Part shown: positions 1 to 64,000 of the stretch, one piece after another
Position numbering within the stretch: position 1 is the first letter of the stretch
Layout of the letters: every line of letters begins with the position of its first letter
From: Phytoactinopolyspora mesophila
Lineage (GTDB): Bacteria > Actinomycetota > Actinomycetes > Jiangellales > Jiangellaceae
Direction of reading: 5' to 3'
Assembly: GCF_010122465.1 (NCBI RefSeq)
Contig: NZ_WLZY01000007.1
Span: 286,934-350,933 of the forward strand
Length of the DNA: 64,000 nt
Program-made: the position numbers and the translations under genes
The notes under the pieces: model-generated
The model's input: only the letters and a program-made list of their open reading frames with translations
Databases searched by the model: none
Told to the model about the DNA's origin: nothing

Positions 1-9
1 CCGGGCGGG

Positions 10-954
10 TCAGGAGAAATGGACATGGCCGGCATCGCCCTCATACGGCGCTCCATCGACCCGCACACCTTCACCGTCATACACCCGGCCGATCACCCGC
101 CACCGTTCCGGAAGCGGCACCTGGGCCGGGAACGTGGCCAGCATCGCGTTGTCGTCGCCGCCGGTGAGCACCCACGTCATCGGGTCTGCCCCCAGTGCGC
201 TGCCGACCTCGCGCATCGCCTCGGTGATCTCCAGCCGCTCGCGCTCGATGTCGATGCGCACATGGCTCGATTCGGCGAGGTGCCCCGCGTCGGCCAGCAA
301 GCCATCGCTGACGTCACACATGGCGGTAGCACCGAGCGTCGCGGCTTCGGGCCCCGCGTCGTACGGCACCTCTGGACAGCGATGAGCGTCGACCAGCGCG
401 CGTGGTGACCGGAATCCCCGGCTGAGTACCCGCAAGCCGGCCTCGGCCCAGCCCAGCCGCCCGCACACCGCGAGTACATCGCCGGCACGAGCGCCAGAAC
501 GCAACACCGGCTCCAGGCCGTCGAGCTCGCCGAGGGCGGTGATCGCGAGCACCACCGTCTCCGAGCTCACCATGTCGCCACCGATCACCGAGGCTCCTAC
601 CCGGGCACATTCGTCCCGCATTCCATCCGCCAACTCCAAGGTCCACGCCACGTCGAGGTCGCCCGGAGCGCCTAGGCCGACCGTGATGGCCGTAGCGCGC
701 GCCCCCATGGCCGCGATGTCGGACAGATTCTGGGCGGCCGCCTTGCGGCCGATGTCTCGCGCGGACGACCAGTCGCGCCGGAAATGTCGGCCCTCGACCA
801 ACATGTCAGTTGTCACGACGACGCGTCCGCTGCCCACTGCGATGATCGCCGCGTCGTCACCCGGACCGACGACAACCCCGTCTCCCTGCGGAAACCGGGC
901 TGTCACCGCGTCGATCAGACCGAATTCGCCCACATCGGAAACGCTGTCGGGCAC
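10..954 (-). CDS. thiL: Thiamine-monophosphate kinase
   Basis: Phosphorylates thiamine monophosphate with ATP to give thiamine diphosphate, the last step of TPP synthesis; cytosolic. The 314-residue product has the normal family length. The first AIRS-type half carries GPGDDAAII (residues 30-38) and TTDMLVEGRHF (48-58), the Mg-nucleotide acidic motifs. The second half has GDVLAVCGRLG, CDVSDGLLADAGHL and a TGGDD motif near 265. The GTG start at 954 is supported by GAGGAG five bases upstream. It is divergent from the Lrp-type gene. No TPP riboswitch is visible in the short leader. Family assignment is secure. Confidence 0.95.
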   Translation of the reverse strand: MPDSVSDVGEFGLIDAVTARFPQGDGVVVGPGDDAAIIAVGSGRVVVTTDMLVEGRHFRRDWSSARDIGRKAAAQNLSDIAAMGARATAITVGLGAPGDLDVAWTLELADGMRDECARVGASVIGGDMVSSETVVLAITALGELDGLEPVLRSGARAGDVLAVCGRLGWAEAGLRVLSRGFRSPRALVDAHRCPEVPYDAGPEAATLGATAMCDVSDGLLADAGHLAESSHVRIDIERERLEITEAMREVGSALGADPMTWVLTGGDDNAMLATFPAQVPLPERWRVIGRVYDGEGVRVDGAPYEGDAGHVHFS

Positions 955-1030
955 ACTGACTCCTCATTGGTCGCGGACAGGCGGTAGGTTGGCGCTCGGA
1001 CCATCTTTCCCTAGAGCTGGAGGCCAACCC

Positions 1031-1267
1031 GTGGTGGTACAGGCATACATCCTGATACAGACCGAGGTCGGCAAGGCGGCCGACGTCGCCCGGCAGATCG
1101 CCGAGATCGACGGCGTCACCCTCGCCGAAGACGTCACCGGGCCCTACGACGTCATCGTGCGCGCCGAAGCCGACAACGTCGACGACCTCGGAAAGCTGGT
1201 TGTCGCCCGCGTTCAGGCCATCGACGGCATCACCCGAACCCTGACGTGCCCCGTCGTACATCTCTGA
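1031..1267 (+). CDS. Lrp/AsnC ligand-binding (RAM) domain protein
   Basis: A 78-residue stand-alone RAM/AsnC C-terminal domain, starting VVVQAYILIQTEVGK and containing the family-typical GPYDVIVRAEADN. It has no helix-turn-helix, so it cannot bind DNA by itself in the usual Lrp way. Such proteins are usually amino-acid-sensing effector domains that form oligomers or partner with full-length Lrp proteins. The GTG start at 1031 is preceded by GGAGG at 1019-1023. The next gene starts inside its 3' end (22-base overlap), so the two are probably translationally coupled. The biological target is unknown. Confidence 0.85.
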   Translation: MVVQAYILIQTEVGKAADVARQIAEIDGVTLAEDVTGPYDVIVRAEADNVDDLGKLVVARVQAIDGITRTLTCPVVHL

Positions 1268-1701
1268 TTCTCGCCCTGCTCGCTCTCACCGTGTCGGGGT
1301 GCGGATTCGGCGCGGTCTCCATCGAGCCGCACACCGCAGAAGCTGGCAGCGAAGAGACCTGCACGGCGTTGCTGAAGGACCTACCTGAGGTTGTCAGTGA
1401 CGCTGTTCGCCGTGACGTCGCCCCCGAGGCAGCTCTGGCCACCGCGTGGGGTCAGCCGCCGATAGTGCTGCGTTGCGGCGTCTCCATGCCTTCTGCTTAC
1501 CGGCCGGACACACAGCTCATAGACGTCGGAGGGGTCGGCTGGTTCGCCGAAGAAGGCGACGGCGGGGTCTTTTTCACCGCCACCGACCGGGAAGTCTTGG
1601 TTGAAGTAGCCGTGCCGGACGACTACGCGCCGGCAGGGTTCGTCCTGGACGACATCTCCCCCACCGTCGCGTCCCACATCCCCGAGCGCGGCCTGCGCTG
1701 A
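1246..1701 (+). CDS. DUF3515-family lipoprotein
   Basis: A 151-residue predicted lipoprotein. It has a short basic N-terminus (MPRRTS), a hydrophobic stretch LILALLALTVSG and a lipobox cysteine at residue 19, so it should be anchored to the outer face of the membrane. The body has two conserved cysteines (ETCTALL and VLRCGVS) and resembles DUF3515, an actinobacterial family of unknown function often found beside thiL and ddl. The GTG start at 1246 lies within the preceding gene. Convergent with ddl, with only 16 bases between the stops. Function unknown. Confidence 0.8.
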   Translation: MPRRTSLILALLALTVSGCGFGAVSIEPHTAEAGSEETCTALLKDLPEVVSDAVRRDVAPEAALATAWGQPPIVLRCGVSMPSAYRPDTQLIDVGGVGWFAEEGDGGVFFTATDREVLVEVAVPDDYAPAGFVLDDISPTVASHIPERGLR

Positions 1702-1717
1702 ACGGGAGCGGGCCGGC

Positions 1718-2830
1718 TCAGCGTAGGCCCAGCGGCCGTTTGAGCGCGGTGGTGATCATCCGGTCCACCAACGCGCCGTAGTCCAGTCCCGACTTCTCCC
1801 ACAGCATCGGGAACATCGATGTAGGCGTGAAGCCGGGCATCGTGTTGACCTCATTGACGACGACGCTCCCATCCGGGCGCAAGAAGAAGTCGACCCGGGC
1901 CAGGCTCTCACACGACAACGCCTTGAACGCCGCCACAGCCATCCGGCGCATCCGCTCGGAGACCCCGGCCGGGACGTCTGCGGGGATGTCGAGCTGGACG
2001 TCGTCCTCGGGCAGGTACTTCGCCTGGAAGTCGTAGAACTCATGCGAGTCGTCGAACCTGATCTCGCCCAGCACACTCGCGTCGGGCTCGGCGCCGGAGA
2101 CGCCCTCGAGTACGCCGCATTCGATCTCGCGGCCGACGATCGCCTCCTCGATGATCACCTTCGGGTCGTGCTCACGGGCTGCCAGCACGGCGGCGTCCAG
2201 ATCACCCGGCTCGGCCACTTTGGCCACACCCATGCTGGAGCCAGCGCGGGCGGGTTTGACGAAGACCGGCCAGCCGAGCTCGTTGACCTCGGCACTCACT
2301 CGCTCCCGTTGCGGCTCCCAGTCCCCCGGCTCGACCAGCACATGCCTGGCTACCGGCAGCCCGGCGCCGCGCAGCAGGATCTTCATGACGTGTTTGTCCA
2401 TGCCGGCGGCCGAGGCAAGAACTCCGGATCCGACATAGCGCACGCCCGCCATCTCGAGCATGCCCTGGATGGTGCCGTCCTCGCCGTAAGGCCCATGCAG
2501 GAGCGGAAAGACGAGGTCGACGGCGCCCAGCTCACGAGGCACCTCTCCGGGCGACTGCTCGATCAGGCCGGAGCCCGCCGGCAGCAGCACGGTGCCGCCT
2601 TCGTCGCTGACCTCCGGCAGCCGGCCGTCGGTGATGGCCAGCTGGTCAGGTTTACCGCTGGACAGCACCCAACGGCCTTCGAGCGTAATGCCGACGGGCA
2701 CGACGTCGTAGCGCTCCGGATCCATCACGGAGAGCACGCCGCCCGCGGTGACGCAGGAGATCGTGTGCTCCGAGCTGCGGCCTCCGAAGACAACAGCGAC
2801 CCGGATGCGGGGTAGCGGTGTGGGGTTCAT
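1718..2830 (-). CDS. ddl: D-alanine--D-alanine ligase
   Basis: Joins two D-alanines using ATP for the peptidoglycan pentapeptide; cytosolic ATP-grasp enzyme. The 370-residue length is typical of the long actinobacterial Ddl. Visible motifs are FGGRSSEHTISC near the N-terminus, HGPYGEDGTIQG (about 114-125), the ATP-grasp lysine region KPARAGSSMGVAKV (about 193-206), RVDFFLRPDG and the Mg-binding NEVNTMPGF near 333-341. The ATG at 2830 is the only start in keeping with the N-terminal strand RIRVAVVFGG. It lies in the same direction as gpsA and plsC, about 90 bases downstream of gpsA. Confidence 0.95.
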   Translation of the reverse strand: MNPTPLPRIRVAVVFGGRSSEHTISCVTAGGVLSVMDPERYDVVPVGITLEGRWVLSSGKPDQLAITDGRLPEVSDEGGTVLLPAGSGLIEQSPGEVPRELGAVDLVFPLLHGPYGEDGTIQGMLEMAGVRYVGSGVLASAAGMDKHVMKILLRGAGLPVARHVLVEPGDWEPQRERVSAEVNELGWPVFVKPARAGSSMGVAKVAEPGDLDAAVLAAREHDPKVIIEEAIVGREIECGVLEGVSGAEPDASVLGEIRFDDSHEFYDFQAKYLPEDDVQLDIPADVPAGVSERMRRMAVAAFKALSCESLARVDFFLRPDGSVVVNEVNTMPGFTPTSMFPMLWEKSGLDYGALVDRMITTALKRPLGLR

Positions 2831-2917
2831 CGTCGCACGACCCTATCTCAGTACTCGGTGTGACGTTTTCACGGCCATTGTGCCGGTGTCACGGCTGCGC
2901 CCGCGTGGATAGCGCCG

Positions 2918-3943
2918 TCAGTGTCCATGACGTTCAGGCTTGGCCGAACGGGACAGCAGCGAGCGCAACATGTCCTGCGGCGTGATCTCGCCTTGGACCA
3001 TTCTGGTGACGTGCTCGACGATCGGCATGTCGACCCCTGACCGGCCGGCGAGATCCAGGATCGATTCACACGACTTGACCCCTTCGGCCACCTGGCGCGA
3101 CTGTGCGGCCGCTTCGTCCACGCTCATTCCCTCCCCCAGCCGCTCGCCGAAGGTGCGGTTACGCGACAGTGGTGAGGTGCACGTCGCCACCAGGTCACCC
3201 AGACCGGCCAGGCCGGAGAACGTGTACGGGTCGGCGCCCAGAGCTTGCCCCAGCCGGGCGGTCTCGGCCAGCCCCCGGGTGATGACGCTGGCCCGGGCGT
3301 TGTCACCGAATCCCAGTCCGACGGCGATCCCGACGGCCAGCGCGATCACGTTCTTCACCGCGCCGCCCAGCTCCGTCCCTACGACGTCGGTGTTCGTGTA
3401 GGGCCGGAAATGCGTGGTGTGGCACATACTCTGGACCCGGCGGGCCAGCTCATCGGTGTTCGCTGCGACAACGCTGGCGGCCGGTTGCCGCTGCGCGATC
3501 TCGCGGGCAAGATTCGGCCCGGAGACAACGGCGATCCGGTCCACGCCCGCGCCGGTGACCTCGGCGATCACCTCGCTCATCCGGTCGGCGGTGCCGATCT
3601 CGATGCCTTTCATCAAGCTGACCAGAATCGCATCCGCCGGCAGCGTCGACGTCCACTGCGTCAGGTTGGCCCGTAGGCTCTGAGACGGCACGGCCAGCAC
3701 CACGAGGTCCGCCCCGGCCGCCGCCTCGCCCGGGTCGGTGGTCGCCCGTAGCGTGGGCGGCAGCTCGATCCCGTCGAGATAGTCGGCGTTCACGTGGTCC
3801 CGGGTGATCGCCTCACACAACTCTGGGCGCCGGGCCCACAACACCACGTCGGCGCCCGCATCGGCCAGCACCATCGCAAACGCCGTACCCCACGATCCCG
3901 CGCCGAAGACCGCCGCTCTGGGATGACCGCTGGCCGAGGTCAT
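2918..3943 (-). CDS. gpsA: NAD(P)-dependent glycerol-3-phosphate dehydrogenase
   Basis: Reduces dihydroxyacetone phosphate to sn-glycerol-3-phosphate for phospholipid synthesis; cytosolic. 341 residues. An N-terminal Rossmann motif [17 protein letters not shown] (about 14-30) is followed by [12 protein letters not shown]. The C-terminal helical domain carries the catalytic-lysine region [18 protein letters not shown] and [13 protein letters not shown]. The ATG at 3943 overlaps the plsC stop by four bases (ATGA), so plsC-gpsA is translationally coupled. This fits a shared role: gpsA makes the backbone that acyltransferases use. Confidence 0.95.
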
Positions 3944-4779
3944 CGATCCTCCTTCTCGCCCGGCGCCTCGTCACTCGCTTCGTCAGGCGTGGTGGCCGCG
4001 GATTCCGGCGCCTCATCGCTCTTGCTCACCTCAGCCGCGCCGGAGCCGCCATTGACCGTCTCCGCGCGTTCGGGCTGCATCTCAAAGCGCTTCTCCGGGG
4101 CGGTCTCGCCACGAACGATCTCCAGCTCGGCGACGACGGCAGCCATGATCCGGTCCGTGGCTTCACGCATCACCGCCGTGGTGACCGGCACGCCGCGCAA
4201 GTCGGCCAGGTCCACCGGCGCGCCGGCGCGAATGTTGATCACCTTGCGCGGAAAGAGCCGCACACGTTTCTTGTACGGCGGCAGCATCTCGTGCGCACCC
4301 CATTGGGCAACCGGGATCACATCACAGCCGGTCTCCAGAGCTACCCGCGCAGCGCCGGTCTTACCGCCCATGGGCCACATCTGCGGATCACGCGTGATGG
4401 TGCCCTCCGGATAGATGACGATGCACTCCCCCGTTTTGACCGCCTGGACGGCATCGCGGTACGCGACCGCGGCGTCTCCAGTGCGCCGGTAGACCGGAAT
4501 CTGGCCGCACCGGGCGATGATCTTCCCGGCCACCGGGATACGGAACAGGCTCTCCTTGGCGAGGAACCGGGTGGCACGCCCGTTGTCCCAGAGGAAGTGG
4601 GCAAACGTGAGAGGGTCCGCGTGTGAGATGTGATTGGCCGCGATCACCACACCTGTTCCCACCGGTGGGATATGTTCGCCGCCGGACCAGCGCTGACGCG
4701 TGATGGCAAGTAGCGTCGGCTTGACGATGCCCGCCACGACACGATAGGCCACCCCCAATCGTTGCTTTGGTCCGCCCAC
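3940..4779 (-). CDS. plsC: 1-acyl-sn-glycerol-3-phosphate acyltransferase (PlsC family)
   Basis: Transfers an acyl chain to lysophosphatidic acid to form phosphatidic acid; membrane-associated. The acyltransferase motif HISHAD (HX4D) and the YPEGTIT motif are present. I chose the GTG at 4779, giving 279 residues starting [13 protein letters not shown], because AGGAGG lies just upstream. An ATG at 4848 would add 23 residues of non-conserved character. The C-terminal 50 residues are a Glu/Ala/Ser-rich acidic tail of low complexity, not part of the catalytic fold. Coupled to gpsA by an ATGA overlap and divergent from cofC. Confidence 0.9.
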
Positions 4780-4957
4780 AAGCTCCTCCTTCTCGAATCT
4801 GCCGTCACTCGTCGAGTGTGAACCCGCGGGGGACAGTCTGGTGCCCAATGATGTGCGCGTCGAGTCCGGAATGGGAGCATAGTCTGGCGTGTTGTGGAAA
4901 CGTCGCCTGGCTCATCCGGCCCGCTCGTCGTCATCCAGGTGGTTGGGAAGGATATCG

Positions 4958-5662
4958 GTGCACGAACCATCGAACGGCGGCCTGCCTCGAGCCGGCGAAG
5001 ACACCGCACAGGACCCCGCGGTCACACCCGTCATGTGGTCCATCGTCATCCCCGTCAAACGGCCAGAGTTCGCGAAGACCCGCCTCACCGACGCCGTGGG
5101 AGAACTGCGCCCATACGTGGCTCGCGCATTCGCCACCGACACCGTTGCCGCTGCTCTGATCTGTCGCTCGGTCGCTGAGGTGGTCGTGGTCACCGATGAC
5201 GACGAAATCCGTGCCGAGGTGGAGCTACTCGGCGCCGACGTCGTCACCGACGCACCCGGCTCCGGACTCAACCCAGCGTTGCGGCATGGCGCCGAGACCG
5301 TCCGCGCCCGCCGGCCACGAGCCGCTGTCGCCTCGTTGTCCGCGGACCTGCCGGCTCTGCGGCCGGGCGAGCTTGAACGTGTGTTGACCGAAGCGGCGAA
5401 ACACCGGTCGTCGTTCCTCGCCGATGCGGGCGGGATCGGCACGACACTGTACGCCTGCGCCGGTGACGTCCCGTTCGAGCCCAGGTTCGGCGGCCGGTCA
5501 CGCGCCGCGCACCGCGCTTCAGGCGCGGTAGAACTCGACGTCGGCGACGTGCCGTCTGTGCGGCGCGACATCGACACCGCCGTGGACCTATGTGACGCCA
5601 TGCGTATCGGGCTGGGACCGCGCACCGAGTCGGTAATACTGCAGCTGGACTCCGTCATCTGA
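4958..5662 (+). CDS. cofC: Coenzyme F420 guanylyltransferase CofC/FbiD
   Basis: Activates 2-phospholactate or phosphoenolpyruvate with GTP to make the F420 side-chain precursor. The MobA-like nucleotidyltransferase core starts at [17 protein letters not shown], with [23 protein letters not shown] and a C-terminal GAVELDVGD / RRDIDT block. Start choice is uncertain. GTG at 4958 has GGAAGG seven bases upstream (234 residues); the ATG at 5033 gives the compact family-like start MWSIVIPVK without a good ribosome site. Divergent from plsC. It agrees with the F420-dependent reductase-like gene at 13.4 kb. Confidence 0.9.
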
Positions 5663-5678
5663 CGCGGCCGCAGCCCAT

Positions 5679-5808
5679 CCTGCAGGACGCTGCGTTACGT
5701 CCTGCGGCGCGAGCGTCAGGCACCACACCCCGCAGGACACAGCACTACGTCCTGCGGCGCGAGCGTCAGGCACCACACCCCGCAGGACACAGCACTACGT
5801 CCTGCGGA
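5679..5808. repeat. 50-bp tandem repeat with internal hairpins between convergent genes
   Basis: Positions 5701-5750 and 5751-5800 are an exact 50-base tandem duplication. A diverged partial unit lies before it (5679-5700) and 8 further bases after it. Each unit junction forms a hairpin with 9-base arms CCGCAGGAC / GTCCTGCGG and a 10-base loop. It fills the gap between the convergent cofC and hup stops, so bidirectional termination is a likely role. Confidence 0.85.
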
Positions 5809-6609
5809 TCACGTCCGCTCGTCACCAGGACTTGCGGAGGCTTGGCCCTGCGCTGGCGAAGCAGGCGGCGTCTCCGCCGGGGTGGTCTTCTTGGCAGCGC
5901 TCTTCTTGGCGGGCGACTTCTTGGCCGGTGCTTTCTTCGCGGCGCTCTTCTTCGCCGTGGTCTTCTTGGCCGGCGACGTCTTCGCAGCGCTCTTCTTTGC
6001 CGGAGCCGCGGCCTCGGACGCCGAATCGGCAGCCGGGGTCTTCTTAGCCGCACTCTTCTTCGCGGGTGACTTCTTGGCCGTACTCTTCTTCGCCGGCGGC
6101 TTCTCGGCGGCAGCCTTCTTGGCCGGCGACTTCTTCGCGGGCGACTTCTTCGCCGTGCTCTTCTTCGCCGTGCTCTTCTTCGCAGGAGGTGGTGCGTCCG
6201 ACGCCGACTCGGTAGGCGCTACCTCGTCCTCGCCCCGAACCACGCCTGCGGCCGCTCTGGCCGCCGACGACGCCGCGCGCGAGGCTACCTCCGCTGCGTG
6301 GGCCGCCTGTGCTGGCACCTGAGCCAGCGACTCAAGTGCCCGGTTTCGCGCCTTCTTCACGCCGGCGACGACGTCCCTGAGCTCCTTGTTCGGGTCGAAT
6401 TGCAGAACAGACCTCTTGGCCTTCTCGCCCTTTTCTTCGGTCTGCTCTTTGGACTGCCTGAACACGCCGAAACCTTTGATGGCGACCTTCTCACCGGCTT
6501 CCAGCGACCGCGTGATCCCGTCGACCACGGAGTCGAGGGCATGCTGGGCGGCTTCGCGATTGCCCTCGAAACTCTCGGCAATTCGATCGATCAGCTTCTT
6601 CTTCCCCAC
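5809..6609 (-). CDS. hup: HU-family nucleoid protein with long Lys/Ala/Pro C-terminal tail
   Basis: Histone-like DNA-compacting protein. Residues 1-90 are the HU fold, starting [14 protein letters not shown] with the DNA-arm signature IKGFGVFRQ. From about residue 140 the protein changes to a disordered tail of [10 protein letters not shown] repeats, like the eukaryotic-H1-like tail of mycobacterial HupB. The total of 266 residues is long for the family. The HU arm region is unusually charged ([13 protein letters not shown]). The GTG at 6609 has GAGGAG upstream. Monocistronic; upstream AT-rich DNA (6660-6720) is the probable promoter region. Confidence 0.92.
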
Positions 6610-6765
6610 CGTGGCTCCTCACTCGTGACAACACGCGCGCGGTTTTAGTTCACGCTCGCCCCTCACCCAAGACCATACGCATTTCGCGACGAATAAACAT
6701 CAACATCTACGTACATGTCTTGTCATCTGTGCCGTCAGGCTCCAGATGCAGCAGGAACCGCCGAG

Positions 6766-7356
6766 TCAGGCGAGGGTGCGGGGCTTGTGCGACGGCCGGC
6801 TGGCTTCGAAGTCGTCGATGGCGTCGGTGTGCCGCAGTGTCAGCGCGATGTCGTCGAGGCCTTCCATCAGGCGCCAGCGCGTGTAGTCGTCGACCTCCAT
6901 GGGCGCGACGATCCCGTCACAGGTCACCTGCCGCTGCTCGAGGTCGACGGTCACCTCAGCGCCCGGGTTGTTCTCCAGGACCTTCCAGATCTGCTCGATG
7001 TCGTCCTGCGACAGCTCACCGGTCACCAGGCCCTGTTTGCCGGAGTTGCCGCGGAAGATGTCGGCGAACCTCGACGACAGGACGGCTTTGATGCCGTAGT
7101 CCTTCAGCGCCCACACGGCGTGCTCACGTGAGGAGCCGGTACCGAAGTCGGCGCCGGCCACCAGGACGGAGCCGGAGCGGTAGGCGGGCTGATTGAGAAC
7201 GAAGGACTCGTCGCCACGCCAGGCGGCGAAAAGCGCGTCCTCGAACCCGGTCCGGGTGACCCGCTTGAGGTACACAGCCGGGATGATCTGGTCGGTGTCG
7301 ACGTTGCTGTAACGCAGCGGTATTCCGACGCCGGTGTGCCGGATGAACTTCTCCAT
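6766..7356 (-). CDS. leuD: 3-isopropylmalate dehydratase small subunit
   Basis: Small (swivelling) subunit of isopropylmalate isomerase, converting 2-isopropylmalate to 3-isopropylmalate in leucine synthesis, in complex with LeuC. 196 residues, standard length. Motifs include the N-terminal [36 protein letters not shown] (the aconitase swivel-domain serine loop) and [10 protein letters not shown]. The ATG at 7356 has AGAGGA upstream. It follows leuC with 92 bases between them that hold an 18-base-arm inverted repeat. Confidence 0.96.
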
Positions 7357-7379
7357 GAATCCTCTATTCGTCAGATCTC

Positions 7380-7436
7380 CCCATGATCATGAACACTAGG
7401 CGACCACATCGGTCGAGAAGTGTTCATGATCATGGG
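7380..7436. repeat. TGATCA-type inverted repeat between leuC and leuD
   Basis: Arms 7380-7397 (CCCATGATCATGAACACT) and 7419-7436 are perfect reverse complements over 18 bases, separated by 21 bases. The arms contain ATGATCAT. It could act as a hairpin that reduces read-through into leuD or stabilises leuC mRNA. It is a member of the family also seen at 13.8, 40.7 and 63.8 kb. Confidence 0.85.
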
Positions 7437-7448
7437 ATCAAGGCGGGG

Positions 7449-8846
7449 TCAGAGATCGGCAGGGGACGACAACGTGCCGCGCACGCTGGTCGCCGCTGCC
7501 ACCAGCGGGCTGACGAGGTGAGTACGTCCGCCCTTGCCTTGGCGGCCCTCGAAGTTCCGGTTCGACGTGGACGCGCTGCGTTCACCGGGTGCTAGCTGAT
7601 CCGGGTTCATCCCCAGGCACATCGAGCAACCGGCGTGGCGCCACTCGGCACCGAACTCCGAGAACACTTTGTCCAGGCCCTCGGTTTCGGCCTGCATCCG
7701 CACCCGGTGCGAACCGGGCACGACGAGCACCCGCACGCCGTCGGCCTTCCGGCGACCCTTCACGACGGCGGCCGCCGCCCGCAGGTCCTCGATGCGACCG
7801 TTGGTGCACGAACCGATGAAGACGGTGTCGACCGCGATGTCGCGCAACGGCGTGCCCGGCCGCAGGTCCATGTACTCGAGTGCCCGCTGCGCCGCGGCGC
7901 GAGCCGATTCGTCGGCGAAGTCGTCCGGGTTCGGAACCGATCCGGACAACGGCAGCCCCTGCCCAGGGTTCGTGCCCCACGTCACGAACGGCTCCAGCTC
8001 GCTCGCGTCGATGGTGACCTCGGCGTCGAACACGGCGTCGTCGTCGGTCCGCAGGCTCTTCCAGTATTCGAGCGCGGCGTCCCATTCCTTGCCGGCGGGC
8101 GCGTTGGGTCGGCCCTTGATGTACTCGAACGTCGTCTCGTCCGGAGCGATCATGCCGGCCCGGGCGCCCGCCTCGATGGACATGTTGCAGATGGTCATCC
8201 GCGACTCCATCGACAGCGACCGGATCGCCTCGCCCCGGTATTCCAGCACGTACCCCTGACCCCCACCGGTCCCGATCTTGGCGATGACCGCCAGGATGAT
8301 GTCCTTCGCGGTAGTGCCCGTCCGCAGCTCACCCTCGACGTTGATAGCCATGGTCTTGAACGGCCGCAGCGGCAGGGTCTGGGTGGCCAGCACGTGCTCA
8401 ACTTCCGAGGTGCCGATGCCGAAGGCCAGCGCACCGAAGGCGCCGTGCGTGGAGGTATGAGAGTCGCCGCAGACGACGGTCAGGCCTGGCTGAGTGAGGC
8501 CGAGCTGCGGGCCGACGACGTGGACGATTCCCTGCTCGGTATCGCCCAGCGGGTGCAGCCGTACCCCGAACTCTTCACAGTTGCGGCGCAATGTCTCGAT
8601 CTGGGTCCGGCTGGTGAGGTCCGCGATGGGCTTGTCGATGTCGATCGTCGGGGTGTTGTGGTCCTCCGTAGCGATCGTGAGGTCGGGCCGTCTGACCGGC
8701 CGGCCGGCGAGCCGCAGACCTTCGAAGGCTTGCGGACTGGTGACCTCGTGCACGAGGTGAAGATCAATATAGAGAAGGTCAGGCTCGCCCTCAGCACGGC
8801 GCACGACGTGCGCGTCCCAAACTTTTTCGGCCAGGGTGTTCCCCAT
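7449..8846 (-). CDS. leuC: 3-isopropylmalate dehydratase large subunit
   Basis: Catalytic 4Fe-4S subunit of isopropylmalate isomerase. The 465-residue length (start ATG 8846) is standard. I reject the longer reading from 8936 because [15 protein letters not shown] is the conserved N-terminus and GAGGAGAGG precedes 8846. Motifs: [15 protein letters not shown], the cluster cysteines in [13 protein letters not shown] and [14 protein letters not shown], and the substrate loop [16 protein letters not shown]. Divergent from the NdgR-like regulator, which in Streptomyces is known to control leuCD. Confidence 0.97.
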
Positions 8847-8910
8847 TGCCCTCTCCTCGTGTCCATGATTTGGTGATATGTGACTGCGACATGTCCAGCG
8901 GCGGCGGAAC

Positions 8911-8936
8911 TTGCATCTCGCATTCTGAGATGGCAA
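8911..8936. promoter_or_regulatory. Candidate IclR/NdgR operator
   Basis: CATCTC (8914-8919) and GAGATG (8927-8932) form an inverted repeat with a 7-base spacer; TTGC and GCAA flank it almost symmetrically. It lies just upstream of the regulator start (8946) and between it and leuC, the expected place for a shared operator. Binding is inferred. Confidence 0.45.
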
Positions 8937-8945
8937 TATCGAGTC

Positions 8946-9668
8946 ATGGACAACTCTAGCGGAGTTGGCGTCCTTGACAAGGCCGCCCTTGTGTTATCGG
9001 CGCTCGAAGCCGGTCCCGCGACGCTTGCCAACCTCGTCGCTTCCACCGGCCTCGCCCGTCCCACGGCACATCGCCTGGCGGTAGCGCTGGAGCATCACCG
9101 CCTTGTCTCTCGCGACCTACACGGCCGCTTCGTGCTCGGCCCTCGTCTCGGTGAGCTGGCCACAGCAGCCGGCGAAGACCGCCTGCTGGCCGCGGCCGGC
9201 CCGGTGCTGGCGCGACTGCGCGAAGCAACCGGGGAGAGCACGCAGCTCTTCCGCAGACAAGGCGACCAGCGCATTTGTGTAGCCGGAGCGGAACGCCCCA
9301 CCGGCCTTCGCGACACCATTCCGGTCGGAGCCACCGTCACCATGCTGGCCGGCTCGGCCGCGCAGGTCCTGCTCGCATGGGAAGAGCCGGAGCGGATGCA
9401 CCGTGGCCTGCAAGGGGCTCGTTTCACCGCCACCATGCTCGCGGCCGTACGCCGCCGAGGCTGGGCACAAAGCGTCGGCGAACGCGAACCGGGAGTGGCA
9501 TCGGTATCCGCACCGGTCCGGTCGTCCAGCGGACGAGTTGTCGCCGCGGTCTCGGTGTCCGGACCGATCGAACGGCTGACCCGCCAGCCGGGCCGCGTGC
9601 ACGCCCCCGCCGTACTCGCTGCCGCCGAGCATCTCAGCGGCGTCCTGAAGAACGCCGAAGAAGGCTGA
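8946..9668 (+). CDS. ndgR: IclR-family regulator, NdgR-like
   Basis: Transcription factor expected to control leucine and other amino-acid genes. Residues 1-65 form a winged helix-turn-helix ([34 protein letters not shown]), followed by the IclR effector domain with [25 protein letters not shown] and a final [13 protein letters not shown]. The ATG at 8946 (240 residues, [12 protein letters not shown]) is the conserved start; the longer frame from 8880 is not supported. Its divergent placement from leuCD is the diagnostic context for NdgR of streptomycetes. The ligand cannot be read from sequence. Confidence 0.88.
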
Positions 9669-9802
9669 CCAGCCCGGATACCTACGTCACTTCCGGATTC
9701 GGGAACTTTCCGCGCGGATTGCGATGATTCTGGAGGGGCACCCGGAGTCCTACCGGCATCACCCGCACATGCGGACGAGATTCACCGGAAGGACCACCGA
9801 CT

Positions 9803-10612
9803 ATGACCACCAACCACAAACTCGACGTCCCCGGCGCGCGGCTGCACTACGAGGTACGCGGTGCCGGCCCGTTGCTGCTGGTTATGGGATCCCCGATGGA
9901 CGCCGGGGCGTTCGCGTCGCTGGCCGATACGCTCGCGACCGACCACACCGTCGTCACCCACGATCCACGGGGCATCTCGAACAGCACACTCGACGACCCT
10001 GAACAGGACTCCACACCCGACCTACGGGCCGACGACGTCGCCGCCATGCTGGACGCCCTCCACGCGGAGTCCGCCGACGTATTCGGCACCAGTGGTGGCG
10101 CCGTCACCGGACTCGCCCTCGTCGCACGGCATCCCGACCGGGTGCGGACGCTCGTCGCCCACGAGCCTCCCCTCCTGGAACTGCTCCCAGACGCTGCCGA
10201 GCGCCGGGCCCACGTCGACGACATCATCGAGACGTTCCACCGCGACGGGCTCGAAGCCGCATGGATGAAGTTCATGGAGGGCGCCGGCTTCGAGAACGAC
10301 GACGAGGGCGCTCCCGCAGCCGCGCCGGAGGAACCGTCGTTGCAGGACCTCGCCAACAGCGCTCGCTTCTTCGCCCACGAGCTGCGCGACACGACCCGAT
10401 ACGTGCCCGACATCAGCGCCCTGAAGAGCAGCACGACCCGGATCGTCGTCGGGATCGGCGTCGCGTCGGGAAACCTCTCGACGTATCCGACGTCCGTCGC
10501 GCTCGCTGAGTTGCTCGGTGTTCAGCCGGTGGATTTCCCCGGCGACCACGGTGGCTTCCTCGAGCAGCCGGCGGAGTTCGCCGAAGCACTGCGCAAGGCC
10601 CTGACAGGTTGA
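9803..10612 (+). CDS. Alpha/beta-fold hydrolase
   Basis: A 269-residue soluble alpha/beta hydrolase. The nucleophile elbow is FGTSGGAVTG (serine near residue 96), a GxSxG element. An oxyanion-type GSPMD follows strand LLLVMG, DPRGIS follows the next strand, and the C-terminal GDHGGFLEQP supplies the catalytic histidine. The cap region near residues 150-180 is acidic and Ala/Pro-rich. The ATG at 9803 has GGAAGGA upstream. Substrate unknown. Monocistronic, ending at a strong hairpin shared with the convergent C45-type gene. Confidence 0.85.
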   Translation: MTTNHKLDVPGARLHYEVRGAGPLLLVMGSPMDAGAFASLADTLATDHTVVTHDPRGISNSTLDDPEQDSTPDLRADDVAAMLDALHAESADVFGTSGGAVTGLALVARHPDRVRTLVAHEPPLLELLPDAAERRAHVDDIIETFHRDGLEAAWMKFMEGAGFENDDEGAPAAAPEEPSLQDLANSARFFAHELRDTTRYVPDISALKSSTTRIVVGIGVASGNLSTYPTSVALAELLGVQPVDFPGDHGGFLEQPAEFAEALRKALTG

Positions 10613-10673
10613 GCGTCGCCTGTCACATCTCTTTCCGCGCCCCCAGCCGCGCCGGCCACCACGCCAGCTGAAG

Positions 10674-10706
10674 ATGGGAACGTGTTCCGCCCGAACACGT
10701 TCCCAT
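10674..10706. terminator. Bidirectional hairpin terminator
   Basis: ATGGGAACGTGTTC (10674-10687) pairs perfectly with 10693-10706 around a 5-base loop. It lies between convergent stops at 10612 and 10718, so it probably ends transcription from both sides. Confidence 0.7.
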
Positions 10707-10717
10707 GTTCGGGCAAC

Positions 10718-11803
10718 TCAGACTCGCTGCCAGGTGTCGGAAGCGATCTGGCATGGGCCGCCGCGATGCAGCGTCATCCGGCTCTCGGCAAGGTCGAGAC
10801 TGACCGTCGCGAGCGTCACCGATCTGTTCGGCAACGGTTCGTCGGCGCCGGCGTGTGCGCACACCGGCGCCTCGCCGGCGGCGGAGTGACCGAGCATTGC
10901 CTGGGCTCGCTCCATCAGATCCGGCGACGCGAGCTGGCCGGCGCGGTCCTGGAGGAGCCGCAACCGGTGGTACGTGTTCGGACGCTCCGGCCCGAGGCGT
11001 TCGCCGTCGCTGAAGGCTGGATCGAGGAAGTGGTTGGTGTGGGCGTAGAAGCCACCGGAGTCGGGCGGCGTCACGCCCACGCCGGCCGGGGAGAGCTCCA
11101 GCCCGGCGACATCAGCACGCCCATCGCGATATGTCACCACCGTCACGATCGACGACGCGGAGAGCCGGGCCGACTTGGCAATATCCAGCGCATGCTCCAC
11201 CTCTCCGGCCTCGTCCAGAATGCGTCGGGCCACGGCATGCACCGGCACACCGACAACCGGGTGATCCGAGGCGTGCCAGAGGATGTTGAAGTGCACCCCG
11301 AGACCGGCGCTGTTCACCCCGATCTTGCCTAACACGCCGAACTCGGTGAATCCACGGACCACGTGCCCTGGTTCCGGCTCGTAGACCCAGACCACGGGAA
11401 CCTCGCGCAAGGTCTCGTTCCAGTCCCACGTTTGAATGGTGCGTGGTGCGGCCCCGTCACCGGGCAGGACGACCACCGTGGAGCACTCGGTCGGTCCAGC
11501 CGCCCGGGCCGCGGCCAGGATCTCGGTGCGCGCGTTGAGCGCCGCGATCTGCCACGTGTCCAGGCCGGCGCCCGACGCAAGGCCACGCACCTCCTCGGCC
11601 AGCCCAGGTGCCCACGCCCCAAGCTCCTCCAAGGCGCGCTTTCCCGCGTCCTGAACCTGCTCCGGGGTAACGCCGAGCACACGGAACAACTTCGCGTATC
11701 CGGTGTAAGCCGCCTCGATCCGCGGCCGCCACGCCGCGCCGAACGCCCGGCCACGCGCGGCCGGGCCGGTCGGGACGGACGTGAACACCGGGATACTTGC
11801 CAC
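10718..11803 (-). CDS. C45-family (acyl-CoA:6-APA acyltransferase-like) Ntn hydrolase
   Basis: Resembles peptidase family C45, an N-terminal-nucleophile hydrolase type made as a self-cleaving precursor. The likely nucleophile is the cysteine in GPTECSTVVVLP (about residue 107), followed by the family-typical QTWDWNET and GLGVHFNIL. A typical precursor length of 361 residues results from the GTG at 11803, which has AAGGAG upstream; a GTG at 11821 would add six residues. The substrate is unknown; homologues act on acyl-amino acids or beta-lactam-like amides. No penicillin cluster is nearby, so an antibiotic role is not implied. Confidence 0.8.
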   Translation of the reverse strand: MASIPVFTSVPTGPAARGRAFGAAWRPRIEAAYTGYAKLFRVLGVTPEQVQDAGKRALEELGAWAPGLAEEVRGLASGAGLDTWQIAALNARTEILAAARAAGPTECSTVVVLPGDGAAPRTIQTWDWNETLREVPVVWVYEPEPGHVVRGFTEFGVLGKIGVNSAGLGVHFNILWHASDHPVVGVPVHAVARRILDEAGEVEHALDIAKSARLSASSIVTVVTYRDGRADVAGLELSPAGVGVTPPDSGGFYAHTNHFLDPAFSDGERLGPERPNTYHRLRLLQDRAGQLASPDLMERAQAMLGHSAAGEAPVCAHAGADEPLPNRSVTLATVSLDLAESRMTLHRGGPCQIASDTWQRV

Positions 11804-11925
11804 AACTGTCTCCTTCGTCACCGCATGTGTCGTCCGCTAGCCGCACTACCCCCATCTTCCCTGACATCCACGCACCGCCGAACTACCACGACGGTTGCCC
11901 CTGCGCACGCGAGCCATTAGTTTGT

Positions 11926-11940
11926 GATTTTCATTCTCAT
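11926..11940. promoter_or_regulatory. Possible Fur-family (Zur-like) box
   Basis: TGATTTTCATTCTCA is a 7-1-7 imperfect palindrome resembling zinc/iron uptake regulator boxes of actinobacteria. It lies about 20 bases upstream of the MATE start at 11960, in locally AT-rich DNA. The match is partial. Confidence 0.35.
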
Positions 11941-11959
11941 TAGACTTCGAGGTAGTCCC

Positions 11960-13348
11960 GTGCGGGAGCTTCTGCGCATCGCGTGGCCACTGGCGCTCAG
12001 CGGCTTCGTCACCGTGTTCGTCGCCGGCAACGACACCGTGCTGCTAGGCCTGGTCAACGCCGATGCGATCGCGGCAGCGGCCGCGCCCATCGGCATGTAT
12101 CTCGTTGTCACCGTGTTCCTGACAGCTTTCAGCATCCCCGCTCAGATCCTGGCCGCACGCCATCAAGGCGCCGGCGACTCCGTCGAAGCAGCCCGCAGCG
12201 CGGCGCGCACCGGCACCCTCGCCGTCTGTCTCGCGGTGCCGATCTCCCTCATGCTGATAGCCGCCGGACCATGGCTGGTTTCACTGATCACGGCCGACAA
12301 CGTGGACACCGAGCTAGCCGGGTGGTACGTGCGGATCCTGGCGGCCGGAGTGCCGCTTTTCGCCCTCACCGCCATGGTGCGCGGCTTCGCGGTGGGCATC
12401 GGGCGTTCCAGAATCGTCCTGCTCATCAGCTCGAGCATTGCCGCCGTCGACATCGGCACCTCGATTCTGCTTCTCGCGCTCGGTGCCGGTGCACTCGGCA
12501 TCGCGGCGGGCACCACCATCGGCGTGGCCACCGGCGCCGGTATCGCCTTGGCGTGGCTGCGTCGCACCGGCCGCGGAGACACGCCGGTTCCCCACCTGCG
12601 CGAGATCCTGAGCCGCCCCACCTACGCGCACCGGGAGGCATGGACCATCGGCTGGCCGGAAGGGCTGATGGGTGCGTTCAGCATGGGTTCGCTACTTGTC
12701 GTCACCGTGCTGATCGCGCCTTCGGGCCCACTTGCACTGGCCACGGTGCGGGCATTGGACGTGATGGTCACGTTCGCCTGGGTGGTCGTGTTCTCCGCGG
12801 GCTCAGCCGGTACCACTCTCCTGGCACAGCGGATCGGAGCGGGCGACGTCGACGGGCTTCGGCAGGTGGTCCGCCGCACCCTCACACTCGCCGGCGCCTT
12901 CGCCGTCACGTGTGCCGTCGTCATGCCCCTGGTCAGCCCGGCGCTGCTCCGAGTCGCGATCGACGATGCACGGGTGGCCGAGAACGCCGCTCCGTACGTA
13001 TGGATCGCGTGGGCACAAGTGTTGTGGATGGCCTGCACGGTCACCACCAACGCGATCGTCCGCGCCCACGGCGACACCAAGACGCCGCTCAAGGCCAGCT
13101 TGATCGGCGAGTATGCGGTCTTTCTACCACTCGGATGGCTCTTGTGCCGGGTGAACGATCTGGCCATCACCGGCGTTTTCATCGCCCACCACGTCTACTG
13201 GGCAACGTTCCTGGCCATCGGCGCCAATTACGCGGTCCGGCATCTGCGCCGCACGACAGCCAGCACGGCGAGCCCGGCCGAAGAGACCGGGCCGCACAGC
13301 GGCGACACCACTCCGCCTGGGAACAACATGGGTGCCGGCACCGGTTAA
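11960..13348 (+). CDS. MATE-family efflux transporter
   Basis: Polytopic membrane exporter of about 12 helices in two homologous bundles, driven by H+ or Na+. The sequence begins [20 protein letters not shown] and has repeated long hydrophobic segments ([21 protein letters not shown] loop, then [10 protein letters not shown]-like helices). 462 residues from the GTG at 11960, preceded by CGAGGT; a longer reading from 11924 would overlap a possible operator. The substrate may be a drug, siderophore or metabolite and cannot be read from sequence. The C-terminal 30 residues are Thr/Gly/Pro-rich and likely disordered. Confidence 0.88.
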
Positions 13349-13355
13349 CCTCGAT

Positions 13356-13793
13356 ATGCCTTTACAAGGAGAATACGAACCGAGCACATCCGATTGGGCC
13401 CGCGAGCAAGCCGAATTGTATGAACGCAGCGGCGGACGCCAGGGCACATCGCTGAAGGGACGCCCCGTCGTGGTCCTGACATCCGTCGGCGCCAAGACCG
13501 GCAAACTCCGCAAGACGGCGCTGATGCGGGTGGAACACGAGGGTGAGTACGCGGTCGTCGCCTCGCTGGGTGGCGCACCGAAACACCCCGTGTGGTACTA
13601 CAACCTGCTCGCGAACCCGCAGGTCGAACTGCAGGACGGCCTCGAAAAACGAGACTATCGGGCGCGCGAGGTCTTCGGGGAAGAGCGTGAGCTCTGGTGG
13701 AAACGGGCCGTCGAGGTGTGGCCCGACTACGCGGAGTATGAGAAGAAGACGACGCGCACCATCCCCGTCTTCGTGCTCACCCCGATCGACTGA
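13356..13793 (+). CDS. F420-dependent nitroreductase-family (Ddn-like) oxidoreductase
   Basis: A 145-residue split-barrel flavin/deazaflavin enzyme of the DUF385/Ddn family, which uses reduced F420 to reduce quinones, enones or nitro-compounds. Family features are the N-terminal [30 protein letters not shown] and [18 protein letters not shown]. The start at 13356 gives the conserved N-terminus; a GTG at 13332 inside the MATE 3' end is possible. The nearby cofC shows that the organism makes F420. Confidence 0.88.
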
Positions 13794-13840
13794 CGCCCCG
13801 GCCGCCAAGGCGCCTCCCCCACGGACACAACACACCCGCC

Positions 13841-13932
13841 CTAAATGATCATGTTTGGTGGGTTTCCCCGTGCATCAACAGGCCTACAGGCATGGTGACG
13901 CACGAGGAAACCCACCAAACATGATCATTTAG
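13841..13932. terminator. Long TGATCA-type inverted repeat between convergent genes
   Basis: Arms 13841-13873 and 13900-13932 are reverse complements over 33 bases with one mismatch, around a 26-base loop. The outer end reads CTAAATGATCATG. It follows the Ddn-like gene and overlaps the stop codon (TAA, 13931-13929) of the small membrane gene on the other strand, so it is a probable bidirectional terminator. Confidence 0.8.
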
Positions 13933-14141
13933 GTGGAGCGCGAGTCGCGGGATTTCGCAGCGCTCCTGCTCAGCCAGCTGCCGCCGGCGAGCGCGGCCCC
14001 CACCACCACGGCAGCGATCCGGAGCACGGTGAGCGCGTCCCCGTCCGCCACGTGGGTGAGCAGCCCGAAGTCATCCCTCACCAGACCGCCGATCCCGTTC
14101 ACCAGCAAGACGATGCCGATGATTTCCAGTGTTGCCCGCAT
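13929..14141 (-). CDS. Small two-helix membrane protein, unknown function
   Basis: A 70-residue protein with two predicted membrane segments (LEIIGIVLLVNGIGGLV and VLRIAAVVVGAALAGGSWL) and a basic C-terminus. The ATG at 14141 was chosen because GAAGGGGAAG sits directly upstream; the longer 82-residue reading from 14177 adds a hydrophilic stretch without a ribosome site. It lies 54 bases downstream of the GAP-family gene in the same direction, so they may be co-transcribed. I do not recognise a family. Confidence 0.55.
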   Translation of the reverse strand: MRATLEIIGIVLLVNGIGGLVRDDFGLLTHVADGDALTVLRIAAVVVGAALAGGSWLSRSAAKSRDSRST

Positions 14142-14195
14142 GTACTTCCCCTTCGCATCGGTACCCGGCACGGCCACACCGCCGCCCGAGAAGGT

Positions 14196-14864
14196 CTAGA
14201 ACAGTTCTCCTAGCGCGTTGAGCAGGAGCAGCGCGCCCAAGATCCCCGCGATCCACGCGAGCGTCTCCCCGGACTCATCGCGCAGCCGCTCCCGCCAGCG
14301 GCGCATCCGGGGCGCCACCCTGTCGCCCGCGAGGCGATGGGCGAAGTAGATGATCAGCGGAGGTGTCACCATGATCACGTTGTATCCGGCAACCAGCGGG
14401 ACCCACTGAGCTATCGACAGGTCAGCGGCGGTCATGATGCCTATCGCGGCCATGTAGGGCAGAACCATGCCCACTTCCAGCAGCCCCGCTCCCAGCCCGA
14501 GACCCACCATCACCGGAATCCGGATCTCCTTCGGCTCACTCCGAACGCGGCGCCGGCGTGAGCGGTAACGGCGAGGCAAGAGGGCATACCCGAGCAGCGC
14601 GGCGCCGACGCCGGCCTGCACCCACATGGCCGCCCGGCTCTCCGTGACGTCGCCGATGTTCTCGAGCACGGCGTCCAGCCCGAACATCAGCCCGACACCC
14701 ACGGCGAAGTAGAACAGAGCGACGGTGGCCAGGAAGACGAGCAGCGGACCCGCGACCCGGCGGCGGCCGCTCAACAGAACAAACAGGCTCACCCCGAGCA
14801 CCGCGGGGCTCATCGTGTCGAGAATCGCGAGCCCGAATACCGGGAGCACTACATCAGGTCCCAC
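14196..14864 (-). CDS. GAP/Sap-family membrane protein
   Basis: A 222-residue polytopic membrane protein with six predicted helices. The N-terminal helix has DTMSPAVLGVSLFVLLSG, typical of the GAP (Sap, sulfolipid-addressing-like) family related to LysE-type exporters. A basic cytoplasmic loop (RRYRSRRRRVRS) divides the two halves. In mycobacteria, members help to move glycolipids to the surface; whether this member does so is unknown. The GTG at 14864 has GGGGAG upstream. Confidence 0.75.
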   Translation of the reverse strand: MGPDVVLPVFGLAILDTMSPAVLGVSLFVLLSGRRRVAGPLLVFLATVALFYFAVGVGLMFGLDAVLENIGDVTESRAAMWVQAGVGAALLGYALLPRRYRSRRRRVRSEPKEIRIPVMVGLGLGAGLLEVGMVLPYMAAIGIMTAADLSIAQWVPLVAGYNVIMVTPPLIIYFAHRLAGDRVAPRMRRWRERLRDESGETLAWIAGILGALLLLNALGELF

Positions 14865-15070
14865 AACCGCTCCCCAACCGCCCGGAGGTACTCACGAAGA
14901 CCTCACTCCCCCCGCTCACCAGGCCCTGCCCTCGCCTCGTTCGAAACACGAAACCAATCTCGCCGGTATCGATGTCCTCGACGTCGGCCAGAAGAGTGAT
15001 CCTCGAGTTGGGCGGCAGCGGCCTATCTACATCGTTCGATTGACGCCGCTCGCGGGCCTGGTCTGGTGAA

Positions 15071-16402
15071 ATGGATTCCGTGGTGGTCGACGACGCGGCC
15101 CCGGCGACGCCAGCCGGAACCTCTCCGCGGCGAGCGCAGTGGCGTCAGCTGGCCGGCCTGCTCACGTTCGGCATAGCCGGAGCAACGACCCGGCGCGGCA
15201 TCGCCAAGGGCGCGCTGGCGCTGTTCTGCACCGGCGTTGTGTTGTGGTCTTTGGGGCTCACCGGACTCTGGACCGTCGCGGATCCGCTCGGGCTGCGGGC
15301 CGCGCCCCGTTGGATACACCTTGTGACGCTGGCTACTGCCGCGCTGGCCGTGATGTTGGTGCGCACCCGTCCGGCAGCCGCTTTGAGCATCGCGGGCATC
15401 GCCGCTGTTGCCGACTTCGTCCTCGGCGGCAGCCTCGGGGTGTTCCTGGTGATCTGGGAGCTGCTGTTCTCCGTCGGCATGCACGGCACTGCTCGAATCC
15501 GCAAGGTGGTCAACAGCGTCGTCGGCGTCGTCGTAGCCTTGGCCGTCGGCGGAGTATCGATATCGGAACTGGACGCGCAGATCGGCGTCATCATCGGACT
15601 CCAGCTCATGGCCCTCCTCATCCTCCCGCTCTGGTGGTCGGCGACGGTGCGGCAGAAGGTCGAGCTGGCTGATCTGGAAGCCCGGCGTGCGGCCGATCTG
15701 GAACGAATCGGAGAGTTGCGCCGCGCCGAGGCAGTTCAGTCGGAGCGCAGCGCGATCGCCCGTGATCTACATGACGTCATCGCGTCGCGGCTATCGACGA
15801 TCGCCATCCAGTCGGCCGCGGCGCTGGCCGCGCCGGCTCACGACCAAAGCGTCTCGCTGCGCGCCGTACGAGGTCAGGCCTTGGAAGCACTGCAGGAAAT
15901 GCGCTCCATGATCGTCGTCTTGCGTTCCGAATCGCACTGCCCGGGCCACGACCACCCCGCGGCGCTCAGCGGCGGACTGGACCACATCGGCGATTTGATC
16001 GACGCCGCCCGCGCGACGGGCATGTGTATCCGGCTCGTTCTGCCCACACACTTGGACGACCTCGCTGCGTCGGTGCCCGTGACGATCTCGCAAGCCTGCT
16101 CGAGGATCGTGCAGGAAGCGTTGGCGAACGCAGCCAAACACGCACCTGAGTCGGACGTGAGTGTGGCGCTGCACGGCGATCGCAGCGAGCTGCGTGTCGT
16201 GGTTGAGAACTCGTTGACCACCGCCTCGCCCGTCGACCACCCGTCCCTGTCCGGCGGGGTCGGCTTGGCCACCATGCGAGAACGGGCTGAGGCAGTCGGT
16301 GGGCGATTCACCGCGGCACCGGACCAGACGGCTTCCGTCTGGCGGGTGGAGGCCAGTTTGCCGGTGCCGGGCGGCTTGGAGGAACCAGGGCGTTACTCAT
16401 GA
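15071..16402 (+). CDS. NarL-type sensor histidine kinase
   Basis: Membrane histidine kinase of 443 residues. The N-terminal half has about five to six transmembrane segments without a large external domain, so it probably senses the membrane. A short coiled region (EARRAADLERIGELRRA) leads to the HisKA_3 dimerisation box ARDLHDVIASRLST with phospho-acceptor His234. The ATPase part has RIVQEALANAAKHAP (N box) and GVGLATMRERAEAVGG (G box). The downstream regulator gene overlaps by four bases (ATGA). The signal is unknown. Confidence 0.92.
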   Translation: MDSVVVDDAAPATPAGTSPRRAQWRQLAGLLTFGIAGATTRRGIAKGALALFCTGVVLWSLGLTGLWTVADPLGLRAAPRWIHLVTLATAALAVMLVRTRPAAALSIAGIAAVADFVLGGSLGVFLVIWELLFSVGMHGTARIRKVVNSVVGVVVALAVGGVSISELDAQIGVIIGLQLMALLILPLWWSATVRQKVELADLEARRAADLERIGELRRAEAVQSERSAIARDLHDVIASRLSTIAIQSAAALAAPAHDQSVSLRAVRGQALEALQEMRSMIVVLRSESHCPGHDHPAALSGGLDHIGDLIDAARATGMCIRLVLPTHLDDLAASVPVTISQACSRIVQEALANAAKHAPESDVSVALHGDRSELRVVVENSLTTASPVDHPSLSGGVGLATMRERAEAVGGRFTAAPDQTASVWRVEASLPVPGGLEEPGRYS

Positions 16403-17121
16403 CCGAGCCACGTGCGCAGAGCACCGCGAAGCACGACGAGCCGCGCACCGGCACGAGCTCGTCCTCAATCAGGGTACTGCTCGCCGACGACCACGAACCG
16501 ATCCGCACAGCACTGCGTTTCGTGCTCGACGCCGCCGACGACATCATCGTGGTCGGCGAGGCGGTGGACGGCCACGGCGCGCTCGTGAACGCCCGCGCGT
16601 TACGGCCGGACGTGGTGCTCATGGATGTGCAGATGCCGCGTGTGGATGGCATCCACGCCACCCGCGAGATCATCCGTGAGCAACTGGCCGACGTCCTGGT
16701 GCTCACCACATTCGACATCGACCAGTACGTCTTCGGCGCCCTGCGCGCCGGTGCGGCCGGGTTCTTGTTGAAGACGGCCGAGCCGGCCGAGATCTTGGCC
16801 GCGGTCCGCCGGGTTGCCGCTGGCGACGGCGTCGTCGCGCCTGAAGTAACCCGGCGAGTACTTGCCCGCTTCGCAGCATCCCCGGACCCGGACGACGAGG
16901 CAACGGATCCGGCCACGCGCTCGTGGCTGGCGACGCTGACTCCTCGCGAACGTGATGTCCTCATCGCGATCGGCACCGGGCAGTCCAACCAGGAGATCGC
17001 CGCCGGGCTCGTCATCACCGAAGCCACGGCGAAGACGCACGTTTCACGCATCCTGACCAAGCTCGGCTGCACCAGCCGCGTTCAGGCGGCGATCTTGGCC
17101 CGGGAAGCGGGCTTGGTGTAG
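16399..17121 (+). CDS. NarL/FixJ-family response regulator
   Basis: Partner of the preceding kinase (4-base overlap). 240 residues. The receiver domain covers about 24-140, with acidic pocket ADD (29-31), phospho-acceptor Asp76 in VVLMDVQMP and the conserved lysine in FLLKTAEP. The LuxR-type helix-turn-helix covers about 175-238 (LTPRERDVLIAIGTGQSNQEIA ... TAKTHVSRILTKLGC). A 23-residue Ser/Thr-rich leader precedes the receiver, slightly longer than usual. Targets unknown. Confidence 0.93.
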   Translation: MTEPRAQSTAKHDEPRTGTSSSSIRVLLADDHEPIRTALRFVLDAADDIIVVGEAVDGHGALVNARALRPDVVLMDVQMPRVDGIHATREIIREQLADVLVLTTFDIDQYVFGALRAGAAGFLLKTAEPAEILAAVRRVAAGDGVVAPEVTRRVLARFAASPDPDDEATDPATRSWLATLTPRERDVLIAIGTGQSNQEIAAGLVITEATAKTHVSRILTKLGCTSRVQAAILAREAGLV

Positions 17122-17427
17122 CAACCCGGTCGGGGACCGCCACGCAGGTGAGCCTTCCACGGCACGGTCCGGGACTCAAGACGCCAGTAGCGACCGCGAG
17201 CCGCACCGGCGACGACCCATTGCTCTCGCCAAGCCTTGCCTATAGGCTCCATTCAGATCCTATAGGGAGGAGCCTGTCGTCGTCCCTGTCACGATTCGGC
17301 CCATTCGAGCTGGCCACCTTCTCTGCCCGAGTTCTCGTCGTCGCGGGTGTGCCGGCTGAAGCCTCCGTCAGCCTGTGGTTTGCCAGCCATCCTGGGCTTC
17401 GCCTAGGCATTCTTCCAAGGGGTTCGT
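17122..17427. other. Intergenic region with promoter/operator of the fuconate operon
   Basis: No credible gene. It holds the paired 8-base palindromes described separately and AAGGGG (17417-17422), the ribosome site for the TTG start at 17428. Confidence 0.6.
17239..17266. promoter_or_regulatory. Paired CCTATAGG palindromes, candidate GntR operator
   Basis: CCTATAGG occurs at 17239-17246 and again at 17259-17266, exactly 20 bases apart (two helical turns). Each copy is a perfect palindrome. The position upstream of an operon that ends with its own GntR regulator suggests an operator bound cooperatively by a dimer pair. Confidence 0.5.
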
Positions 17428-18759
17428 TTGTCCAAGCTCATCTCCATTGACACCCATGACGTACGGTTCCCCACCTCTCGTACACTCGACGGCTCGGATG
17501 CGGTCAACGTCGATCCGGATTACTCCGCCGCGTATGTCACCATCTCGACCGATACCGGTGAGACCGGCCATTCGCTCGTGTTCACCGGTGGCCGCGGCAA
17601 CGAGATCGTGACGCGGGCGATGCAGAGCTACGGCGCCGTGTTACACGGACGCGACGCGGACGAACTCCTGAACGACCTCGGAGCGGCGTCGCGGCTACTG
17701 GTGCACGATTCTCAGCTGCGCTGGCTCGGGCCGGAAAAGGGGGTTGCCCACATGGCCTGCGGCGGCTTGGTCAACGCCCTGTGGGATCTGCGCGCCCGGC
17801 GGGCCGCTAAACCGCTCTGGCTTCTCCTTGCCGAAATGCCTCCCGAAGACATCGTCCGCACGGTGGACTTCACTCATATCCGCAACGTGCTCACCCCGGA
17901 GGAGGCCGTTGAGATCCTGTACCGCGCTGAGCCAGGCAAAGCGGCGCGGATCGACGAGCTGCGCCAGCACGGCTATCCCGCCTACACCACCGCACCGGGC
18001 TGGCTCGGCTACAGCGACGAGAAGCTGGTACGTCTGTGCAGGGAAGCCGTTGCCGAAGGCTTCAGGATGATCAAACTCAAGGTCGGCGGCGAGCTCGCCG
18101 CCGACCGCCGGCGCATGAAGCTGGCTCGTGACGTGGTCGGGCCAGACGTCAAGATCGGCATCGACGCCAACCAGCGCTGGGAGGTCGACGAAGCGATCAC
18201 CTGGGTGAACACACTTGGCGACTTCGATCCCTGGTGGATCGAAGAACCGACTAGCACCGACGACATCCTGGGGCATCGCCAAATCCGCCGTGGCGTCTCC
18301 CCCATCAGGGTGGCGACGGGTGAGGCCGTCGCGAACCGCATCGTGTTCAAGCAATTGCTACAAGCCGAGGCGATCGACGTGATGCAGATCGACGCCACCC
18401 GAGTCGCCGGCGTCAACGAGAACATCGCCAACCTCCTGCTCGCCGCGAAGTTCGGCGTCCCGGTCTGCCCCCACGCAGGCGGTGTCGGTCTCTGCGAGCT
18501 CGTGCAACATTTCTCCTTCTTCGACTACGCGGCGGTGAGTGGCGTCATCGGTGACCGGATGATCGAGTACGTCGGGCATCTGCATGAGCATTTCGTCGCG
18601 CCGGCCGTCGTGCGTGATGGCCGGTATCGAGCGCCAGGCACGGCGGGTATCGGCGCCGAGATGCTGCCGGAGTCACTCAACACGTGGAGCTATCCCGACG
18701 GTCCGGGGTGGCGTGAACTCGATGACCAGACGACGCAGAGCACAAAGGATCGAGACTGA
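17428..18759 (+). CDS. L-fuconate dehydratase-like enolase-superfamily enzyme
   Basis: Mandelate racemase/muconate-lactonising family, closest in form to L-fuconate dehydratase: it removes water from an acid sugar to give a 2-keto-3-deoxy sugar acid. 443 residues. Markers are the N-terminal DVRFPTSRTLDGSDA and FTGGRGNE, the KLKVGG catalytic-lysine strand, Mg ligands in GIDANQRW, EEPTSTDD and GEAVANR, and CPHAGGVGLCE with the catalytic histidine. TTG start at 17428 with AAGGGG five bases upstream. First gene of a three-gene operon. Activity on another sugar acid is possible. Confidence 0.85.
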   Translation: MSKLISIDTHDVRFPTSRTLDGSDAVNVDPDYSAAYVTISTDTGETGHSLVFTGGRGNEIVTRAMQSYGAVLHGRDADELLNDLGAASRLLVHDSQLRWLGPEKGVAHMACGGLVNALWDLRARRAAKPLWLLLAEMPPEDIVRTVDFTHIRNVLTPEEAVEILYRAEPGKAARIDELRQHGYPAYTTAPGWLGYSDEKLVRLCREAVAEGFRMIKLKVGGELAADRRRMKLARDVVGPDVKIGIDANQRWEVDEAITWVNTLGDFDPWWIEEPTSTDDILGHRQIRRGVSPIRVATGEAVANRIVFKQLLQAEAIDVMQIDATRVAGVNENIANLLLAAKFGVPVCPHAGGVGLCELVQHFSFFDYAAVSGVIGDRMIEYVGHLHEHFVAPAVVRDGRYRAPGTAGIGAEMLPESLNTWSYPDGPGWRELDDQTTQSTKDRD

Positions 18760-19952
18760 TGAACATGACAGGTGGAACGGCTGTGACCGCCACGGACCCG
18801 TCGGCGCTGCTGCCGGACGACACCAGCACAGCCTTGCTCGTGGGCCGGGTTTGGGATCCCGAGAGCGGCGGGCCGCGGCCGGTCCGGGTCGCCGGAGAGG
18901 AGGTCTTCGACCTCTTCGACGCCGCTCCGACCGTATCGGAGTTGTTGGAGACGACCGGGCAGGAACAGATCCGGGCAACCGGCGGTTCCGCGCGCTGGCG
19001 CCTGTCCGACTTGGTCGGCGCTTCGCTGAGCCGGGACTCCGAGCGAGCACACCTGCTGGCACCGATCGACCTGCAGGTGGTGAAAGCGTGTGGAGTGACC
19101 TTTGCCGACAGCATGGTCGAGCGAGTGATCGAGGAGCGTTGCGCCGGTGATCCAGCGCGAGCGGCCGAGTTGCGCGAGCGCGTCGGCCAAACCCTGCCTG
19201 CGGAGATCGCAACGGTGCAACCAGGGTCGACCGCGGCTTCGGCGCTGAAGAAGGTGCTGGTCGAGGAAGGACTGTGGTCGCAGTACCTGGAGGTCGGCCT
19301 CGGGCCGGACCCGGAGGTCTTCACCAAAGCGCCCGTGCTCTCCTCGGTCGGCTACGGCGCCCAGGTCGGCATCCCCGAGTTCTCGACGTGGAACAATCCC
19401 GAACCTGAACTCGTCCTCGTCGTCGACTCACAGGGCCGGGCGCGGGGAGCCACGCTCGGCAACGATGTGAACCTGCGCGATGTCGAGGGTCGCAGCGCAC
19501 TGCTTCTGGGCATGGCCAAGGACAACAACGCCTCAAGCGCCGTCGGTCCCCTCATCCGGCTCTTCGACGACTCGTTCACCATGGACACGGTGCGCCAGGA
19601 ACGGATCATGCTGCGGGTCGAAGGCGCCGACGACGGCTACGTGCTCGAAGGCGAAAACAGCGTCGGACGGCTCAGCCGCTCGTTCGAACAGCTGATCAGC
19701 GCTACGTACGGCACACACCACCAGTACCCGGACGGCTTCGCTCTCTACACGGGCACGTTGTTCGCGCCGGTTCAGGACCGGGACACGCCAGGCATGGGGT
19801 TCACGCACAAACACGGCGACCGTGTCTCGATTCGAAGCACGCACCTCGGCACACTCATCAACGACGTCGCCCCCACCAGCTCACTGCCCCGCTGGCAATT
19901 CGGGATCCGCGCCCTCGTCAACTACATTCACGGTCATGGCCAGCGTCGTTGA
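18759..19952 (+). CDS. Fumarylacetoacetate hydrolase-family protein
   Basis: 397-residue FAH-fold metal enzyme. The C-terminal domain (from about 110) has VTFADSMVERVIEER, the metal-site GIPEFSTWNNPEPELVLVV and GNDVNLRDVEGRS. This long form with an N-terminal extension resembles enzymes that process 2-keto-3-deoxy acid sugars (dehydratases or diketo-acid hydrolases). It is therefore the natural next step after the fuconate dehydratase. It overlaps the upstream gene by one base (TGATG), with AAAGGA upstream. The exact reaction is not settled by sequence. Confidence 0.82.
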   Translation: MNMTGGTAVTATDPSALLPDDTSTALLVGRVWDPESGGPRPVRVAGEEVFDLFDAAPTVSELLETTGQEQIRATGGSARWRLSDLVGASLSRDSERAHLLAPIDLQVVKACGVTFADSMVERVIEERCAGDPARAAELRERVGQTLPAEIATVQPGSTAASALKKVLVEEGLWSQYLEVGLGPDPEVFTKAPVLSSVGYGAQVGIPEFSTWNNPEPELVLVVDSQGRARGATLGNDVNLRDVEGRSALLLGMAKDNNASSAVGPLIRLFDDSFTMDTVRQERIMLRVEGADDGYVLEGENSVGRLSRSFEQLISATYGTHHQYPDGFALYTGTLFAPVQDRDTPGMGFTHKHGDRVSIRSTHLGTLINDVAPTSSLPRWQFGIRALVNYIHGHGQRR

Positions 19953-20676
19953 CGCCGGCCAGGAGGCTACGCGGCCATCCACGGCACCAGCACGCCGGTT
20001 GTCGAGCGACGACGTCTACAACCGGCTCCGCGCGTTGATCTTGGAGAACGCGATCGCTCCGGGCGAGCGGGTCAATATCGATGCGCTGGCCCGTCAGCTC
20101 GGAGTGTCGCAGACACCGGTCCGCGAGGCGGTCCGGCGTCTGGAAGGCGACCAGCTACTCAACAAGGTGCCCGGCAAGGGTTACCAGACCACGCCGTTGC
20201 TGGATCTCGACCGGCTGCGCCAGCTCTTCGAATTCCGGCTGGTGGTGGACCTGTGGGCGGTACGTGCGGTGGCGGTGAACCGGCTGGGGAACCCGGGCCC
20301 GCAACTGCGCGAGGAGATCGATCGGTTCACCCGCGCCATCGTCGGCGTCGGGGACATCCGGCACCTACTTCTCGAACATGACACCAGGTTTCACGGGCTT
20401 GTCCTGGGTGCACTCGGAAACGACGTCGCCAAGACCGCCTACGACCAGACACATTGCCATTTTCATGCCTTCCGCCTGTACTCGGCAGACACCTCCGGCG
20501 CGGTCACGGTCGATGAGCATGCGCGCGTCGCCCGGGCAATCGAAGCTTGTGACGCCGACGAGGCGGAAGCAGCCATGCACCACCACCTCACGAACGCCTT
20601 CTACCGCTTCTCCGAGGCCTTCGGCAGCAGCCGTGACGTCCAGCTGCGACACCCGGAACCGGCTCGAATCTTCTGA
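19936..20676 (+). CDS. GntR/FadR-family regulator of the sugar-acid operon
   Basis: A 246-residue transcription factor. The N-terminal winged helix (about 25-95: SSDDVYNRLRALILENAIAP ... GVSQTPVREAVRRLEGDQLL) is followed by an all-helical FCD ligand domain with HDTRFHGLVLGALGND and a DEHARVARAIEACD segment, whose histidines usually bind a metal. The ATG at 19936 lies within the 3' end of the FAH gene (17-base overlap), so it is translated with the operon. It probably represses the operon through the CCTATAGG pair until the sugar acid binds. Confidence 0.85.
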   Translation: MASVVDAGQEATRPSTAPARRLSSDDVYNRLRALILENAIAPGERVNIDALARQLGVSQTPVREAVRRLEGDQLLNKVPGKGYQTTPLLDLDRLRQLFEFRLVVDLWAVRAVAVNRLGNPGPQLREEIDRFTRAIVGVGDIRHLLLEHDTRFHGLVLGALGNDVAKTAYDQTHCHFHAFRLYSADTSGAVTVDEHARVARAIEACDADEAEAAMHHHLTNAFYRFSEAFGSSRDVQLRHPEPARIF

Positions 20677-20716
20677 CGCGCCGGCCGCCGCTTCCACGCG
20701 AGACGGCCCGATCACG

Positions 20717-21173
20717 TCAGTCCTGGGACAGAGCGTCAAGCGCTACCTCGGTCGCGTCGGCGATCAGGGAGTTGCCGGACTCCGCGCCATCGGTCTCGCG
20801 CGTGGACATCACCGCGAGGACGATCGGTTCGCGCTCCGGAGGCCACCGGACCGCGATCGCGTTACGAGTACCGTAACCGCCGGCGCCGGTGCGGTCCCCG
20901 ATGGTCCAGCCTTCCGGAGTTCCCGCCCTGATCAGTTCCTCGCCCGTGGTGTTTGTCGCTGTGGCGCACGACAGCGTCGGCCAGCTCGATCCGTGGCTGT
21001 CTCCGGAGTCTCGTCGGGGACTGCCGGATTCGCGGCTTCCGCAGGCGGGGGATCGTTGGCGAGTCGGCGGCAGGGTCGTCGACGGTGGATGAGCACGCGA
21101 GCGTCAGGACGAGTGCGAACACAGCCAACGTGGCCAGGGCGATGGTCTGCTTGAACGGGAACTGCACGGTCAT
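20717..21173 (-). pseudogene. Class A beta-lactamase remnant, internally deleted
   Basis: The 5' end at 21173 encodes MTVQFPFKQTIALATLAVF with a lipobox LTLAC. The 3' end, in another reading frame, encodes TTGEELIRAG, GWTIGDRTGAGGYGTRN, AVRWPPEREPIVLAVMST and a stop at 20717; this is the C-terminal block of class A beta-lactamases, with DRTG in the KTG position. The central part with the SxxK serine and SDN motif is missing and the frames do not match. About 150 codons remain of an expected 290-300, so the gene is dead. Confidence 0.8.
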
Positions 21174-21291
21174 AGCAAGCAGTCTCGCTTGGGCACGGTG
21201 CAATCAGGAAGCCGAAGTGGACAGTTCGGTGCCGAGCGCCGCGTGATGTCGGACATCACGATCGACACGCGCTTCATGACGGGAATCTGCT

Positions 21292-21331
21292 CAATGTAAT
21301 GAGGTTTAAGGTTCTAAACCATGTTACATTG
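21292..21331. promoter_or_regulatory. Composite palindromic operator of hipBA
   Basis: Nested inverted repeats: TCAATGTAA and TTACATTGA on the outside, GGTTTA and TAAACC inside, with symmetric 3-base spacers and a 6-base centre. It is AT-rich against a GC-rich background and lies about 25 bases upstream of the HipB-like gene. HipB-type antitoxins are known to autorepress through such sites. Confidence 0.75.
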
Positions 21332-21352
21332 AGGACGAACAAATGAGGTGAG

Positions 21353-21691
21353 ATGATGCGACGCGCTCACTCCTACTCGCCGTCGGCCGTTCAGACCGCA
21401 CGAGTACTCGGCCTTGAAATCGCGCGGGCACGCCGCGCGCAGCGCATGAGTCAGGTGGAACTTGCTGAACGCGCCGGCATCTCCGAGAACACCCTGCGAA
21501 GCGTCGAGCGTGGTGCACCGACCGTCGCCGTCGGCATCGTGTTCGAAGTGGCCAGGCTGGTGGGCCTGGACCTGCTGGGAGTACAACCAAGCGATCTATC
21601 TGACATTGAGGCCAGGAGCCGGGAAAGGTTGGCGTTGCTACCAGCCAGGGTCCGGCCCCGGCCCGGTGAAGAGATCGATGATGACTTCTAA
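21353..21691 (+). CDS. hipB: HipB-like antitoxin, Xre-type helix-turn-helix
   Basis: 112 residues. The central helix-turn-helix (about 18-75) has LGLEIARARRAQRMSQVELA and AGISENTLRSVERGAPTVAVG; the tail ends in the acidic EEIDDDF that could contact the kinase. It neutralises HipA and represses the operon. The ATG at 21353 (or 21356) follows GAGGTG. It overlaps hipA by 14 bases. DNA around the start is more AT-rich than the neighbours, in line with a mobile module. Confidence 0.85.
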   Translation: MMRRAHSYSPSAVQTARVLGLEIARARRAQRMSQVELAERAGISENTLRSVERGAPTVAVGIVFEVARLVGLDLLGVQPSDLSDIEARSRERLALLPARVRPRPGEEIDDDF

Positions 21692-22991
21692 AGCGCCCGA
21701 CGGCCGGACGGATTCGGCCGGCCGTGCCTTCGTCTGGGTCTGGCTGCCCGACACGACCGAACCGGTTGTCGCCGGGCAACTCCGCCCGGACGGGGAGCGT
21801 CTGGTCTTCAACTACGGCCAGAGCTACCTGGAACGCCCGGACGCCTTCCCGCTGTACCTACCGGAGCTCCCACTTCGTCGCGGCGTGATCAGACCGCCAA
21901 ACGGAATGCGGGCGGCTGGTTGTGTCCGCGATGCGGCACCGGACGGGTGGGGGCAACGGGTGATTCTCGCGCGACGTCAGGGCACCCTCGCTCGTGGCAG
22001 TGACACCGCTGACCTTCCGCTGCTGACCTATCTATTGGAATCGGGATCGGACCGCGTCGGAGCTTTGGACTTCCAGAACAGCCCGTCTGAATACAAGGCA
22101 CGCCGGAACGACGCCACGCTGGAGGAAGTCCAACAGGCAACCGAGAAGTTCCTGGCCGGGGAGAAATTCTCACCGGACCTCGAAGAGGCGCTCATGCGCG
22201 GAACATCGATCGGTGGCGCCCGTCCCAAGGTGGCGCTGTGCGACCAGCTGGAAAACGGACAGCGACGCGAGATGATCGCAAAGCTCTCGGTAGCCTCGGA
22301 CCCTTATCCAGTAGTCAAAGCCGAAGCGGTCGCTATGGACTTGGCTCGCCGTGTCGGCCTGGATGTGGCAACCACAAACCTGACCGAATCCCTGGGGCGC
22401 GACATCCTGCTTGTCGATCGGTTCGACCGCCCTCAGCTGTCCACCGATCAGACGACAGGGTGGGCAGGCTCACCCGGGGAACGGCGGATGATGGTCTCCG
22501 CGCTGACCATACTCGGCCTCGACGAGATGACCGGACGCTGGGCCACCTACCACGAGTTCGCCGATGCGATCCGGCACCGATTCACCGACCCGGACCGCAC
22601 CCTGCGGGAGCTGTTCTCCCGCATCGTGTTCAACATCTGTGTGAGCAACACCGACGACCACGCTCGCAACCACGCGGCGTTCTGGGACGGCGATCGCCTT
22701 TCCCTCACCCCCGCATACGACCTATGTCCGCAATTGCGGTCCGGCGATTCCGCCGCTCAGGCCATGGCCATCGACCGGAATGGACGCCGCGAATCCCGCT
22801 TCGCCGTCTGCCTGGACGCCGCCCCGATCTATCATCTTTCCCGAACGGAAGCGCAGCGGATAATCGATCACCACGTCACCGTCATCACCGAGCAATGGGA
22901 CGACGCGGCGGAGTCAGCTCGACTGACCGGTGCAGAGAAGCAGCAGATGTGGCGGCGCCAGATTCTCAACCCGTCCGTGCACTACATGTGA
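21678..22991 (+). CDS. hipA: HipA-family serine/threonine kinase toxin
   Basis: Toxin of the hipBA pair. In E. coli, HipA phosphorylates glutamyl-tRNA synthetase and induces dormancy. 437 residues from the ATG at 21678. The N-subdomain holds VAGQLRPDGERLVFNYGQSYL. The phosphate-binding loop is GTSIGGARPKVAL. The catalytic loop is SNTDDHARNHAAFWD (Asp326) and the metal aspartate lies in YDLCPQ (Asp348). All key residues are intact, so the kinase should be active. The long reading upstream to 21462 lies in the antitoxin and is not used. Confidence 0.9.
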   Translation: MMTSKAPDGRTDSAGRAFVWVWLPDTTEPVVAGQLRPDGERLVFNYGQSYLERPDAFPLYLPELPLRRGVIRPPNGMRAAGCVRDAAPDGWGQRVILARRQGTLARGSDTADLPLLTYLLESGSDRVGALDFQNSPSEYKARRNDATLEEVQQATEKFLAGEKFSPDLEEALMRGTSIGGARPKVALCDQLENGQRREMIAKLSVASDPYPVVKAEAVAMDLARRVGLDVATTNLTESLGRDILLVDRFDRPQLSTDQTTGWAGSPGERRMMVSALTILGLDEMTGRWATYHEFADAIRHRFTDPDRTLRELFSRIVFNICVSNTDDHARNHAAFWDGDRLSLTPAYDLCPQLRSGDSAAQAMAIDRNGRRESRFAVCLDAAPIYHLSRTEAQRIIDHHVTVITEQWDDAAESARLTGAEKQQMWRRQILNPSVHYM

Positions 22992-23017
22992 TCTGATCTC
23001 GACCCGGCGCTCAGCAG

Positions 23018-23374
23018 TCACGGGACACTCGGCAGATGATCGCCGTGTGACTCCACGAGGGCCACCGAGGCAGTGAGGCGCCAGGCTTCGAACGTGAGCT
23101 CGGCCAGCTCGTCGAACTCGATGCCCTCCAGGTACACCACGACCCAACCGAACTGGCCAGCCGTGAACTGGATCTCGAAGACATCGGGACGCTCGGCGAC
23201 GAGAGCGAGCTGCTCGGCCAGCGTCTGTTTCAGGCCGACCGTCTGGGTTGCCTCCCACAGATAACCGAAGGTGTTGCCGCCGACCTTGAACGCGGTGTAG
23301 TTGGGCGACACACTCTGCTGGGTTTCGGGCAGCTGCTCGATGATCTGAAGGAACGCGGCGCTGGACACGGGCAT
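23018..23374 (-). CDS. MmcQ/YjbR-family protein
   Basis: A small protein of about 118 residues with the MmcQ/YjbR fold. Marked features are NYTAFKVGGNTFGYLWE, the loop FEIQFTAGQFGWVVVYLEGI and a C-terminal ELTFEAWRLTAS helix. YjbR was described as DNA-binding, but the family role is unclear. The start is uncertain: ATG 23374 (MPVSSAAFLQ) gives the usual length, and an ATG at 23425 would add 17 residues reaching into an inverted repeat. Lies downstream of the fru operon. Confidence 0.7.
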   Translation of the reverse strand: MPVSSAAFLQIIEQLPETQQSVSPNYTAFKVGGNTFGYLWEATQTVGLKQTLAEQLALVAERPDVFEIQFTAGQFGWVVVYLEGIEFDELAELTFEAWRLTASVALVESHGDHLPSVP

Positions 23375-23416
23375 GAACATATAGAACCAGACGCCGCCGA
23401 CAACCATGGTGTCGAC

Positions 23417-23487
23417 GCATGGCACGTTGAATGCTCGTTCGAAACCGGTATCTGATGCCGGTCCAACGTGTACTCAACGTGCCATGC
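23417..23487. terminator. Inverted repeat downstream of the fructose PTS operon
   Basis: GCATGGCACGTTGA (23417-23430) and its reverse complement (23474-23487) form 14-base arms around 43 bases. A further partial copy, TGGCACGTT, follows near 23498. It is placed 17 bases after the fruA stop and may terminate or stabilise the operon transcript. Confidence 0.5.
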
Positions 23488-23504
23488 CACTCAGGCTGGC
23501 ACGT

Positions 23505-25007
23505 TCAGGCGCCAACGGCCACAGCCGCATCCTCGGGATCCGGAACACGGCGCAGGCTCTTCAGGCCGATCACACACCCGGCGGTGACGACCGCGCCGGC
23601 GACGATAGCCAGCAGGTACAGTGCCGGCTGGCCGATCAGGCCGATGACCCAGATGCCTCCGTGCGGCGCACGTAGCGTGTTACCGATGCCCATCACCATC
23701 GCACCGGTGACGGCCGAGCCGGCCATGATGGACGGGATCACCCGCAACGGGTCGGCGGCGGCGAACGGGATGGCTCCCTCGGTGATGAACGACGCCCCCA
23801 GCAGCCATGCGGCACGGCCGTTTTCCCGCTCGGCGCGACTGAACAACCGCTTGCGGACGACGGTGGCCAAGGCCAGGCCCAGCGGTGGTGTCATCCCGGC
23901 GGCCATCACCGCCGCCATGATGATCAGGTTGGTGCTGTCCGCCGCCGTGGCAGCACCGGCCAGCCCTGTGGTGGCGAACGTGTAGGCCACCTTGTTGACC
24001 GGTCCGCCCATGTCGAAGGCCATCATCAGACCCAGAAGCGCTCCGAGCAGAACCATGTTGGCGCCGGTCAGGCCGGTCAGCCAGTTCTCGAGGCCCGACG
24101 CGGCCGCGGACAGCGGAGCGCCCAGCAAGACCAGCATGACCAGGCCGGTCACCGCGGTGGCCACCAGCGGGATCACCACCACCGGCATCACACCGCGCAG
24201 CGCCTTGCCGACGGGTATCCGGCTGATCCACAAGGCGGTGAACCCGCCGACGAATCCGGCCGCGATGCCTCCCAGGAAGCCCGCGTCCACGGCCAGCGCG
24301 AGCGCGCCGCCCACAACACCGGGCGCCAGCCCGGGCCGGTCGGCAATGGCGAAGGCGATGAAGCCTGCCAGTATGGGGACGAGAAACCCGAATGCCGCCG
24401 CGCCGACATGAAAGAAGAGCGCAGCCCAGCTGGTGGAAGAGAAGACATTGAAGTCTTCGACGACGCTGCTCAGCTCCACGTCGACGATTTCGTATCCACC
24501 GATCATGAAGCCCAGCGCGATCAAGATCCCACCAGCGGCGACAAACGGGATCATGTAGCTGACACCCGTCATCAGCCACTGGCGGATCCGGGTGCCTACG
24601 CCCGCCCCGGGCGTCACCTTGGTGGCCAGGGCTGCCGGCTCGGCCTCTGGTGCTACAGGCGACGTGCCCGGCGCGCCTGCCTCCGCCATCACAGCGGCAG
24701 ACTCACGTGCCACCTGTTCGGCTTCGCTGATGACGTCGGCAGCGGCCGAGATGGCGCGTTTGACGCCGACATCGACCAGGGGCTTGCCGTCAAACCGGCC
24801 GCGGTCGCGGACTTCCACGTCCGCGGCGAAGATCACCGCGTCGGCGGCGGCGATGGTCTCCGCGGGCAGCGGCGACAGACCGGCGGAGCCTTGGGTCTCG
24901 ACGGTGATCTCGTGCCCGGCGGCCCGTGCGGCCTGTTCGAGGGCCTCCGCGGCCATGTAGGTGTGCGCGATGCCCGTCGGGCACGAGCTGACGGCGACGA
25001 ATTTCAC
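23505..25007 (-). CDS. fruA: PTS fructose transporter, fused EIIB-EIIC
   Basis: Membrane permease that takes up fructose and phosphorylates it to fructose-1-phosphate. 500 residues. The N-terminal EIIB domain (1-100) begins MKFVAVSSCPTGIAHTYMAA, with the phospho-acceptor Cys9. An Ala/Glu linker (110-130) leads to the EIIC domain of eight or more helices, with VSYMIPFVAAGGILIALGF, FDMGGPVNKVAYTF and ITEGAIPFAAADP typical of the fructose EIIC. The ATG overlaps the EIIA stop by four bases. EIIA is supplied by the separate gene upstream; HPr and EI are not in the window. Confidence 0.95.
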   Translation of the reverse strand: MKFVAVSSCPTGIAHTYMAAEALEQAARAAGHEITVETQGSAGLSPLPAETIAAADAVIFAADVEVRDRGRFDGKPLVDVGVKRAISAAADVISEAEQVARESAAVMAEAGAPGTSPVAPEAEPAALATKVTPGAGVGTRIRQWLMTGVSYMIPFVAAGGILIALGFMIGGYEIVDVELSSVVEDFNVFSSTSWAALFFHVGAAAFGFLVPILAGFIAFAIADRPGLAPGVVGGALALAVDAGFLGGIAAGFVGGFTALWISRIPVGKALRGVMPVVVIPLVATAVTGLVMLVLLGAPLSAAASGLENWLTGLTGANMVLLGALLGLMMAFDMGGPVNKVAYTFATTGLAGAATAADSTNLIIMAAVMAAGMTPPLGLALATVVRKRLFSRAERENGRAAWLLGASFITEGAIPFAAADPLRVIPSIMAGSAVTGAMVMGIGNTLRAPHGGIWVIGLIGQPALYLLAIVAGAVVTAGCVIGLKSLRRVPDPEDAAVAVGA

Positions 25008-25456
25008 GACGGCACCACCTCTCGGTTGACGATGCCGGCCACGGTGGCCGCATCGGGCGCGGACAACAACGCGTCCTTGAATTCCTGGTTCATCAGCTTC
25101 CGGGCCAGCGCGGCCAGCATCTTCAGGTGTTCGGTGTCTCCGCCCTCCGGGGCGGCGATCAGGAAGATCAGCCGCGCCGGGCCGTCGTCGGCGCCGAAGT
25201 CGACGCCGTCAGCCGAACGTCCGAAGCCGAGCGTCGGCACGACTACATGTGCGCTCTTGGCATGCGGGATCCCGATTCCACCGGGTAACCCGGTGGGCAT
25301 CTGCTCCTCACGGGTTCGCACGTCGGCGAGGAAGCCGTCGAGGTCGGTGACCCTGCCTCCCGTGAACAGCCGCTCCGCCAGCTGCCGGGTCACGGCATGC
25401 CGGTCACCGGCGCCCAGATGGAGTTCGACGAAATCCTCGGTGATCAGGTCGGTCAT
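25004..25456 (-). CDS. PTS fructose-type EIIA component
   Basis: A 150-residue soluble EIIA of the fructose/mannitol class that passes phosphate from HPr to the EIIB cysteine. The active-site histidine lies in GGIGIPHAKS (about residue 65), and FLIAAPEGGDTEHLKMLAALA follows. The ATG at 25456 is preceded by GAGGAGGCC. A longer frame to 25630 runs into fruK and is rejected. It sits between fruK (16 bases) and fruA (4-base overlap). Confidence 0.93.
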   Translation of the reverse strand: MTDLITEDFVELHLGAGDRHAVTRQLAERLFTGGRVTDLDGFLADVRTREEQMPTGLPGGIGIPHAKSAHVVVPTLGFGRSADGVDFGADDGPARLIFLIAAPEGGDTEHLKMLAALARKLMNQEFKDALLSAPDAATVAGIVNREVVPS

Positions 25457-25472
25457 AGTGGCCTCCTCGGCC

Positions 25473-26486
25473 TCATTCGGAAACTGGATACGAAGGATCG
25501 GGATCGGTGTCCACACGCACCTGAACACCCGCGATGTCTTCGGCGGCCGGCATCCGGCTGCCAGGCAGCGTGACGGCCGCGGTCCCCCAGGCGACGGCCG
25601 TCTCCAGGGCAGCCGCGCCGGAGCCGTCAACCGAGCCGGTCACCGCACAGAGATATCCGGCCAGCAGCGCGTCGCCCGCACCGACGGTGCTGCGTGCAGC
25701 CGCGGCCAGGCCGGCACTCGCGTGGACCGGCGGACGTCCGGCACGCACCAGCACCGCGCCGTACCGGCCCAGGCTGACGACGACGGTCCGGGCCGGTCCC
25801 GGCGCGCCGTCACCACCACGTGAGGGCGGGGGCACTGCCCGATCCCCGAGCGCTAGCAGCCGCCGGGCAGCGTCCACTACGTCACCGAGCGTCCGCAACT
25901 GCCGGCCGTCGATCTCGCTCAGCTCGTGGACGTTGGGCTTCATCAGGTCCGCGCCGGCCCGCGCCGCGTGTAGCAGCGCTGGTCCCGACGTGTCGATCGC
26001 CACCGGGACGCCATGCCGATGGCCCAGCTCCACCAGGCGGGCATGGAAGTCCGGGCTGATCCCGCCCGGCAGGCTCCCACAGCCCACCAGCCACGCGGGC
26101 GACCGCGCGAGTGTCGCCGCGACACCGGCGAGCAACCCCGTGCGCTCGCCGGCAGTGAGAACCGGACCGGGCTCGTTGAACTTGGTGGTGGTGCCGTCGG
26201 GCTCGGTGATGGTGATGTTCGCGCGGATCGGCCCGGTGATCGGCACCGCCTCCACCTCGACACCGCATTCCTCCAGCAGCTCGATGAGCAGACGCCCTTC
26301 CGCACCGCCGAACGGAACCGTGGCCACCGCCTTGGCGCCGTTGACGGTGAGCGCGCGGGCGACGTTGACGCCCTTGCCGCCGGGATCGATCTGGGTGGAG
26401 CGTCCATGGTGGACGCGGCCCCGCTCCACCCGGCGCACGCCGATGGAGCGGTCGACGCTTGGGTTAGGAGTGACGGTGACGATCAT
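25473..26486 (-). CDS. fruK: 1-phosphofructokinase
   Basis: Phosphorylates fructose-1-phosphate to fructose-1,6-bisphosphate, feeding glycolysis. PfkB/ribokinase family, 337 residues. N-terminal VTVTPNPSVDRSI and the PfkB signature GGKGVNVARAL; C-terminal ATP/catalytic motif STVGAGDALLAGYL with the base aspartate. A Gly/Pro-rich insertion near residue 225 (RGGDGAPGPA) lengthens it beyond the usual 310. The start lies three bases after the fruR stop. Second gene of the fru operon. Confidence 0.94.
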   Translation of the reverse strand: MIVTVTPNPSVDRSIGVRRVERGRVHHGRSTQIDPGGKGVNVARALTVNGAKAVATVPFGGAEGRLLIELLEECGVEVEAVPITGPIRANITITEPDGTTTKFNEPGPVLTAGERTGLLAGVAATLARSPAWLVGCGSLPGGISPDFHARLVELGHRHGVPVAIDTSGPALLHAARAGADLMKPNVHELSEIDGRQLRTLGDVVDAARRLLALGDRAVPPPSRGGDGAPGPARTVVVSLGRYGAVLVRAGRPPVHASAGLAAAARSTVGAGDALLAGYLCAVTGSVDGSGAAALETAVAWGTAAVTLPGSRMPAAEDIAGVQVRVDTDPDPSYPVSE

Positions 26487-26489
26487 GGC

Positions 26490-27251
26490 CTACGCCCGGA
26501 TCACTCGGGGTCCGGCCGCTTCGATCTCGGCCGCGGTCTCGTCGTCGAGGCCGGCGTCAGTGATGATCGTGTCGACGTCATGGATAGGTGCCACGTGCGC
26601 GAAATGGTCCGTGCCGATCTTGGTGTGGTCGGCCAGCACGACGGTGCGCCGGGAGGACTGAACCATCGCGTGCTTGGTGGCCGCCTCGGTCTGGTCGGCG
26701 GTGGTGAGCCCGCGTTTCACGGACAGTCCGTTGGTGCCCAGGAACGCGACGTCGGCGAACACCTCCGCAAGCGCCCGGACCGGCCACTCTCCCACTCCGG
26801 CCAGGGTCACCCCCCGGACCCGCCCTCCCACCAGGTAGAGGGTGAGGTTCGGCCGGTTGGCCACGATATTGGCGATGGACAGCGAGTTCGTCACCACGCG
26901 CAGCTCGCGGTCGAACGGCAGCTGCTCGGCCAGCCGGGCCGTCGTGGTCCCCGCGTCCAGCACGATGGCGCCGTCCTCAGGGAGCTCGGCCACTGCGGCC
27001 TTCGCGATACGTTCTTTCTCCGCGACCAGGCGATCCTCGCGTGCCGCGACGGCCGGCTCGAAGCCCAGCCGCTCCACCGGAACCGCGCCGCCGTGCACCC
27101 GCCGGAGCACACCGTGCCGCTCCAGCAGAGTGAGATCACGCCGGACCGTCTCCGCCGTCACATCAAGCTCGGTGGCCAGTGCCGCGACCTCGACCCGGCC
27201 GTGCGCCCGGGCGCGGTCGAGGATGAGCTGCTGTCGCTCCGCTGCGTACAC
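26490..27251 (-). CDS. fruR: DeoR-family fructose operon repressor
   Basis: Repressor expected to sense fructose-1-phosphate. 253 residues from the GTG at 27251, which has GGAGG upstream; an ATG at 27353 is rejected as it adds 34 unrelated residues. The N-terminal DeoR helix-turn-helix (YAAERQQLILDRA ... LDVTAETVRRDLTLLERHG) is followed by the isomerase-like sensor domain with LDAGTTTARLAE, VVTNSLSIAN and AFLGTNGLS. First gene of fruR-fruK-EIIA-fruA. Confidence 0.9.
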   Translation of the reverse strand: MYAAERQQLILDRARAHGRVEVAALATELDVTAETVRRDLTLLERHGVLRRVHGGAVPVERLGFEPAVAAREDRLVAEKERIAKAAVAELPEDGAIVLDAGTTTARLAEQLPFDRELRVVTNSLSIANIVANRPNLTLYLVGGRVRGVTLAGVGEWPVRALAEVFADVAFLGTNGLSVKRGLTTADQTEAATKHAMVQSSRRTVVLADHTKIGTDHFAHVAPIHDVDTIITDAGLDDETAAEIEAAGPRVIRA

Positions 27252-27275
27252 CGGACCTCCAAACGCAGATGATCG

Positions 27276-27313
27276 GAATGATTCAGAAACATTCAGATGT
27301 TGTTTTGCATCTG
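27276..27313. promoter_or_regulatory. Candidate FruR operator
   Basis: ATTCAGA is repeated directly 10 bases apart (27281-27287 and 27291-27297). CAGATG and CATCTG then form an inverted repeat around TTGTTTTG. The DNA is AT-rich and lies 30-60 bases upstream of fruR, as expected for a DeoR-type operator or promoter. Confidence 0.4.
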
Positions 27314-27373
27314 TTTTACGCCCGCGTGACGGCCACGTCAAGAGATTTCCCACACGAACCCACAGAACCGGGC

Positions 27374-27543
27374 TAGGAACCCGCGCGAATAGGGACGCCG
27401 GATAGTGAGCGGGGTCGGGCGCCTGGAGGGCAAGGCGGAGGAAGGAGTCGCACTGGGTTTGTGCGTCGACTGACTTTCAACGTAGCCCTCCAGGATGTCC
27501 GGGCTCGCGAGCCCGGCGACTCCCTATTCGCGCGGGTTCTAAG
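27374..27543. repeat. Inverted-repeat element, MITE-like, copy 1
   Basis: About 170 bases. Outer arms share AACCCGCGCGAATAGGGA (27378-27395) with its reverse complement at 27521-27538; inner arms CCTGGAGGGC (27422-27431) and GCCCTCCAGG (27485-27494) pair too. It has no coding capacity. The right end matches copy 2 at 33.6 kb in 28 of 29 bases. Confidence 0.7.
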
Positions 27544-27748
27544 TTCAACGCTCGTGGCCGCCGCGTCGCACCCGCTTGGGCAGCTCACTCACCAGCAACA
27601 GCAAGCTCACGATCACCGATCGTCGGCAGCCGGGTTTCAAAGGCTCATCCTCCGGCCGGCCCCGCCGGAGGAACTGGGTAGGCCACCAACTCAGCGCGAG
27701 TGCCGGTTAGGCTCCTCGCAGACACGACACGTCAGGAGCGGCAGGCGG

Positions 27749-28813
27749 ATGGCGAAACGACCGACGGTGTACGACGTCGCCGCCGAGGCGGGCGTCTCGA
27801 TCGCGACGGTCTCGTTCGCCTTCACTCAGCCACACCGGGTCAAGTCGTCGACGCTCGACGCCGTCCTCGACGCGGCCGACCGCTTGGGCTACATCCCGAG
27901 CGCCAGCGCTCGTGGTCTCGCCAAGGGCCGCACCGGCGCCCTGGGCCTGTACGCCTACGACTACCTCGTCGACGCCAGCTTCGACGTTCGCGGCGACAAC
28001 GCCCCATCGAGCGGCGACGACGGCCGTCTCTTCCCGCTGTACGTCGACGAGGTACAGCGCGGCGTGCAGTTGGAATGCTGGGATCGGGGACTGGCACTCA
28101 TGATCGGAGGAGCCCGGACCACCGACCACGTGCGGCGAGTCACCGATATCGCCGGCCGCGTCGACGGCTTGATCTGCTTCGCCGGAGCCGTAGACCTCGC
28201 TGTGCTCGAGTCGCTTTCGGAGCGCATTCCCGTTGTAGAACTGGGTAGTGCGGTCAGATCCGCGCAGTTGCGGACGGTCATGGTGGACAACCGGACGGCG
28301 ATGCGCGAACTCGCCCTCCATTTGACCCGGCACCACGGGCTACGCAGGATCGAGTACTTCGGCGGCGCCGGTACCGCAGAGTTCACACAGCGCTGGGACG
28401 GCTTCGTGGAGGCGATGCACGACGCCGGCGAGACGCACCGGGCAGCTTGGCCGAGCAGGCCTGGCTACGCGGCAACCACCCGCGAGTCGCTCGACGAAGT
28501 GCTGTCCGCGGGCCAACACCCGGAAGCCATCGTCTGCTCGACGGACCAGGAGGCGCTGGTTGTCCTCGACCGCCTCCACGAGCTGGGCATTCGCGTGCCG
28601 CAAGACATCGCCGTGACCGGCTTCGACGGCATACTCGCCACGCAGACCGCCTCGCCCGCGCTGACCACGGCGCGCCAGCCGATGGAGGAGATCGGCCGCG
28701 TTGCGGTCCGTGAACTCCTGGACGCCCTCGACGGCAGGCAGGCTGACCACGGCGAACCTCTGCCGACCCAGGTGGTCATCCGGCGCAGCTGCGGCTGCGG
28801 CCCCACGGACTGA
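27749..28813 (+). CDS. LacI-family regulator of the GH43 cassette
   Basis: A 354-residue sugar-responsive repressor. The helix-turn-helix is RPTVYDVAAEAGVSIATVSF (residues 4-23), with a hinge RLGYIPSASARGLAKGRT. The periplasmic-binding-like domain follows, with VCSTDQEALVVLDRLHELG and VTGFDGI near the C-terminus and a final CGCGP. It carries an unusual acidic insertion (GDNAPSSGDDGR) near residue 85. The ATG at 27749 is the conserved start; longer readings run into the inverted-repeat element. A palindrome between it and the transporter is its likely operator. Confidence 0.88.
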   Translation: MAKRPTVYDVAAEAGVSIATVSFAFTQPHRVKSSTLDAVLDAADRLGYIPSASARGLAKGRTGALGLYAYDYLVDASFDVRGDNAPSSGDDGRLFPLYVDEVQRGVQLECWDRGLALMIGGARTTDHVRRVTDIAGRVDGLICFAGAVDLAVLESLSERIPVVELGSAVRSAQLRTVMVDNRTAMRELALHLTRHHGLRRIEYFGGAGTAEFTQRWDGFVEAMHDAGETHRAAWPSRPGYAATTRESLDEVLSAGQHPEAIVCSTDQEALVVLDRLHELGIRVPQDIAVTGFDGILATQTASPALTTARQPMEEIGRVAVRELLDALDGRQADHGEPLPTQVVIRRSCGCGPTD

Positions 28814-28854
28814 CCGACAACTCATTCCGTTCGCCGTACCTCTTGTGCATCTGC

Positions 28855-28872
28855 AATCTATGCGCTTAGATT
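28855..28872. promoter_or_regulatory. Candidate LacI operator
   Basis: AATCTATGCGCTTAGATT is an 18-base palindrome with a central GCGC and one mismatched pair. It is placed 66 bases upstream of the solute-binding protein start and downstream of the LacI gene stop. The central CG is usual in LacI operators. Confidence 0.6.
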
Positions 28873-28938
28873 TTGCGAACATCCATGACGGTGACGCGCA
28901 GATCCGGGGGCGACGCAGCCCCCGAGATAGGAACGGCC

Positions 28939-30219
28939 ATGATCCGACGTACCTCTAAGAGGCCCTGGCAGACGGGGCCGGTCCTCCTCATCGCCGGCGC
29001 GCTGATACTCGCCGCCTGCGGTCGCAGCGAGGAGACCACAGGCGCCTCCGACGCCGCCAGCTTGGACGACGCCCCCGCGAGCGGTTCGCTGACCATCTGG
29101 GCGCAGGGAACCGAGGGCGAGGCACTCCCCGAGCTGGTCGAGCAGTTCGAGGCGGAGAACCCCGACGTGAAGATCGACGTCACGGCGGTGCCGTGGGACT
29201 CGGCGCAGAACAAGTACCAGACCGCGATCGCGGGTGGGAACACCCCGGACATCGGCATGCTCGGCGTCGACTGGATTCCGACGTTCGTCGACGCACTCGA
29301 GCCGACACCGGAGGATATAGATCTCGACGGCATGTTCCCAGGGGCGGTCGAGTCGACCCAGTTCGACGGCACGACCTACACGGTGCCGTGGTACGTCGAG
29401 ACTCGGGTCGTCTTTTACCGGACCGACCTCATGCGCGAGGCCGGATTCGACGAGTTCCCCGACGATTGGGAGGGTTTCAAGGCCCTCGCCGCGGCCTACC
29501 AGGACAACGGAGCGCGCTACGGCGTCGGGCTGCCGTCCGGCGGGTGGAATGCCTTCTTGGGCGGTATGCCGTTCGCCTGGTCCAACGGCGCGGAGCTGAT
29601 GACCGACGACGGCAGCGAATGGACGATCGACACCCCCGAGATTCTCGAGGCTGTCGAGTACCTCAAGACCTTCTTCGACGAGGGCATCGCCACCAAGAAC
29701 CCGGACTCGACGTCGGGACCCGCCGCCGACCTGGTCTCCGGTGACGTTCCGATGATGATCAGCGGCCCATGGGACGTCGGCCAGATCATGGCCGCCGGAG
29801 GTGAGGGCTTCGAGGACCAGTTCGCCGTCGCCCGGATCCCTGGTGTCACGAGCAGCACCTCCCTCATCGCGGGTGCCAATCTCGCTGTGTTCGAGGGGTC
29901 GGAGAACGTCGAATCGGCGTGGAAACTGATCCGCTGGCTCTCTGAGCCCGAGGTACAGCAGGAATGGTTCGAGCTCACCGGCGACCTGCCCTCGCAGATC
30001 GAGGCGTGGGATACACCTGCACTGAGCGAGAACCCGCTCGTCGCGGTCTTCGGGGAGCAGCTCGATGACGTCCGCAGCCTGCCGATGGCCACGACGTGGC
30101 CGGAACTCTCTGCCGCCGCCGACACCGCGGTCGAGCAGATCTACCGGGGCGGCAAGGACGCCGCGCTCGCTTTGGAGGAGTTGCAGGCGAGCGCCGACTC
30201 CCTCGGAACCGGTCGATGA
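28939..30219 (+). CDS. ABC sugar transporter solute-binding lipoprotein
   Basis: Extracellular sugar-binding protein of the family-1 (MalE-like) type, 426 residues. N-terminal signal with basic MIRRTSKRP, hydrophobic VLLIAGALILA and a lipobox cysteine (AACGRS). The body shows SLTIWAQGTEGEALPELVEQF, ending with a C-terminal alpha/beta lobe. Captures an oligosaccharide and passes it to the two permeases. The ATG at 28939 follows TAGGAA. Its stop overlaps the first permease by four bases. With GH43 downstream, a xylo- or arabino-oligosaccharide is the likely ligand (inferred). Confidence 0.9.
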   Translation: MIRRTSKRPWQTGPVLLIAGALILAACGRSEETTGASDAASLDDAPASGSLTIWAQGTEGEALPELVEQFEAENPDVKIDVTAVPWDSAQNKYQTAIAGGNTPDIGMLGVDWIPTFVDALEPTPEDIDLDGMFPGAVESTQFDGTTYTVPWYVETRVVFYRTDLMREAGFDEFPDDWEGFKALAAAYQDNGARYGVGLPSGGWNAFLGGMPFAWSNGAELMTDDGSEWTIDTPEILEAVEYLKTFFDEGIATKNPDSTSGPAADLVSGDVPMMISGPWDVGQIMAAGGEGFEDQFAVARIPGVTSSTSLIAGANLAVFEGSENVESAWKLIRWLSEPEVQQEWFELTGDLPSQIEAWDTPALSENPLVAVFGEQLDDVRSLPMATTWPELSAAADTAVEQIYRGGKDAALALEELQASADSLGTGR

Positions 30220-31160
30220 CGCTGCTGCGCCAGCCTCGCGTCACGGGCGCCGGCAGGATCGCCGGCGCCCGTCGTCGCGGAAGTACCGCACGACGCCGGG
30301 CGACTGTCGTCGCATATCTCTTCGCCCTGCCGTTCATCGCGAGTTTCGCGGTGTTCATGGTCTTCCCGGTGCTCGCCTCGCTCGGAATGTCGTTCACCGA
30401 CTTCACCAATCGCGACATCCAGAATCCGACGAGTGTCAACCCGGTCGGCTTCCAGCAATTCTCCGCGTTGCTCTCGAATCCGCAGTTTCTGCGGTCAGTA
30501 CTGAACACGGTCTACTTCGTCGGCGTCGGTATCCCGCTCACCATGGTGATCGCGCTCGCGCTCGCGGTCGCTTTGAACTCGGGGATCAACCGGTTCCGCA
30601 CCGCATTCCGAGTCGGGTTCTTCGCTCCAGTCGTCACCAGCATCGTCGCCGTCGCGGTCGTCTGGAGGTTCATCCTGCAGCCGGACGGCCTGCTCAACGA
30701 GGCGCTGGCGGCTGTGGGGATCACCGGCCCGAACTGGCTCGGCGATCCGGCGTGGGCAATGCCGGCGATGATCATGATGGCGGTCTGGCGCAGCGTCGGG
30801 ACCCTCATGGTGATCTTCATCGCCGGCCTGCAGAACATCCCGCAGGAGGTTCTCGAGGCCGCCGAGATCGACGGCGCCGGACGGGCGCAGCGGTTCTTCC
30901 GCGTCACACTGCCACTCATGCGCCCGACGCTCCTGCTCGGCGCGGTGCTGTTATCGGTCGGGTTCCTGCAGTTCTTCGAGGAGCCGTTCGTGATGACCCG
31001 AGGCGGACCACTCGACGCAACCTTGTCGATCAGCTACTTCACGTACAACCAGTTCGGCTTCGGCAATTTCGGGCTCGCCTCTGCCGCCAGCTACCTGCTC
31101 TTCGTTGCGATCGCACTGCTCAGCCTCGTGCAGTTCCGACTCTTCCGCTCCAAGGACTGA
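30216..31160 (+). CDS. ABC sugar transporter permease (MalF-like)
   Basis: Integral membrane subunit of 314 residues with six predicted helices. A basic N-terminus (RRRGSTARRRAT) precedes the first helix AYLFALPFIASFAVFMVFP. The EAA loop EAAEIDGAGRAQRFFRVTLP binds the ATPase. Starts at the ATG overlapping the binding-protein stop. Forms a heterodimer with the next permease. No ATPase gene is nearby, so a shared MsiK-type ATPase encoded elsewhere is expected, as in other actinobacteria. Confidence 0.92.
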   Translation: MTLLRQPRVTGAGRIAGARRRGSTARRRATVVAYLFALPFIASFAVFMVFPVLASLGMSFTDFTNRDIQNPTSVNPVGFQQFSALLSNPQFLRSVLNTVYFVGVGIPLTMVIALALAVALNSGINRFRTAFRVGFFAPVVTSIVAVAVVWRFILQPDGLLNEALAAVGITGPNWLGDPAWAMPAMIMMAVWRSVGTLMVIFIAGLQNIPQEVLEAAEIDGAGRAQRFFRVTLPLMRPTLLLGAVLLSVGFLQFFEEPFVMTRGGPLDATLSISYFTYNQFGFGNFGLASAASYLLFVAIALLSLVQFRLFRSKD

Positions 31161-31162
31161 CC

Positions 31163-32020
31163 ATGACCGCACCACCGCTCGCGACCCGGCGGCGCCAAGA
31201 CCGGGTGCCGTTCGTACGGGCCGTCACGTACGCCGCCCTCATCCTCGCCGTCGTGGTGACACTCATCCCGTTCGCCTGGATGTTTCTCGGCGCTTTCAAG
31301 ACCGACGGGGAGCTGATCCGACGGCCGATCACCTGGTGGCCCGACCAACCCACGATGGAGAACTTCGTCACCTGGTTCACCCGGCTTGACTTCGGCCAGT
31401 TCTTTCTCAACAGCTCGATCGTGGCCGTCGCCACCGTGCTGGGCAACCTGATGTTCTGCTCGATGGTCGGGTACGCACTCGCCAAGATCGATTTCGCGGG
31501 CAAACGTGTCTTGTTCACGCTGGTGCTGATCACCCTCATGATCCCGGGCGTGGTGACGTTCATCCCGCTGTTCGTCGTCGTCAGCAAGCTCGGAATGATC
31601 AGCACGTACCCCGCGCTGATCCTGCCGTTCCTCGCCAGCCCGCTCGGCGTGTTCCTCATGCGCCAGTTCATGCTCGGCATCCCGGACGCGCTGCTGGAAG
31701 CGGCCCGCATCGACGGCGCCGGCGAACTCCGCATCTTCCTGCGGGTGGTGATGCCGCTGTGCGGCCCGGCGCTGGCGACGCTTGCGATCCTCACCTTCCT
31801 GGGATCGTGGAACAACTTCCTCTGGCCGCTCGTCGCGGCGCAGAGTGAGGACATGTACACACTGCCGGTCGCTTTGTCGCTCTACTCGGTCGGGCAGAAC
31901 GCGACGAACTACGGCGTTCTCCTCGCCGGATCGGTCTTGGTGATCACCCCGATCCTCCTCTTCTTCGTCGCGCTCCAGCGCTATTTCATCCAAGGCATCG
32001 CAACAGTAGGGGTCAAGTGA
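31163..32020 (+). CDS. ABC sugar transporter permease (MalG-like)
   Basis: Second permease of the importer, 285 residues, six helices. N-terminal RAVTYAALILAVVVTLIPFAW, then the periplasmic FKTDGELIRRPITWWP loop of the MalG class, and the EAA loop EAARIDGAGELRIFLRVVMP. It ends with RYFIQGIATVGVK, which is typical of this subunit. It begins two bases after the first permease and its stop overlaps the GH43 start by four bases, so the genes are one transcript. Confidence 0.93.
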   Translation: MTAPPLATRRRQDRVPFVRAVTYAALILAVVVTLIPFAWMFLGAFKTDGELIRRPITWWPDQPTMENFVTWFTRLDFGQFFLNSSIVAVATVLGNLMFCSMVGYALAKIDFAGKRVLFTLVLITLMIPGVVTFIPLFVVVSKLGMISTYPALILPFLASPLGVFLMRQFMLGIPDALLEAARIDGAGELRIFLRVVMPLCGPALATLAILTFLGSWNNFLWPLVAAQSEDMYTLPVALSLYSVGQNATNYGVLLAGSVLVITPILLFFVALQRYFIQGIATVGVK

Positions 32021-33501
32021 CAATGACAGATACAGTCCTCCCAGCCCAGGCTGCCGCCATGGCGCAACGTCCGATCATCGCCGGCTTCCATCCGGATCCG
32101 AGTGTTTGCCGCGTCGGCGGCGACTACTACCTGGTGACATCGTCGTTCGAGTATTTCCCCGGCGTGCCCATCTTCCACAGCACCGACCTGCGACGCTGGC
32201 GACAGATCGGCAATGTGCTGGACCGTGCCCCGCAATTCCAGCCGGGCCACCCCAGCAGCGGCGGGATCTTCGCGCCGACGCTGCGGGCGCACGACGGACG
32301 GCTGTGGATGGTGACCACCGACGTCTCCGGCCAGGGCGGCCAACTGATCGTCACCACCGACGATCCCTCCGGGCCGTGGTCGGACCCGGTGCGCGTCGCG
32401 GCTGCCCGCGGCGTCGACCCGGACATCGCCTGGGATGAGACCGGGCACGCGATGATGACCTGGTGCTCCTCCGCGCCGGAGCTCCGCGGCATCGTCCAGG
32501 CGCACGTGGACCCGGCCTCCGGGGAGTTGCTGGAAGAACCCAGGAAGATCTGGTCCGGCACCGGCCTGGCGTTCCCGGAGGCGCCCCACCTGTACCGGAT
32601 CGGCGGCTGGTGGTACCTCATGATCGCCGAGGGCGGCACCGAGCGAGGCCACTGTGTCTCGATTGCCCGGTCGCGTACGTCCACCGGGCCGTTCGAGCCG
32701 GCGCCGGGAAATCCGATCCTCACGCACCGCAGCACCGCTGACCCCGTGCAGAACACCGGCCATGCCGACCTCGTCCAAGGACCCGACGGTGAGTGGGCCA
32801 TGGTCTACCTCGCCGTACGCCCGCGTGGCATGACACCGATGTTCCACGTCAACGGCCGCGAGACCTTCCTGGCCGGAGTGAGCTGGCACGACGGCTGGCC
32901 ACAGGTCGACGAACACCGCTACCCCGTCGCCGAAGCCGACCACGACATCGACGACGATCTCCGCGCCGGCCCATTGCACCCCCGGTGGATCTCACCCGAT
33001 GCCGAGCCCGGCAAGCTCGTGTCGGTCGACGGCGACGACGTGCTACTGCGCGGCCGGGACGGGCCCGGGCTGCTGGCGACCCGGGTCCGCGACGAGCACT
33101 GGACCACACGGGCCGACATCGACCCGCGTGACGCGGTGGCCCGCCTGGTACTGCGCATCGACGACCACCATTGGTACGCCGTCGAGGCCGACGCCGCCGA
33201 GGTCCGTGCCACGGCACGGATCGGGCCGCTGGAGAGCATCGTTGGTCAACAGGTCCGGGCGGCGCCGGGCCCACTCACCCTCGTGATCCGCAGTGTGTCC
33301 GCAACCCAGCAAGGTCCAGACGACATCGAGCTCGGTGTCGAGGAGCGACCCGGCCAGATCACCACCTTGGCGAGGCTTGACGGCCGCTACCTGTCCACCG
33401 AAGTCGCCGGCGGGTTCACCGGACGGGTGATCGGGGTGGAATCACGGCGCGGCGATTCGCGGCTCCTGCGGTTCCGGTACACGTCGGCCCCCGGCACCTG
33501 A
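32017..33501 (+). CDS. Glycoside hydrolase family 43 (beta-xylosidase/arabinofuranosidase-like)
   Basis: Intracellular inverting glycosidase (no signal peptide), cleaving oligosaccharides brought in by the importer. 494 residues. A five-bladed propeller domain (1-290) has the base Asp27 in FHPDPSV, Asp134/136 in GVDPDIAWDE and the acid Glu188 in FPEAPHLY, as in family 43. The C-terminal beta-sandwich (about 310-494) is the usual GH43 partner domain. The GTG at 32017 overlaps the permease stop (GTGA). Substrate specificity, xylan or arabinan, cannot be settled here. Confidence 0.9.
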   Translation: MTMTDTVLPAQAAAMAQRPIIAGFHPDPSVCRVGGDYYLVTSSFEYFPGVPIFHSTDLRRWRQIGNVLDRAPQFQPGHPSSGGIFAPTLRAHDGRLWMVTTDVSGQGGQLIVTTDDPSGPWSDPVRVAAARGVDPDIAWDETGHAMMTWCSSAPELRGIVQAHVDPASGELLEEPRKIWSGTGLAFPEAPHLYRIGGWWYLMIAEGGTERGHCVSIARSRTSTGPFEPAPGNPILTHRSTADPVQNTGHADLVQGPDGEWAMVYLAVRPRGMTPMFHVNGRETFLAGVSWHDGWPQVDEHRYPVAEADHDIDDDLRAGPLHPRWISPDAEPGKLVSVDGDDVLLRGRDGPGLLATRVRDEHWTTRADIDPRDAVARLVLRIDDHHWYAVEADAAEVRATARIGPLESIVGQQVRAAPGPLTLVIRSVSATQQGPDDIELGVEERPGQITTLARLDGRYLSTEVAGGFTGRVIGVESRRGDSRLLRFRYTSAPGT

Positions 33502-33554
33502 CGCCTAGGCGATCTTCAGGGCAACCTCAAGCGCGCCACATGATCCGCATCCGA

Positions 33555-33607
33555 TAGAACCCCGCGCGAGTAGGGGGCGGCGACTCCGTATTCGCGCGGG
33601 TTCTAAG
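33555..33607. repeat. Inverted-repeat element, copy 2 (short form)
   Basis: TAGAACCCCGCGCGAGTAGG pairs with TATTCGCGCGGGTTCTAA across a short GGCGACTC centre. It lies 53 bases after the GH43 stop. It matches the outer end of the 27.4-kb element, suggesting a deletion derivative. It may also work as a terminator. Confidence 0.7.
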
Positions 33608-33636
33608 CCGAACGCGACTGGTAGCAGATTCGCAAC

Positions 33637-34677
33637 TCACATGCGGTCCGGGAGCCCGAAGAGCGCGGCGTGCTGCGCGCCCACGAACGACGTCACCTCG
33701 GTAATGCTGGCGCCTCGCAAGCTCAGCACGTTGACCGACCAGCTCAGGTGTGCACCGGCGGCGTCGTCCCAGAGGTAGCACGCCACCGCCGGCTGCCCGT
33801 TGGCGCTGGTGGGAAGGTGGCGCCAAGAACCGCAGCCGGTCAGCGGCACACGGACGGCGAAGTCCATCACAGCTTCGAGGCCGCGATACCAGTGGGCCAT
33901 CGGCGGCATCGACCAGGTGACGTCCTCGGTGAGCAGGGCTACCAGCGCGTCAGCGTCCCCGCGCTCCAACGCGGAGGCAAACCCGGCCACGATTTCCCGC
34001 ATTCGGGCGTCGCCGATCTCACCCAGAGTCTGCTGCTGGCTGGCCGGCGGCACCTTCTCGGCAATGATCTTTCGTGCCCGCTGCAAGGCGCTGTTCACCG
34101 AGACGACGGTGGTATCCATGACCGCGGCGATCTCGGCAGCGGAGAATCCGAGTACCTCGAAGAGCACCAGGGCCGCACGCTGGTTGCCCGGAAGGTGCTG
34201 CAACGCGGCCACGAAGGCGAGCTCGACCGCCTCGCGCTGATCGTAGGCCGCGGCTGGTCCGGCCGGCCCAGCCGCGAGGCCGGCGTCAGGATAGGGCCCC
34301 AGCCAGGAGATGTCCGTCAGCGGGACGTCCCCGACCACCGCCCGTTCGCTTGCCGGGCTGAGGTCGACGGGCAACGCTCGTCTGCCGCGAGACTCCACCG
34401 TGTCCAGGCAGGTCCGCGTCGCTATCGTGTAGAGCCACGAGCGTAGCGAGCTGCGGCCCTCGAACTTCTCAAAGCCACGCCACGCCCTGATCAGCGCATC
34501 CTGTAGGGCGTCGTCGGCGTCGTGTGCCGATCCGAGCATCCGATAACAGTGGGCGTGCAGCTCACGGCGCATCGGCGCCACGAGACGACTGAAAGCCTCG
34601 TCATCTCCTTCGCGCGCCCGAGATAGCTCGGCGGCATCCACGCCGCCGCCCGGATCTATTCCAGCAACGTCCCTCAT
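33637..34677 (-). CDS. ECF-type RNA polymerase sigma factor with SnoaL-like C-terminal domain
   Basis: Sigma factor of the SigG-like type, 346 residues. Region 2 spans about 15-85 (FSRLVAPMRRELHAHCYRML, DADDALQDALIRAWRG), region 4 about 150-205 (LPGNQRAALVLFEVLGFSAAEIAAVMDTTVVSVNSALQRAR). A C-terminal SnoaL/NTF2-like domain (about 225-340) replaces an anti-sigma factor as the probable on/off control. The start is uncertain: ATG 34677 gives MRDVAGIDPGGGVD, and an ATG at 34725 would add 16 residues. No anti-sigma gene is adjacent. Confidence 0.87.
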   Translation of the reverse strand: MRDVAGIDPGGGVDAAELSRAREGDDEAFSRLVAPMRRELHAHCYRMLGSAHDADDALQDALIRAWRGFEKFEGRSSLRSWLYTIATRTCLDTVESRGRRALPVDLSPASERAVVGDVPLTDISWLGPYPDAGLAAGPAGPAAAYDQREAVELAFVAALQHLPGNQRAALVLFEVLGFSAAEIAAVMDTTVVSVNSALQRARKIIAEKVPPASQQQTLGEIGDARMREIVAGFASALERGDADALVALLTEDVTWSMPPMAHWYRGLEAVMDFAVRVPLTGCGSWRHLPTSANGQPAVACYLWDDAAGAHLSWSVNVLSLRGASITEVTSFVGAQHAALFGLPDRM

Positions 34678-34784
34678 GAGCCAGAAGTCTATTGCCGAGC
34701 ACTGACACGGTGCCGGGAAGCGCACTGGTCCGCTTCCCGGGGGGCTTCAAGTGCAACCACCGCCGCCAGAAACGGCTTCCGGTC

Positions 34785-34797
34785 CGAGGTAACCTCG
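34785..34797. promoter_or_regulatory. Palindrome upstream of gdhA
   Basis: CGAGGTAACCTCG is a perfect 13-base palindrome 107 bases upstream of the gdhA start. It may be a regulator site; it overlaps only a weak GlnR-like half site (GTAAC), so the regulator is unknown. Confidence 0.3.
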
Positions 34798-34894
34798 CAT
34801 TGACCGGCCGGCATCGTCGCCGGCCTCGTTGATTGCGCCCTTCAGCACCGGACATCGCCGTTCCGGCGGGCTTTCCCTCGCTCCGATCACATGA

Positions 34895-36253
<1,359 letters not shown>

Positions 36254-36301
36254 CGACGACGAACACTCCGGCCGCAGCGGGGCAGCACCAAGGGCTGCCG
36301 A

Positions 36302-37258
36302 TCAACCGGTGCTTGCGTCCAGGAGCCGGCGGCCAAGCCCTTGAGCTGCTGCCCGGATCTCAGCTGAGCCGACGATCCGGTAGGGGACGTCGAGCAGCGC
36401 AAGCTGCTCGACGTACCATCGCGGGTTGCTCGTGGTGGCGACCAGACGTGTGGTGTGAGCACCGGCCGCCTCGCGACAGCCAAGGCTGCGCGGCAGCCAT
36501 CGCGCAACCGACTCCGGCGGTGCGTCGATGACCACTTCGACGTCGTACTCCCAGCCGACGGCCAGGTGCTCCTCGAGTGTCTCGACCGGATCCAGCTCGG
36601 CAGGCGGAGTGAACGACACATCGAGTTCGGCCACGTCGATGACGCGGTCGACCCGGTATGTGCGCACCGCCTCTTTATCGCACGACCAGCACAGCAGGTA
36701 CCACCGTCCATGGCGGACGACCACGGCCCATGGGTCCACCTCACTGACCCATTGCGAGCCGGCCTCGGAACGGTAGCCGAGCCGCACCCGCCGCCGCTTC
36801 GAACAGGCCAGCACGAGAGCGGTGGTCGTTTCTGGATCGGGCCTGGCAGCCGCGCGGTCAGGGACAGGCGCCGCCGTCCTCCGGACCGCCTCGGCCTGAG
36901 CCGCCACCGACTCAGGAAGCGCACGCACGATTTTGCCCATCGCGCTACCGACGAGATCGGTGGGGTCGCTGGCGTCGTGGTGGCCGTCGAGCACCGCCAT
37001 GACCAGACTCAGTGCCTCGGCAGCACTGAACATCAGCGGTGGCAGCCGCAGGCCCCGGCCGACCCGGTATCCGCCGTACGGGCCGCGGACCGCTTCGATC
37101 GGAATGCCGGCCTCGCGAAGGATGCCGGTGTACCGCCGGGCGGCACGTTCGGAGACACCGAGCTTGTCCGCCAGCCGGTCCGCGGTGATTCCGGGGCTGC
37201 CTTGAATCAGTTCGAGGGCCAGCAGTGCCCGCGCCGTGGGACTCGTCTCGGTCCGCAT
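36302..37258 (-). CDS. WYL-domain transcriptional regulator (YafY-like)
   Basis: A 318-residue regulator. The N-terminal DeoR-like winged helix (ALLALELIQGSPGITADRLADKLGVSERAARRYT) is followed by a WYL domain with RRVRLGYRSEAGSQWVSEVDPWAVVVRHGRWYLL and a C-terminal WCX-type segment. WYL domains bind nucleic acid or nucleotide ligands; several respond to DNA damage, but the target here is unknown. Convergent with gdhA (48 bases apart) and in the same direction as the HAD gene downstream. Confidence 0.88.
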   Translation of the reverse strand: MRTETSPTARALLALELIQGSPGITADRLADKLGVSERAARRYTGILREAGIPIEAVRGPYGGYRVGRGLRLPPLMFSAAEALSLVMAVLDGHHDASDPTDLVGSAMGKIVRALPESVAAQAEAVRRTAAPVPDRAAARPDPETTTALVLACSKRRRVRLGYRSEAGSQWVSEVDPWAVVVRHGRWYLLCWSCDKEAVRTYRVDRVIDVAELDVSFTPPAELDPVETLEEHLAVGWEYDVEVVIDAPPESVARWLPRSLGCREAAGAHTTRLVATTSNPRWYVEQLALLDVPYRIVGSAEIRAAAQGLGRRLLDASTG

Positions 37259-37325
37259 GGCATACCACCAATCCGTGAATCCGGAAGCCCATCGTCCGGA
37301 ACCGAGCTTAGCCCGAGGGGCGGGC

Positions 37326-38021
37326 TCAGCCTCCGTCGCGTATACCCGGCGTCACCATGCCCAGGACGTGCTCCAATCGCGACTCCGGCGTCCAGAGGAC
37401 GGCCTTCCATCCCTCGCGCTCGGCCGCGGACACGTTCTCCTGGGTGTCGTCGACCAGGCAGTGTTCTGCCGGACGCAACCCCGTTCGTGACTCAACGACG
37501 CGGTAAAAGCCCTCTTCGGTCTTGACGTGCCCGACGTCAGCGGCGTAATGCATCGAAGCGAAGTAGCGACGCAGGCCGAGGGTATCCCACAGATATCGCG
37601 CCCGGTGGTGTTCCTGGACCGTGGCCAGGTGAACATCGAGGCCCCTCGCCCTCGCCTCGCCGAGGTCGTTCAGCAACCGCTCGTCCAGGTGTGCGTCACG
37701 CGCGAACCAGTAATCGACGAGCTCCCGGGACGAGATGCCGCCCAGCGCCGGGACCACCACGTCAAGTCGATCGAAGAGATCGGCCCGACCCAAGACGACG
37801 TCACCGAAATGCACAGCGAAGAAACGCCGACCGAGCGCGGCAGGGTCAATGCCGAGGTCAGCCTCGAGGTCCGCGTCCCACGAACGACCGCCGGGTCGCC
37901 GGATGACCACGCCGTCAACGTCAAACATCAGCGCCCGTACGTCCACGGCAACGCACACTATCTCAGGCGCGCCGAGTTGCTCTCCCGCTCCAACCGACTC
38001 ACCGCTGGCCAGCCGCCCCAT
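37326..38021 (-). CDS. HAD-superfamily hydrolase
   Basis: A phosphatase-like HAD protein of about 205-231 residues. Motif I is LMFDVDGVVIRRP (nucleophile Asp and acid Asp), motif II lies in HLATVQEHHRARYL (Thr) and motif III/IV is CLVDDTQENVSAA. Start uncertain: the ATG at 38021 overlaps the phosphoesterase gene by 23 bases, while a GTG at 37943 would begin directly before motif I. Substrate unknown, probably a small phosphorylated metabolite. Confidence 0.8.
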   Translation of the reverse strand: MGRLASGESVGAGEQLGAPEIVCVAVDVRALMFDVDGVVIRRPGGRSWDADLEADLGIDPAALGRRFFAVHFGDVVLGRADLFDRLDVVVPALGGISSRELVDYWFARDAHLDERLLNDLGEARARGLDVHLATVQEHHRARYLWDTLGLRRYFASMHYAADVGHVKTEEGFYRVVESRTGLRPAEHCLVDDTQENVSAAEREGWKAVLWTPESRLEHVLGMVTPGIRDGG

Positions 38022-39039
38022 CTCGTCTGGTATTCGCAGACGTCGTCAGCCGCCCCGCCCAGCCGATGTTCTCAACCAGGTAACGCGGGTCGGTGCCGGC
38101 CGCGTCTCTGATCGCCGCGGCGACGTCTGCCAGGCGTTGCTCCGACCACGTCCCGCCGGTGATCTCGATCCGGACGGCGAGTCGTTGGCCGTCCTGCAGG
38201 AGCTGCGCCACGGAGCCGAGTTCGGTATCGGTCCGCTCGATAGTTGTGTCGACGTCGTCAGCGGCCGCCACCGCAAGGTGCGCCCAACGCACGAGCGAAA
38301 GTTCGCGATGGCGCACGTCAGTGATCCGCTCCCCTTCGGCCGTGGTCACCGTCACGCCCTTGGGGCCGGACTCTCTGGCAGTGCGCCCCTGGGTGTTGCC
38401 GGAGTACACCACCCACGGGGCGGTACGCACCACCTCACGCGGATGCACGTGCCCGAGCGCCCAGTACTGGTAATCACGCTGAAGCAGGGCGTCCAGGGTG
38501 GTGGGCGCGCACGGCTGCCCGGGACGGCTGTTGTCGAGGCTGGTGTGCTGGATGCCGACGTTCAGCAGTCCAGGAATGCCGGCCGGAAACGTCGCGGTGA
38601 GATCCTCAGCCACGACGGCAGCCGGTAGACCACGCCCGTGGACGGCCAGTCCCAGCTCCTCAAGCACCACCGTGTGCGCGTGGCCGGAATCGAACCACCA
38701 GACATTCGGCGGCAATGGGTCCGGTGAACCAGCCAGATCCCTCCTGAAGCCGCATGCGGCGTCGTGATTGCCGTCGATGACGAAAACGACGATCCCCGCG
38801 TCGTGCAGGTCCGTCATCGCTTCCCGGAAGGACCGCGCCGTGTGATCGTCATACCAGTCGCGGTCGGTGATGTCGCCCGCAAGAACAACAACGTCGGCAG
38901 ATTCCCCGACCGCGGCGGTGACCAGGTCCGGCAGCGCCTGGCGAGTCGGCGCATGCCAGTCCTCATTCGGGTAGTGCCGCTGAAGCCCATAGAGCGGGCT
39001 GTTGAGGTGCAGATCGGCGGCATGAACGAGAACCGTCAC
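37999..39039 (-). CDS. SbcD/Mre11-like metallophosphoesterase
   Basis: A calcineurin-like phosphoesterase, 346 residues, resembling the DNA exonuclease family of SbcD. Metal ligands are visible in order: HAADLHLNSPL, VLAGDITDRDWYD, VIDGNHDAACG, GIQHTSLDNS and ALGHVHPRE. The GTG at 39039 starts at MTVLVHAADLHLN, which leaves little room for any other start. No SbcC-type ATPase is adjacent, and the C-terminal helical capping part is short, so a different substrate is possible. Confidence 0.85.
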   Translation of the reverse strand: MTVLVHAADLHLNSPLYGLQRHYPNEDWHAPTRQALPDLVTAAVGESADVVVLAGDITDRDWYDDHTARSFREAMTDLHDAGIVVFVIDGNHDAACGFRRDLAGSPDPLPPNVWWFDSGHAHTVVLEELGLAVHGRGLPAAVVAEDLTATFPAGIPGLLNVGIQHTSLDNSRPGQPCAPTTLDALLQRDYQYWALGHVHPREVVRTAPWVVYSGNTQGRTARESGPKGVTVTTAEGERITDVRHRELSLVRWAHLAVAAADDVDTTIERTDTELGSVAQLLQDGQRLAVRIEITGGTWSEQRLADVAAAIRDAAGTDPRYLVENIGWAGRLTTSANTRRDGAAGQR

Positions 39040-39190
39040 AGCCCGAGACTACTGAAGCCATCGAATCCACATGTCATGATCAACGTCCACTGCCTCGCCA
39101 GCCAGCCGGTATCGTGGCTGAAGCAGTGGCCGACGACTACCCGCGCACCCGCCGGCGAGGGTCACGGACCACGGGGGAGGAAGATTCGCC

Positions 39191-40735
39191 ATGTACGGCC
39201 CTGGAGTGCGGCTCGCCGAGCGCTATCTCCTGGACGAGCTCATCGGCAGCGGTGGCATGGGCGAGGTCTGGCGAGCGACGGACCAGGTGCTGGGACGGAC
39301 CGTCGCGGTCAAGGTCATGCGCTCGCAACTGGTTGCCCAGCCCGGCTTCGCGCAGCGGTTTCTCGCCGAAGCTCGCGCCATGGCCACCATCAAGCACTCT
39401 GCGGTGGTGGATGTCTACGACTACCAAGGCGACTCCTCCACAGCCATCCTGGTGATGGAACTCGTCGAGGGGGAACCTCTGTCGCGCCGGTTGCACCGGA
39501 TGGGCCGGCTGACGCCAGATTTCACCACCGCCCTGGTGGCGCAGACCGCCGAAGCTCTGCAGGCCGCCCACGACACCGGCATCGTGCACCGTGACGTCAA
39601 ACCGGCCAATCTGCTCATCACGAAAGACGACCGGGTGGTTCTCACCGACTTCGGCATCGCCCGATCCGGAACGTCCGCACAGCTGACCGCCACCGGCGAG
39701 GTGGTCGGCACGCCGTCGTACCTCGCGCCGGAACAGGTGCTCGGCCATCCGGCCACTCCTCGATCGGATATGTATGCGTTGGGCGTGGTCGCCTACGAGT
39801 GCCTCACCGGAAGACTGCCGTTCGCCGGCGACAACTCATTCGCTGTCGCCACCCAGCGCCTGCACGAGCCCCCGGCTCCGTTGGACGCCGACGTCCCACC
39901 CGGAGTGGCCGCTCTTGTCCGGCGCATGCTGGCCACCGAACCGGATCAGCGGTGGCCGTCAGCGCGCGAACTCGCCGTGACCGCGCGGAACGTCGCGGCC
40001 GCGCCCCATGACGCCCAGACCGTCGTCGCGCACCCCGACGACCTCGCCACGCAGGTACAAGCGTTTAACCCACCGCCGCCGCCTGCGCAGCAAACCGCCC
40101 CGACGGTCGCACAGCCACCCCCGCGGCCTGTACCCGCGACCCACGTACTACGTCCCACGCCGGTCCAGCCGGAGCCGGCTCGGCGGCCGGCGCCCGCTCG
40201 GCGCGAGGCCGCTCCAGCGCGGCGCGCTGAGCAGCCTGCCCCGTCCAGGCCGCGCCGCCGCCGCATTCCGCTCATCGCCGGAGCCTTGCTCGCCCTGGCG
40301 GGCTTGTGTCTCGCGGTGTACGTCGGACAGCTGTGGAACCTGCACGCGGATGTCGTCGCGGTCGTCGAGAACTGGCTCACCGGTACGTTCGAATGGCTCA
40401 GCGGCATCGTGCCGATCATCGCCTGGGCAGTGGTCGCGGTCTACGGCTTCCTCACGGCGATGCTGCTGATCCTCGCCATTCCCGTCGCGCTCGGTAGCCG
40501 GGCAGCCCGGCGACTGTCACTCACCTTCGGTTTCGTCACGCTGCTCGTCGCGGCGCCCCTGGGTGTGGCCGGTGCCTTCCTGGTCGGCAGGCTCGATCCC
40601 GAGGCGGATGTCCTGCGCGAGTTGCTCGCCACCATCCCGGCGTCATACCCGGGCTACACGATCGCGGCCGGGCTCACGGCGATGGTCTCCATACTCACGG
40701 CCCTGATCCTGCTCATGTCCCGGTCCGCTCCTTGA
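39191..40735 (+). CDS. Membrane serine/threonine protein kinase (Hanks type)
   Basis: 514 residues. The kinase domain covers 1-270: nucleotide loop GSGGMGEVWRAT, lysine in VAVKVM, catalytic HRDVKPANLL, metal DFGIARSG and APEQ. A Pro/Ala/Arg-rich linker (270-350) leads to four predicted membrane helices (about 355-514). There are no PASTA or other external repeats, so any signal is likely from the membrane. ATG at 39191 with GGGGAGGA upstream. The stop codon lies in the 40.7-kb palindrome. Substrates unknown. Confidence 0.9.
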   Translation: MYGPGVRLAERYLLDELIGSGGMGEVWRATDQVLGRTVAVKVMRSQLVAQPGFAQRFLAEARAMATIKHSAVVDVYDYQGDSSTAILVMELVEGEPLSRRLHRMGRLTPDFTTALVAQTAEALQAAHDTGIVHRDVKPANLLITKDDRVVLTDFGIARSGTSAQLTATGEVVGTPSYLAPEQVLGHPATPRSDMYALGVVAYECLTGRLPFAGDNSFAVATQRLHEPPAPLDADVPPGVAALVRRMLATEPDQRWPSARELAVTARNVAAAPHDAQTVVAHPDDLATQVQAFNPPPPPAQQTAPTVAQPPPRPVPATHVLRPTPVQPEPARRPAPARREAAPARRAEQPAPSRPRRRRIPLIAGALLALAGLCLAVYVGQLWNLHADVVAVVENWLTGTFEWLSGIVPIIAWAVVAVYGFLTAMLLILAIPVALGSRAARRLSLTFGFVTLLVAAPLGVAGAFLVGRLDPEADVLRELLATIPASYPGYTIAAGLTAMVSILTALILLMSRSAP

Positions 40736-40786
40736 TCATTGTGCTCGTTTAGGCGCTATGGCACCTAAACGAGCACAATGATCAAG
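40731..40786. terminator. TGATCA-type inverted repeat carrying both convergent stop codons
   Basis: Arms 40731-40753 and 40764-40786 are perfect 23-base reverse complements around a 10-base loop. The left TGATCA contains the kinase stop TGA (40733-40735) and the right one the cupin stop (40784-40782). A short loop and strong stem suggest a bidirectional terminator. Confidence 0.85.
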
Positions 40787-41528
40787 AACCTGCGGAGTGC
40801 ACGTGCGGGTGCGCCACATCGTGGGTACGCAACCGGCCGCACATGCCCCACCGTGAGGTCTCACTCGGCGGGGATTCGAGCACCGCGGAGGCCCGCAGAT
40901 GTTCACCATCACCGCGTTCGAGCGCGTCGAGCACCTCGGCGGTCTTGCGCGTCTCCCGCGCCACTGACGCCTCCCAGGTTTCGCGCCATCCGGGCGCCGC
41001 CTCACGGACCAGTGCCACCGCGTGGTCGTAGAACTCCTCGAGCGGAGTTGTGTCGCCGCTGCTGACGCGTTCCGCGATGTGCAGGAAGCCCTCGACCGCC
41101 AGTTCCCTGCGACGCGTGACGGCGTCCGCCATGACCTCCTCGGGCTCACCCACCGGCAACGTCGCGGCGGCGCGGTACCGCGCCACTTCGCTGACCACGT
41201 CCGGCGGGAATGTCATGACGGCGTCGCCCGCTTCCGGGAGGCCGGAGTTCTGCATGACGACGATCACCTCGAGCTCACCCCGGTTGATCGCCCGGTGAAT
41301 GGTCCCGGGGGTGAACCATACTGTCGAGCCAGGTCCTAACTCGGTCTCCCGGAAACCGGACATGTCGACGGTCTGCAATGCCCCGGAGCCGCCGACGACG
41401 ACGTACCCCTCAGCGGATGCGGTGTGCATATGCGGTGTGCCGCCCGCGAGCCCGTCCTGACAGGCATCCGGATAGACCGACAGGCGGCTCACCGACGTTG
41501 CGCCTGGAAAGGCTGGCAGCGCAGTCAT
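40782..41528 (-). CDS. Cupin-domain protein
   Basis: A 248-residue soluble protein. The N-terminal cupin barrel (about 20-110) has HMHTASAEGYVVVGGSGAL and GSTVWFTPGTIHRAINRG, holding the metal-binding histidines. The second half is helical and of unknown function. The ATG at 41528 overlaps the DUF6807 stop by four bases, so it is the last gene of the carbohydrate operon. It may bind or isomerise a sugar-derived product; no specific reaction can be stated. Confidence 0.75.
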   Translation of the reverse strand: MTALPAFPGATSVSRLSVYPDACQDGLAGGTPHMHTASAEGYVVVGGSGALQTVDMSGFRETELGPGSTVWFTPGTIHRAINRGELEVIVVMQNSGLPEAGDAVMTFPPDVVSEVARYRAAATLPVGEPEEVMADAVTRRRELAVEGFLHIAERVSSGDTTPLEEFYDHAVALVREAAPGWRETWEASVARETRKTAEVLDALERGDGEHLRASAVLESPPSETSRWGMCGRLRTHDVAHPHVHSAGS

Positions 41529-42502
41529 GCCACCACCCCCGAGTGCTCGGCCGGGTCCGGCGTGGACACCGCTGACGTGTTCCGCGCCGCCGCCAGAGCA
41601 TCACGGCCCGTGGCAGCGAGCTGGGCCGTACCTTCAGCATCTCGGTCACCGGTGGCCACCACTACGGCGTAGCGGAACCTGATGGTGTCGCCGTCATCCA
41701 CGCGGGTCTCCTCGTCGAAGAACGGTGCTGGGCAGAGGCAGGCGAACTCTTCGGTGCGGGTAAACCAGAGCGGCGGATGTTGCGGATTCGCGGCGTCGTC
41801 CACCATGACCAGCGTCGACCACTCACCGGTCTCGTCATGCTGACCGCGGAAGCCCAGCCACTCCGCGCGAGTTCCGCGCAGATCATTGCCGCTTCCCGCA
41901 GTGGTGGCCGACTGCACGATGCCGCCCGTGAACGATCGAGGCCCTCGCCAGAACAGCCCTCCGTACCCGGCGTTCGGACGGCCCTTGGTGGTCGGTGAGC
42001 CGATATCGAGTGGGGCTCCGGAGACGTTGTTCATGGTCGTGTCGAAGATCAGTACCCATGTGCCCTCGTCCACAACCTCCACCGTCAGCACACGGTGCTC
42101 GTCGATAACCGGCTCGCCATTCTGCGCCCGCCAATCGAGCCGGTGCCCGATCTGTGCCCGCTGGCCGGCCGCCGCCAAGGCCGTCATCTCCCGGTGCACG
42201 GCGCTGCCGTTGTTGTCCATCTGCACGTAGAAACTGCCGTGCACGTAGGTGGGACCACCCCAGAAGTTGTGCTCCCCCACGTGCGGGAGCGACCACGCGA
42301 TGCCCTTGTGCCACACGTGGTCATGCGGCCGGAACAGACTGACGACGTCTCCGGCCAGCGTGCGGATCGGGTGCAGATACGGCTTCGGTGACTCCAGCAC
42401 GGGTGTGTCCGGCCGGTAGGTGTAGGTGAACAACTCGACGTCGCCGGCAGTGACGCTCACCGCCCGGTCGAGCGCGTGGTCGATCCGCAGAGTGGGACTC
42501 AT
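41525..42502 (-). CDS. DUF6807 (PmoA-like) family protein
   Basis: A 325-residue protein of the DUF6807 family, earlier called PmoA-like, common in carbohydrate gene clusters but not biochemically defined. Conserved stretches include SPKPYLHPIRTLAGDVV, FRPHDHVWHKGIAWSLPHVGEHNFWGG and GLFWRGPRSFTGG, rich in His/Trp typical of a sugar or metal site. The start ATG at 42502 overlaps the oxidoreductase stop by four bases; a longer frame to 42754 is antisense to that gene and rejected. No signal peptide, so it acts in the cytosol. Confidence 0.8.
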   Translation of the reverse strand: MSPTLRIDHALDRAVSVTAGDVELFTYTYRPDTPVLESPKPYLHPIRTLAGDVVSLFRPHDHVWHKGIAWSLPHVGEHNFWGGPTYVHGSFYVQMDNNGSAVHREMTALAAAGQRAQIGHRLDWRAQNGEPVIDEHRVLTVEVVDEGTWVLIFDTTMNNVSGAPLDIGSPTTKGRPNAGYGGLFWRGPRSFTGGIVQSATTAGSGNDLRGTRAEWLGFRGQHDETGEWSTLVMVDDAANPQHPPLWFTRTEEFACLCPAPFFDEETRVDDGDTIRFRYAVVVATGDRDAEGTAQLAATGRDALAAARNTSAVSTPDPAEHSGVVA

Positions 42503-43599
42503 GCGATGCTCACCTCCGCCCACGGTGCTCCCGTTCCGTCCATACGCTGGTAGAACGGGCTGTCCGGACCGATTTGGCCACGTTGGATACGTTCCCCGGT
42601 GAACGCCGACGCATACAGGGCAGCGATGAACTCCATGGTCAGCCGCGTATCGTCCAGCGTCACGGGCGGTGGTTGGCCGGCGTCCAGCGCGTCGAGCACC
42701 GCCCGCAACTGCTCGTCGTGTCCGCTCGGCACCTCGCTCTTCTCGGCCGTCCATCGCTCGGCGATGTCGTCGTGCCCGGGCGCGGCGGTGATCCGCCAGT
42801 CGGCATCGGTATAGCCGTAGAGATGTTCCAGCTCCACTGTCGCGTGCTCGAAGTCGAACCGGAGCGCCGACACCTCCCGTGGTGACACCACCGAGTTCAC
42901 CACCGACGCCACGGCGCCGTTGTCGAAGGTCACCAGCGCCATCGAGATGTCCTCGGTCTGCGTGGGGCGAGCGCTGCGGCTTGCCACCGCCGTCACCTCA
43001 CGCCATGGACCCAGGACCGAAAGCAGCAGATCGAATTGATGAATGCCATGGCCCATCGTGGGCCCGCCACCTTCGTTCTCCCACGACCCGCGCCACGGCG
43101 CCGCGAAATAGGCTTCGTCGCGGAACCACTGAGTGGCGCAGGTGGCCAGCAGCGGGCGGCCCAGTTCCGCCTTACCGGCCATCCTCCGCAATCGGATCGC
43201 GCCCGGTCCGAACCGATGCTGGAAGACGGTGGCCACCCGCGCCGACGAGCGCCGCTCGGCGGCGACGATGTCGTCCATCTCCGCCAGCGACAGCGCCGGC
43301 GGCTTCTCGAGCAGCACCGTCACGTGCTCGGCCAGGCACTGCTTCGCCAACGACGCGTGCTGCTGAGGAGGAGTGCACACGTGGACCACGTCCACCTCCT
43401 CCTCCAGCAGCATTTCCGCCAAGCTGGCGAAGACACGCGGCACGCCCCACTTGTCGGCGAAAGCTCGTGCCCGGCCGGCGTCCACATCGACCACCGCCGC
43501 GAGGCTGGCGCGCTCTGCTGCGGCCTGGACGGCCCCGGCGTGGGCATTGGCGATTGCACCGGTTCCGACGATCGCCGTCCGATAACTGCGTTGGGACAT
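42499..43599 (-). CDS. Gfo/Idh/MocA-family oxidoreductase
   Basis: NAD(P)-dependent sugar or inositol dehydrogenase-like enzyme, 366 residues. N-terminal Rossmann fold with GTGAIANAHAGAVQAA, then VVHVCTPPQQHASLAKQCL and the EKPPALSL motif with the catalytic lysine. The C-terminal beta-sheet domain has MGHGIHQFDLLLSVLG. The ATG at 43599 follows AAAGGAGC. It probably oxidises a sugar freed from the imported oligosaccharide; the substrate is not known. Confidence 0.88.
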   Translation of the reverse strand: MSQRSYRTAIVGTGAIANAHAGAVQAAAERASLAAVVDVDAGRARAFADKWGVPRVFASLAEMLLEEEVDVVHVCTPPQQHASLAKQCLAEHVTVLLEKPPALSLAEMDDIVAAERRSSARVATVFQHRFGPGAIRLRRMAGKAELGRPLLATCATQWFRDEAYFAAPWRGSWENEGGGPTMGHGIHQFDLLLSVLGPWREVTAVASRSARPTQTEDISMALVTFDNGAVASVVNSVVSPREVSALRFDFEHATVELEHLYGYTDADWRITAAPGHDDIAERWTAEKSEVPSGHDEQLRAVLDALDAGQPPPVTLDDTRLTMEFIAALYASAFTGERIQRGQIGPDSPFYQRMDGTGAPWAEVSIA

Positions 43600-43665
43600 T
43601 ACCTCGTGCTCCTTTACCAGTCTTCCCTGCCGGTTCGGCAGGGAAGATACTGATCTCGCGTTGAA

Positions 43666-45018
43666 TCAGGCCGCGTCGATCTCGGACTGAAGCTCTTGGA
43701 TGAAGCTCTCGGCCGCGTCCTCGGGCGTGATCTGCCCGAACAACACCTGCTCGGTGTAGCGGCCGAGAATCGCCTCGATGCCGCTCCCACCGTTGGGGGT
43801 CACCCGCGGAGTCTCACCGACGGTGATCTCGTCGATGTACTGCAGGGCCGCGGTGTCCGTGTCGGTCAACTCACCGGCGATCGCCGAACGGACATTCTCG
43901 TTGGCTGGGACGCCTCGGTCGGTCAGCAACACCCCACCCGCTTCTTCGCTGTTGGCGAGGAAGTCGACGAACAATGCCGCCTCGTTCGGATGATCGGTGC
44001 GCGCGGAGATCGACCAGTACATCGACGGCTTGTAGTACGCGCCCGGGGCGGTCGCATCGGCCTCACCTGGCAGCTTGAGCAGCTGTAGCTCGGACCCGCT
44101 GGCTGCGGTGAGAGAGCTGAGCTGCGTGTTCCACCAGGTGGCGAAAACCGAGTTGTTGGTGGCCGTGCCGGACTGATCGAGTCCTGCGGTGGACCGCTCG
44201 ATGGTGGTGGACGCGTCCGGCGCGATGCCTTCCTCGGCCAGATCGCTCAGGTAGGTCCAGTAGTCGGCCAGCACCTCCGGCGGGATGACCACGTTTCCGT
44301 CGTCGTCATACACCGATGCCCCGGCCTGGCGGGCCCAGATGTTCACCCCGCCGGCATCGAACCCCCAGGACTGCACCCCGGTCACGGCACCGCCGCTGGC
44401 CTCGGAGATCTCCCCGCCGATTTCCTTCAGGTCATCCCAGGACCAGGTGTCGTCGTCGGGCAGGTCGAATCCGTACTCCTCGAGAAGGTCGACGTTCACC
44501 ACGAACGAATACGCCGACAGCCCCACGGGCAGGGCGTATTGACCGCCTTCCACGACACCGGTGGCCAGTGCGTTCTCGTCGAAGCCCGATGTGTCGAGGT
44601 GCCCGTCGACTGTTCCGAGGTCCAGCAGGGCGCCACGCTCGGCGTAGGAGGCCAGATACAGCTCGTCCATCTGGATGATGTCCGGCGCGTCGTTGGCGGC
44701 GACGGTGGTGGCGAGACTGTCCCAGTAGCCGTTCCAGTCCTTGAACTCCCCACGAACGGTGATGTGGGGATACTCCGCCTCGAACAGGTCGATGACATCC
44801 TGGGTCCGCTGGTGCCGCTCATCCGAGCCCCACCAGGTGAAACGCAATGTCACCGGGTCGTCCGACAGCTCCGTCTCCGCGCTGGCGTTGTCGTTGTCGT
44901 TGTCGTTGTTGTTGTCCGAGCCGGCGTCATCGCTTCCGCAGGCGGTCAGCGCGAGCGATGCGGCAACACCCAGCAATACCGCACGGGTAGCGAGGCGACG
45001 TGGATGAGGGTGGCGCAT
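43666..45018 (-). CDS. ABC sugar transporter solute-binding lipoprotein, second importer
   Basis: 450-residue extracellular binding protein. Signal MRHPHPRRLATRAVLLGVAA and lipobox cysteine in LTACGSDD. A low-complexity Asn/Asp spacer (about residues 32-43) is encoded by runs of GTTGTC on the + strand. The family-1 fold follows with VTLRFTWWGSDERHQRT and IIQMDELYLASYAERGALLDL. The ATG at 45018 has GGAGGA upstream. It lies after the two permeases rather than before, 61 bases from the second. The ligand is likely an oligosaccharide. Confidence 0.9.
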   Translation of the reverse strand: MRHPHPRRLATRAVLLGVAASLALTACGSDDAGSDNNNDNDNDNASAETELSDDPVTLRFTWWGSDERHQRTQDVIDLFEAEYPHITVRGEFKDWNGYWDSLATTVAANDAPDIIQMDELYLASYAERGALLDLGTVDGHLDTSGFDENALATGVVEGGQYALPVGLSAYSFVVNVDLLEEYGFDLPDDDTWSWDDLKEIGGEISEASGGAVTGVQSWGFDAGGVNIWARQAGASVYDDDGNVVIPPEVLADYWTYLSDLAEEGIAPDASTTIERSTAGLDQSGTATNNSVFATWWNTQLSSLTAASGSELQLLKLPGEADATAPGAYYKPSMYWSISARTDHPNEAALFVDFLANSEEAGGVLLTDRGVPANENVRSAIAGELTDTDTAALQYIDEITVGETPRVTPNGGSGIEAILGRYTEQVLFGQITPEDAAESFIQELQSEIDAA

Positions 45019-45079
45019 GGTAGATCCTCCATGTGGTGTGTGTTCGACATTGAACTGGCCGGCCGGTGTCACCGGTTGC

Positions 45080-46051
45080 CTACTTGCCGCCGGTGGTGGC
45101 GATCCCCTTGATGAGGTATCGCTGGCCGATGAGGAAAGCGAGGAAAACGGGGATCAGAGACAGCACACTCATCGCGAACATCGAGCCCCACGAGGTGGCG
45201 ACCGTGGAGTCGACGAAGGAGCGCAACGCGACAGGCACCGTGTACATCTCTGGATCGGTCAGATAAATGAGCTGGGAGAAGAAATCGTTCCACGTCCAGA
45301 TGAACGTGAAGATCGCCGTGGTGGCGAGCGCGGGGATCATCAGCGGCAAGATGACCTTCAGGAAGATCCGGCCGTGGCCGCAGCCGTCGATCCTGGCCGC
45401 CTCGTCCAGCTCACGCGGAAGCCCGCGGATGAACTGGACCATGAGGAAGATGAAGAACGCGTCGGTGGCCAGAATCTTCGGGATGATCAGCGGCAAGAAC
45501 GTGTTCACCCACCCCAGCTGGGAGAACAGGATGTACTGCGGCACGATGATCACGTGGATCGGCAGCATGATGGTGCCGAGCATGATGGCGAACCACAACC
45601 GCTTGGCGGTGAACTCGAGCCTGGCGAACGCATAAGCCGCCATGGAGCACGCCACCAGGTTGCCCACGATGCAGCCGAGCACGACGATCGCTGAGTTGAT
45701 CATGTAGTGCCCGAAGGAATGGGACAGCGCATCCCAGCCTTCGCTGTAGTTGTCCACCTGGAGCGTATCCAGGAAGACGCCCGTCTGCCGGAAGATCTCG
45801 GCGCTGGGGCGCAGTGAGCTGACCACCATCCAGACAACCGGATACAGCATGAGAAGAGCGGCCAGTATGAGCCCGGCATGTTTGGCCACCGAACGCACGG
45901 CCGCGGGCAGGACCGGATCTCTGGGCCGTCCCGACCTGCGGCCGGGCCCGCCCCGCCCCAGCGACACGTCAGCGCCCGGCCGGCCATGCCACCCACGCGG
46001 GGTGCCGTCGGCGGAGGTGCCGGGGACCTGCCCGGAACGAAGATCAGTCAT
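45080..46051 (-). CDS. ABC sugar transporter permease (MalG-like)
   Basis: 323 residues. A long Gly/Arg/Pro-rich cytoplasmic leader of about 45 residues is unusual and precedes six membrane helices from AGLILAALLMLYPVVWMVV. The EAA loop is DEAARIDGCGHGRIFLKVILP and the end is RYLIKGIATTGGK, typical of MalG-class subunits. The start ATG overlaps the partner stop by eight bases. No ATPase is encoded nearby. Confidence 0.92.
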   Translation of the reverse strand: MTDLRSGQVPGTSADGTPRGWHGRPGADVSLGRGGPGRRSGRPRDPVLPAAVRSVAKHAGLILAALLMLYPVVWMVVSSLRPSAEIFRQTGVFLDTLQVDNYSEGWDALSHSFGHYMINSAIVVLGCIVGNLVACSMAAYAFARLEFTAKRLWFAIMLGTIMLPIHVIIVPQYILFSQLGWVNTFLPLIIPKILATDAFFIFLMVQFIRGLPRELDEAARIDGCGHGRIFLKVILPLMIPALATTAIFTFIWTWNDFFSQLIYLTDPEMYTVPVALRSFVDSTVATSWGSMFAMSVLSLIPVFLAFLIGQRYLIKGIATTGGK

Positions 46052-46970
46052 CGTAGAACACCCAATACTTGGCCGCCCAGAAGTTCAGGACGGTGAATCC
46101 GGCAATGATCACGAGCAGCAACCACGCGAGCGCCGAGGCGTACCCCATGTCGAAGTTGTTGAATCCGCGCTGATACAGGTAAAGCGTGTAGAAGAGCGTC
46201 GAGTCCGACGGCCCGCCGCTGCCACCCGAGACGACGAACGCCTGGGTGAAGGACTGGAAGGCGTGGATCACCTGGAGCACCAGGTTGAAGAAGATGATCG
46301 GCGACAGCAGCGGCAACGTGATCCGCCAGAACTGGGTCCAGCGCCCGGCGCCGTCGGTTGCCGCGGCCTCGTAGTACATCCGCGGAATCTGCCGGAGGCC
46401 GGCCAGGAAGATGACCATCGGCGCACCGAAGGTCCAGACGTTCAGCACGATCAGCGTCGACAATGCCGTACTCGGATCGGAGATCCAGCCCCGTCCCTCG
46501 ATGCCGACCATACTCAACACCTGGTTGATCAGGCCGTCCGCGCCGAAGATCTGCCGCCACAGCACCGCGATGGCGACACTCGAACCGAGCAGTGACGGAA
46601 GATAGAACATCGAACGATAGAACGCCAGCCCGCGCAACCCCCGGTCCAGGAGGAGGGCGAGCGCAAGCGCACACGCCAGCTGCAGTGGCACCGATATGCC
46701 CACATAGCGGAAAGTCACCCCCAACGACGCGTGGAGCCGGGAGTCCGACAGCATGCGGGTGAAGTTGTCCAAACCGCTGAACGACGGTGCTTGGATCAGG
46801 TTGTAGTCGGTGAAACCGAGCGCGAACGAGGCGGCGATCGGTCCGACGGTGATGACGAACAGACCGACGAACCACGGCAACAGGAAGACGGCAGCCGCCT
46901 TGTTGTCCCGCTTCCGCGCAGCAGCACCACCGCCCCCTCGCAGCCGCTGAAGCTCCCCGAGAGCACTCAT
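46044..46970 (-). CDS. ABC sugar transporter permease (MalF-like)
   Basis: 308 residues, six helices starting AAAVFLLPWFVGLFVITVGP. The EAA loop is EAAATDGAGRWTQFWRITLP. The ATG at 46970 (MSALGELQRLRGG) is preceded by GGAGTGAC; a frame to 47366 adds 132 residues of no likeness to permeases and is rejected. First gene of the importer-oxidoreductase-cupin operon. The LacI-type palindrome at 47035-47050 lies 67 bases upstream. Confidence 0.92.
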   Translation of the reverse strand: MSALGELQRLRGGGGAAARKRDNKAAAVFLLPWFVGLFVITVGPIAASFALGFTDYNLIQAPSFSGLDNFTRMLSDSRLHASLGVTFRYVGISVPLQLACALALALLLDRGLRGLAFYRSMFYLPSLLGSSVAIAVLWRQIFGADGLINQVLSMVGIEGRGWISDPSTALSTLIVLNVWTFGAPMVIFLAGLRQIPRMYYEAAATDGAGRWTQFWRITLPLLSPIIFFNLVLQVIHAFQSFTQAFVVSGGSGGPSDSTLFYTLYLYQRGFNNFDMGYASALAWLLLVIIAGFTVLNFWAAKYWVFYDD

Positions 46971-47034
46971 GTCACTCCGTTCAACAAAGCTCTTGCCACC
47001 CTCGTGACCAGCCGGATCATGAAACTTGAAAGGT

Positions 47035-47066
47035 TGGGAAAACGTATTCCGTAGAAACGTATTCCA
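47035..47066. promoter_or_regulatory. LacI-type operator, tandem pair
   Basis: GGAAAACGTATTCC (47037-47050) is a palindrome with central ACGT; a second related copy, TAGAAACGTATTCC, follows at 47052-47065. The same TGGGAAAACGTATTCC sequence occurs upstream of the beta-helix operon at 55.9 kb. Confidence 0.75.
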
Positions 47067-47259
47067 CAGTTTGCATCCTGTTCGCCCCGGCGTCAAGAGT
47101 TCTGGCCGAAGCGCTGAACGCCGGCGCGGCCGCGCCACCCAGCGTCCGCGCTCAGCCCAGCAACGACAAGGCTCCCGGTGTGACCATTGCGGGCATTTCC
47201 GTCGAATCTGGGGAGGGGTGGGGGGGGTGGGCGCTTTGATAGGCCGACTGACTGGCGGC

Positions 47260-47500
47260 CGGTGTGTGCCCCCTCGTGTGAATCCTGACGGCCCACAGCG
47301 GCATTCCCTGGCACGACGATCATCACGACCCCCGTACTGGCCCGGCGGCCGGCGGGATTCACACAACGATCTTCACGACCGGTGTGTGCCCCCTCGTGTG
47401 AATCCTGACGGCCCACAGCGGCTTTCCCTGGCACGACGATCTTCACGATCCCTGAATACCGCCCGGCGGCCGGCGGGATTCACACAACGATCTTCACGAT
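47260..47500. repeat. 120-base tandem repeat with internal inverted repeats
   Basis: Two near-identical units start at 47260 and 47380. Each has GTGTGAATCC near its start and GGATTCACAC near its end, which pair, and CGATCTTCACGA near the end. A reverse copy of the last motif is present near 47599-47611. Function unknown. Confidence 0.8.
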
Positions 47501-47743
47501 CCGCCCCCGCCGGCCACACACTGCCCCGCCGCCACACGGCCACGTTCACGACCAGCGACAACAGGCCCACGTCCGCAAGGCCAGGCGCGATGACCTGGGT
47601 CGTGAAGATCGTCGTGTCAAGAACGCCCCCCACGGACACTCGGCAGAACCCGCCCCAGCGATCCGTCCATGAACCCACCCACCGACACGTCACAAGCGCC
47701 TAAATGCGCTTCGGGCGAGCTTGCCCGAGGCGCGATCCGTCGC

Positions 47744-48799
47744 TCAGAGGCGGGTGATCGACCCGTCCGAGGTCCGCGCGACCGTACTGTCCCGCACGAT
47801 GAGTCTCCCTCTCAGGACCAGGTGGACGCGGTCGGACCGGGCGCTGACGGCGAGCCGGATCGCCTCCGCCCCTGCCTCGGCCAGAGGCACCCCGATCGTG
47901 GTGAGCCGGGGTGTGACGTCCACGGCCAGCTGGATATCGTCGAAGCCGGTCACTGACAGCTGACGTGGTACGGAGATCCCCTCGGCGCGGAGCGCGCCGA
48001 GCCCGCCGATGGCGAGCAGGTCGTTGGCGGCCACCACCGCGTCGACACCCCCGCGAGCACCGGAGATCAGCTCTCGAACGGCGTCAAAGCCACCCTGCCG
48101 GGTCAGCTCGGAATAGACGATCCTGACCTGTTCGTGGCCAGCTCCCGTATCCTCCAGCCCGGAAACGAACCCCTCCACGCGGGCCGTCATCGCTGCCTGA
48201 CCGGCCGGACCGGCCAGAACCGCGACCCGGCGATGTCCCGTCGCCCCGACGTATACGCCCATCTCCCGGGCCGATCCGCGGTTGTCGAAGCGGATGGAGT
48301 CAAAGTCGGTGTCGGTGTCGCCGACGATCACCACCCGACCGCCGTCACGCTGGTAAGCGAGCAGTTCCGCGGTGAGGCGACCGCCGAGTGCAGCGGCCTC
48401 CACCCTGCCCGTAGTGAGGACAAGCGCGCGCGGGCGAAGCGCCCGCAGCCGGCGGATCGTCTCCAGCTGCCGTTCCGGTGTGCCGCCCGTCGGCGAAACG
48501 GTGACGAAGGCTCCAGAACTGCGCGCCTCCTGCTCCATAGCCGCAACGAGAAGACCGATGGACGGCGTCGTGAGATCATCGGCCACCAGAGCAATCGAGT
48601 CACTGACCCGGCGCATGGCCCTGGCCGCCGCGTCGGCGGTGTATCTCAATGCCGACGCGGCGGCCAGGACCCGTTCTTCGTATTCCGGCGCCACACTGCG
48701 GGAGCTGCCGCCGAGCACCCGAGACGCGGTGGCTACCGACACTCCAGCCGCAGCCGCGACGTCGCGCAAGGTAACCGTGGGTCTCGAAGCGTGCGGCAC
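47744..48799 (-). CDS. LacI-family transcriptional regulator
   Basis: A 351-residue repressor. Helix-turn-helix at residues 8-30 (VTLRDVAAAAGVSVATASRV), hinge with LRYTADAAARAMRRVSDS, and periplasmic-binding-like effector domain with VVAANDLLAIGGLGAL and VTGFDDIQLAVDVTPRLTT. The GTG at 48799 has GGGAGGAA upstream. It is in the same direction as the importer operon but 773 bases before it. It is one of two candidates for control of this locus. Confidence 0.9.
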   Translation of the reverse strand: MPHASRPTVTLRDVAAAAGVSVATASRVLGGSSRSVAPEYEERVLAAASALRYTADAAARAMRRVSDSIALVADDLTTPSIGLLVAAMEQEARSSGAFVTVSPTGGTPERQLETIRRLRALRPRALVLTTGRVEAAALGGRLTAELLAYQRDGGRVVIVGDTDTDFDSIRFDNRGSAREMGVYVGATGHRRVAVLAGPAGQAAMTARVEGFVSGLEDTGAGHEQVRIVYSELTRQGGFDAVRELISGARGGVDAVVAANDLLAIGGLGALRAEGISVPRQLSVTGFDDIQLAVDVTPRLTTIGVPLAEAGAEAIRLAVSARSDRVHLVLRGRLIVRDSTVARTSDGSITRL

Positions 48800-48848
48800 T
48801 CGCCGTTCCTCCCGAACATGCAGCTCAGAGCATGATCACAGTCGTGCT

Positions 48849-48938
48849 CCGGCAAGTGGAGTCTCGCCTCGCCCAGCGGACTCGCTCGTACCTCGCTCGC
48901 CGATGCCCGCCACACCATGACGAGACTCCACTTGCCGG
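48849..48938. terminator. Inverted repeat between the LacI gene and the beta-helix operon
   Basis: CCGGCAAGTGGAGTCTCG (48849-48866) and its exact reverse complement (48921-48938) form 18-base arms around 54 bases. It lies after the stop of the large beta-helix gene (49007) and before the LacI start, so a terminator or mRNA-end function is likely. Confidence 0.65.
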
Positions 48939-49006
48939 TGCCCCCTAGCCCACGCAGGCACCGTGGGACCTCTGGTCTATCGCTGTGACAATACTCGATG
49001 TTGCGG

Positions 49007-52000
49007 TCACGCAAGCGCCTCCCGCGCCCTCTCCGCGAACACGATCAGCTGCTCGCGAGCGTCCTCGTCCTCAACCTCTGAAGCGATCGAGATGAACCGG
49101 TCAAGGGCATCCCTGGCCTGCTGGTACTGCTCTCGCCCGGCGGCACGTTCGGCGATGGCCAGCTGGGTCCTGAGCTTGTTGTACTGACGCCGTTCAACCG
49201 CTCCTTCCGCGTGGAGTTCTTCGAGCAGCCCGGACAGCTCCGCGAACGGATCACCCCCGCCTACGTCCGGACGGTACACCGACAGCACGTAGGTGTGGGT
49301 TGACGTGCCGTCCGCGGACTGCACCTCGACGACGACGGTGCTCTGGCCCACCGGCACCTCGATGGCCGCCGACACCTCGCCGCTGGGCACCACGGAACCC
49401 ATCACCGTGATCGTGGCGTCCGGGTTGACGGCCGTTGGCGTCAGGGTCAGCGTCTCGACCTCACCCGGCACCTCCAGCGCATACTCGAGTGAGTCCGGAT
49501 CGAAGCCAGGCTCGAGAGTTCCAGTACTCGGTGCCAGATCGGTCAGCCTGGAGTCATTGGCCAGGTCCTGCCGGCTGATCTGGAGGAGGTACTCCCCTTC
49601 GGTGCCGTCCTCAGCGGTCACGACGATGACCACGTCCTGTCCATCCGGGCCGAGCTGCACGTTCTGTGTAGCCTCCGCACCCGGGCTCTGCTCCGCGCCG
49701 ATCGACACCGACCGCGCGAACGGGCTGCGTGCGACCGCGGTCACCTCGACCTCGTCGACGCTGGCCGGCACATTGAGCCGGTAGCTGCCGTCAGCCGACT
49801 GGCTGGGCGTTCCGTGGCCGGTGGTGAGGGCCGCCAGCCCGGCATCATCCGGGGCGACGGCGACACCGTGGGCCACCCGAAGGTCGTCCACGTGCACGCT
49901 GCCATAGTTCGAGCTGTCGGCGTAGTAGTCCACCTGTGCGACGCCGTCCAGGGAGTTCCGGAACGTCGCCTCCTCGAAAATCTGCTCACCGTCGAGGAAC
50001 AGGTCGAAGGTCTGGTTGACGGTGTCGAGCACCACCATGACGTGATACCACCGGCCAGGCTCGTAGCTCGTGATCGTATGTGTTGCCGTGCCCGAGTACG
50101 CCACGATGTTGTTCCTGGTGAACGCCACACTGACGACGTTCTGACCGCTGGAGTTGCGGATGTAGGGCACACCCCACCAGTGGTTCCCCGAGACGTAGGG
50201 CTCGTCGATCATGATCTTGGCCTCCACCGACACGATGCCGGTCAGGCCGGGGTCGAACGGCTGCAGCAGACTGGTCCGGCCGCTGTTGACCGTCCGGGTC
50301 AGCTTCGCGCTCTTGTTCGTGGCATCCGGCGCCTCCACGACGTCGACCCCGCCGCCGGAATGGCTGACCGAAAGCCCATCCGTGCCGTCGGCCAGCTGGC
50401 CGGTGGGCAGGTCGTCGAAATCGTGCACGACGACGTAGTCCGGAACCGGCTCGACCAGCAGCAGCCCACCGACGTCGGTGGTCATCAGCGGTTCGACATC
50501 CACACCGGATCGCTGCGCCGGTACCAGCCCGTCGGCTTCGGCCCGGACGGTGTAGCCCTCGCCGATGGGCACGTCGGCGGCGACGAACGTGCCGTCCCCG
50601 CCGCTGGTTGCCGTCCCGATGGCGTGGTCCCCGTCGAGAACGGTCACCACCGCTCCGTCCACGGGCTGGGCGGTCTGATCCAGCACTTCACCGGAGACGG
50701 ACCCGATCTCGCTCGCCGACTCCAAGGTGAAATGAACGGTCGTGATGTTGCCGTGCCGCACGTCCGCGGTTTCGGTGACGCTCTCGTAGCCGTGCCGCTC
50801 CGCCGTCACGGTCAACCCGTCGGCGAAGGCCACGTCGTGCACCACGAACCTGCCATCCGAGCCGGTGGTGACGCTCTCCGGCACACTTTCGACGGTGACT
50901 GTGGCGCCGGAGACCGGGGAGCCCGCGGGGTTGCGAACCGTTCCCGTGACCGATTCGGTGGTGGCGTCGTCCGCCGTGGTGTACTCGAACGCACCACGGT
51001 CGGGGTTGCCGTTGTACAGCGGCGTCCCGGCATAATCGCGGCCGCCGTTGTGCTCGATCTCGACGCCGGTGTCGATCGCTGGCGATCCGGACTGGACCCG
51101 CAGGCCATGGGCCGTTTCCAGCTGCGGCCCCGTCTCGGGTGAGCCGGAGGGGCCGTCGAGCGGCGCATCGACGAACAGCGGATCCGCGACGATCGGCGCG
51201 TCGTCGTTGGCGGGAATCAGCAGGTCGGCGCCACCGTAGACGTTGTTGCTGTACCGGACCGATTCGGTGGTGCTCAGCGCGGCGTCCGGACGGGTCGAGT
51301 ACAGGACGTTGTTGGTGATGTTGTACGTCGACTCCAAATACTGCCCGTAGCCGTAGATGAGGTAGTTACTGCGGTCGTTGTAGATCGTGTTGTTGTAGAT
51401 CTCGGAGCGCGACTGCCGGTTCGAATGCAGGTAGATCTGGTATCGGGTGTTGCCGACGATGACGTTGTTGCGAACCACCGAGTCGCCGAACCCGAACTGC
51501 GCCAGCAGGATGCCGTCGCCGTTGCCGTGCACGAAGTTGTACTGCACCAGGACGTTGGTGGTGCCCCTGTCGGGGCCGATGCCGTTGTGGTCCGCGCCGC
51601 CGGATTTCCGGACGGTGCCGTACACCTCGTTGAACTGGATCGTCACGTCGTCGGCGTAGTAGGTCTCGATGCCCGACGTGCCCGTGCGAGCCACCACGTT
51701 GTGCTCGACCACCGCGCCACGGACGTTGGTCAGATAGACCCCGTTGGCTCCGTAGTCGCTGTCCGCCTGGGTGATGTAGTTGTTCCGGATCACCACGTTG
51801 GTGTGCGGCGCGAAGTCGGGGTCGCTGGAGTTGTTCCGGGTGCCCCACCCCGTCCGCTCGGCGATGATCTGACCGTCCTCGTTGCGGGCGTCCCCGGTGT
51901 ACTGCTTGATGCTGATGCCGGCGAACGAGGTGTTGGCGATGGTCGAGTTCTCGATGACCACGTCGTTGAGGATGGTGGGGGTCGACGGTGGGGTGAAGAT

Positions 52001-52729
52001 GTCCGGCACTGTTGTGTCGAACACGATCCCGCCGGTCCGCTTCGAGGCGTCCCAGCCGGTCTGGAACCGGATACCGGTCCTGTTGTTGGCCGTGCTGCCC
52101 CCGATCCAGTTCACCTCGCCGGTCACGTCGTGCACGTCGACGCTGTCGATCACGAAGCCGCTCAGTGTCTGGCTGTTGTCGCCGCTGACGTAGATGCCGC
52201 GGAAGTCCCCGAGGTTCTCGCCCGGTTCGCTGAGTGCGGGCGCCTCGTTGGTGAGTTCGAGGTTGCGGATGGTCCAGTGTTCCTGGTTGAACAGCCGAAC
52301 CGCCTCACCGACTTCGCCCTCCCCGTCGATCCGAGGTTTGGGCCCATCGCCATAGCTGTCGATGGTGATCGGTGAACCGGCCGAGCCGGAGCCTTTGGGC
52401 CACAACTGTCCGCTCCACTGCTCCCCGGATCGCAGCAGAATGCGATCACCGGGTTCAAAAGTGGTCTCGTTGACCCGGTCCAGGCTCTGCCACGCTTGCC
52501 CTTCGTCCAAGCCGGACGCGGCGTCGTCACCCCCGGACGCGTCGACGTAATACGTTGTCCCGTCCGCTTCGGAAACCTCGGCTCCCGCTGCCCGGTCAGG
52601 TTCGGCAGCCGCCGCCTGCGGGGCCAGAACCAGCAGCGATCCCAAGACGGCGGCCGCGGTCGCACCGCACGAGATCATTCGCGCCGAGCGGCTGAGACGG
52701 GCTCGGATGTGGTCCCTGATGGATGGCAT
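49007..52729 (-). CDS. Secreted right-handed beta-helix protein with FIMAH-like C-terminal domain (1)
   Basis: 1240-residue extracellular protein, probably a polysaccharide lyase or glycosidase. Signal peptide to about residue 40 (VLGSLLVLAPQAAAA). Domain order: beta-helix entry TYYVDASGGDDAASG (about 57-71); parallel beta-helix repeats to about 560 with many NNxI / VxxNxI turns; two carboxypeptidase-regulatory-like domains (about 590-720); a concanavalin/LamG-like module (about 750-920); two cadherin-like beta-sandwich modules (about 930-1110); and a C-terminal helical FIMAH-like domain with RRQYNKLRTQLAIAERAAG. The ATG at 52729 overlaps the upstream stop (TGATG) and has GGAGGAGAG. No catalytic residues can be assigned. 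Confidence 0.82.
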   Translation of the reverse strand: MPSIRDHIRARLSRSARMISCGATAAAVLGSLLVLAPQAAAAEPDRAAGAEVSEADGTTYYVDASGGDDAASGLDEGQAWQSLDRVNETTFEPGDRILLRSGEQWSGQLWPKGSGSAGSPITIDSYGDGPKPRIDGEGEVGEAVRLFNQEHWTIRNLELTNEAPALSEPGENLGDFRGIYVSGDNSQTLSGFVIDSVDVHDVTGEVNWIGGSTANNRTGIRFQTGWDASKRTGGIVFDTTVPDIFTPPSTPTILNDVVIENSTIANTSFAGISIKQYTGDARNEDGQIIAERTGWGTRNNSSDPDFAPHTNVVIRNNYITQADSDYGANGVYLTNVRGAVVEHNVVARTGTSGIETYYADDVTIQFNEVYGTVRKSGGADHNGIGPDRGTTNVLVQYNFVHGNGDGILLAQFGFGDSVVRNNVIVGNTRYQIYLHSNRQSRSEIYNNTIYNDRSNYLIYGYGQYLESTYNITNNVLYSTRPDAALSTTESVRYSNNVYGGADLLIPANDDAPIVADPLFVDAPLDGPSGSPETGPQLETAHGLRVQSGSPAIDTGVEIEHNGGRDYAGTPLYNGNPDRGAFEYTTADDATTESVTGTVRNPAGSPVSGATVTVESVPESVTTGSDGRFVVHDVAFADGLTVTAERHGYESVTETADVRHGNITTVHFTLESASEIGSVSGEVLDQTAQPVDGAVVTVLDGDHAIGTATSGGDGTFVAADVPIGEGYTVRAEADGLVPAQRSGVDVEPLMTTDVGGLLLVEPVPDYVVVHDFDDLPTGQLADGTDGLSVSHSGGGVDVVEAPDATNKSAKLTRTVNSGRTSLLQPFDPGLTGIVSVEAKIMIDEPYVSGNHWWGVPYIRNSSGQNVVSVAFTRNNIVAYSGTATHTITSYEPGRWYHVMVVLDTVNQTFDLFLDGEQIFEEATFRNSLDGVAQVDYYADSSNYGSVHVDDLRVAHGVAVAPDDAGLAALTTGHGTPSQSADGSYRLNVPASVDEVEVTAVARSPFARSVSIGAEQSPGAEATQNVQLGPDGQDVVIVVTAEDGTEGEYLLQISRQDLANDSRLTDLAPSTGTLEPGFDPDSLEYALEVPGEVETLTLTPTAVNPDATITVMGSVVPSGEVSAAIEVPVGQSTVVVEVQSADGTSTHTYVLSVYRPDVGGGDPFAELSGLLEELHAEGAVERRQYNKLRTQLAIAERAAGREQYQQARDALDRFISIASEVEDEDAREQLIVFAERAREALA

Positions 52730-55700
52730 CAGTTCTCTCCTCCCTTGGCGCTCGACCATTCGGCACGAAGCGCCTCGGCGAATTGGGTCAGCTGCTCACG
52801 CGTCTCCTCGTCATCGATCTCATTCGCGAACCCGATGAACCGGTCGAGTGCGGCGTCGGACTCCTCGATCCGGCCGTGGCCGGCAGCACGGTCGGCGACC
52901 GCCAGCTGTGTGCGGAGCTTGTTGTAGTGACGGCGTTCGAGCTTGCCCTCGGCATAGAGGTCGTCGAGAAGGTTGCCGTCGTCATCACCGGGCGTGAAGG
53001 CCTCGCCCTGAGTGACGAAGACGTCGTCAACGTGGACCGCGCCGCGCTCACCCCCATTCGCGTACCAGGCGATTCGTGCGACACCGTCCATGCGAGTGCG
53101 GAACGTCGCATCGCTCAGGACACGTTCACCATCGATGTCCAGGTCGAACCGCTGGCCGATGGTGTCGACCGTGAGGCTGATGTCATACCACTTGCCGCGG
53201 GTGTACTGCCCGATCGTCTGCGCCGAGCCGCCATTGAAGGCCAAGATGTCGCCCCGCGCGAATGCGACGCTGATCGCCTGTTGACCATCGGCGTTGTACA
53301 CGTAGGGCAATCCGAACCAGCCGGCCTGATCATCGTCACGCATGACCCTCCCGTCGATCCTGACCAGACCTTCAAGTGGCGTGTCGAACACCCGTGCCAG
53401 GTTGGTGCCCGCCGGATCGCCTTGTCCGGTTGTCCGGTGCAGGCGGACGCTCTTGTCGGTTGCTGACGGCACCTCGACCACGTCCACCGCGTTGCCGACC
53501 GAGACCACTCGCCATCCCTGCGTTCCGTCGGCCAGCGGCCCGGTCGGCAGGTCGTCGAAGGTCTCCGACACCCATTCCTCGGTTCCGCTGCTCCGGATGT
53601 ACAGAGCGCCGACGTCCACGATGGCGGTGGGTGTGACGGAGACTCCGCCCCGCGGGAAACCTGTGTGCTCGCCGATCGACGCCGTCACCGTGAGCTCGGT
53701 GTCGGCTTCGACGCCGGTGACGGCGAACCTGCCATCAGCGCCGGACTGCTCGGCCGCCACCGGGGTGTCGTCGACGGTCACGGTCACCGTGGCGCCTGGG
53801 ACTGGGTTCGCCTGCTCGTCCACCACCACACCGGTCAACGTGCCAGTGCTGAACTGCGCGGTCATCTCGAAGTCGTGGCGCACAGCGCTTCCCGGGGACA
53901 CGGTGATCGTGGCCGAGTAGTCGTCGTAACCCTCGGCAGTCGCGGTGACCGGTGCATCGTCGGCGAACGGCACCTCAGTGATCCGGTAGAAGCCGTCATC
54001 CTCCGTGGTCGCCGAGTGTGTCTCCCCGTCAACCGTGACCGACACCTGCGCGCCGGACACCGGCACCTCGTACTGGTTACGTACGAGCCCGGACACGGTC
54101 TCCCACGTCTGGCCGGGCGGCGTCGTGTACTCGAAGGCCCCGATATCGGCGGCCGGCCCCGTGGGAACCGGTGTCCCCAGGAGATCCCGGTCACCGCGGT
54201 CCGCCATGTCACCGGCGGCGTTGACGAACACCGACTCCGGCGTCAGAGCGAAGCCTCGTGCCGTCTCCAGAATGGGACCGGTGTGCTCGTCGCCATGTGG
54301 TCCGGAAACGTCCGGGTCGAGGAACCGAGGCTCGCCCACCACGGCGGCGCTATCGCTGGAGGGGACGGTGAGCCCGGGTGAGTATCCGTTGTTGTCGTAC
54401 GTCACGTTCGAGTTCTGGAGAAACGACACAGGTCGTGGCGAGACGAACAGATTGTTCCGCAGCTCGACCCGGCCGCCTACCCCACCGGAGACCATATTCG
54501 GCGCGTCGGTGCTGTAGAACGTGTTGTGGTAAACCTCGGCGAACGAGCCAGACTGCTGGCTCATGTGGAGGTTCCAGCGCTCGCTGTTGACCACGACGTT
54601 GTAGCGGACCACCGCGCTGCCGAAGTTGACGCCGCTCCGGCACGCGCAGAGCAGGATCCCGTCTTCGTTGCCGTGCAGATAGTTGTACTGGAAGAGCTGG
54701 TTGGTGGTGGCGATGTCCGGGTCCATCCCGTTGCCGTCCGCACTTCCCTGCGCGCTGCGGGTCCCGGAGATCTCGTTGAACTGGACCGTGACCTGGTCAG
54801 CGGCAAAGGTCTCGACGCCCGACACACCAACCCTGTCGATGACGTTGTGTTCGACCAGCCCACCGCGGACGTTGGTCAGATAGACCCCGTTGGCGCCGAA
54901 GTCGGCGTCCGCCTGGGTGAGGTAGTTGCCGCGGATCGTGACGTCGGTATGTGGTGTGAATCGCGAGTCGTTCTCCGTTCGGCGCTCGCCCCAGCCAGTG
55001 GTGACGGCGCCAGGGGCGTCGCCGGTGTACTGCTTCACGGCGATGTTGGAGAACGACGTGTTCTTGACCGTCGAATTCTGCACGGTGATGCCGTTCAGGA
55101 TGGTGGGGTCACCGGGATCGGCGATGTCGGGCACCGAAGTCAGGAAGATGATGCCGCCGGTGTTCTTCGACCGGTCCCATCCAGTTCCCCAGGTCACGCC
55201 CGGTGAGTTGTTGCCCGGATTGCCGCCGATCCACTTGATCTCGCCACTGACGTCATGCACGTCGACGGAGTCGATCACGAAATGGCTGAGTGTCTGGCCG
55301 TTGTCGCCCAGCACACCGATGCCACGCAGGTCACCGAGGTTCTCGCCGGGGACGCTGCCCACTGGAACCTCGTTCGAGACGTCCAGGTTGCGAATCTCCC
55401 AGTGTTCCTGGTTGAACAGCCGAACCGCTTCCGCGACTTCGCCCTCCCCGTCGATGCGGGGTTTCGGCCCGTCGCCATAGCTGTCGATGGTGATCGGTGT
55501 TCCAGCTGCCCCGGAGCCCTTGGGCCACAACTGTCCGCTCCACTGCTCCCCGGATCGCAGCAGAATGCGATCACCGGGTTCAAAAGTGGTCTCGTTGACC
55601 CGGTCCAGGCTCTGCCACGCTTGCCCTTCGTCCAAGCCGGACGCGGCGTCGTCACCCCCGGACGCGTCGACGTAATACGTGGTCCCGACCGCTTCGGAAA

Positions 55701-55851
55701 CCTCGGCTCGCTCCGCCCGGTCAGCTTCAGCTGCCGCCTGCGGGGCCAGAACCAGTAGCGATCCCAAGACGGCGGCTGCGGTCGCACCGCACGAGATCAT
55801 TCGCGCCGAGCGGCTGAGACGGGCTCGAAAGCGAACCCTGATGGATGGCAT
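52729..55851 (-). CDS. Secreted right-handed beta-helix protein with FIMAH-like C-terminal domain (2)
   Basis: 1040-residue paralogue of the downstream gene. Signal peptide to about 40, the same beta-helix entry block, helix repeats to about 560 (with an extra Cys pair LLCACRSG), two carboxypeptidase-regulatory-like domains (about 590-750), a concanavalin-like module (about 770-930) and a FIMAH-like end (RRHYNKLRTQLAVADRAAG). It lacks the cadherin-like modules. The ATG at 55851 has GAGGAGGAG upstream. First gene of a two-gene operon and divergent from a LacI gene; the shared palindrome lies 53 bases upstream. Substrate unknown. Confidence 0.82.
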   Translation of the reverse strand: MPSIRVRFRARLSRSARMISCGATAAAVLGSLLVLAPQAAAEADRAERAEVSEAVGTTYYVDASGGDDAASGLDEGQAWQSLDRVNETTFEPGDRILLRSGEQWSGQLWPKGSGAAGTPITIDSYGDGPKPRIDGEGEVAEAVRLFNQEHWEIRNLDVSNEVPVGSVPGENLGDLRGIGVLGDNGQTLSHFVIDSVDVHDVSGEIKWIGGNPGNNSPGVTWGTGWDRSKNTGGIIFLTSVPDIADPGDPTILNGITVQNSTVKNTSFSNIAVKQYTGDAPGAVTTGWGERRTENDSRFTPHTDVTIRGNYLTQADADFGANGVYLTNVRGGLVEHNVIDRVGVSGVETFAADQVTVQFNEISGTRSAQGSADGNGMDPDIATTNQLFQYNYLHGNEDGILLCACRSGVNFGSAVVRYNVVVNSERWNLHMSQQSGSFAEVYHNTFYSTDAPNMVSGGVGGRVELRNNLFVSPRPVSFLQNSNVTYDNNGYSPGLTVPSSDSAAVVGEPRFLDPDVSGPHGDEHTGPILETARGFALTPESVFVNAAGDMADRGDRDLLGTPVPTGPAADIGAFEYTTPPGQTWETVSGLVRNQYEVPVSGAQVSVTVDGETHSATTEDDGFYRITEVPFADDAPVTATAEGYDDYSATITVSPGSAVRHDFEMTAQFSTGTLTGVVVDEQANPVPGATVTVTVDDTPVAAEQSGADGRFAVTGVEADTELTVTASIGEHTGFPRGGVSVTPTAIVDVGALYIRSSGTEEWVSETFDDLPTGPLADGTQGWRVVSVGNAVDVVEVPSATDKSVRLHRTTGQGDPAGTNLARVFDTPLEGLVRIDGRVMRDDDQAGWFGLPYVYNADGQQAISVAFARGDILAFNGGSAQTIGQYTRGKWYDISLTVDTIGQRFDLDIDGERVLSDATFRTRMDGVARIAWYANGGERGAVHVDDVFVTQGEAFTPGDDDGNLLDDLYAEGKLERRHYNKLRTQLAVADRAAGHGRIEESDAALDRFIGFANEIDDEETREQLTQFAEALRAEWSSAKGGEN

Positions 55852-55901
55852 CAATGCACTCCTCCTCGATCGTTGAGGTCGGGCCGTGCTGTGTCGTGCA
55901 A

Positions 55902-55919
55902 TGGGAAAACGTATTCCAC
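55902..55919. promoter_or_regulatory. LacI-type operator in the divergent beta-helix/lacI region
   Basis: TGGGAAAACGTATTCCAC with core GGAAAACGTATTCC (55904-55917) matches the importer-operon operator over 16 bases. It sits between the divergent beta-helix gene (55851) and LacI gene (56002), fit for repression of both. Confidence 0.8.
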
Positions 55920-56001
55920 CACAGCCGCCAGGTATGTTCAAGGGGCATTTGGTGCAACCGGTACGAGCGTCCAGCACCACGAGAGGCATCGCTGGTGCAC
56001 A

Positions 56002-57108
56002 ATGTCGGACATGCGCAAGGGAAAGAAAAGTCCTGCTCAAGCTCCAGGTGACGGGCCTGGACCGACGGCCGCGAACGGCCCCCGTCGAGCTGTCACCTTG
56101 CGCGACGTGGCCCGCGAAGCCGGCGTCTCTCCGGCCACCGCCTCACGGGTGCTCAACGGCAGCATCCGCAACGTACGCGACGCAAACGCCGCCCGGGTTC
56201 GGGCCGCGGCCGCCAAGCTGAACTATGAGCCACACATGTCGGCCCAAGCCATCGCCCGGGGCTCGACCGCCACGGTCGCACTCGTGGTCCGAGGCATCGA
56301 CGACCCCTATTTCTCCTCGATCGCCGCCGGTACCGTCCAGCGGGCCGAGCAGGCTGGCCTGATCGTCACCATGGCGGTGGCCGATCGATCGCCGGAGCGG
56401 GAACTCGAGATCGTCCGGACGTTGCGCGGTCAGCGGCCGCGGTCCATCATCCTGGCCGGAAGCCGCATCGCCGGCAACGGGATTCGCGAGACGCTCGTCG
56501 AGGAGCTCGCAGCCTACCGGGAGGTGGGCGGCAGCGTCGTCGTCATCAGCCAGCATGATCTTCCGTTCAGCACCGTGAGTGTCGACAACTCCGGTGGCGC
56601 GGAGCGACTCGCCCGAGCGCTGACCGGCCTAGGGTATCGCCGGTTCGGCATACTTCGCGCGCACACGTCGCTGCGGACTTCACAAGATCGGTACGAAGGG
56701 TTCGTCGCGGGACTCCGGCAGGCAGGGGCGCGGCTCGACGAGCAGTGGGTGATCGAGGCGGACTTCACCCGCGCGGGCGGATACGCGGCTGCCCGAGGGC
56801 TCGTCGAGCGGGACATAGCAGGATTGGAACTGGTTTTCGCCGTGAACGACGTGATGGCGATCGGTGCGATGACCGCGTTTCGCGAGGCAGGCATGACACC
56901 GGGACGGGATATCGCGGTCGCCGGCTTCGACGACATCGCGGCGGCGCTCGATGTGACACCGGCGCTGACCACCGTAGCCGTGCCTATGCATGACGTCGGC
57001 CGCACCGCTATGGACCTCGCACTGAGCGGCGACGACGCGTCAACGGTCCGCCACGTAACGGCCGACGTCGCACTCCGGGAGAGCACACCCCGAATCCGGC
57101 GACCATGA
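56002..57108 (+). CDS. LacI-family regulator of the beta-helix/importer regulon
   Basis: A 368-residue repressor. After a Lys/Pro-rich leader of about 28 residues the helix-turn-helix reads VTLRDVAREAGVSPATASRV, with hinge NYEPHMSAQAIARGST. The sensor domain has LVVRGIDDPYFSSIAAG, VFAVNDVMAIGAM and VAGFDDIAAALDVTPALTT. Start uncertain between ATG 56002 and 56011; the frame from 55873 covers the operator and is rejected. Its divergence from the beta-helix operon makes it the better candidate for binding the shared palindrome. Confidence 0.88.
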   Translation: MSDMRKGKKSPAQAPGDGPGPTAANGPRRAVTLRDVAREAGVSPATASRVLNGSIRNVRDANAARVRAAAAKLNYEPHMSAQAIARGSTATVALVVRGIDDPYFSSIAAGTVQRAEQAGLIVTMAVADRSPERELEIVRTLRGQRPRSIILAGSRIAGNGIRETLVEELAAYREVGGSVVVISQHDLPFSTVSVDNSGGAERLARALTGLGYRRFGILRAHTSLRTSQDRYEGFVAGLRQAGARLDEQWVIEADFTRAGGYAAARGLVERDIAGLELVFAVNDVMAIGAMTAFREAGMTPGRDIAVAGFDDIAAALDVTPALTTVAVPMHDVGRTAMDLALSGDDASTVRHVTADVALRESTPRIRRP

Positions 57109-57154
57109 GGAAGCTTGCTGTCGCTCTGGCGACCATGAGGAAGCTTATTGTCGC
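57098..57154. repeat. 27-base direct repeat at the end of the LacI gene
   Basis: Two copies of a 27-base sequence (57098-57124 and 57128-57154), 30 bases apart, differ at two bases. Each starts GGCGACCATGAGGAAGCTT and ends TGTCGC, so GCGAC and GTCGC can pair. The first copy spans the LacI stop. Possible terminator or insertion scar. Confidence 0.7.
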
Positions 57155-57217
57155 GCGAGGTCACATCCGGGAATAGACGACGCGGCTCCTGAGATCTTGA
57201 CGCATGCGCCAAAGGCG

Positions 57218-57227
57218 CTAAGCTTAG
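57218..57227. promoter_or_regulatory. Candidate autoregulatory site of the toxin-antitoxin pair
   Basis: CTAAGCTTAG is a perfect 10-base palindrome 34 bases upstream of the antitoxin start, with a further partial copy CTTAG at 57236-57240. Phd-type antitoxins repress their own promoter through paired palindromes. Confidence 0.5.
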
Positions 57228-57261
57228 TCCAGTGACTTAGCCAGAAACTGGGAGGTCAGGT

Positions 57262-57495
57262 ATGAGCCCGATCGTGAATGTGCACGACGCCAAGACACAG
57301 TTCTCCAAGCTGCTGGACCAGGCTCACTCCGGACAAGAAATCATTCTGGCCAAGGCCGGTAAACCATACGCACGTTTGATGCCTCTGGCACCCGAACCGC
57401 CGCGCCGGCAGCCTGGACGTCTTGCTGGTCGGGTCGATGACGCGTTCTTCGAACCCCTGCCCCCCGAAGAAATCGATGCCTGGGGCCAGTGGTAA
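57262..57495 (+). CDS. Phd/YefM-family antitoxin
   Basis: A 77-residue antitoxin. The N-terminal Phd fold IVNVHDAKTQFSKLLDQAHSGQEIILAKAGKPYARLMPL is followed by a Pro/Arg-rich linker and an acidic tail (DDAFFEPLPPEEIDAWGQW) that should block the toxin active site. The ATG at 57262 has GGGAGGT upstream. Its stop overlaps the toxin ATG by one base (TAATG), so the pair is co-translated. Confidence 0.9.
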   Translation: MSPIVNVHDAKTQFSKLLDQAHSGQEIILAKAGKPYARLMPLAPEPPRRQPGRLAGRVDDAFFEPLPPEEIDAWGQW

Positions 57496-57881
57496 TGCAG
57501 GTCCTGCTGGACACTCACACCCTCCTGTGGTGGTTCACCGATAGCCCGCACCTACCGACCAGTGCCCGAGACGTCATAGGCAACGAATCCAATGACGTAT
57601 TCGTCAGCGCGGCATCCGCATGGGAAATCGCCACGAAACAACGGCTCGGCAAACTTGACGAAGTCCCCCAAGCCGCCGAGCGGTTCGCCGAGTTGACGGC
57701 AGCCGACGGATTCGTGCACTTACCGATCACGTACCTGCACAGTCTCCGCGCAGCAGGATATGACACCACACACCGAGACCCCTTCGACCGCATGCTCGCC
57801 GCCCAGAGCGAACTCGAAAAGCTGCCGCTGATCAGCAAAGACCCAGCTTTCGAGCAGTTCGGGGTCAGCACGCTCTGGTGA
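57495..57881 (+). CDS. PIN-domain toxin (VapC-like RNase)
   Basis: A 128-residue PIN-domain ribonuclease. Acidic residues expected for metal binding are in LLDTHTLLWW (Asp6), SAASAWEIATK (Glu) and DPFDRMLAAQ (Asp), with a further Asp in SKDPAF; all four are present, so it should be active. It is of the subgroup that pairs with Phd-type antitoxins. The ATG at 57495 is used; a GTG at 57489 is inside the antitoxin. The target RNA is unknown. Confidence 0.9.
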   Translation: MQVLLDTHTLLWWFTDSPHLPTSARDVIGNESNDVFVSAASAWEIATKQRLGKLDEVPQAAERFAELTAADGFVHLPITYLHSLRAAGYDTTHRDPFDRMLAAQSELEKLPLISKDPAFEQFGVSTLW

Positions 57882-57928
57882 GACGAAACGGTCGACTCGA
57901 CGCATGCCTCGCCGTCAAGAGCGGGAAC

Positions 57929-57943
57929 CCGCCTTGAAGGCGG
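57929..57943. terminator. Short hairpin after the toxin gene
   Basis: CCGCCTTGAAGGCGG folds with 5-7 base pairs and is followed by CTTTCC. It lies 48 bases after the toxin stop. Confidence 0.4.
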
Positions 57944-58072
57944 CTTTCCGGGCGGCCTTGGATATCTTCTTGTCCGGGTGACTTGTCGGAAGCTCGTCGT
58001 CCGCCGCACGTCGCCGCTAAGGTAGAAGTTCACACCAATGTCAGATTCAAGTCGAATCCCCAGGATGGCTCC

Positions 58073-58456
58073 ATGCGCATCGGTGAGCTGGCCGAACGTG
58101 CCGGCGTAAGTGAGCGTTCTCTGCGGTACTACGAGACCCAAGGGCTGCTCGTGCCTCGGCGCACCTCAGGCGGGCACCGCGAGTATCCCGAGTCGGCGGT
58201 CGACCGGGTGGTCCTGATTCAGATGCTGTTCGCCGCGAACCTGCACAGCAAGAAGATCGCCGAGCTACTCCCCTGCATGCGCGATCCCGACGGCGGCCCC
58301 AACGAGGTCGCCACTCCGCGACTGGTCGACGAGCTGCGAGCCGAGCGCAGCCGGATCGATCACACCATCTCCGACCTGCTGCGCTCCCGTGATCTTCTGG
58401 ACGAAGTGATCTCCACCGCGTCGGAGGTCCACTCGCGCGACCACGCGAAAGCGTGA
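58073..58456 (+). CDS. MerR-family transcriptional regulator
   Basis: A 127-residue regulator. The N-terminal helix-turn-helix has MRIGELAERAGVSERSLRYYETQGLL, followed by the wing GHREYPESAVDRVVLI and a long dimerisation helix (ELRAERSRIDHTISDLLRSRDLLDEVI). There are few cysteines (one, PCMRD), so a metal-sensing role is not evident. The start ATG at 58073 matches the family N-terminus. The adjacent membrane protein could be its target. Confidence 0.85.
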   Translation: MRIGELAERAGVSERSLRYYETQGLLVPRRTSGGHREYPESAVDRVVLIQMLFAANLHSKKIAELLPCMRDPDGGPNEVATPRLVDELRAERSRIDHTISDLLRSRDLLDEVISTASEVHSRDHAKA

Positions 58457-58518
58457 CGTCAGCGTCATATGCGGCGGGCCGCGGCTGAAGGGCGGCAGAG
58501 CTCACGCAGAATGGGGCG

Positions 58519-59841
58519 GTGAGTACCGGCCAGGCAAGAGCGCATGGTGACCCGCCGCGCCCGCCGGTCTTGACGGTAGCGGCACGTACGGCCGTCAGCG
58601 ACCTGTTTGCTGTCTTCACCCGGGCCGGCCGGCTGCTGATCCGTCATTGGCCGGTAGTCCTGGCGATCCTCTTCGCGGGTGAAGCCGCCCGCTACGCAGC
58701 CATCTGGGCGGCCGTCGAGCTCAGCGACCTCAGCGGAACCCTCGGCGTACTCGTACTCGCCTTCGCTCCATTGGCTGCGGCGTCCGCGCTGATCGGGGCG
58801 TTGTACTCCATTCGCCATTCGCTTCCGTCGTTGTCCGCGGCCACGTCCGGCGCACGCGGGACCGCAGGCATCGCGGCGCTGACCGGCAGCGTGCTCGTAC
58901 CGTTCCTGGCGATCTACGCATCCTATGGATTCCTCGACGAGGACGTGTTCCGTTTCGTCAACACCGCCGTGGCCGACGAACTGTTCGATGTCGACGTGCT
59001 CTTGGGCACCGGCACGATCGACCCGAACCGTACCGCACTGGCCACCGGCCGGGTAGCCGTTCTTCTGGTGCTCATCGCCCTCACCCTACGGTTCGCCCTG
59101 GAAGCCTTGGGCCGCCGCCGGCACGTGCGGGGCCTGGTGTGGATGGCCGCGTACGTCGAAGCCCTATGGCTGATCACGCTGGCTCGCATGCTCAGCGCCC
59201 ATGCGGGCACCGTCGTCGGACAGATCAAGGAGCTACCGGCCGTTCAGGTGATCGCTGATCTGTGGCATCCCCTCCTGGCGGCCGCCGGCCCCCTGGCCGA
59301 TGTGTTCCGGCAGATCGCAGAGGTAGTGCCGCCCCTGCTCGGTTCGGCCGACACTCTGATCGTGGTCCCGCTGGCCTGGTTGGCGTTGGGTGCCATCGTC
59401 TATGAGAGCTTCCTCGACGAGCCACAGCGGCGCGGCGCGGCGCACCGCGCACCACCGCGCCGACACCTGGCCAGCCGGATGCCGCCGCCGATCCGAGCTG
59501 TCGGCCGTGAACTCAACTCGGGCCTCTCGCAACGTTTCGGTGAGATCAGCACCGGCCTGCGTCGGCTGGCGATGGCTGGACTACCGCCAGTACTGCTCTT
59601 CGCCATCGTGTTCATCGCTGCTCAACGGCTGGAACAGGTGCTGAATCTGGCGTGGCGCCAGATTCTGGGCCCGATGCCACTGGACACGGCGCTCGCGTTC
59701 GCGCCACACACCTCGATGGTCTCGCACGCTGTCGGGACCGTGGTGGTGGTCTGCCTGCTCGGCGCCGCGATCGATCGCTTCCTGGGCCGCGGGCAAGCGG
59801 CCGCCGGCACTGGTCACGACGCCACCCGGAACGCGAGGTAG
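58519..59841 (+). CDS. Polytopic membrane protein of unknown function
   Basis: 440 residues with seven to nine predicted membrane helices (for example WPVVLAILFAGEAARYAAIWAA, VAVLLVLIALTLRFALEALG, PVLLFAIVFIAAQRLEQVL, VGTVVVVCLLGAAI). A hydrophilic region rich in Arg/Pro (about 310-340) lies between the last groups. GTG start at 58519. The 3' end overlaps the end of the opposite-strand gene by 28 bases. I do not recognise a family. The three genes facing it are also of unknown function. Confidence 0.7.
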   Translation: MSTGQARAHGDPPRPPVLTVAARTAVSDLFAVFTRAGRLLIRHWPVVLAILFAGEAARYAAIWAAVELSDLSGTLGVLVLAFAPLAAASALIGALYSIRHSLPSLSAATSGARGTAGIAALTGSVLVPFLAIYASYGFLDEDVFRFVNTAVADELFDVDVLLGTGTIDPNRTALATGRVAVLLVLIALTLRFALEALGRRRHVRGLVWMAAYVEALWLITLARMLSAHAGTVVGQIKELPAVQVIADLWHPLLAAAGPLADVFRQIAEVVPPLLGSADTLIVVPLAWLALGAIVYESFLDEPQRRGAAHRAPPRRHLASRMPPPIRAVGRELNSGLSQRFGEISTGLRRLAMAGLPPVLLFAIVFIAAQRLEQVLNLAWRQILGPMPLDTALAFAPHTSMVSHAVGTVVVVCLLGAAIDRFLGRGQAAAGTGHDATRNAR

Positions 59842-60434
59842 CGCGGCGGACCCCACGTCAGCCGCACTTCGACCACTGTGACGTCTTCGGGCACCACCAC
59901 CACCGGCTCGACGCTCCATTGCTCTGGTCTCGGGTCACCTTCGGGATCATCGGGACTCTCGAAGAGGTCCAGTGCCGGGCCGGGCGACTCGGGAGGAACA
60001 CATGGCGAGCTCACCTGGCCAAGCGACGGCGCTGCGTGCTGGTAGACGTACTCGGTGCCGTCTGCGCCGACGAGGCTGAGCCGGCAACCAGCGAGCGGAA
60101 CGTCAGGGTCCGCGACGAGTTCGAGTACGACGGCGACCCCTTGGGTTCCGGACGGGAGGTCGAGGTCGTCGCCGGGACGTCCGAAAGGCTGCGTTGCCTC
60201 CTCCAAGCTGATCAACCGCGCACGCAGCTCGATAGGCACATCTCCGCTCCGGTCGTAGCGGGAATCGGCGAAATCGGCCCACTCCCCTTGTTCGGCTGAC
60301 ACGGCCATTCGCGGGCGCTGCAGCCACCACCGGTCCTCCACGTGGTAGGAGCTGGCAACGAGGGCGGCTGTCAACACGAACGGCAGGGCGACCAGACCCC
60401 AGCGGTTACGCCGCCACCACCCGGATCCGGTCAC
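59814..60434 (-). CDS. Membrane-anchored protein of unknown function (1)
   Basis: 206 residues. One N-terminal helix (WGLVALPFVLTAALVASSYHV) then a domain outside the membrane with conserved aromatic/acidic segments (DFADSRYDRSGDVPIEL) and two cysteines (AGCRLSL, SPCVPP) that may form a disulphide. It resembles immunoglobulin-like secreted proteins, but no family is assigned. Its start overlaps the upstream stop by four bases. Last gene of a three-gene operon convergent with the membrane protein. Confidence 0.65.
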   Translation of the reverse strand: MTGSGWWRRNRWGLVALPFVLTAALVASSYHVEDRWWLQRPRMAVSAEQGEWADFADSRYDRSGDVPIELRARLISLEEATQPFGRPGDDLDLPSGTQGVAVVLELVADPDVPLAGCRLSLVGADGTEYVYQHAAPSLGQVSSPCVPPESPGPALDLFESPDDPEGDPRPEQWSVEPVVVVPEDVTVVEVRLTWGPPRYLAFRVAS

Positions 60435-61048
60435 GGGCGTGCCCCCGACCCCTCCGCAACCGTCTCGACCGCCACCCCGTTCTCATCGGCCGACCAACCC
60501 TGGGCGTCGGCCTCCGTCAGCCCGAGGTCGAAAACGGCCACGTCGTCGCGCCGGTGGTTGTCGTCGTTCGGCTGCGGCGCGAGGACCAGCTGGGCACCGG
60601 CCACCGCGTCCGCGGGCAACTCCACCGCGACGTACGCATGCCTGGGTATACCCGGCTGGGTGGCGCCGTTCATCGAATACGGACTACGTTGCGAACCGGC
60701 TTCGAAGATCCGGCCCTCCGCGTCGCGCACAGCGGCATAAGACAGCGTCTGAGGCTCGTGAGCGGCGGTGAAGGTGATCGGCACGACCACATAGACCCCC
60801 GTGGTCGAGAACGTGCGGCTGCCGCTGTCGAGCCGGGTCGAACCGACCGGTGCGCCGATCTCGATCGTGCCGTAGCGCAGGTCGAGCGGCTCACCCACCA
60901 CACCGGCCCGCTCGAAGGGACGGGCCGCATCGTCGCTGTCGGGAAGCACTCGGTCTAACGCATGCCCAATCACCAGCACCGCCGCGATGATCGCGGCGAC
61001 GCTCACCGAGCCGGCCACCGATCTGCGCGTGCGACGACGATGTTTCAT
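60431..61048 (-). CDS. Membrane-anchored protein of unknown function (2), DUF4352-like
   Basis: 205 residues. A basic start (KHRRRTRRS) and one helix (VAAIIAAVLVIGHALDRVL) precede an external beta-rich domain with GVYVVVPITFTAAHEPQTLSY and VAVELPADAV, a layout like DUF4352 telokin-type domains. Overlaps the next gene by four bases and begins nine bases after the first gene of the operon. No catalytic motif. Function unknown. Confidence 0.65.
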   Translation of the reverse strand: MKHRRRTRRSVAGSVSVAAIIAAVLVIGHALDRVLPDSDDAARPFERAGVVGEPLDLRYGTIEIGAPVGSTRLDSGSRTFSTTGVYVVVPITFTAAHEPQTLSYAAVRDAEGRIFEAGSQRSPYSMNGATQPGIPRHAYVAVELPADAVAGAQLVLAPQPNDDNHRRDDVAVFDLGLTEADAQGWSADENGVAVETVAEGSGARP

Positions 61049-61057
61049 CAGCCGTCA

Positions 61058-61762
61058 TCACTCGGCATCCGGCGGCGTCACTGGGACGCGCCCGGCCGCC
61101 ACCTGTTTGCGATCGAGCCATTCCATGGAGCGGTCCAGCGAACTCTCCCGCAAAGTCCGGCCCGCGATGACCACCTCGAGCTCCGTCGGGGCCGGAGAGT
61201 CCGACGCCTGCTCCCACACCATCGCCACCTCGTACGGGAGACCGGGTTGCAGTGCGTCCAGCCGCGAGCCGTCCGCCATGACGACGACGTTCGGTGCGGG
61301 CACCGGCGCGTCGTCATCGATGTCGGCGGCCCCGTCCTCGTCCGCAGCGAACGGGTCCGGAGCGTCGACCAGCCCGTCGACGCCTTGGAGGGCGACGGTG
61401 TCGGCGAGCATCCAACCGCCAAGCGTCCGCGGCCCGGTGACCGCGGCGGTGACCACGAGGGCGACGACCCGCGTCGAATCGTCCGACTCGGATATGCCCG
61501 GCAACTCGTCCAGTACCCGCGCGCGCTCGATCGTCACCCGAAAGGGGCCGGTATCGACCGAGGTACCGGCTACGAGCTGGTCCTTCTCCGCGCTGGCAGC
61601 GCGAACTTCCCCGATCAGCGCGCGCGGCGCGAAGTCCCCGGCGACACCCGCGACCGCAGCGGCGAAGGCAAGCACGCCACAGGCGAACAGGCCGCACCAC
61701 AACGCCAGCCGTGCTCGCGCATTAGCCCGGACAACCCGCCGGACGCCCCCCTGGGTCCTCAC
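61058..61762 (-). CDS. Membrane-anchored protein of unknown function (3)
   Basis: 234 residues from GTG 61762 (an alternative TTG at 61792 adds 10). A basic N-terminus and one helix (LALWCGLFACGVLAFAAAVAGV) are followed by an external domain with acidic stretch DEDGAADIDDD and a beta pattern FRVTIERARVLDEL ... VVALVVTAAVTG similar to the other two operon members. First gene of the three-gene set. Function unknown; start uncertain. Confidence 0.6.
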   Translation of the reverse strand: MRTQGGVRRVVRANARARLALWCGLFACGVLAFAAAVAGVAGDFAPRALIGEVRAASAEKDQLVAGTSVDTGPFRVTIERARVLDELPGISESDDSTRVVALVVTAAVTGPRTLGGWMLADTVALQGVDGLVDAPDPFAADEDGAADIDDDAPVPAPNVVVMADGSRLDALQPGLPYEVAMVWEQASDSPAPTELEVVIAGRTLRESSLDRSMEWLDRKQVAAGRVPVTPPDAE

Positions 61763-61829
61763 AGCACCGGATTCTAATGTCGCCGCCGCCAAGCGGAAGC
61801 CAGTGTCGTGTTAACCACAACACTGGCGG

Positions 61830-62123
61830 TTAGCCGAGCTTACCCAGAACTTCAGCGAACTGCTCCTCATCGAACGCCCGCATGGTCGAGGTCCGGATAT
61901 TACCCTGGGAGCCGATGGCCAGCAGAAAGGCGGTACCGGTCGCGTCGTCGGGAAAGTCGGCGATCGAGACGATGTCGCATTCGCCCACCGTCCAGTACAC
62001 GTCTTTCAAGGTGCCGCCCATTCGTTCGGCCATATCTCTGGCCGCCTGAGCCCGGCTCACGGACTCCTTGAAGCTCTGGACCCCTTGATCGGTCCATTTG
62101 ATGAGACTGATGTAGGTAGGCAT
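61830..62123 (-). CDS. GYD-domain protein
   Basis: A 97-residue single-domain protein of the GYD family. Characteristic stretches are PTYISLIKWTDQGVQSFKES, VYWTVGECDIVSIADFPDD and FLLAIGSQGNIRTSTMRAF. The family forms small alpha/beta barrels of unknown role. The ATG at 62123 has GGTGAAGG upstream. Lies 127 bases after the SRPBCC gene in the same direction. Confidence 0.85.
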   Translation of the reverse strand: MPTYISLIKWTDQGVQSFKESVSRAQAARDMAERMGGTLKDVYWTVGECDIVSIADFPDDATGTAFLLAIGSQGNIRTSTMRAFDEEQFAEVLGKLG

Positions 62124-62250
62124 TGCGCCTTCACCCCCGTGAGGCTTGTTCCAGCCCGATGCCGCCGTTGCCACCCGCACGGCGACTTGCTTCTACGGTA
62201 CGTCTCTGCCGCCGTCTTGGGAACGTCTTGCCCGGGTGCGCTTTGCGAAG

Positions 62251-62697
62251 CTACGGCTCGACCAGGGCACGGAGCCTGTCGAAGGCGTCGGTCCAGCCAC
62301 CCCGGTGCAGAGCGAGCCGCTCCTCTGTGGCGAATTCGCCGTGCGAGAGCGATACACGTGTGCCGTCGTTGACGGCCTGGAACGTCAATACGACGACCGT
62401 CTCCTGGTCGTCGGGGGCCGGTTCGTCCCAGCGGAACGTGTAGACGAGACGATTCGGCGGGTCGACCTCGAGGAACTCCCCGGACAGATGGAACGGGTCG
62501 CCGTCCGGTGGCTGCATTGTGAATCGGTAGCGGCCGCCTACGTGGACGTCGAGCGTGATCTCCGGTGTGGTGAATCCGTGCGGCCCCCACCACGTGACCA
62601 GCTCGGCCGGCTCAGTCAGCGCTCTGAAGACCCGGGCAAGCGGCGCGTTCAGCACCCGTGTCAGCTCGAGAACCCGGCCGCCCGGCTGCGCTTTCAT
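62251..62697 (-). CDS. SRPBCC (AHSA1/START-like) domain protein
   Basis: A 148-residue helix-grip protein. Pattern VLELTRVLNAPLARVFRALTEPAELVTWWGPHGF is typical of the AHSA1 family, with VGGRYRFTMQPPDG and the C-terminal GGWTDAFDRLRALVEP helix. The ATG at 62697 (or GTG 62700) is used; a frame to 62859 lies in the upstream gene. Binds a hydrophobic ligand of unknown nature. Confidence 0.88.
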   Translation of the reverse strand: MKAQPGGRVLELTRVLNAPLARVFRALTEPAELVTWWGPHGFTTPEITLDVHVGGRYRFTMQPPDGDPFHLSGEFLEVDPPNRLVYTFRWDEPAPDDQETVVVLTFQAVNDGTRVSLSHGEFATEERLALHRGGWTDAFDRLRALVEP

Positions 62698-62735
62698 CAC
62701 GTCAGTCTCGCAGCCCGGCAAGGCGACCGGAAGTA

Positions 62736-63404
62736 TCAGCGAACACGAGACATGCCGCGACGGTAGATCACGACTGCCGCGGCGATGCCGGCCGCCAACG
62801 CCGCGGCGAAGAATCCGGTGCCGACAACGCTGCCCCACACCGTCGCGCCACCCGTGCATACCTGTTCCACGTCAGGGATCTGCCCCGAGCCGACTTCCAC
62901 CTCCGTGGATTCGGACACGCAGACCTCGCCGGAGGTGAAGCCGGCGCCGAGCGCCGCCCACAACGCCACCCCCGGCAGTGGCAACATGAACGTGCCCAGC
63001 AACTTCTCGCCTGGGCGCCACAGAGTTGAAACCCACAGCACTACCAACCCGATCAGCAACGTGACGATCGGCAGATAGAACATCAAAGCCAGGCTGCTGA
63101 GCATCACCAAAGCGATCACGGCTGGCGGCACCCAGGACGAACTCAGCGTCGCGGGAGCGGAGTCATCGCGCCGGCCACGACCTCCTACGTCGTCAGCCTC
63201 CGCGGCGATCGTCAACGGGTCGCCCAGCGACGCCAGGACGGCGTCGGCGTCGGCCGCCGCCCCACTCTCGCCAAGCGCGGACTCGATGTGCTCACGCACC
63301 GAGGCAACAATCTCCGCCCGCTCGAACACACCGCGCGCGGCCAGCGCGGCATCGAGTTCGTCCAAGTACAGCCGCACCTTCTCGAGCTGCGTGTTGTTGC
63401 GCAT
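62736..63404 (-). CDS. Membrane protein with N-terminal HAAS/DUF1700-like domain
   Basis: 222 residues. The N-terminal helical domain (about 1-70) has VRLYLDELDAALAARGVFERAEIVASVREHIESAL, like the HAAS/DUF1700 domains usually encoded beside PadR regulators, followed by four membrane helices. A short external loop has two cysteines (GEVCVSES, EQVCTGG). ATG 63404 with GAGGGAG upstream, 19 bases after the PadR stop. Probably a membrane stress or envelope sensor controlled by PadR. Confidence 0.8.
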   Translation of the reverse strand: MRNNTQLEKVRLYLDELDAALAARGVFERAEIVASVREHIESALGESGAAADADAVLASLGDPLTIAAEADDVGGRGRRDDSAPATLSSSWVPPAVIALVMLSSLALMFYLPIVTLLIGLVVLWVSTLWRPGEKLLGTFMLPLPGVALWAALGAGFTSGEVCVSESTEVEVGSGQIPDVEQVCTGGATVWGSVVGTGFFAAALAAGIAAAVVIYRRGMSRVR

Positions 63405-63423
63405 CGCTCCCTCTCCCGATCGT

Positions 63424-63774
63424 TCAGTCATCCCGGTCCACCTTGTGCCCCACAACTGCATCGACTGCCGCGCGAAACGGCACCCATGCCGACTCGAACA
63501 CCCGCAGCGCCTCGCGCCCGTCAGCCGTAAGGCTGTAGTACCGGCGGGGTGGACCCGTGCTGGATTCCTGCCAAGATGTCGCGACCAGGCCCCCCTTCCG
63601 CAACCGGGACAACAACGGATACAACGTCCCCTCGCCAGCGAGCAGGACCCCGTCGGTCAGATGCTGGGCGATGTCCAGCCCGTACCGTTCACCGTCGCGT
63701 AGCAGAGCCAATATGCAGTACTCCAACGAGCCACGACGAAGATTCGTCAGGATCTGCGCCTCACTAGGTACCAT
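63424..63774 (-). CDS. PadR-family transcriptional regulator
   Basis: A 116-residue winged-helix repressor. Diagnostic are LRRGSLEYCILALLRDGERYGLDIAQHL, GEGTLYPLLSRLRKGGLV and PRRYYSLTADGREAL. The ATG at 63774 gives the family N-terminus. It is the first gene of a PadR-HAAS operon; this pairing is common in Gram-positive bacteria. Typically represses its own operon. Confidence 0.9.
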   Translation of the reverse strand: MVPSEAQILTNLRRGSLEYCILALLRDGERYGLDIAQHLTDGVLLAGEGTLYPLLSRLRKGGLVATSWQESSTGPPRRYYSLTADGREALRVFESAWVPFRAAVDAVVGHKVDRDD

Positions 63775-63826
63775 GCGACACAACATAGCATGCGTGACAA
63801 GACACCCGCCGCCCACGACCTCCCCG

Positions 63827-63875
63827 TGATCATTGGCTTTGACCCCACGATCGTGGGGTCAAAAGCCAATGATCA
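63827..63875. terminator. TGATCA-type palindrome at the end of a partial gene
   Basis: A 49-base palindrome without a loop: 63827-63850 pairs with 63851-63875 except for one extra base in a run of A. The centre is CGATCG and both ends are TGATCA. The right TGATCA gives the stop codon of the gene at the window end. Confidence 0.75.
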
Positions 63876-64000
63876 AGAGGTATGAGGCAGGGCTCTCGCC
63901 CTCTGTGGTCGCCAGTCGCGGAACCCGATGACGATCAGGCGCATTTCGCGGCGCGCCTCGTCCCTGATCCGTTCCTCCAGCTCGGGGCTACCGGGTGGAA
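63873..64000 (-). CDS. 3' end of a gene cut by the window (unknown)
   Basis: The last 41 codons of a minus-strand gene, ending at the TGA at 63875-63873. The residues ELEERIRDEARREMRLI and VIGFRDWRPQRARA form an amphipathic helix followed by a short strand and a basic tail, with normal high-GC codon use. The stop is embedded in the palindrome. Too short to identify; the family would be clear from sequence beyond the window. Confidence 0.55.
   Translation of the reverse strand, partial: PPGSPELEERIRDEARREMRLIVIGFRDWRPQRARALPHTS

Follow-up and report, generated by a model that had tools for sequence, protein, structure and literature searches.

Palindromic repeats flanking a LacI-ABC-GH43 operon in Phytoactinopolyspora mesophila are very probably separate insertions of a MITE-like element with a conserved cap

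In Phytoactinopolyspora mesophila, a five-gene catabolic cassette stands between two related inverted-repeat elements, which raises the question of whether the cassette moved as a unit or whether a small non-autonomous element inserted twice. A first-pass annotation of the window (the whole stretch of 64,000 nucleotides analysed here) had left both alternatives standing. Its bracketed unit was confirmed by Pfam, which identifies all five cassette genes listed below. Both repeats are real and lie where they had been placed, as a 19-bp inverted repeat and a shared 29-mer confirm, with their ends now refined. The features of the locus are as follows.

26490–27353 (−): DeoR-type regulator, divergent left neighbour of the long copy
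27374–27376 (no strand): left target remnant TAG (row L034; with TAA on the right side, 2/3 bases are equal)
27377–27539 (+): long (complete) palindromic element with GAACCC...GGGTTC ends, 163 bp
27377–27395 (+): perfect 19-bp left arm of the terminal inverted repeat
27430–27482 (+): structured GA-rich cap region of the long copy, GCAAGGCGGAGGAAGGAG-hairpin-CGACTGACTTTCAACG
27521–27539 (+): perfect 19-bp right arm of the terminal inverted repeat
27540–27542 (no strand): right target remnant TAA
27749–28813 (+): regulator of the LacI family, which opens the cassette
28873–30219 (+; start provisional): extracellular solute-binding protein
30216–31160 (+; start provisional): ABC permease
31166–32020 (+; start provisional): ABC permease
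32017–33501 (+): glycosyl hydrolase family 43 (GH43)
33557–33603 (+): short copy of the element, 47 bp
33637–34725 (−): sigma-70-family sigma factor (regions 2 and 4) with a SnoaL-like domain, convergent right neighbour of the short copy

The long copy, which sits between divergent genes, folds strongly (27360–27560: z = −6.5, with 0/200 shuffles equally stable), and the open reading frames listed over it only enter from outside, none being a recognised gene. The right strand of its cap reads TTTC where most other copies have GAC or GAG; TTTC also occurs in L037 of the same genome, and TTCC in two copies of genome G003. This copy was missed by the cap regular expression and found by model R1 (105.7 bits, match 27401–27513). 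The short copy has a weak fold (z = −1.8; 9/200 shuffles equally stable), carries no core, and fits a long copy with the middle deleted. With one position left variable, the window has two matches to the 29-mer common to both elements, against none in 100 shuffles. Trinucleotides flanking the short copy, ATA on the left and TAA on the right, were taken as target-site remnants; a perfect target duplication is absent from both window copies (TAG/TAA long, ATA/TAA short).

Our best reading, in which we have considerable confidence, is that the two repeats inserted separately, each as a non-autonomous, MITE-like palindrome whose complete copies measure about 162 bp. The family is dispersed: a genome-wide search returned 33 arm matches in the P. 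mesophila genome, against 1 for a reversed control, and 24 copies that bear the core, with near-identical element sequence at unrelated loci. Target duplications of 3 bp are present at the level of the family, where the outer 3-mers are identical in 21/33 own-genus end pairs (shuffled mean 10.4; 0/10,000 as high), all pairs being retained, including a few doubtful ones such as the second pairings of L035 and L124. The own-genus target is C|TNA|G, and 7/10 Butyrivibrio copies likewise have identical outer 3-mers. Finally, among 12 genomes of a related genus, one site is occupied in two (G018 and G017) and empty in the seven that were read by sequence, and the comparison reveals a TA duplication at the insertion; the large G021 variants, missed by the regular expression, were read directly. 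The insertion half of the earlier proposal thus finds support, at family level, in dispersal, target duplications and a relative's empty site.

The other half, in which the two elements would be the ends of a composite transposon that carried the cassette, finds no such support, and we consider it very unlikely. It draws on the fact that precisely one catabolic unit lies between the elements, on cassette neighbours that vary among congeners, and on G003, where two long copies in inverted orientation surround about 6 kb of metabolic genes, a spacing that recurs. The P. mesophila genome also has 5 pairs closer than 6.5 kb; the expectation is 2.3, and 8% of trials reach 5 or more. However, the family has about 48 loci in a genome of 6.5 Mb, a density at which chance produces one or more such pairs with a probability of about 0.9, judged by spacing alone (0.43 from the 24 core copies alone). 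The 48 loci were merged by hand and include fragments; they exclude one low-scoring model match (C10:63469) along with the poorest BLAST matches, and using 49 loci leaves the close-pair result unchanged. The same five-gene cassette occurs in 2/4 congeners (G001, G002) with no element nearby, and the right-hand copy is the coreless 47-bp form. The composite transposon was rejected on these three counts: element density, element-free congener cassettes and the coreless right end. No syntenic empty site for the cassette was found among the four congeners, the neighbours found there lying on other contigs, and the outer target bases are uninformative on cassette movement because TAA stands on the right flank of both copies. 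The bracketing of the cassette is very probably a coincidence, and a pair of such repeats flanking an operon should not be taken as evidence that the operon moves.

The most constant part of the element is its cap, a GA-rich covarying helix in which 95.5% of cells are paired, a value that 0/500 shuffles reach. Covariation is 0.534, compared with 0.197 when shuffled, and slid versions pair at 30–46%; pairing is similar on 74 matches, in an alignment that was fitted to the model. The cap is present in 100/393 genomes of the class and also in Firmicutes MAGs, and it is nearly unchanged between Actinobacteria and Firmicutes, while the arms and terminal repeats look unrelated. Many Gram-positive bacteria have the tip hairpin in repeats that otherwise look different. 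Phages gave no match, and viral contigs no exact match to the cap pattern. In the openly licensed literature, the cap in four spellings retrieved no paper, and the element is not described among the matches listed for MITE, IS5, structured RNA and palindromes.

The arms are asymmetric between strands. Isolated arm mismatches in 119 elements comprise 282 G-T, 37 A-C, 132 G-A, 21 C-T and 130 like-with-like, the copies not being independent; all mismatches were penalised equally, and the 119 are those of 162 fold-back elements that passed the score limit. Own-genus elements show this G-T excess only weakly (18 vs 10). The strand that the mismatches favour runs against the replication fork in 30/37 copies from two genomes (p 0.0002), whose origins were placed by sampled skew and dnaA boxes; counting two further copies close to the G182 chromosome ends gives 32/39. 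For G018 and G015, a weak skew precluded the same comparison.

Strand-specific tolerance of G-T (or U) and covariation would also suit a non-coding RNA. The cap might belong to an RNA gene or cis-regulatory RNA that the elements spread, with selection on the transcript, a reading of the cap only that is compatible with mobility. Many copies do lie at the 3′ ends of genes. In tandem contexts, however, orientation relative to flanking genes shows no clear preference (6 same, 11 opposite, p 0.33; the gene caller was crude, and one copy was scored within an ORF), the preference being relative to the fork instead, and Rfam 15 has no family above its gathering score in the window and 16 loci. Sub-threshold miRNA and snoRNA candidates and one near-threshold ZTP riboswitch were set aside. 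We regard an RNA as possible and lean against it. The fork-relative bias, together with palindromic structure, intergenic position and high copy number, could alternatively point to REP-type or TIR-type palindromes moved by a RAYT or TIRYT tyrosine transposase through single-strand transposition. HUH tyrosine transposases would not be expected to leave the target duplications that accompany insertion here. PMC3733652 links families of long-TIR repeats to RAYT/TIRYT enzymes, but our elements far exceed the 20–40 bp of the REPs described there, and we think this origin improbable. As for ordinary structural palindromes (terminators, regulatory hairpins) that arose in place, 17/37 copies do lie between convergent genes; this origin is nonetheless scarcely credible in view of the relatives' empty site with its duplication, the near-identity at unrelated loci, and the position of the long window copy between divergent genes.

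A partner transposase was looked for within the genus. At the 17 PF13340, PF13359 and PF01609 loci (DUF4096, DDE_Tnp_4 and DDE_Tnp_1) of five own-genus genomes, some of them cut by contig ends, no convincing matching ends and no IS5-type gene with the element's ends were found. A loose end pair at L339 (4/15 mismatches per end, 2.8 kb apart) was taken as chance, and a scan of five DUF4096 loci for TNA-flanked pairs found none; nor did the 26 end matches of a Butyrivibrio genome include an IS-sized pair. Among Streptomyces DUF4096 transposase loci, 2/30 (L130, L137) have paired ends within 3–4 mismatches of 20–21 from local element ends, as raw counts. TNA targets occur in a subgroup of IS5, and CTAG targets are also found within IS5. 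C|TNA|G is the target reported for eukaryotic NuwaII of the PHIS superfamily, to which the authors of PMC4482050 relate bacterial IS5. An IS5/PHIS-like DDE transposase has about an even chance of being the enzyme, a figure discounted because PMC4482050 gives the bacterial IS5 target as ANT, not TNA.

It is very likely, on the whole, that the two window repeats inserted independently of each other and belong to one non-autonomous family of transposable palindromes. Complete copies are built from terminal inverted repeats and long complementary arms, with a conserved cap at the tip; in this cap, tandem G-A steps separate the Watson-Crick pairs, and a covarying hairpin closes them. The enzyme that inserts the element at C|TNA|G, or at CTAG in other genera, would be a DDE transposase of the IS5/PHIS type whose gene lies elsewhere or has since disappeared. 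The cap may act as a folded single strand, with DNA during replication likelier than RNA. Arms would drift yet remain complementary while the cap alters little, and complete copies would decay via deletion between short arm repeats, a process that would account for the 47-bp copy behind the GH43 gene and for scars of 16 bp at other places.

Palindromic repeats of this size tend to be classed as insertion-sequence debris and identified from their ends. In this family the ends vary by lineage and the tip is nearly constant; taken with the covariation and the strand asymmetry, this suggests that the folded single strand has a function; in the openly licensed literature searched, such a function is described for no MITE among the matches listed. 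Tentatively, the elements may form a class of mobile hairpins across phyla, defined by a single-stranded tandem G-A cap and not by their ends. Selection would keep the cap while arms and terminal repeats are swapped or drift to suit the available transposase, and the cap would tie the element to the replication fork, making insertion or survival strand-dependent. This raises the questions of whether the cap binds the transposase or a host replication factor, and whether it explains the spread of repeats without an evident partner IS.

Compared with known systems, the element resembles the prokaryotic MITEs Correia, ERIC, QMITE and Chunjie, which, according to the review PMC10969869, share its size, inverted ends, target duplications, lack of coding capacity, mostly intergenic position, copy numbers in the tens and shortened derivatives. 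It is shorter than 500 bp and non-coding, with terminal inverted repeats and, at family level, a target duplication; a related autonomous IS was not found at the 17 transposase loci. That review gives IS as the main presumed source of MITEs, a related IS being a usual rather than strict feature, and calls MITEs typically AT-rich, whereas our element is GC-rich in actinomycetes. It differs further in a covarying cap kept across two phyla with seemingly unrelated arms and terminal repeats, and in that no source IS was identified. Against IS5/PHIS the comparison is divided: the target equals that of NuwaII but not the ANT that PMC4482050 gives for bacterial IS5, and the element has no transposase of its own. 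REP/BIME sequences with RAYT and TIR families with TIRYT are likewise repeated intergenic palindromes with a single-strand fold, but our element has target duplications, and at about 162 bp its complete copies do not fit the 20–40 bp palindromes, tagged GTAG or CGTC, that define REPs in PMC3733652. The Streptomyces copies (L104–L109), which in most annotated plasmid rows among the matches listed have no annotated feature under the match, differ in their ends and CTAG-type target but carry the same cap and, where complete, are of about equal length.

Two related palindromes flank the lacI-ABC-GH43 cassette of the window, arranged as follows.

27377-27539: long element, a 163-bp palindrome whose 19-bp outer arms are perfect
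33557-33603: short element, 47 bp
between the two elements: cassette of LacI regulator, solute-binding protein, two permeases and GH43 enzyme
left of the long copy: DeoR gene, divergent
right of the short copy: sigma factor gene, convergent

The first-pass annotation described a 29-base right end common to both elements and one five-gene catabolic unit between them; the shared end is present in both, and the gene content was borne out. The long element folds much more stably than its shuffles (z = −6.5), and the short element alone only slightly more so.

The palindromes belong to a dispersed family. A search of the 6.51-Mb Phytoactinopolyspora mesophila genome with the 19-base arm, allowing up to three mismatches, gave 33 hits vs. 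one for the reversed pattern. BLAST with a complete copy gave at least 64 full-length and partial matches at E ≤ 1 (best 40 of 73 candidates scored), and our covariance model of the core (R1) detected it in 24 copies; the GA-rich hairpin tip is called the cap below. Two arm types, GAACCCGCGCGAATA and GAGGCCGCGCAGAAT, are carried on the same core. After hits were merged by hand into 48 loci, fragments included, six neighbour pairs lay within 10 kb (mean 3.3 under random placement). At least one pair closer than 6.5 kb arose in 0.895 of random trials with 48 loci, 0.915 with 49 loci and 0.43 with the 24 core copies alone; five such pairs were observed, a number reached or exceeded in 8% of trials. 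Close pairs are somewhat above their mean frequency yet within chance; the bracketing of the cassette, once proposed to mark a moved unit, needs no special cause.

A DNA search with window positions 25000-37200 in five genus genomes, including its own, found the cassette gene order also in two congeners, G002 (contig C1) and G001 (C29), with long pieces 65-73% identical; such listed matches as correspond to the fru/deoR flank were on contigs other than the cassette's, and none of the four congeners offered a syntenic empty site for the cassette. The 15-16 kb around these two cassettes held no element (matches of 13-31 bases only, best E 0.002), and no comparable full-length cassette was among the matches listed for congeners G003 and G004. 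Elsewhere, two long copies in G003 (L089, contig C12, 3548-3715 and 9775-9943) lie inverted about 6 kb apart around glycerol-kinase-like, amidohydrolase-like and pyruvate-carboxylase-like ORFs, named by reading translations; this is the same coincidence as the window pair, with different cargo. In genome G038 (L070, L090), two inverted copies 2.4 kb apart surround ABC-transporter-like genes (by reading), and another palindrome, starting GAGAGCGCCCGAGGATAG, directly adjoins an element.

The alternative proposal, two insertions of a small non-autonomous element, is supported for the family as a whole by dispersal, target duplications and an empty site in a related genus. Own-genus ends of the form GA(A/G)... 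have TNA on both outer sides, often inside CTNAG. Of 33 own-genus end pairs, 21 have the same outer 3-mer on both sides and 27 the same middle base (means with shuffled right flanks, 10.4 and 13.9; for each, 0 of 10,000 shuffles as high). Target duplication is thereby shown at the level of the family; both window copies have imperfect flanks (TAG/TAA, long; ATA/TAA, short). Among 12 genomes of the related genus, element L084 of G018 also occurs in G017 at the identical site, which is empty by sequence in seven (G021, G013, G019, G012, G015, G010 and G006); judged from matches only, G020 and G014 show matches split by gaps of 11 and 26 bases, too small for the element, and G016 partly lacks the left flank. 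The empty site in G021 reads GGCTC-TAG-GAAAC vs. GGCTT-TA[element]TA-AGAGAC when occupied, a TA duplication at CTAG with adjoining base changes. A near-threshold ZMP/ZTP riboswitch match (L228, 5981-6224; 37.4 bits, gathering 39) spans a Butyrivibrio element; the full model is stretched over 244 bases, an excess of about 158, which would fit an insertion of the element within the riboswitch.

The 47-bp copy aligns to the long copy of L001 minus its middle, with three mismatches when one inserted base is allowed, and we read its breakpoints as lying close to a GGCG common to both arms. Two unrelated loci (L024, L025; 1505-1520) hold just the 16-bp palindrome GAACCCGCGCGGGTTC with TTA on each side, the smallest family remnant seen. 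Short forms would arise by internal deletion, at L024 and L025 between the CGCGCG of each arm. Enlarged forms also occur: at four G021 loci (L360, L361, L362, L363) another palindrome, which holds four GATCAGGTGAC-type repeats, replaces or invades the cap hairpin, and the variants measure about 270 bp. Two Streptomyces plasmid copies (L107, 3036-3304) have cap regions of 77-79 bases vs. 51-55 in the other copies compared, which shows that insertions in the tip are tolerated.

Within the class, R1 matched 100 of 393 genomes, in 28 of 137 genera; nine candidates were scored per genome, so per-genome copy numbers are lower bounds. The exact cap pattern occurred in at least 119 stretches of a named genome collection; the 80 matches listed with names included Streptomyces, Kitasatospora, Nocardioides, Gordonia, Frankia, Jiangella and Propionibacteriaceae, as well as nine loci in Firmicutes MAGs (Blautia, Butyrivibrio, Lachnospiraceae, Peptococcaceae). 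At these nine the cap, as search key, is identical by construction; the long paired arms, outside the key, are present and look unrelated in sequence, and R1, built from actinomycete sequences only, matches all nine. Because one Butyrivibrio genome has 26 end hits, of which 18 form pairs spaced 154-155 bp, and identical TTA or TAA flanks in 7 of 10 copies read, single-contig contamination is unlikely; a MAG binning error could still account for them. Phages gave no match, and viral contigs none to the exact cap pattern; a Streptomyces copy has matches in 57 Streptomyces plasmid records.

Allowing for a few mismatches, the tip has the sequence GCAAGGC-X-GAGGA-R-GGAG, hairpin, CGAC-Y-GACGA-Y'-AACGC. 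In its consensus fold, single Watson-Crick pairs alternate with two-base G-A-opposite-G-A steps, which we take to be the pattern of tandem sheared pairs. Across 25 sequences the X-Y' pair is divided evenly between C-G and G-C (12 each), R-Y is A-U in 12, G-U in 8 and G-C in 4, and the two sides of the cap hairpin stem change together. A MAFFT alignment had 95.5% of cells paired and covariation of 0.534 vs. 0.197 after shuffling; none of 500 shuffles reached its value on any measure, and slid versions had 30-46% of cells paired. The 74 R1-aligned matches gave 95.4% and 0.699 vs. 0.193, in an alignment fitted to the model and leaning towards it. No Rfam 15 family matched above its gathering score in the window or at the 16 loci searched. 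The window copy scores 105.7 bits against R1 and carries TTTC, one base longer than the GAC or GAG of most copies; X-Y' pairs and one G-A step is lost. This variant of the cap's right strand, CTTTCAACG or CTTCCAACG, marks a sub-lineage of the own genome and G003 (window 27467-27482, L037 of the own genome, L081 and L089) in which two G003 copies read TTCC. Since L037 and these two are like it, the window copy is a variant or is partly decayed.

When the arms of 119 elements were folded back with equal penalty for every mismatch type, isolated mismatches were G-T 282, A-C 37, G-A 132, C-T 21 and like-with-like 130. G-T exceeded A-C in 102 elements, the reverse held in 5 and 12 tied, related copies not being independent. 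G-T mismatches outnumber A-C strongly in other actinomycetes (239 vs. 26) and Firmicutes (25 vs. 1), weakly in the own genus (18 vs. 10); no such asymmetry is expected if ends are kept alike solely for a transposase. The cap could act as single-strand DNA during replication, as RNA or in some other way. In the single-contig genomes G182 and G142, with origins inferred from skew and dnaA boxes (G018 and G015 were left out, their skew being too weak for placing an origin), 30 of 37 copies had a folded strand opposed to the fork (p 0.0002); the figure becomes 32 of 39 when two copies at chromosome ends are added and 29 of 36 without near-duplicates. Relative to flanking tandem genes, 6 copies had the same and 11 the opposite orientation, no clear preference, and 17 of 37 lay between convergent genes. 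A fork bias without clear gene-orientation preference, in a sample as small as two genomes, favours single-stranded DNA over RNA; we give the DNA role about an even chance and regard action as RNA as somewhat less likely.

Our reading is a non-autonomous element moved in trans by an enzyme that would be IS5-like, an assignment to which we give about even odds. On six Streptomyces plasmids, two out of 30 DUF4096 transposase loci had paired ends within 3-4 mismatches of local element ends, a resemblance that may be due to chance, and 17 loci of three transposase families in the own genus had no convincing matching ends. About 0.5 kb separates one Streptomyces plasmid copy (L109, 2001-2120) from a gene annotated as an IS110-family transposase (2597-3811), which is probably unrelated.

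Among known systems, the element falls by its size outside the GTAG/CGTC-type REPs described in PMC3733652. PMC4482050 reports C|TNA|G as the target of NuwaII, a eukaryotic group in the PHIS superfamily; its authors relate the bacterial IS5 family to that superfamily and give ANT for IS5 itself. The element's C|TNA|G matches the former and differs from the latter. The element works like a MITE and has the structure of one; a link to a source IS was not found among the three transposase families in the own genus, and what is unusual here is the contrast of a conserved cap with free arms.
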